Positions 1 through 16,521 of a DNA stretch of 16,521 bases are shown here, piece after piece. Made by a program: the position numbers and the translations under genes. The notes beneath the pieces are model-generated. The model worked only from the letters and a program-made list of their open reading frames with translations. It searched no databases and was not told where the DNA came from. Within the stretch, counting starts at the first letter, position 1. Every line of letters starts with the position of its first letter. Source of the DNA: a bacterium (GTDB lineage Bacteria; Thermosulfidibacterota; Thermosulfidibacteria; Thermosulfidibacterales; JALWSI01); NCBI GenBank assembly GCA_027080315.1, contig JALWSI010000162.1, positions 1 to 16,521 of the forward strand, given 5' to 3'.

Positions 1-265
1 TCTAACCAAGGTGCTTCCTGTGATCTGGGATGTGGTCAAACCGGGGGGCGAGGCTGTGTTGCTGGTGAAGCCTCAGTTTGAGGTGGGAAGAAGACACGTA
101 GGTAAGGGTGGGATAGTGAGGGATCCTGCCATGCAGAAGAGGGCAGTGGAGACCGTGTCAAAGGCTGCGGAAACCCTTGGGTTTGAGGTTGTAGGGGTGA
201 TGGAGGCTCCTCGTCAACGGGAGGCGAAGAATAGGGAGTTTCTGCTGTATCTGAGAAGACCTTGA
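1..265 (+). CDS. tlyA: TlyA-family rRNA (cytidine-2'-O)-methyltransferase, C-terminal part
   Basis: Only the last 88 or so codons are present; the frame is open to the left edge and stops with TGA at 263-265. The visible part is the end of an S-adenosylmethionine-dependent Rossmann methyltransferase (FtsJ/RrmJ fold). The segment KPGGEAVLLVKPQFEVGR is followed by VGKGGIVRDP and by a terminal KNREFLLYLRR, which is the order and wording typical of TlyA/hemolysin-A family proteins. Members 2'-O-methylate cytidines in 16S and 23S rRNA; an N-terminal S4 RNA-binding domain would lie outside the window. The family call is firm from these motifs. The exact target nucleotide and any hemolysin role cannot be judged here. 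The next frame downstream is a gene remnant, not an operon partner. Confidence 0.85.
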   Translation, partial: LTKVLPVIWDVVKPGGEAVLLVKPQFEVGRRHVGKGGIVRDPAMQKRAVETVSKAAETLGFEVVGVMEAPRQREAKNREFLLYLRRP

Positions 266-371
266 GGTTCGTTTAAGTGAGCTTTTAGGCATAAAAGTTG
301 ATGCGGTCCCCAAAGAGGATGTCATACCAGAATTGAGGGATGTGATCTTAGAGGAGGCTTATTACCCGTGA
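255..371 (+). pseudogene. remnant of a minimal nucleotidyltransferase (MNT domain) gene
   Basis: An open stretch after an in-frame stop at 252-254 runs to TGA at 369-371 and encodes about 38 residues. It has no ATG, GTG or upstream TTG start that would keep the conserved part. The peptide includes ELLGIKVDAVPKED and then PELRDVILEEAYY. This matches my knowledge of the C-terminal end of small MNT-type nucleotidyltransferases, which usually read LGxKVDLV...LRxxIxxEAxY and are often the antitoxin half of HEPN/MNT pairs. The catalytic GSR...D-x-D part that should precede it is missing, and the open stretch overlaps the end of the methyltransferase gene. It is best read as the tail left after a deletion that joined this gene to tlyA. 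Chance similarity of a short peptide is the alternative. Confidence 0.5.
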
Positions 372-406
372 GAAGAAAAACCTTAAATCCAGGGGTGGCT
401 GGGCTC

Positions 407-1357
407 TCAGTTCAAATAGTCATTAAGCCTCTTGGCGGCCGCCAGCTTGCGCAGCTTCTTCAGTGCCCTGCTCTCAAGCTGGCGGACCCTCTCTCTGCTC
501 ACTCCCAGCTTCTTTCCCAACTCACCAAGGGTCATGGTGGTCTCGTTCTCTAATCCGAAGCGGTTCTTGATCACTATCTGTTCTCTGGGATCAAGCTCTT
601 TGATCAGCTCATCAACATGAGAGATTAGTGACTCCCTCAAGAAGAGATCCTCAGAAGAGGGGAAGGTGGTTCCCTCAAGAAGATCAACAAAAGGAGTTTC
701 GTTGTCCTGTCCAATGGGGGTCTCAAGGGAGAGATGATGCCGAGAGGCCCTGAATATGTCTTCCAAATCCGAGGTTGACACCTTCAGCTCGTCGGCGATC
801 TCCTCTGCCTCTGGCTCACGGTTCTTTTCGTGAAGGAACTTTTCGCGCACTTTTCTGGCCTTTGAGAGCTTGCCCGCCTGCTTTAAGGGCAGACGCACTG
901 CTCCCGTCTGCTCAGCCAGGGCCTGCATTATGGCCTGGCGGATCCACCAGACGGCGTAAGAGATGAACTTCACCCCCCTGTCAGGATCAAACCTCTTCGC
1001 CGCCTGAATCAACCCCAGGTTGCCCTCGTTTATGAGATCCTGAAAGGAGAGGCCCCGATTCTTGTACTGGGCGGCGATGGAGACCACAAACCTCAGGTTG
1101 GCCTCCACCAGCCGCTGCAGTGCCTCAACGTCTCCCTGCTGGATCCGTCTGCCCAGCTCCTTCTCCTCTTCAGGGGAGAGGGGCTCAAATCTGGTGATGT
1201 AGCGGAGGTATTCGTCTAAGTAGTCTTTGTCAGACAGGCTGGTGTATTGCTCAACAACATCCACCAGCCCTGTGGAGTCACCGGCAGAGCCGGCAGCCTC
1301 CTCTTCCAAGAGCTTATCCTCCACCACATCATCCTTTTTAGAGGGGTTACTCCCCAT
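407..1357 (-). CDS. RNA polymerase sigma-70 family factor (group 2-like, stress-linked)
   Basis: A 316-residue sigma factor. Region 1.2 begins near residue 45 ([20 protein letters not shown]). Region 2 spans about 83-155, with the core-binding [16 protein letters not shown] and a 2.3/2.4 segment around [17 protein letters not shown]. Region 3 runs about 165-245, and region 4 ends in the helix-turn-helix [20 protein letters not shown] (276-295). Region 1.1 and the long RpoD spacer are absent; the N-terminus is only a short acidic tail. Region 2.4/3.0 reads [12 protein letters not shown], unlike the IRIPVHMIE of primary sigma factors, so I infer an alternative (RpoS/RpoH-like) factor and leave the symbol blank. 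The ATG lies inside the last codons of clpB (11-bp overlap), with an AAGGAGAGG ribosome site upstream, so translation is probably coupled to clpB. A weak CCAG/CTGG hairpin and T-rich tract follow the stop. Confidence 0.9.
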
Positions 1358-4010
1358 TCATAACCTCTCCTTCTATCACCTCTTCTTCGCCTTGAGAGGT
1401 AGATACCACCTCAAACCTGAGGCTGTCTCCCTCCCTGAAGACCCTTACCTTGTCACCTGCCCTAATCTCCCCTGAAAGGAGTTTATTTGCAAGCTCGTTT
1501 TCAAGAAGATTCTGAATGGTGCGTCTCAAGGGCCTGGCGCCATAGGTGGGGTCGTATCCCTTCTGGGCCAAGAGCTCTTCAGCAGAGTCTTCAACCTCAA
1601 GCTCTATCTTCTGCTCTTTCAACCGGGCCCTCACCTTCTCAACCATGAGATGTACGATCTGCCTTATGTGCTCTTCGCCTAAGGAGTGGAATATGATAAT
1701 CTCGTCTATCCTGTTGAGAAGCTCGGGTCTGAAGTGGCGCCTCACCTCGTTCATCACCAGATCCATCATCTTTTGGTAGGCCTCCTGGTACTCAGGGGTA
1801 CCGAAGGGGGCCTCTGGAACGGTGATGTACTCGCTTCCCAGGTTAGAGGTCATGATGATCACGGTGTTCTTGAAGCTCACCACCACACCCTTAGAGTCGG
1901 TGAGTCTGCCGTCCTCCAGGATCTGCAGGAGAATGTTGAAGACCTCTGGATGGGCCTTCTCAATCTCGTCAAGCAACACCACCGAGTAAGGCCTGCGCCT
2001 AACCGCCTCGGTGAGCTGACCGCCCTCTTCGTGGCCCACGTATCCGGGGGGAGCTCCAATGAGCCGGGCAACAGAGTGGCGTTCCATGTACTCTGACATG
2101 TCAATGCGCACCATGGCGTTCTCGTCGTCAAAGAGGAACTCCGCCAAGGCCTTTGCCAGCTCAGTCTTTCCCACCCCTGTGGGTCCCAGGAAGAGGAAGG
2201 AGCCCAAGGGCCTGTTGGGATCCGAGAGTCCGGCTCTGGCCCTTCTGATTGCGGCAGATACGGCCTGCACCGCCATGTCCTGGCCCACCACACGCTTGTG
2301 GAGGTTCTCCTCCATCTTCAAGAGCTTGTCTGCTTCCTCCTCAAGCATCTTGTGAACAGGTATGCCTGTCCAACGGGAGATGATGGCGGCGATGTCCTCT
2401 TCGCTCACCTCCTCTTTGAGCATCTTGCGCTTGCTCTGGATCTGTGCCAGCCTCTGGCTCTCTTCTTCAATCTGCTTCTGAAGGTTCACCAGGGTCTCGT
2501 ATTTGAGCCTTGCAGCCTTCTCCAGATCTCCGTGACGCTCTGCGTGCTCAAGCTCAAGGCGGGCCTTGTCCATTTCCTCTTTCAGGGCCCTGATCTTCTG
2601 GATCACCGACTTTTCAGAGAGCCAGTGGGCCTTTAGCTCTTCGTACTCTTCCTTGAGCTCCTGCAAGGCCTTCTCTATCTGGGCCAGTCTCTCCTTAGCT
2701 GCAGCGTCGCTCTCCCGCTTGACCACCTGCCTTTCAATCTCAAGCTGGCGGATCTTGCGGTCAAGCTCGTCCAGCTCAGAGGGCATGCTGTCTATCTCCA
2801 TCCTCAGCTTGGCTGCTGCCTCGTCTATGAGGTCTATGGCCTTGTCTGGAAGCCTGCGATCGGGAAGGTACCTGTGAGAGAGATACGCTGCCGCCACAAT
2901 GGCAGAATCGCTTATCTTCACTCCGTGGTGTATCTCGTACCTCTCTTTCAGCCCTCTCAGGATAGAGACGGTGTCTTCCACCGAGGGCTCCTTCACCAGC
3001 ACAGGCTGGAACCTGCGCTCAAGTGCTGGATCCTTCTCAATGTATTTGCGGTACTCGTCTATGGTGGTTGCCCCTATGCAGTGGAGCTCTCCTCTGGCCA
3101 AGGCTGGTTTCAAAAGGTTAGACGCGTCCATGGCGCCTTCTGCGGCTCCTGCGCCCACCACGGTGTGGATCTCGTCAATGAAGAGGATGATACGCCCTTC
3201 AGACTCGCTGATCTCCTGGAGCACCGCCTTCAGCCTGTCTTCAAACTCACCACGGTACTTGGCTCCAGCCACAAGGGCCCCCATGTCAAGAGCTACTACG
3301 GACTTGTCCTGCAGGGTGGTGGGCACGTCTCCCCTGGCGATTCTCAGCGCCAGGCCCTCAACTATGGCGGTCTTACCCACTCCTGCGTCTCCAATCAGAC
3401 AGGGGTTGTTCTTGCGTCGTCTTGAGAGGATATGTATCACCCTGCGGATCTCCTCGTCCCTGCCGATCACGGGATCCAGCTTGCCCTTACGGGCCGCCTC
3501 GGTGAGATCGTGGCAGTAGCGTTTTAGAGCCTGGTATTTGTCTTCAGGAGATTGGTCGGTAACCCTGTGGGGTCCCCTAACCTCTGCCAGAGCCTTTAAC
3601 AGCTCCTCTCTGGTGACTCCCATTGAGACCAGTATGTCGTGGGCATAGCTGTCCTTCTCGTGGGCAATGGCGAGAAGTATGTGCTCTGTGCTTATGTACT
3701 GGTCCTTAAGCTCGTCTCTCTCCTTTTGGGCCCTGTTGAGCACCGCAGAGAGCTTCTGTGACACGTAGATCTCGCCGATTCCTTCAACCTTTGGGTACCT
3801 TTTAAGGGCATCCTCTATCCGGGCGGTCACCTGTGATAGGTCTGCTCCAACCTTACTCAGAAGAGACCCAACGATGCCCCCTTCTTGCTTCACCAGAGAC
3901 AAGAGGAGGTGCTCTGGCTCTATCTGCTGGTGACCGCGCTCTTGGGCCACCTTATGGGCTTCTTGTATGGCCTCTTGGGCCTTCACTGTGAACTCTTGCA
4001 ACGATATCAT
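1347..4010 (-). CDS. clpB: ClpB (Hsp100) disaggregase
   Basis: An 887-residue AAA+ unfoldase that extracts polypeptides from aggregates in the cytoplasm together with DnaK/DnaJ. The two Clp-N repeats fill residues 1-145. The first AAA+ module has Walker A GDAGVGKT (207-214) and Walker [11 protein letters not shown] long charged coiled-coil middle domain follows at about 400-530 and includes many E/K/R heptads; this domain separates ClpB from ClpA. The second AAA+ module has GPTGVGKT and the pore loop GYVGHEEGG. There is no ClpP-binding IGF-type loop that I can see. It is about 30 residues longer than E. coli ClpB, mainly in an acidic C-terminal tail. The start is supported by AAGGAGG eight bases upstream. 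A HAIR-like operator lies about 31 bp upstream (4041-4061), pointing to HspR control. The end overlaps the sigma-factor gene. Confidence 0.96.
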
Positions 4011-4040
4011 GCTTCTTTCCTCCTTTTTTCTTATTTATTT

Positions 4041-4061
4041 GTTGAGCAATTGTGATTCACT
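4041..4061 (-). promoter_or_regulatory. candidate HspR operator (HAIR-like) upstream of clpB
   Basis: On the + strand the site reads GTTGAGC-N7-ATTCACT, which matches the HspR consensus CTTGAGT-N7-ACTCAAG at 9 of 14 arm positions with exact spacing. It also shares the pattern TTGA-N2-AATT-N3-ATTCA with the site on the dnaK promoter. It ends about 30 bases before the clpB start. I could not place a convincing sigma-70 promoter around it, so the mode of repression is inferred. Confidence 0.45.
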
Positions 4062-4223
4062 AAGAAAAGGGATGATTAACGGGCTACAACTATGGCGTCT
4101 AGCTGGAGAGCTGGGCTAAAAAGGTCCTTCTACCCTTATTTGCTGCGGGCAGATTGGTTTCTTGCCCTTTAGGGTTAGGCTCTCTTTAATCTCTTTAAAT
4201 AATAGAAGATCCGAGTTAGATGT

Positions 4224-4607
4224 TTACTTGGTCTGTACTATGGAGGTTATGTCAACCTTCACGAGGCCTTCGCCCATCACGTCTTCAATGTTCTGTCCTG
4301 TGTACTTTTCAAAAAGCTCTTTCATCAGGGCGATCTGGTGCAGGGCCTTCTCCAGCTCGCTTCTCATGCGCATTATCACCTCAATCCCTGCAAGGTTCAC
4401 CCCAAGGTCCCTTGAGAGGGTGAGAATGAACCTCAGCTTCTCAACGTCTTCCTCCGAATAGAGCCTTGTGTTTCCTGCACTCCTTTTGGGAGAGAGTATT
4501 CCCTTTCTGTCGTAGGCCCTGAGGGTCTGGGGGTGCATATCCAGCATCTCAGCTACTGCCCCGATCATGTAAAGGGGCCGGCTTTTATCCCTATTCATTC
4601 TCCTCAT
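4224..4607 (-). CDS. hspR: HspR-type heat-shock repressor (MerR family)
   Basis: A 127-residue MerR-family regulator. Residues 13-50 form the winged helix-turn-helix (YMIGAVAEMLDMHPQTLRAY, then GNTRLYSEEDVEKL), and RDLGVNLAGIEVIMRMR (66-82) is highly typical of HspR. A short amphipathic helix follows. HspR represses chaperone genes and is held on its operator by DnaK, which gives feedback when DnaK is titrated by unfolded protein. Its position directly after dnaK-dnaJ and before clpB is the actinobacterial HspR arrangement, which also occurs in some other phyla. The ATG lies 4 bp after the dnaJ stop with GGAGG seven bases upstream, so it is co-transcribed with dnaJ. A second in-frame ATG three codons on is less well placed. 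Specific HspR identity rests on family motifs and context; a distant MerR paralogue is unlikely. Confidence 0.9.
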   Translation of the reverse strand: MRRMNRDKSRPLYMIGAVAEMLDMHPQTLRAYDRKGILSPKRSAGNTRLYSEEDVEKLRFILTLSRDLGVNLAGIEVIMRMRSELEKALHQIALMKELFEKYTGQNIEDVMGEGLVKVDITSIVQTK

Positions 4608-4611
4608 GGCT

Positions 4612-5568
4612 TTACCTCCCGTATCTCTTTATTATCTCTTCTCTTGGGTTCTTCTTTCCAACGGCTTCCGCCAGCTCCCTGAGCAGCTTCACCGACCTGG
4701 CATCAAGGTTGCAGGGCGTCTGCACCTTCACCTTGACGTAAAGGTCGCCTCTTCCCTCACCTTTCAGCTTGGGCATCCCTTTACCCTTTAGTCTAAACCT
4801 TTGACCCGTCTGGGTGCAAGGGGGTATCTTCATCTTAACCAGCTTGCCCTCAGGAGATGGCACCTCTATCTCTCCTCCTAATGCCGCTTCCCAGTAGGTT
4901 ATGGGAACCTCGCATGTTAGGTTCTCGTTGTTTCTCTCAAAGAAGGGATGAGGCTTAACCTTTGTTACTATGTAGAGATCTCCAACGGCTCCTCCTGGCA
5001 GTCCAGGCTCTCCTTTTCCTGCTATTCGTATCTTCGTTCCGTTCTTCACCCCTGGGGGGATCTTCACTTTTATCTTCTCAAGCTTCCCCCCACGGTTCAC
5101 GGTTATGGTGGGGGTGATGCCCTTGAAGGCATCTTCAAAGGAGAGCTCCATGATGTACTCAATGTCCCGACCTTTCTGGAAGCTCGGCCTTCCTGGACGC
5201 CTTGTCCCCTTTCTTCCTGCCCGCATGCTCTCAAACAGGTCGGAGAAGAGTCCCCCCAGGTCAAAGTCAAAGGAGGTTTCATCTCCAAAGCCTCCGGTGG
5301 TGTAGGTGTAGGTGAAGCCCGAGTCTCCACCAGGGAAGCCCCCCATTCCGCCTACCCTGCCCATGTTGTCGTACTCTTCCCTCTTTTTGGGATCGCTGAG
5401 CACCTGGTAGGCTTCGGAGATCTCTTTAAACTTCTCAGCTGCCTCTTTGTTTCCGGGGTTCACATCGGGATGCCACTTGCGAGCCAGTTTACGGTAAGCC
5501 TTCTTAATCTCGTCTTGGGTGGCGTTTTTGCTTACCCCAAGTATCTCGTAGTAATCTCTGGCAGCCAT
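4612..5568 (-). CDS. dnaJ: DnaJ/CbpA-type J-domain co-chaperone without zinc finger
   Basis: A 318-residue class B J-protein. The J domain occupies residues 5-70 with the DnaK-activating HPD at 33-35. It is followed by a Gly/Phe/Thr-rich linker (about 73-120), and then by the two beta-barrel substrate-binding domains and dimerisation tail (about 133-310, including [17 protein letters not shown] and [11 protein letters not shown]). The four CxxCxGxG zinc-binding repeats of canonical DnaJ are absent, so structurally this is a CbpA/DnaJ2 type. It stimulates DnaK ATPase and delivers clients. It lies between dnaK and hspR, 145 bp after dnaK and 4 bp before hspR. The leader carries a strong predicted three-way-junction RNA. 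The ribosome site AAAGGAGGAG is somewhat far (about 12-14 bases) from the ATG, but the start [12 protein letters not shown] fits the family exactly. Confidence 0.95.
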
Positions 5569-5600
5569 CTTATTCTATCTCTCCTCCTTTAACCTGTTTT

Positions 5601-5671
5601 CTCCCCCGCACCGGTGGCCTTTCGGCCCTGGAGGGGCGGTTGGCCCCTCCAGCTGAAACCGGTGCGAGGAG
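5601..5671 (-). promoter_or_regulatory. predicted three-way-junction RNA in the dnaK-dnaJ intergenic region
   Basis: In the transcribed (minus) direction this 71-nt stretch pairs almost completely. P1 is CGCACCGGU with ACCGGUGCG (9 bp, + strand 5658-5666 and 5607-5615), extended outward past one bulged G by five more pairs including one G-U. P2 is CUGGAGGGGC-CAACC-GCCCCUCCAG (10 perfect pairs, 5628-5652). P3 is GGCC-GAAA-GGCC (5616-5627), capped by a GNRA tetraloop. P2, P3 and the 3' strand of P1 abut with no linker; only UUCAG joins P1 to P2. No U-run follows, so it is not an intrinsic terminator. It ends about 30 nt before the dnaJ start. The CUCCUC beside P1 and the CCUCC in P2 could also pair with the dnaJ ribosome site. 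I do not recognise it as a known riboswitch. Confidence 0.6.
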
Positions 5672-5684
5672 CGTACGGGACCTT

Positions 5685-5726
5685 ATTTTGCCTTAAGACT
5701 TCTCCATTTTGCCTTAAGACTTCTCC
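5685..5726 (-). repeat. perfect 21-bp tandem duplication across the dnaK stop codon
   Basis: On the + strand, two identical 21-base units, 5685-5705 and 5706-5726, each begin ATTTTGCCTTAAG and end ACTTCTCC. The dnaK-proximal copy holds the last codons Glu-Lys-Ser and TAA. The second copy repeats the same codons and stop after the first TAA, in the same frame. It looks like a recent slippage or duplication event that leaves the protein unchanged. Confidence 0.9.
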
Positions 5727-7624
5727 TCAAACTCTGCGTCAACAACCTCTCCCTCCTGCACGCCGCCTGACTCAGTGCTCTCTGCCTCTGCAGAGGCCTC
5801 GGTAGAGGCTCCACCGCTCGCTGCCTGCTGCTGGTAGAGCACCTGAGACATGGCGTGAGAGGCAGCGGTCAGCTCGTCCATGGCCTTGCGCATACGCTCA
5901 ATGTTGCCCTCTTCAACCGCCTTCTTGGCCTCTTCAAGGGCCGACTCAACCCGTTGACGCTCGGCATCGGGCAGTTTCTCTTTGTTCTCGTTGTAGGTCT
6001 TCTCTACGCTGTAGCAGAAGCCATCAAGCTGATTCTTAAGCTCAATCTCCTCTTTTCTCCTCCTGTCCTCCTCAGCGTGGGCCTCGGCCTCTTCCACCAT
6101 CTTCTTGATGTCCTCTTCGCTGAGGCCGCTTGAGGCGGTGACAGTCACCTTCTGCTCTTTGCCCGTTGCCATGTCTTTGGCCGAGACGTGGAGTATGCCG
6201 TCTGCGTCAATGTCAAAGGTGACCTCAATTTTGGGCACACCCCTTGGAGCAGGGGGAATTCCATCCAGGTGGAACCGTGCCAGGGTTCTGTTGTCTTTGG
6301 CCAGAGGCCGTTCTCCCTGAAGCACGTGGATCTCAACGCTGGGCTGGTTGTCTGAGGCGGTGGTGAAGATCTCGGACTTCTTGGTTGGGATGGTGGTGTT
6401 TCTGGGGATGAGCACGGTGCACACACCGCCAAGGGTCTCAATGCCCAGGGAGAGGGGAGTGACGTCTAACAATAGGATGTCCTTCACCTCTCCTGTGAGC
6501 ACTCCTGCCTGAACCGCAGCTCCCAAGGCCACCGCTTCGTCGGGGTTGATGTCTTTGCGGGGCTCCTTGCCAAAGATCTCTTTCACCTTCATCTGAACCA
6601 GTGGAATACGGGTGGATCCACCAACCAGGATCACGTCGTCAATGTCCGCAGGGGTGAGCCCAGCGTCCTCCATGGCCTTGAGACAAGGCTCAACGGTTCT
6701 CTCCACGATGTCGGCTATGAGCTGCTCAAACCGGGCCCTGGTCAGCTTCAGAAGCAGGTGCTTGGGTCCCGAGGCGTCGGCGGTGATGAAAGGCAGGTTT
6801 ATCTCTGTCTCCATCACCGAGGAGAGTTCGCATTTGGCCTTCTCGGCAGCCTCTTTCAGTCTCTGTGCGGCCATGGGATCCTTTGAGAGGTCTATGCCGT
6901 TCTCCTTCTTGAACTCCTCAACGATCCAGTCCATCACCACCTGGTCAATGTTGTCGCCACCTAAGTGGGTGTCTCCGTTTACAGCCTTCACCTCAAACAC
7001 ACCGTCGCCCATCTCCAGGATGGAGATGTCAAAGGTGCCTCCGCCGAAGTCGTAAACGGCTATCTTGCCACCTTTCTTCTTGTCCAAGCCGTAGGCTAAG
7101 GCCGATGCAGTGGGCTCGTTCACAAGGCGCAGAACCTCAAGCCCTGCAATGGTTCCAGCCTCTTTGGTGGCCTTACGCTGTGCGTCGTTGAAGTACGCAG
7201 GCACGGTGATCACCGCCTTGGTCACCTTTTCACCCAAGTAGGCTTCTGCGGCCTCTTTCAGCTTGCGAAGCACCATGGCGGAGATCTCCTGGGGCGCGTA
7301 CTCCTTGTCTCCGATCTTAACCCTTGCTTCTCCTTTGCTGCCCTTCACCACCTTGTAGGGCACCATCTCTATCTCGTCGGTCACCTCTTCGTAGCGGCGT
7401 CCCATGAAACGTTTGATGGAAAATACCGTGTTTTCGGCGTTGGTCACCGCCTGTCTCTTTGCCACCTGACCAACGAGGATCTCACCGTCCTTTGTGAATG
7501 CCACCACCGAGGGAGTTGTTCTGTTCCCCTCCTGGTTGGGAATAACCCGGGGCTCGCCTCCCTCCATGATGGCCACCACCGAGTTGGTGGTTCCAAGATC
7601 TATTCCAATAACCTTCTCTCCCAT
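5714..7624 (-). CDS. dnaK: DnaK (Hsp70) molecular chaperone
   Basis: A 636-residue Hsp70 of normal length. The ATPase domain has phosphate-1 loop GIDLGTTNS near residues 7-15, phosphate-2 [14 protein letters not shown], and the adenosine-binding [11 protein letters not shown]. The linker [19 protein letters not shown] leads to the beta-sandwich substrate-binding domain. A helical lid and a short Ala/Gly/Glu tail ending [10 protein letters not shown] close the protein. It binds and refolds unfolded proteins in the cytoplasm and, in HspR systems, also acts as co-repressor. I chose the ATG at 7624 because AGGAGG lies nine bases upstream; an in-frame GTG two codons earlier is too close to that site. 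It is first gene of the dnaK-dnaJ-hspR series, with its promoter and a HAIR-like operator just upstream. GrpE, the usual exchange factor gene partner, is not in the window. Confidence 0.98.
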
Positions 7625-7670
7625 ATGCACGCTCCTCCTTTTTGGGGTTCTATCTTTTGGTTCACCTTAC

Positions 7671-7698
7671 AAGATAGCCATGAATTGGAATTTGTCAA
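7671..7698 (-). promoter_or_regulatory. sigma-70-type promoter of dnaK
   Basis: In the minus direction a perfect -35 TTGACA (7698-7693) is followed by a 16-bp spacer and a -10-like TATCTT (7676-7671). A start near 7664 would leave a leader of about 40 nt with AAGGAGG before the ATG. The -35 box lies inside the HAIR-like operator, a good placement for repression. Confidence 0.6.
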
Positions 7699-7699
7699 G
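7679..7699 (-). promoter_or_regulatory. candidate HspR operator (HAIR-like) on the dnaK promoter
   Basis: In the minus direction the site reads CTTGACA-N7-ATTCATG. This is 10 of 14 arm positions of the HspR consensus CTTGAGT-N7-ACTCAAG, with exact 7-bp spacing. It covers the -35 box and most of the spacer of the dnaK promoter. It shares TTGA-N2-AATT-N3-ATTCA with the clpB site. HspR is encoded two genes downstream. Confidence 0.5.
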
Positions 7700-7702
7700 A
7701 TA

Positions 7703-7950
7703 TTTTATTATCTCTTTGTAAGATAGTTGGGTGGAAGATGTTTGCCATGAGGATAGGTTCAGGCTTTTCAGGCGTTTGTTTGAGGATTGATTCCACATGG
7801 TTTTTAGACAGCGCCGTTTGCATCTTGCCTTTTTTCTTTGGTGGCTTTCTACTCTTTTGTAGGGTTTTGCGACTCACCCTTGTCTCAGGGCCCTTTTAGG
7901 AGGTGGTGGTGGAGAGTAGAGTTGTTGTAAATGTTGGATGAGGAGAGGAT
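7703..7950 (+). other. T-rich intergenic region between divergent dnaK and the helicase operon
   Basis: Together with the dnaK promoter region this gap is about 326 bp. The helicase promoter must lie here, but I see no convincing -35/-10 pair; the best is TTGAGG followed 17 bp later by TTTAGA. A 53-codon frame (7738-7899, +) and a 60-codon frame on the other strand are open but have no recognisable protein or good ribosome site. An AGGAGA lies four to five bases before the helicase ATG. No hairpin terminator or repeat was found in 7730-7940. Confidence 0.4.
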
Positions 7951-10476
7951 ATGGATGCCGAACTGATCAGAATAAAGGCCTCGGCAGGAGCCGGTAAGAC
8001 CTACCAGCTGGCATTGAGGTACCTGAGGCTTCTAAAGTTACTGGGCCCACCCTGCGGTGAGAGCTTGCGGTCGGTTGTGGCCATCACCTTCACCAACAAG
8101 GCTGCAGCGGAGATGAAGGAGAGGATCCTTCTCTTCTTGAAGGAGATGGCCTTTGAGACAGAGAAAGGTAAAGATCTCTCCCAGAGCACGGGGCTATCTT
8201 CAGAGCTGGCAGCAAGATGGGTGGAAACCATTGTTGGCAGCTACACGGATTTTCAGGTGCGCACCATTGACAGCTTCCTATACTCAATGCTGAAGGGGCT
8301 ATCCTTTGAGCTAAGGATGCACCCTGAAAGCGAGGTTCTGTTTAACAGAGAGCCCCTGGTTCAGAGGGCCTTTGACATCGTAATGTGGGAAGAGCGGGAG
8401 GAGTTTGCAGATGCCCTGAACCATGCCCTGAAGACCTTCTTTAATGTTGAGGATTACCAGGGGTTCTATCCAGAATCAAGGCTCAGGGGCCGCATATTGC
8501 GGCTTCTCAACAAGGTAAATGGTCCCCTTGCCAACGCCGAGGTGGACTGGGAAAAGAGAGGCCTTTTAGAGTCAGAGCTGAAAGAGAGGTTGCAAAGGTT
8601 CATCAATACCCTTGAGCCGGTAAAAGAGTCCCTTAATGGCAATAAAGTTAAAGGTGTTTTCTCCAAGAACGGTGGATTTCTGAATCCCAGCGATCTCTCT
8701 CCTAAGGATATTGCTGGCTTGGAGAAATTATCTGTCTTTTCCAGTCAGGTGGAGGAGCTTTTCAAAAAGTCTGCCCAACCCACTCCTCGGCAGATAGCTG
8801 AGATCAGGGCTGCAAAAGAGGCTCTCATTGAGGGCATGGAGAGATGGAAGAGGCTTGAGGCAGAGCTGAGGGGATCGGGATACGCTTCGTTGATCAACCT
8901 TATTCAAGAGGAGGTAGAAAAAATCTGTCTCTCTGAGGGGATAGTGGCTGGGGGGGAGTGGACCAGAATTGTGAGTGAGAAGATGAGGAATCCAGAAACT
9001 GTGCTCTTTGTGTTCTCCCTTTTTGGTGGAAGGTTCAGACATTTTCTCTTTGACGAGTTCCAGGACACGGCGAGGGACCAATGGGAAGCCCTTTACCCTG
9101 TCTGTGAAGAGGCCCTTTCTAAAGGCGGAAGTATCTTCATTGTGGGAGACGTGAAACAGGCCATCTACCGCTGGAGGGGAGGAGACTGGCGTCTCTTTGA
9201 CGAGGTTGTTGGCAGAGACAGCTACTTTCCCATGGCAAAGTCTGTGAAAGAGGAGGTGCTTTCAGGCAATTTCCGCTCTCATCCAGAGCTTGTGGGGTTC
9301 TTCAATGGCCTCTTCTCTCCTTTAACCTCTGAGGACCAGACCAGAGAACTGATGAGGGTTGTGCTTCCCAAGGCCTCTGACAGGGTGATTGCAGAGGCTT
9401 CAAAGGCCATCTCAGATGCCTTCTCTTCCCATCTTCAGAGTCCCCAAAAAGATTTTGCAGGACCCGCCACCATCAGGCTCTACCGCTGCGAGGGATACGG
9501 AGATGAGATCTCAGATAAGGTGAAGGCCACCTTTCTTGAAAGGGTTGAGGAGGAGTGGAGCAAGAGAGGCAGAGACGCTGACCGAACCCAGGTGGCGGTG
9601 CTTGTGCGCACCAAGGATCAGGCCCGGGAGGTGTCGGCCTGGTTGCTCCACCATGGAATCCCGGTGGTCACTGAAGACTCTTTGAGGCTTGAGGCCTCCT
9701 TTGCGGTGAAAGGCCTCATCTGCCTCTTGAGATACCTTTTCAACGGTGAGGACACTGCCGCCCTTTATGGTTTTCTCTCTTCTGGATTGCCTCAGAATGC
9801 CCTTACTGAAAAGGAGCTTTTTGTGGCCTGGAAGAGAAAGAAGGGGATGAACAATGAGACAAGGGCCTTTTTCAACGATCTATGCAGTAAGGTTGACAGG
9901 GTATCTCCCTACGAGCTGCTTCAGAGGGCCATAGAGGGCCTTGGGCTTGAAGAGAGGTTTAAGGACGAGTTTAGGGAGCATCTTCCCTTTGTGGAGAGGC
10001 TATTGGAGGTGGTTCACAACTTTGAGGAGAGAGAGGGGCCCAGTCTGGGAAGGTTTCTCTCTTTCTGGGAGGAAGGGGGGATGGAGGAGCGGGTTGGACT
10101 GCCAGAGAACCTGCCTGCGGTGAGGGTGCTCACCATCCACAAGGCCAAAGGACTGGAGTTTCCCGTGGTCTTCGTTCCCTTCACCCACTGGGCTCTTCAC
10201 ACTAAGGAGGTGGTTGAGGTGCACAATGGCCAGTTGCTGGTTCTGGGCAAAGAGGATGCTTTGCCATTGGAGCTGAGAGAGCTGAAGGCTGAGATGGTTG
10301 CCCAGGAGGTCCAGGAGCTACTCAACCTGCTCTACGTTGCAGTGACCAGGGCGGAGGAGTCCCTTTATCTCTTCATCACCAGACATAAGAGCTATGGAGA
10401 GAAGCAGGTGTCTGCATGGCTTGAGGGCCTTCTTGAGAGGAGTGGGGTTGAATGCACCGTAGAAGAGTTGAGCTGA
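7951..10476 (+). CDS. addA: UvrD/Rep-family helicase, AddA-like, lacking a fused nuclease domain
   Basis: An 841-residue superfamily 1A helicase. Walker A is ASAGAGKT (10-17), followed by VVAITFTNKAAAEMKERI (motif Ia). Motif II is DEFQDT (368-373), motif III is around VGDVKQAIYRWRGGD (398-412), and motif IV includes NFRSHPELV. Motif V is VLTIHKAKGLEFPVVFVP and motif VI NLLYVAVTRAEE (about 792-803). The set and spacing fit AddA/RecB-type enzymes that unwind broken DNA ends ahead of RecA loading. The polypeptide stops about 38 residues after motif VI, where AddA proteins normally continue into a RecB-type nuclease domain; that domain is in the next ORF, which overlaps by 25 bp in a different frame. 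The start follows AGGAGAGG closely, and an in-frame stop at 7939 rules out a longer N-terminus. The sequence shows helicase identity; AddA assignment comes from context. Confidence 0.88.
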   Translation: MDAELIRIKASAGAGKTYQLALRYLRLLKLLGPPCGESLRSVVAITFTNKAAAEMKERILLFLKEMAFETEKGKDLSQSTGLSSELAARWVETIVGSYTDFQVRTIDSFLYSMLKGLSFELRMHPESEVLFNREPLVQRAFDIVMWEEREEFADALNHALKTFFNVEDYQGFYPESRLRGRILRLLNKVNGPLANAEVDWEKRGLLESELKERLQRFINTLEPVKESLNGNKVKGVFSKNGGFLNPSDLSPKDIAGLEKLSVFSSQVEELFKKSAQPTPRQIAEIRAAKEALIEGMERWKRLEAELRGSGYASLINLIQEEVEKICLSEGIVAGGEWTRIVSEKMRNPETVLFVFSLFGGRFRHFLFDEFQDTARDQWEALYPVCEEALSKGGSIFIVGDVKQAIYRWRGGDWRLFDEVVGRDSYFPMAKSVKEEVLSGNFRSHPELVGFFNGLFSPLTSEDQTRELMRVVLPKASDRVIAEASKAISDAFSSHLQSPQKDFAGPATIRLYRCEGYGDEISDKVKATFLERVEEEWSKRGRDADRTQVAVLVRTKDQAREVSAWLLHHGIPVVTEDSLRLEASFAVKGLICLLRYLFNGEDTAALYGFLSSGLPQNALTEKELFVAWKRKKGMNNETRAFFNDLCSKVDRVSPYELLQRAIEGLGLEERFKDEFREHLPFVERLLEVVHNFEEREGPSLGRFLSFWEEGGMEERVGLPENLPAVRVLTIHKAKGLEFPVVFVPFTHWALHTKEVVEVHNGQLLVLGKEDALPLELRELKAEMVAQEVQELLNLLYVAVTRAEESLYLFITRHKSYGEKQVSAWLEGLLERSGVECTVEELS

Positions 10477-10973
10477 AGATCAGAGGAGCAGCTCCTTCAG
10501 AATCGGGGATAACCAAGAGAATAAAAGGCAATATCCTCCACAGGGCCCTCTCCTTTATTAAGAGCAGAGAGGATCTGGATAAGATTGAGATGCTTGTGAA
10601 GAAGGCCATATTGTTGGAGGGTGAGAATCCAAAGGCCTGGGACATTCAGGAACTGGCACAGCACCTTAAGAAGGCCGTTGAGATGGATGAGGTAGAGCCC
10701 TTCTTTGATCCTGAAGCAGAGGCCTATTGTGAGACCCCCATTATTTTGCCCGGGGATTCCGAAGGAGCCGGGGGGAAGATGGTTCCTGATCGCCTCTTGG
10801 TTACGAGAGATAAGGTTGTGGTTCTTGACTACAAGAGCGGCGAGCCAAACAAAGAGTACCACGCCCAGGTGAGACGCTACGCCGAGGCTGCCAAGTCCGC
10901 CTTTGGTAAAGAAGAGGCAGAGGGGTATCTCCTCTTCCTTCTCCCCGAGCCCAAAATTGAGAGGGTGGTGTGA
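10452..10973 (+). CDS. RecB-type PD-(D/E)XK nuclease, detached AddA nuclease domain
   Basis: A 173-residue protein that matches the C-terminal nuclease module of AddA/RecB. It shows GNILHRAL (His30), ETPI (about 94-97), VPDRLL (Asp113), VVVLDYKSG (Asp126, Lys128) and HAQVRRYAEAA (Gln139). These are the ordered H, E, D, D-x-K and Q-x3-Y motifs of the family, so the active site appears complete. It would cut single strands produced by the helicase. The ATG at 10452 lies inside the helicase gene with AGGAG nine bases upstream, so separate, coupled translation is plausible. I see no slippery heptamer in the overlap that would suggest programmed frameshifting. A natural frameshift mutation or a sequencing error splitting an originally single addA gene is the main alternative. 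The 3' end overlaps the next gene or abuts it within a few bases. Confidence 0.8.
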   Translation: MHRRRVELKIRGAAPSESGITKRIKGNILHRALSFIKSREDLDKIEMLVKKAILLEGENPKAWDIQELAQHLKKAVEMDEVEPFFDPEAEAYCETPIILPGDSEGAGGKMVPDRLLVTRDKVVVLDYKSGEPNKEYHAQVRRYAEAAKSAFGKEEAEGYLLFLLPEPKIERVV

Positions 10974-10975
10974 GT

Positions 10976-13795
10976 ATGAGCAGGGTGGTGGCGGTTCATC
11001 CAAAGGAGAATTTGCTGAAGAGGGTGGTTCGCCACGTGGTGCAGAACCTGATGGAGGAGGGAACTCCAACAGTGATCTTCCCCCACCGACGGCCCATAGC
11101 CTTTTTTGAGCGCTATCTGCAGAGTGAAATTAAGCGCCCGTTGTTGCTTACGCCCAAGCTCAGCTCCTTTGAAGACTGGGTGAGAGAGGTGGCGATTCTC
11201 TCCCAGAGCGATCCTGAGATTCCTTTAGGGGAGCTTGATCAGGGGTGGCTTGCCTACAAAGCTGCCAGGGAGGTTTTGAAGGAAGAAAAGAGCCTTGCGT
11301 GGAATAGCTTCTTTCCGTGGGCCAGGAGGCTTGTGGGACTCTTCAAAGAGTTGGACCTTGAGCTCTGCTCACCTGAGGATCTCTCACATCCTCCCCAAGG
11401 GTTGCCGGAGATGGCAGCCATGCTTTTGGAGAGGATTGGAACCATCTTTGAGAGGTTCAACTACCTTCTCAAAAAAGACGGTTTCACAACCCATCCCAAG
11501 CAGGTGAGATGGTTGGCAGAGGGCAGGGATGAACTGCCTGAAGGCCCCTTTCTGCTGGTGGGCTTCTACGCCCTCACCAAGGCCGAAGACGCCCTCTTTC
11601 GCCGTCTCTTTAAGAATAGAGAGACCACCATCTACTGGCATTCAGATCCCCATCAGTTGCCAGCCCTTCACCGGGAGTGGAAGGAGAGGTGGGGTGTGGA
11701 GGTGGAAAGGGTTTCCCCAGAGGAGAGAGGAGAGACCAGAATCCACCTCTTTGAGGCCTATGATCTCCATTCTGAGTTGAAGGAGCTTGAACAGAGGCTC
11801 TCTGCAGAGGATGTGTCTGAGCCTGACAAGGTTGCTGTGGTTTTGCCTTCAAGGGAGCCTTTGATTCCCCTGCTTCATCACCTTCCTGAGGGCAAGGTGA
11901 ATGTGACCATGGGCTATCCCTTCAGAATGACGGGGCTTTATCTCTTTCTTGAGAGCCTCTTTGAGGCTATTGCCACCAAGGATCCAGAGCGAGGGTACAG
12001 CACCCCTGCTCTGGTTCAGTTTCTGAAAAGCCCCTATTTGGGTACGGGGCAGGTGGCCACTCTCCTTTACAGTTACCAGTCTCCCTTCATTAAGCGGGCC
12101 GAGGTGGAGAGTCTCATCAAAAGTGCTCCAGACCAGAGTGATGGAGAGGAGCTTGAGAAGGTTGTTGAGAAGGCCTTTGGCCTCCTTGAAGAGCTTGAAA
12201 ACGTTGAGACTTTCAAAGACCTTGCAGGGTTTCTTGAGGGGGTTTTAGAAGAGAGGTCTTTGGAGCTCTCTGTTGCAGACAGAGAGGTGGCTGCGGCTCT
12301 TCTCACGCAGCTTGTTCTGCCCATGAAGCATCTCTTGTTCAGCGAAGAGCAAATGGAACCTAAGGCTATCTTCTCTCTGTTTCTTGAGATGCTCACCACC
12401 CTCACCCTACCTTTAGAGGGAGAGCCCTTGGAGGGGCTTCAGGTGATGGGGCTTCTTGAGTCCCGTCTCCTCTCCTTTGAGAAGGTCTTTGCCCTTGAGG
12501 TTAACGAGGGGGTGTTGCCCAAGGTGGAGGAGGTTAACCCTCTCATTACGCATGAGGCCCGGGTGGCCTTGGGGCTTCCCCTCAGGCTTAGGGAGGAGGA
12601 GATATTCCGCTACCATTTCAGGCGCCTCTTGGATTCTGCCCAAGAGGCCCACATATTCTGGCAGCTTCAGACCACACCTTCGGGAGAAGGGGGGCTTGAG
12701 GGCAAAAAGGTCCGAAGCCGCTTTGTGGAGGAGCTGGTGTGGGAGAGGGAGAAGGCCAGAAAAGAGATGGTCTCTGAGACCCCTGACCTCATCAAGAAGA
12801 CTCAGTTTACGGTGCTGCCTGCTGGCTCAAAGCCCCAGCTGCCCTCCAAAACCCCTGAGATGAGAGACTCCCTTTCGGGGGTGTTGACCATGGTCTCTCC
12901 CTCTCTTCTCAACACCTACCTCAGATGCCCTTTGCAGTTTCTCTACAATAGGGTGTTGGGGTTGCAGACGCCGCGTCTTGAGGGGGTGGAGCCTCCCCCT
13001 CATAGCCTGGGATCCGTGGTCCACGCCACCTTAAAGAGGTTCTACCTTGAGCTTGCAGGGCAGAACCTACCTGCCGACATACCCTCAGCCTCTTTGAACC
13101 TTGAGAGGCTTATGGAGATCTTTGAGGAGGAACTCAAAAAAGAGACCTTCTACAACCTCCTTTCTGCGCCCCGCAAAAGGGTTCTTCTTGAGACCAGCAG
13201 GATCAGGTTTGGCAGGTACCTTAAAAAGCAGGGATCAACCAGAATTGAAGCCCTTGAGAAGAACTACTTCCTTCCCTTTAACCTTTCCCACACCCTGCAG
13301 ATCACCTTTAGGGGAATTCTGGACAGGGTGGATCTCAGAGATGGACTATACCTTGTGCTTGATTACAAGACAGGTAGCTTCAGCAAGCCCAAAGCCGAGA
13401 AGGTTATGGCTTTGGAGACAGAAGAGGAAAACGAGCTGGACCAGGAGGGTTTGCAGACCATCTACCAGTATCTCTCCGATCTGCAGCTTCCTTTTTACGT
13501 CTATCTCTTTGGAAAACATAAGGGTCTCTCTTTTGAGAGACTATCTGCTGGTTGTATAGGCCTTGGTGGAGATGGTGAGGAGTTCTACATTGTGGAGCCC
13601 AAGGTTTTAAGAGGAGAGGTGAAGAAGAAGGTTCATCTCGCTTCTCAGTGGGCCCAATGGATGGAAGAGGAGTTCCCCTCCCTACTGCGATACCTTTTGC
13701 GCCACATTCTTGATGCCCCTCTCTGGTACCCTGCAACCCATGAGCGGGTCTGCGGCTATTGCGACTACAGGGGTATGTGCAGGTATGCCCTCTGA
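10976..13795 (+). CDS. addB: AddB-like PD-(D/E)XK exonuclease subunit with Fe-S cysteines
   Basis: A 939-residue partner subunit. The N-terminal part is a degenerate helicase fold: VIFPHRRPIAFFERYL stands where an active enzyme would have a Walker A, so it likely does not hydrolyse ATP, as in proteobacterial AddB proteins. The C-terminal nuclease has SLGSVVHATLKRFY, GILDRVD (Asp783), LVLDYKTG (Asp796, Lys798) and QLPFYVYLF. Cys651 (YLRCPLQF) and the terminal C926-x2-C929-x5-C935 form the four-cysteine set of an AddB-type iron-sulfur staple. The protein would form a heteromeric end-resection complex with the upstream helicase. I prefer the ATG at 10976, about ten bases after GAGGG, to an in-frame GTG at 10970 that overlaps the upstream stop. 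It is last in a tight three-ORF operon. Confidence 0.85.
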   Translation: MSRVVAVHPKENLLKRVVRHVVQNLMEEGTPTVIFPHRRPIAFFERYLQSEIKRPLLLTPKLSSFEDWVREVAILSQSDPEIPLGELDQGWLAYKAAREVLKEEKSLAWNSFFPWARRLVGLFKELDLELCSPEDLSHPPQGLPEMAAMLLERIGTIFERFNYLLKKDGFTTHPKQVRWLAEGRDELPEGPFLLVGFYALTKAEDALFRRLFKNRETTIYWHSDPHQLPALHREWKERWGVEVERVSPEERGETRIHLFEAYDLHSELKELEQRLSAEDVSEPDKVAVVLPSREPLIPLLHHLPEGKVNVTMGYPFRMTGLYLFLESLFEAIATKDPERGYSTPALVQFLKSPYLGTGQVATLLYSYQSPFIKRAEVESLIKSAPDQSDGEELEKVVEKAFGLLEELENVETFKDLAGFLEGVLEERSLELSVADREVAAALLTQLVLPMKHLLFSEEQMEPKAIFSLFLEMLTTLTLPLEGEPLEGLQVMGLLESRLLSFEKVFALEVNEGVLPKVEEVNPLITHEARVALGLPLRLREEEIFRYHFRRLLDSAQEAHIFWQLQTTPSGEGGLEGKKVRSRFVEELVWEREKARKEMVSETPDLIKKTQFTVLPAGSKPQLPSKTPEMRDSLSGVLTMVSPSLLNTYLRCPLQFLYNRVLGLQTPRLEGVEPPPHSLGSVVHATLKRFYLELAGQNLPADIPSASLNLERLMEIFEEELKKETFYNLLSAPRKRVLLETSRIRFGRYLKKQGSTRIEALEKNYFLPFNLSHTLQITFRGILDRVDLRDGLYLVLDYKTGSFSKPKAEKVMALETEEENELDQEGLQTIYQYLSDLQLPFYVYLFGKHKGLSFERLSAGCIGLGGDGEEFYIVEPKVLRGEVKKKVHLASQWAQWMEEEFPSLLRYLLRHILDAPLWYPATHERVCGYCDYRGMCRYAL

Positions 13796-13904
13796 TGGTA
13801 CTTTGGGTCCCTGTGAGTATCTATCCTTTACCCGGGTGACCCTTGTCCCTGAGTCTTGCCTCTGCTAATAATGAGAATGTGTTCACAAGTTAGGGGTTGG
13901 CGTG

Positions 13905-13933
13905 TTGACACCTTAAAAAGCGTGTGATAGGCC
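13905..13933 (+). promoter_or_regulatory. possible promoter of the ATP synthase operon
   Basis: A perfect -35 TTGACA (13905-13910) lies about 70 bp upstream of the b' start, in a 185-bp gap after addB. The -10 is poor: GATAGG or TAGGCC at 15-17 bp spacing. It is offered only because no better candidate is present in the gap, which otherwise shows no clear hairpin or gene. Confidence 0.25.
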
Positions 13934-13980
13934 AGCCGCCGATCCTTGAAGGGGAAATTCTAAGAGATGGGAGTGTGCCT

Positions 13981-14433
13981 ATGATCAGTTTGGATCACAC
14001 CATTTTGGTGCAGATGGCGAACTTCATCATCCTCGTGCTGGTGCTTAACCATCTTCTTTACAAGCCTTTGCTCAGAATCTTAGACGAGCGCAAAGAGAAG
14101 ATTGACGGCACCCTTGAAGAAGCAGAGCGGATGATGGAGGAGGCGGAACGGAAGCTTGAAGAGTACAATAGCCGTATCCGCCAAGCGAGGCAGCAGGCCC
14201 AGCAGATAGTGGCAGAGGGCAGGTTGAAGGCGTCGGAGGAGCAGAAGAGGATTCTGGCGTCGGTTAGAAAAGACGCTGAAGAGCGTCTTGAGAAGCTGCA
14301 GAAGGAGCTTGAGGCTCAGAAGGCCTCGGCAAGGGAGGTGCTGAGGCGTCAGGCTGAAGCCCTCTCCATTCGCATTGCAGAGAGGGTTCTTGGAAGAAGC
14401 CTCTCTGAGAGCCAGAGGGGAGAGGTGCAATAA
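13981..14433 (+). CDS. atpF': F1Fo ATP synthase subunit b' (Fo stalk)
   Basis: A 150-residue peripheral-stalk subunit. One membrane helix at about residues 8-27 (ILVQMANFIILVLVLNHLLY) is followed by a conserved KPLLRILDERKEKIDGTLEEA and a long charged coiled coil. This is the b/b' pattern: no signal peptide, membrane anchor first, then right-handed coiled coil to the delta subunit. I chose ATG 13981, preceded by GGGAG at seven bases, because the protein then begins MISLDHTILVQ as in related b' chains; the frame is open further upstream to a GTG at 13924. It overlaps the next gene by one base (TAATG). Having two non-identical b-type genes in tandem is usual in the former Deltaproteobacteria, cyanobacteria and some other groups. 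Subunits a and c are not in the window. Confidence 0.88.
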   Translation: MISLDHTILVQMANFIILVLVLNHLLYKPLLRILDERKEKIDGTLEEAERMMEEAERKLEEYNSRIRQARQQAQQIVAEGRLKASEEQKRILASVRKDAEERLEKLQKELEAQKASAREVLRRQAEALSIRIAERVLGRSLSESQRGEVQ

Positions 14434-15011
14434 TGAGGATCAGAATTAGAAGAGAGGTGATCTTCTCTATTCTTATGGTTCTCTGTGTAACAGCCTTGGC
14501 CCTTGCCGGTGAGGGGGAAGAGGCCCACGAAGTGAAACCCATGATGGAGGTGTTTCGCCTCGTTAACTTCCTCATATTTGCGGCTCTTCTCTACAAGTTT
14601 GTGGCCAAACCCGTAAAGGATGCCCTCAGCGGAAGGACCAAGAAGATAGAAGAGGCCCTTGAGAACGCAAAGGAGGCCAAAGAGACTGCGATTCGCAAGG
14701 CTCAGGAGTACGATGCCAAGATAGCTAACGCAGACAAAGAGGTGGCAGAGATCATTGCCCAGGCCGAGAAGGAGCGGGATCAGCAGGTTGCCAAGATTCA
14801 GGAGGAGATGGAGCTGCTGAAGACCCGCTTGGAAGAGCAGGCCAAAGCGGCGGCGGACCTTGAGATCGCCCGGGCCAAGGCGGAGCTTCAGGAAGAGGCT
14901 GCAAGACTGGCGGTTGAGCTGGCAGAGGGTCTTGTGAAGAAGGAGATATCTCCCGAGGACCAGAAAAGGCTGGTGCGGGAATACGTTGAGAGACTGAAGG
15001 AGGTCAACTAA
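14433..15011 (+). CDS. atpF: F1Fo ATP synthase subunit b (Fo stalk)
   Basis: A 192-residue stalk subunit. It begins with a basic start (MRIRIRREV) and a hydrophobic run ending in ALALA at residue 25, which looks like a cleavable signal peptide. A second membrane helix follows at about 40-57 (VFRLVNFLIFAALLYKFV), then VAKPVKDALSGRTKKIEEAL and a coiled coil to the end, finishing with EISPEDQKRLVREYVERL. The second helix plus coiled coil are diagnostic of subunit b. The extra N-terminal segment would place the mature N-terminus in the periplasm. GAGAGG lies eight bases before the ATG, inside the b' gene, and the stop is directly followed by the delta start codon, so translation is coupled on both sides. 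Confidence 0.93.
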   Translation: MRIRIRREVIFSILMVLCVTALALAGEGEEAHEVKPMMEVFRLVNFLIFAALLYKFVAKPVKDALSGRTKKIEEALENAKEAKETAIRKAQEYDAKIANADKEVAEIIAQAEKERDQQVAKIQEEMELLKTRLEEQAKAAADLEIARAKAELQEEAARLAVELAEGLVKKEISPEDQKRLVREYVERLKEVN

Positions 15012-15554
15012 ATGAGCCGTTCTCTGGCCCGTAGGTATGCAAGAGCCATTGTTGAGTCTGTGCACGAGAAGGGCGGAGATCTCACCAAGCTCTTAGACGA
15101 GCTGGAGACTCTTCAGGACCTGATCACCAAGGATCCCAAGGTGGTGAGGTATTTGACCCAGCCCATAGTGCCCATGAAAGACCGCCTGGATCTGGCCCGC
15201 ACCATAGCCCAGAAGGGGGGCTTCTCAAAAGAGGTGGGCAACCTTTTATGTATCATGGTTGAGAAGGAGCGGTTCGCCTCTTACGGAGAGGTTGTTGAAG
15301 AGGCGAGGCTCTTGGTTGACGATATCATGTCCCAGGTTAGGGGAGAGATAAAGACCGCCCAGCCCCTCTCTGATGAGGACCTTAAGCTGCTGGAAGAGGG
15401 GTTTGCAAGCGTGATTGGCAAGAGGGTGGTGCTGGATGTGGTGGAAGATCCCTCCCTTATCGGTGGTGTTATGGCAGTGGTTGGAGGGGTGGTCTTTGAT
15501 GGAACGGTGAGATCAAACCTGAACAAGGTTAGAGAGAAGCTGATAGAGGAGTGA
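15012..15554 (+). CDS. atpH: F1Fo ATP synthase subunit delta (OSCP)
   Basis: A 180-residue F1 delta/OSCP subunit that links the b/b' stalk to the top of the alpha3beta3 head. The N-terminal helical domain begins [19 protein letters not shown]. The C-terminal part contains [20 protein letters not shown] and [21 protein letters not shown] followed by [15 protein letters not shown], all characteristic of AtpH. The ATG comes immediately after the stop of atpF, with a perfect AAGGAGGT eight bases upstream, the strongest ribosome site in this operon. The gene ends four bases before the alpha start. Length and motif order are normal for the family. Confidence 0.96.
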
Positions 15555-15558
15555 TGTG

Positions 15559-16521
15559 ATGCAGATTCGTGCAGAAGAGATCAGTGAGATTCTGAAGAAG
15601 CGGATTGAGGAGTTTGAGCGGGGAGTAGAGCTTGCCGAAGAGGGTATCGTCACCTACGTTGGTGACCGTATTGCCAGGGTTTATGGCCTTGACAACGTTA
15701 TGTACAGCGAGATGGTGGAGTTCCCCAACAACATCTACGGTATGGCCTTTAACCTGGAGGAAGACAGCGTAGGTATCGTTATTCTGGGAGACGACACCTT
15801 CATCAAGGAAGGGGACAGGGTAAAGAGAACCCGCAGGATCATTGAGGTTCCCGTTGGTAAAGAGCTGATTGGCAGGGTTGTGAACCCTCTGGGTCAGCCC
15901 ATTGACGGACTGGGACCCATTAACGCCAAAGAGTTCAGGCACATGGAGGTTCTCGCTCCTGGTGTCGTGGACAGGCAGCCTGTTAGCGAGCCTCTTCAGA
16001 CGGGAATCAAGGCCATTGACTCCATGATTCCCATTGGAAGGGGACAGAGAGAGCTGATAATCGGCGACAGGCAGACCGGTAAGACCGCAGTGGCAATTGA
16101 CGCCATCATCAATCAGAAGGATTCGGATGTGATCTGTATCTACGTTGCCATTGGCCAGAAGCGCTCTTCTGTTGCCCGTACCGTTGACAAGCTTCGCCAG
16201 ATGGGAGCCATGGAGTACACCATTGTGGTTGCAGCAACAGCCAGCGAGCCTGCGCCGCTGCTCTACCTGGCACCGTACGCCGGCTGCGCCATGGGAGAGT
16301 ACTTTAGAGACAACGGAGGCCACGCCTTGGTGGTGTACGACGACCTCTCAAAACAGGCGGCGGCCTATCGTGAGATGTCCCTCTTGCTCCGTCGTCCCCC
16401 TGGCCGTGAGGCGTACCCCGGCGACATCTTCTTCCTCCACTCAAGGCTTCTTGAGCGTGCCGCCAAGCTAAGTGACGAGAAGGGAGCAGGATCCTTAACC
16501 GCTCTGCCCATTATTGAGACC
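15559..16521 (+). CDS. atpA: F1Fo ATP synthase subunit alpha, N-terminal 321 codons
   Basis: The gene runs off the right edge in an open frame. The product starts [20 protein letters not shown], with the N-terminal beta-barrel ([23 protein letters not shown] shows its usual wording), then the nucleotide-binding domain with Walker A GDRQTGKT (169-176), [12 protein letters not shown], and [15 protein letters not shown], followed by [22 protein letters not shown]. This is the non-catalytic, nucleotide-binding alpha subunit of the F1 head. The missing part would hold the rest of the nucleotide domain and the helical bundle. The start is set by GAGGAG eight bases upstream, inside the end of atpH. 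The usual continuation of this operon type is gamma, beta and epsilon, beyond the window. Confidence 0.97.

Follow-up and report, generated by a model that had tools for sequence, protein, structure and literature searches.

Known structures between dnaK and dnaJ

Cells generally require different amounts of DnaK and DnaJ, though the two are often made from one message. In E. coli, intercistronic structures that protect the upstream gene of a transcript are established, for example in malE-malF (PMC5927463). In Salmonella under Mg starvation, the dnaK segment is about 2.5-fold over the spacer and dnaJ segments; the two segments differ in their decay, with a destabilisation specific to the dnaJ mRNA (PMC12077118). 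The Salmonella dnaK-dnaJ spacer has no intrinsic terminator, and the small RNA tpke11 is located there (PMC12077118). Three targets of tpke11 have been reported in an in vitro-supported study (PMC6172242). Apart from tpke11, our literature search on structures in dnaK-dnaJ spacers returned nothing direct.

In this study, we analysed a window of 16,521 nucleotides (the whole stretch of DNA presented above), which comes from one metagenome-style assembly of 253 contigs. We found that a three-way junction of 28 bp occupies positions 5601-5671 (71 nt) on the minus strand, in the spacer between dnaK and dnaJ. The junction looks like a more elaborate form of the single hairpin found between these two genes in many bacteria.

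Gene surroundings

The upstream gene, dnaK (5714-7630, minus strand), was identified above the NCBIfam cut-off (TIGR02350/PRK00290) and by Pfam, and the downstream gene, dnaJ (4612-5568, minus strand), by the Pfam DnaJ and DnaJ_C domains. The ATG of dnaJ lies at 5568 and follows the junction and then the ribosome-binding site AAAGGAGGAG (5581-5590, minus strand), which lies some 10 nt beyond the base of the outer stem in the downstream direction. The order of genes on the minus strand is dnaK, dnaJ, hspR, clpB, and a sigma-70-family factor (407-7630 of the window). HspR scored above its NCBIfam cut-off, and the sigma factor is RpoD/RpoS-like and overlaps clpB. In addition, grpE was not among the genes of this cluster, and a search upstream of dnaK that allowed up to 3 mismatches gave no HAIR-like site.

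The last dnaK codons and the stop are repeated in a perfect 21-bp tandem duplication (5685-5726, minus strand), found by repeat search and visible in the sequence as GGAGAAGTCTTAAGGCAAAAT twice; the end of DnaK is encoded by the first copy only. Because the two copies are exact, the duplication is probably recent, or else an assembly error. On the other side of dnaK, divergent genes for a RecB/AddA-like helicase and an AddB-like PD-(D/E)XK nuclease (7951-13795, plus strand) scored far below the NCBIfam cut-offs; from their sequences, they are predicted to encode a diverged double-strand-break repair complex.

Fold, stability and copy number of the junction

Read from 5671 to 5601 on the minus strand, the element is CUCCUCGCACCGGU-UUCAG-CUGGAGGGGC-CAACC-GCCCCUCCAG-GGCC-GAAA-GGCC-ACCGGUGCGGGGGAG. 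The outer stem P1 is formed by CUCCUCGCACCGGU (5658-5671) and ACCGGUGCGGGGGAG (5601-5615) and consists of 9 bp, one bulged G (5606 or a neighbour), and then 5 bp; it was seen in the sequence, by RNAfold, and by inverted-repeat search. P2 (5628-5652) is a perfect 10-bp hairpin, CUGGAGGGGC-CAACC-GCCCCUCCAG, which was recovered by RNAfold, by inverted-repeat search, and in the comparison with relatives. P3 (5616-5627), found in the sequence and by RNAfold, is a GGCC-GAAA-GGCC hairpin of 4 bp with a GNRA tetraloop. A sequence-only reading had described 28 pairs packed in 71 nt with nearly all helices abutting. The sequence and RNAfold gave the same helices, both inverted repeats were recovered by repeat search, and the only unpaired junction bases in the RNAfold structure are the 5 nt UUCAG (5653-5657) between P1 and P2.

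RNAfold of 5560-5690 gave the junction at -56.5 kcal/mol with a z-score of -3.66 (by our own shuffle procedure, as for all z-scores here), and 0 of 200 shuffles folded as low. Furthermore, when 167 kb from the same genome, a sample that was partly picked for containing GGGGAGG hairpins, was divided on both strands into 51,950 overlapping windows of 71 nt, the element had the lowest value (-53.4 kcal/mol). The next independent 71-nt window in this sample reached -40.3 kcal/mol, which is 13 kcal/mol weaker. Thus, the fold of the junction is clearly not due to chance. The strand of the GAAA loop had been taken as an argument for function as RNA. This argument is weak because the opposite strand also adopts this shape, with -50.1 versus -53.9 kcal/mol for the sense strand.

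The whole element and P2 each occur once in the genome, and the outer stem P1 has one genuine copy, since two further pattern matches enclose unrelated sequence. Many scattered copies had been named earlier as the sign of a mobile repeat; with a single copy of the whole, of P2, and of P1 enclosing P2, the junction is therefore not a dispersed palindromic repeat of the REP or MITE type. As a separate observation, six GGGGAGG...CCTCCCC hairpins were found in the genome (G000, contigs C70, C172, C214, C236, and C243) versus zero for the reversed control pattern, and some of these hairpins have U-tails while some do not.

Spacer hairpins in relatives and in other bacteria

For comparison within the order, we used eight species, none of them a congener, and seven of these had dnaJ and a readable spacer. 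The dnaK-dnaJ spacers of the seven relatives are 45-61 nt long, and the spacer of the source genome is about 90 nt longer. All seven carry a perfect hairpin of 7-10 bp directly after the dnaK stop, with diverged sequence (for example, GGGGGAGGGACACTCCTCCCCC, GGGGCGGGATAATCCGCCCC, and GTGGGAGGAGCTCCTCCCAC). The spacers align only at the dnaK end and at the GGGG ribosome site, and the hairpin arms do not align. P1 and the GAAA hairpin P3 were found in 0 of the 7 relatives, and the three-way junction itself is thus unconserved in the order. Judged by position, P2 is therefore likely the ancestral element, the counterpart of the old single hairpin of the order, and P1 and P3 would be additions private to the source lineage.

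These results also bear on whether the junction might be a neutral insertion, that is, a functionless palindrome that arrived once between dnaK and dnaJ. This is consistent with the presence of P1 and P3 in one genome only, with the longer spacer and its exact tandem duplication, and with the G+C content of the element (about 71% versus 48% in the genome sample). However, a hairpin is kept at the same place across the order, the lack of further genome copies means that the element is not a dispersed repeat, and 28 pairs almost free of mismatches are unlikely to last long under neutral drift. We therefore give a neutral insertion only a small probability.

All 8 dnaK-dnaJ spacers of the order (the source and its seven relatives, which are not independent) contain a perfect hairpin of 7 bp or more, compared with 3/18 control spacers (Fisher's test, P = 1e-4, ignoring relatedness). 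The controls were 18 spacers upstream of dnaJ genes whose upstream neighbour is a gene other than dnaK. Outside the order, z was below -2 in 9 of 15 dnaK-dnaJ spacers (40-260 nt) and in 4 of 18 controls (P = 0.03); for z < -3, the counts were 6 of 15 and 1 of 18 (P = 0.02). The spacers were delimited by simple ORF calling; the contrasts are clear, and the exact P values are not reliable. In addition, hairpins of at least 8 bp without a U-tail were few among the sampled co-directional spacers of the order, and several of the hairpins counted came from contigs that had been chosen for them. Among spacers whose upstream gene is not dnaK, one (L205, G040:C15) has a 17-bp perfect hairpin upstream of dnaJ, with z = -7.9.

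In other phyla, many dnaK-dnaJ spacers are short or lack structure, and the structured spacer is therefore a recurrent, not a universal, feature. Part of the order-wide signal may come from shared ancestry of one hairpin rather than from ongoing selection. Nevertheless, the sequence-only reading, in which a structured RNA belongs specifically to the spacer between dnaK and dnaJ, agrees with the single copy, with the lack of a U-run, and with the hairpins at this place throughout the order and in other phyla.

Termination, temperature and the dnaJ ribosome site

No U-run follows any helix of the junction on its 3′ side, and a terminator scan gave no terminator-like site on the minus strand at the element. 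Because of this, and because U-tailed hairpins exist elsewhere in the source genome, an ordinary intrinsic terminator is unlikely, as had been proposed from the sequence. A weaker form of termination is partial attenuation, in which the growing hairpin would pause RNA polymerase, perhaps with Rho, and some transcripts would end before dnaJ. The strong spacer hairpin would fit this explanation, and some dnaK-dnaJ spacers of other phyla, such as L045, have U-rich tails. However, U-tails are absent from the hairpins of the order relatives as well as from the junction, and hspR, clpB, and the sigma factor lie beyond dnaJ on the same strand. On balance, we regard attenuation as unlikely.

We folded the region at six temperatures. 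Between 20 and 80 C, most of the dnaJ ribosome site is predicted to be unpaired, and even the 80 C prediction retains the junction. Because the predicted fold holds and leaves the ribosome site largely accessible throughout this range, an RNA thermometer of the ROSE or fourU type was rejected, and the earlier suggestion of temperature-dependent access to dnaJ was not borne out.

Another explanation is translational control, in which the outer P1 strand CUCCUC swaps to the ribosome site GAGGAG and shuts dnaJ under some condition. CUCCUC can leave its partner GGGGAG for GAGGAG at a cost of only 2.3 kcal/mol, because just the outer pairs are exchanged and the inner junction stays intact. At this cost, the strand-exchanged form would account for a few per cent of the molecules, at most a minor population. 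Thus, the alternative fold suggested earlier can form, but it would be rare. In the order relatives, too, the pyrimidine arm of the hairpin could pair with the dnaJ ribosome site, which is rich in purines, and this site is paired in the predicted folds of two relatives (G002 and G006). However, any G+C-rich hairpin with a purine and a pyrimidine arm should show complementarity of the CCUCC/GGAGG kind, the ribosome site of the source is predicted to be largely free at 20-80 C, and the stability of the junction is too high for a thermometer. Translational control of dnaJ is thus quite unlikely for the source window. The two relatives are worth a remark of their own. In the spacers L008 (G002) and L009 (G006), the predicted folds pair the dnaJ ribosome site (CCCCCUUUUCUAAAGGGGG and CCUCCCUAUGGGGGG, respectively), unlike in the source window; in G002, the longest perfect hairpin is the second one, which makes this pairing. 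Translational control is therefore possible on these predicted folds in their family, f3.

A proposed barrier for mRNA decay

From the structure and the recurrence of the spacer hairpin, we infer, as the best-supported explanation, that the junction may well be an intercistronic structure in the dnaK-dnaJ transcript that serves as a decay barrier or a processing boundary, and we put the chance of this at about even. An endonuclease would cleave in the dnaJ part or in the spacer, and the dnaK part would live longer because the junction would block 3′-to-5′ exonucleases. On the intact message, dnaJ would be translated from its own exposed ribosome site. The net outcome would be more DnaK than DnaJ from one message. 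In the source lineage, P1 would have been added around the ancestral hairpin P2, and P3 next to it, giving a stronger barrier.

Several observations point to this explanation: the highest stability in 167 kb, the lack of a U-run, the order-wide hairpin, the more frequent strong folds in dnaK-dnaJ spacers outside the order, the parallels in E. coli and Salmonella, the established protective structures such as that of malE-malF, and the open ribosome site. In contrast, the feature is not universal, and only one genome has P1 and P3. It had been suggested that the element sets the DnaK:DnaJ ratio by processing, stability, or temperature-dependent access. The first two routes are plausible, as a hairpin recurs in the order and in other phyla and tpke11 lies in the E. 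coli spacer, and the third does not agree with the folding results. Structured spacers recur in distant phyla although their sequences are unrelated. If the barrier explanation is right, this suggests repeated evolution of an RNA barrier as a solution to the unequal need for DnaK and DnaJ, and the source lineage would carry an extreme version of it.

Comparison with known RNAs

A search of the whole window against Rfam at the gathering thresholds gave no match, in line with the earlier impression that no known RNA class fits. For 5540-5720, the best match was RF02953 (DUF1874 RNA) with 29.6 bits, short of the 42-bit threshold (E = 1.3e-4 in a search of 91 nt). The alignment is full-length (1-93), and the model has a P1/P2/P3 three-way junction with abutting P2 and P3, as the element does. 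Further features in common are a GG.CCA.CC side on the P2 hairpin, an AAA-containing loop on the short P3, and then a purine-rich stretch. However, the score is below the curated 42 bits, and the junction stands before dnaJ and not before a DUF1874 gene, the location that the family name implies; a DUF1874 gene (PF08960) was not found in the source genome. The best other candidate in the eight genomes of the order reached 20.1 bits, with at most 150 candidates scored per genome in a search that missed the junction site. No above-threshold member came from this search, from a search for DUF1874 proteins (145 genomes and phages), or from two scans of viral contigs, the second followed by Rfam on its result. 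We consider the match of the junction to DUF1874 RNA a resemblance and not membership, since the element was picked as a three-way junction, G+C-rich folds can inflate scores, and the partner gene was not found. A more far-reaching idea is that the junction would be a dedicated cis-regulatory RNA of dnaJ, related in structure to DUF1874 RNA, that binds a ligand or protein and swaps the outer P1 strand to the ribosome site. DnaJ alone would then be tuned inside the heat-shock operon; we think that this is extremely unlikely.

The E. coli dnaK-dnaJ spacer, which matches the Rfam tpke11 model (RF02031) at 69.6 bits (threshold 43), has a strong hairpin without a U-run. The junction shares with tpke11 of E. 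coli and Salmonella the position between dnaK and dnaJ, the strand, and the strong hairpin lacking a U-run. However, the E. coli spacer folds round one long hairpin and not into a three-way junction, and it belongs to another phylum. Although its position on the coding strand fits, tpke11 was absent among the matches up to E = 5 for 5540-5720, and membership was rejected. Because the junction does not match the model, the analogy is one of place and shape, not of descent. A small RNA processed from the spacer and acting in trans, like tpke11, would be supported by the same spacer being used in E. coli and by the three reported targets (PMC6172242). However, the element has no sequence or structure match to RF02031, its 71 nt leave almost no unpaired seed region, and the spacer sequence is unconserved in the order. 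A small RNA of this kind is thus very unlikely here.

The intercistronic protecting hairpins of the malE-malF and puf operon type (PMC5927463) differ from the present element in that the latter is a compact three-way junction. The two nevertheless share structural features expected of a decay barrier: a stable structure without a U-run, in the spacer between two genes of the same direction, on the 3′ side of the gene whose product is expected to be more abundant.
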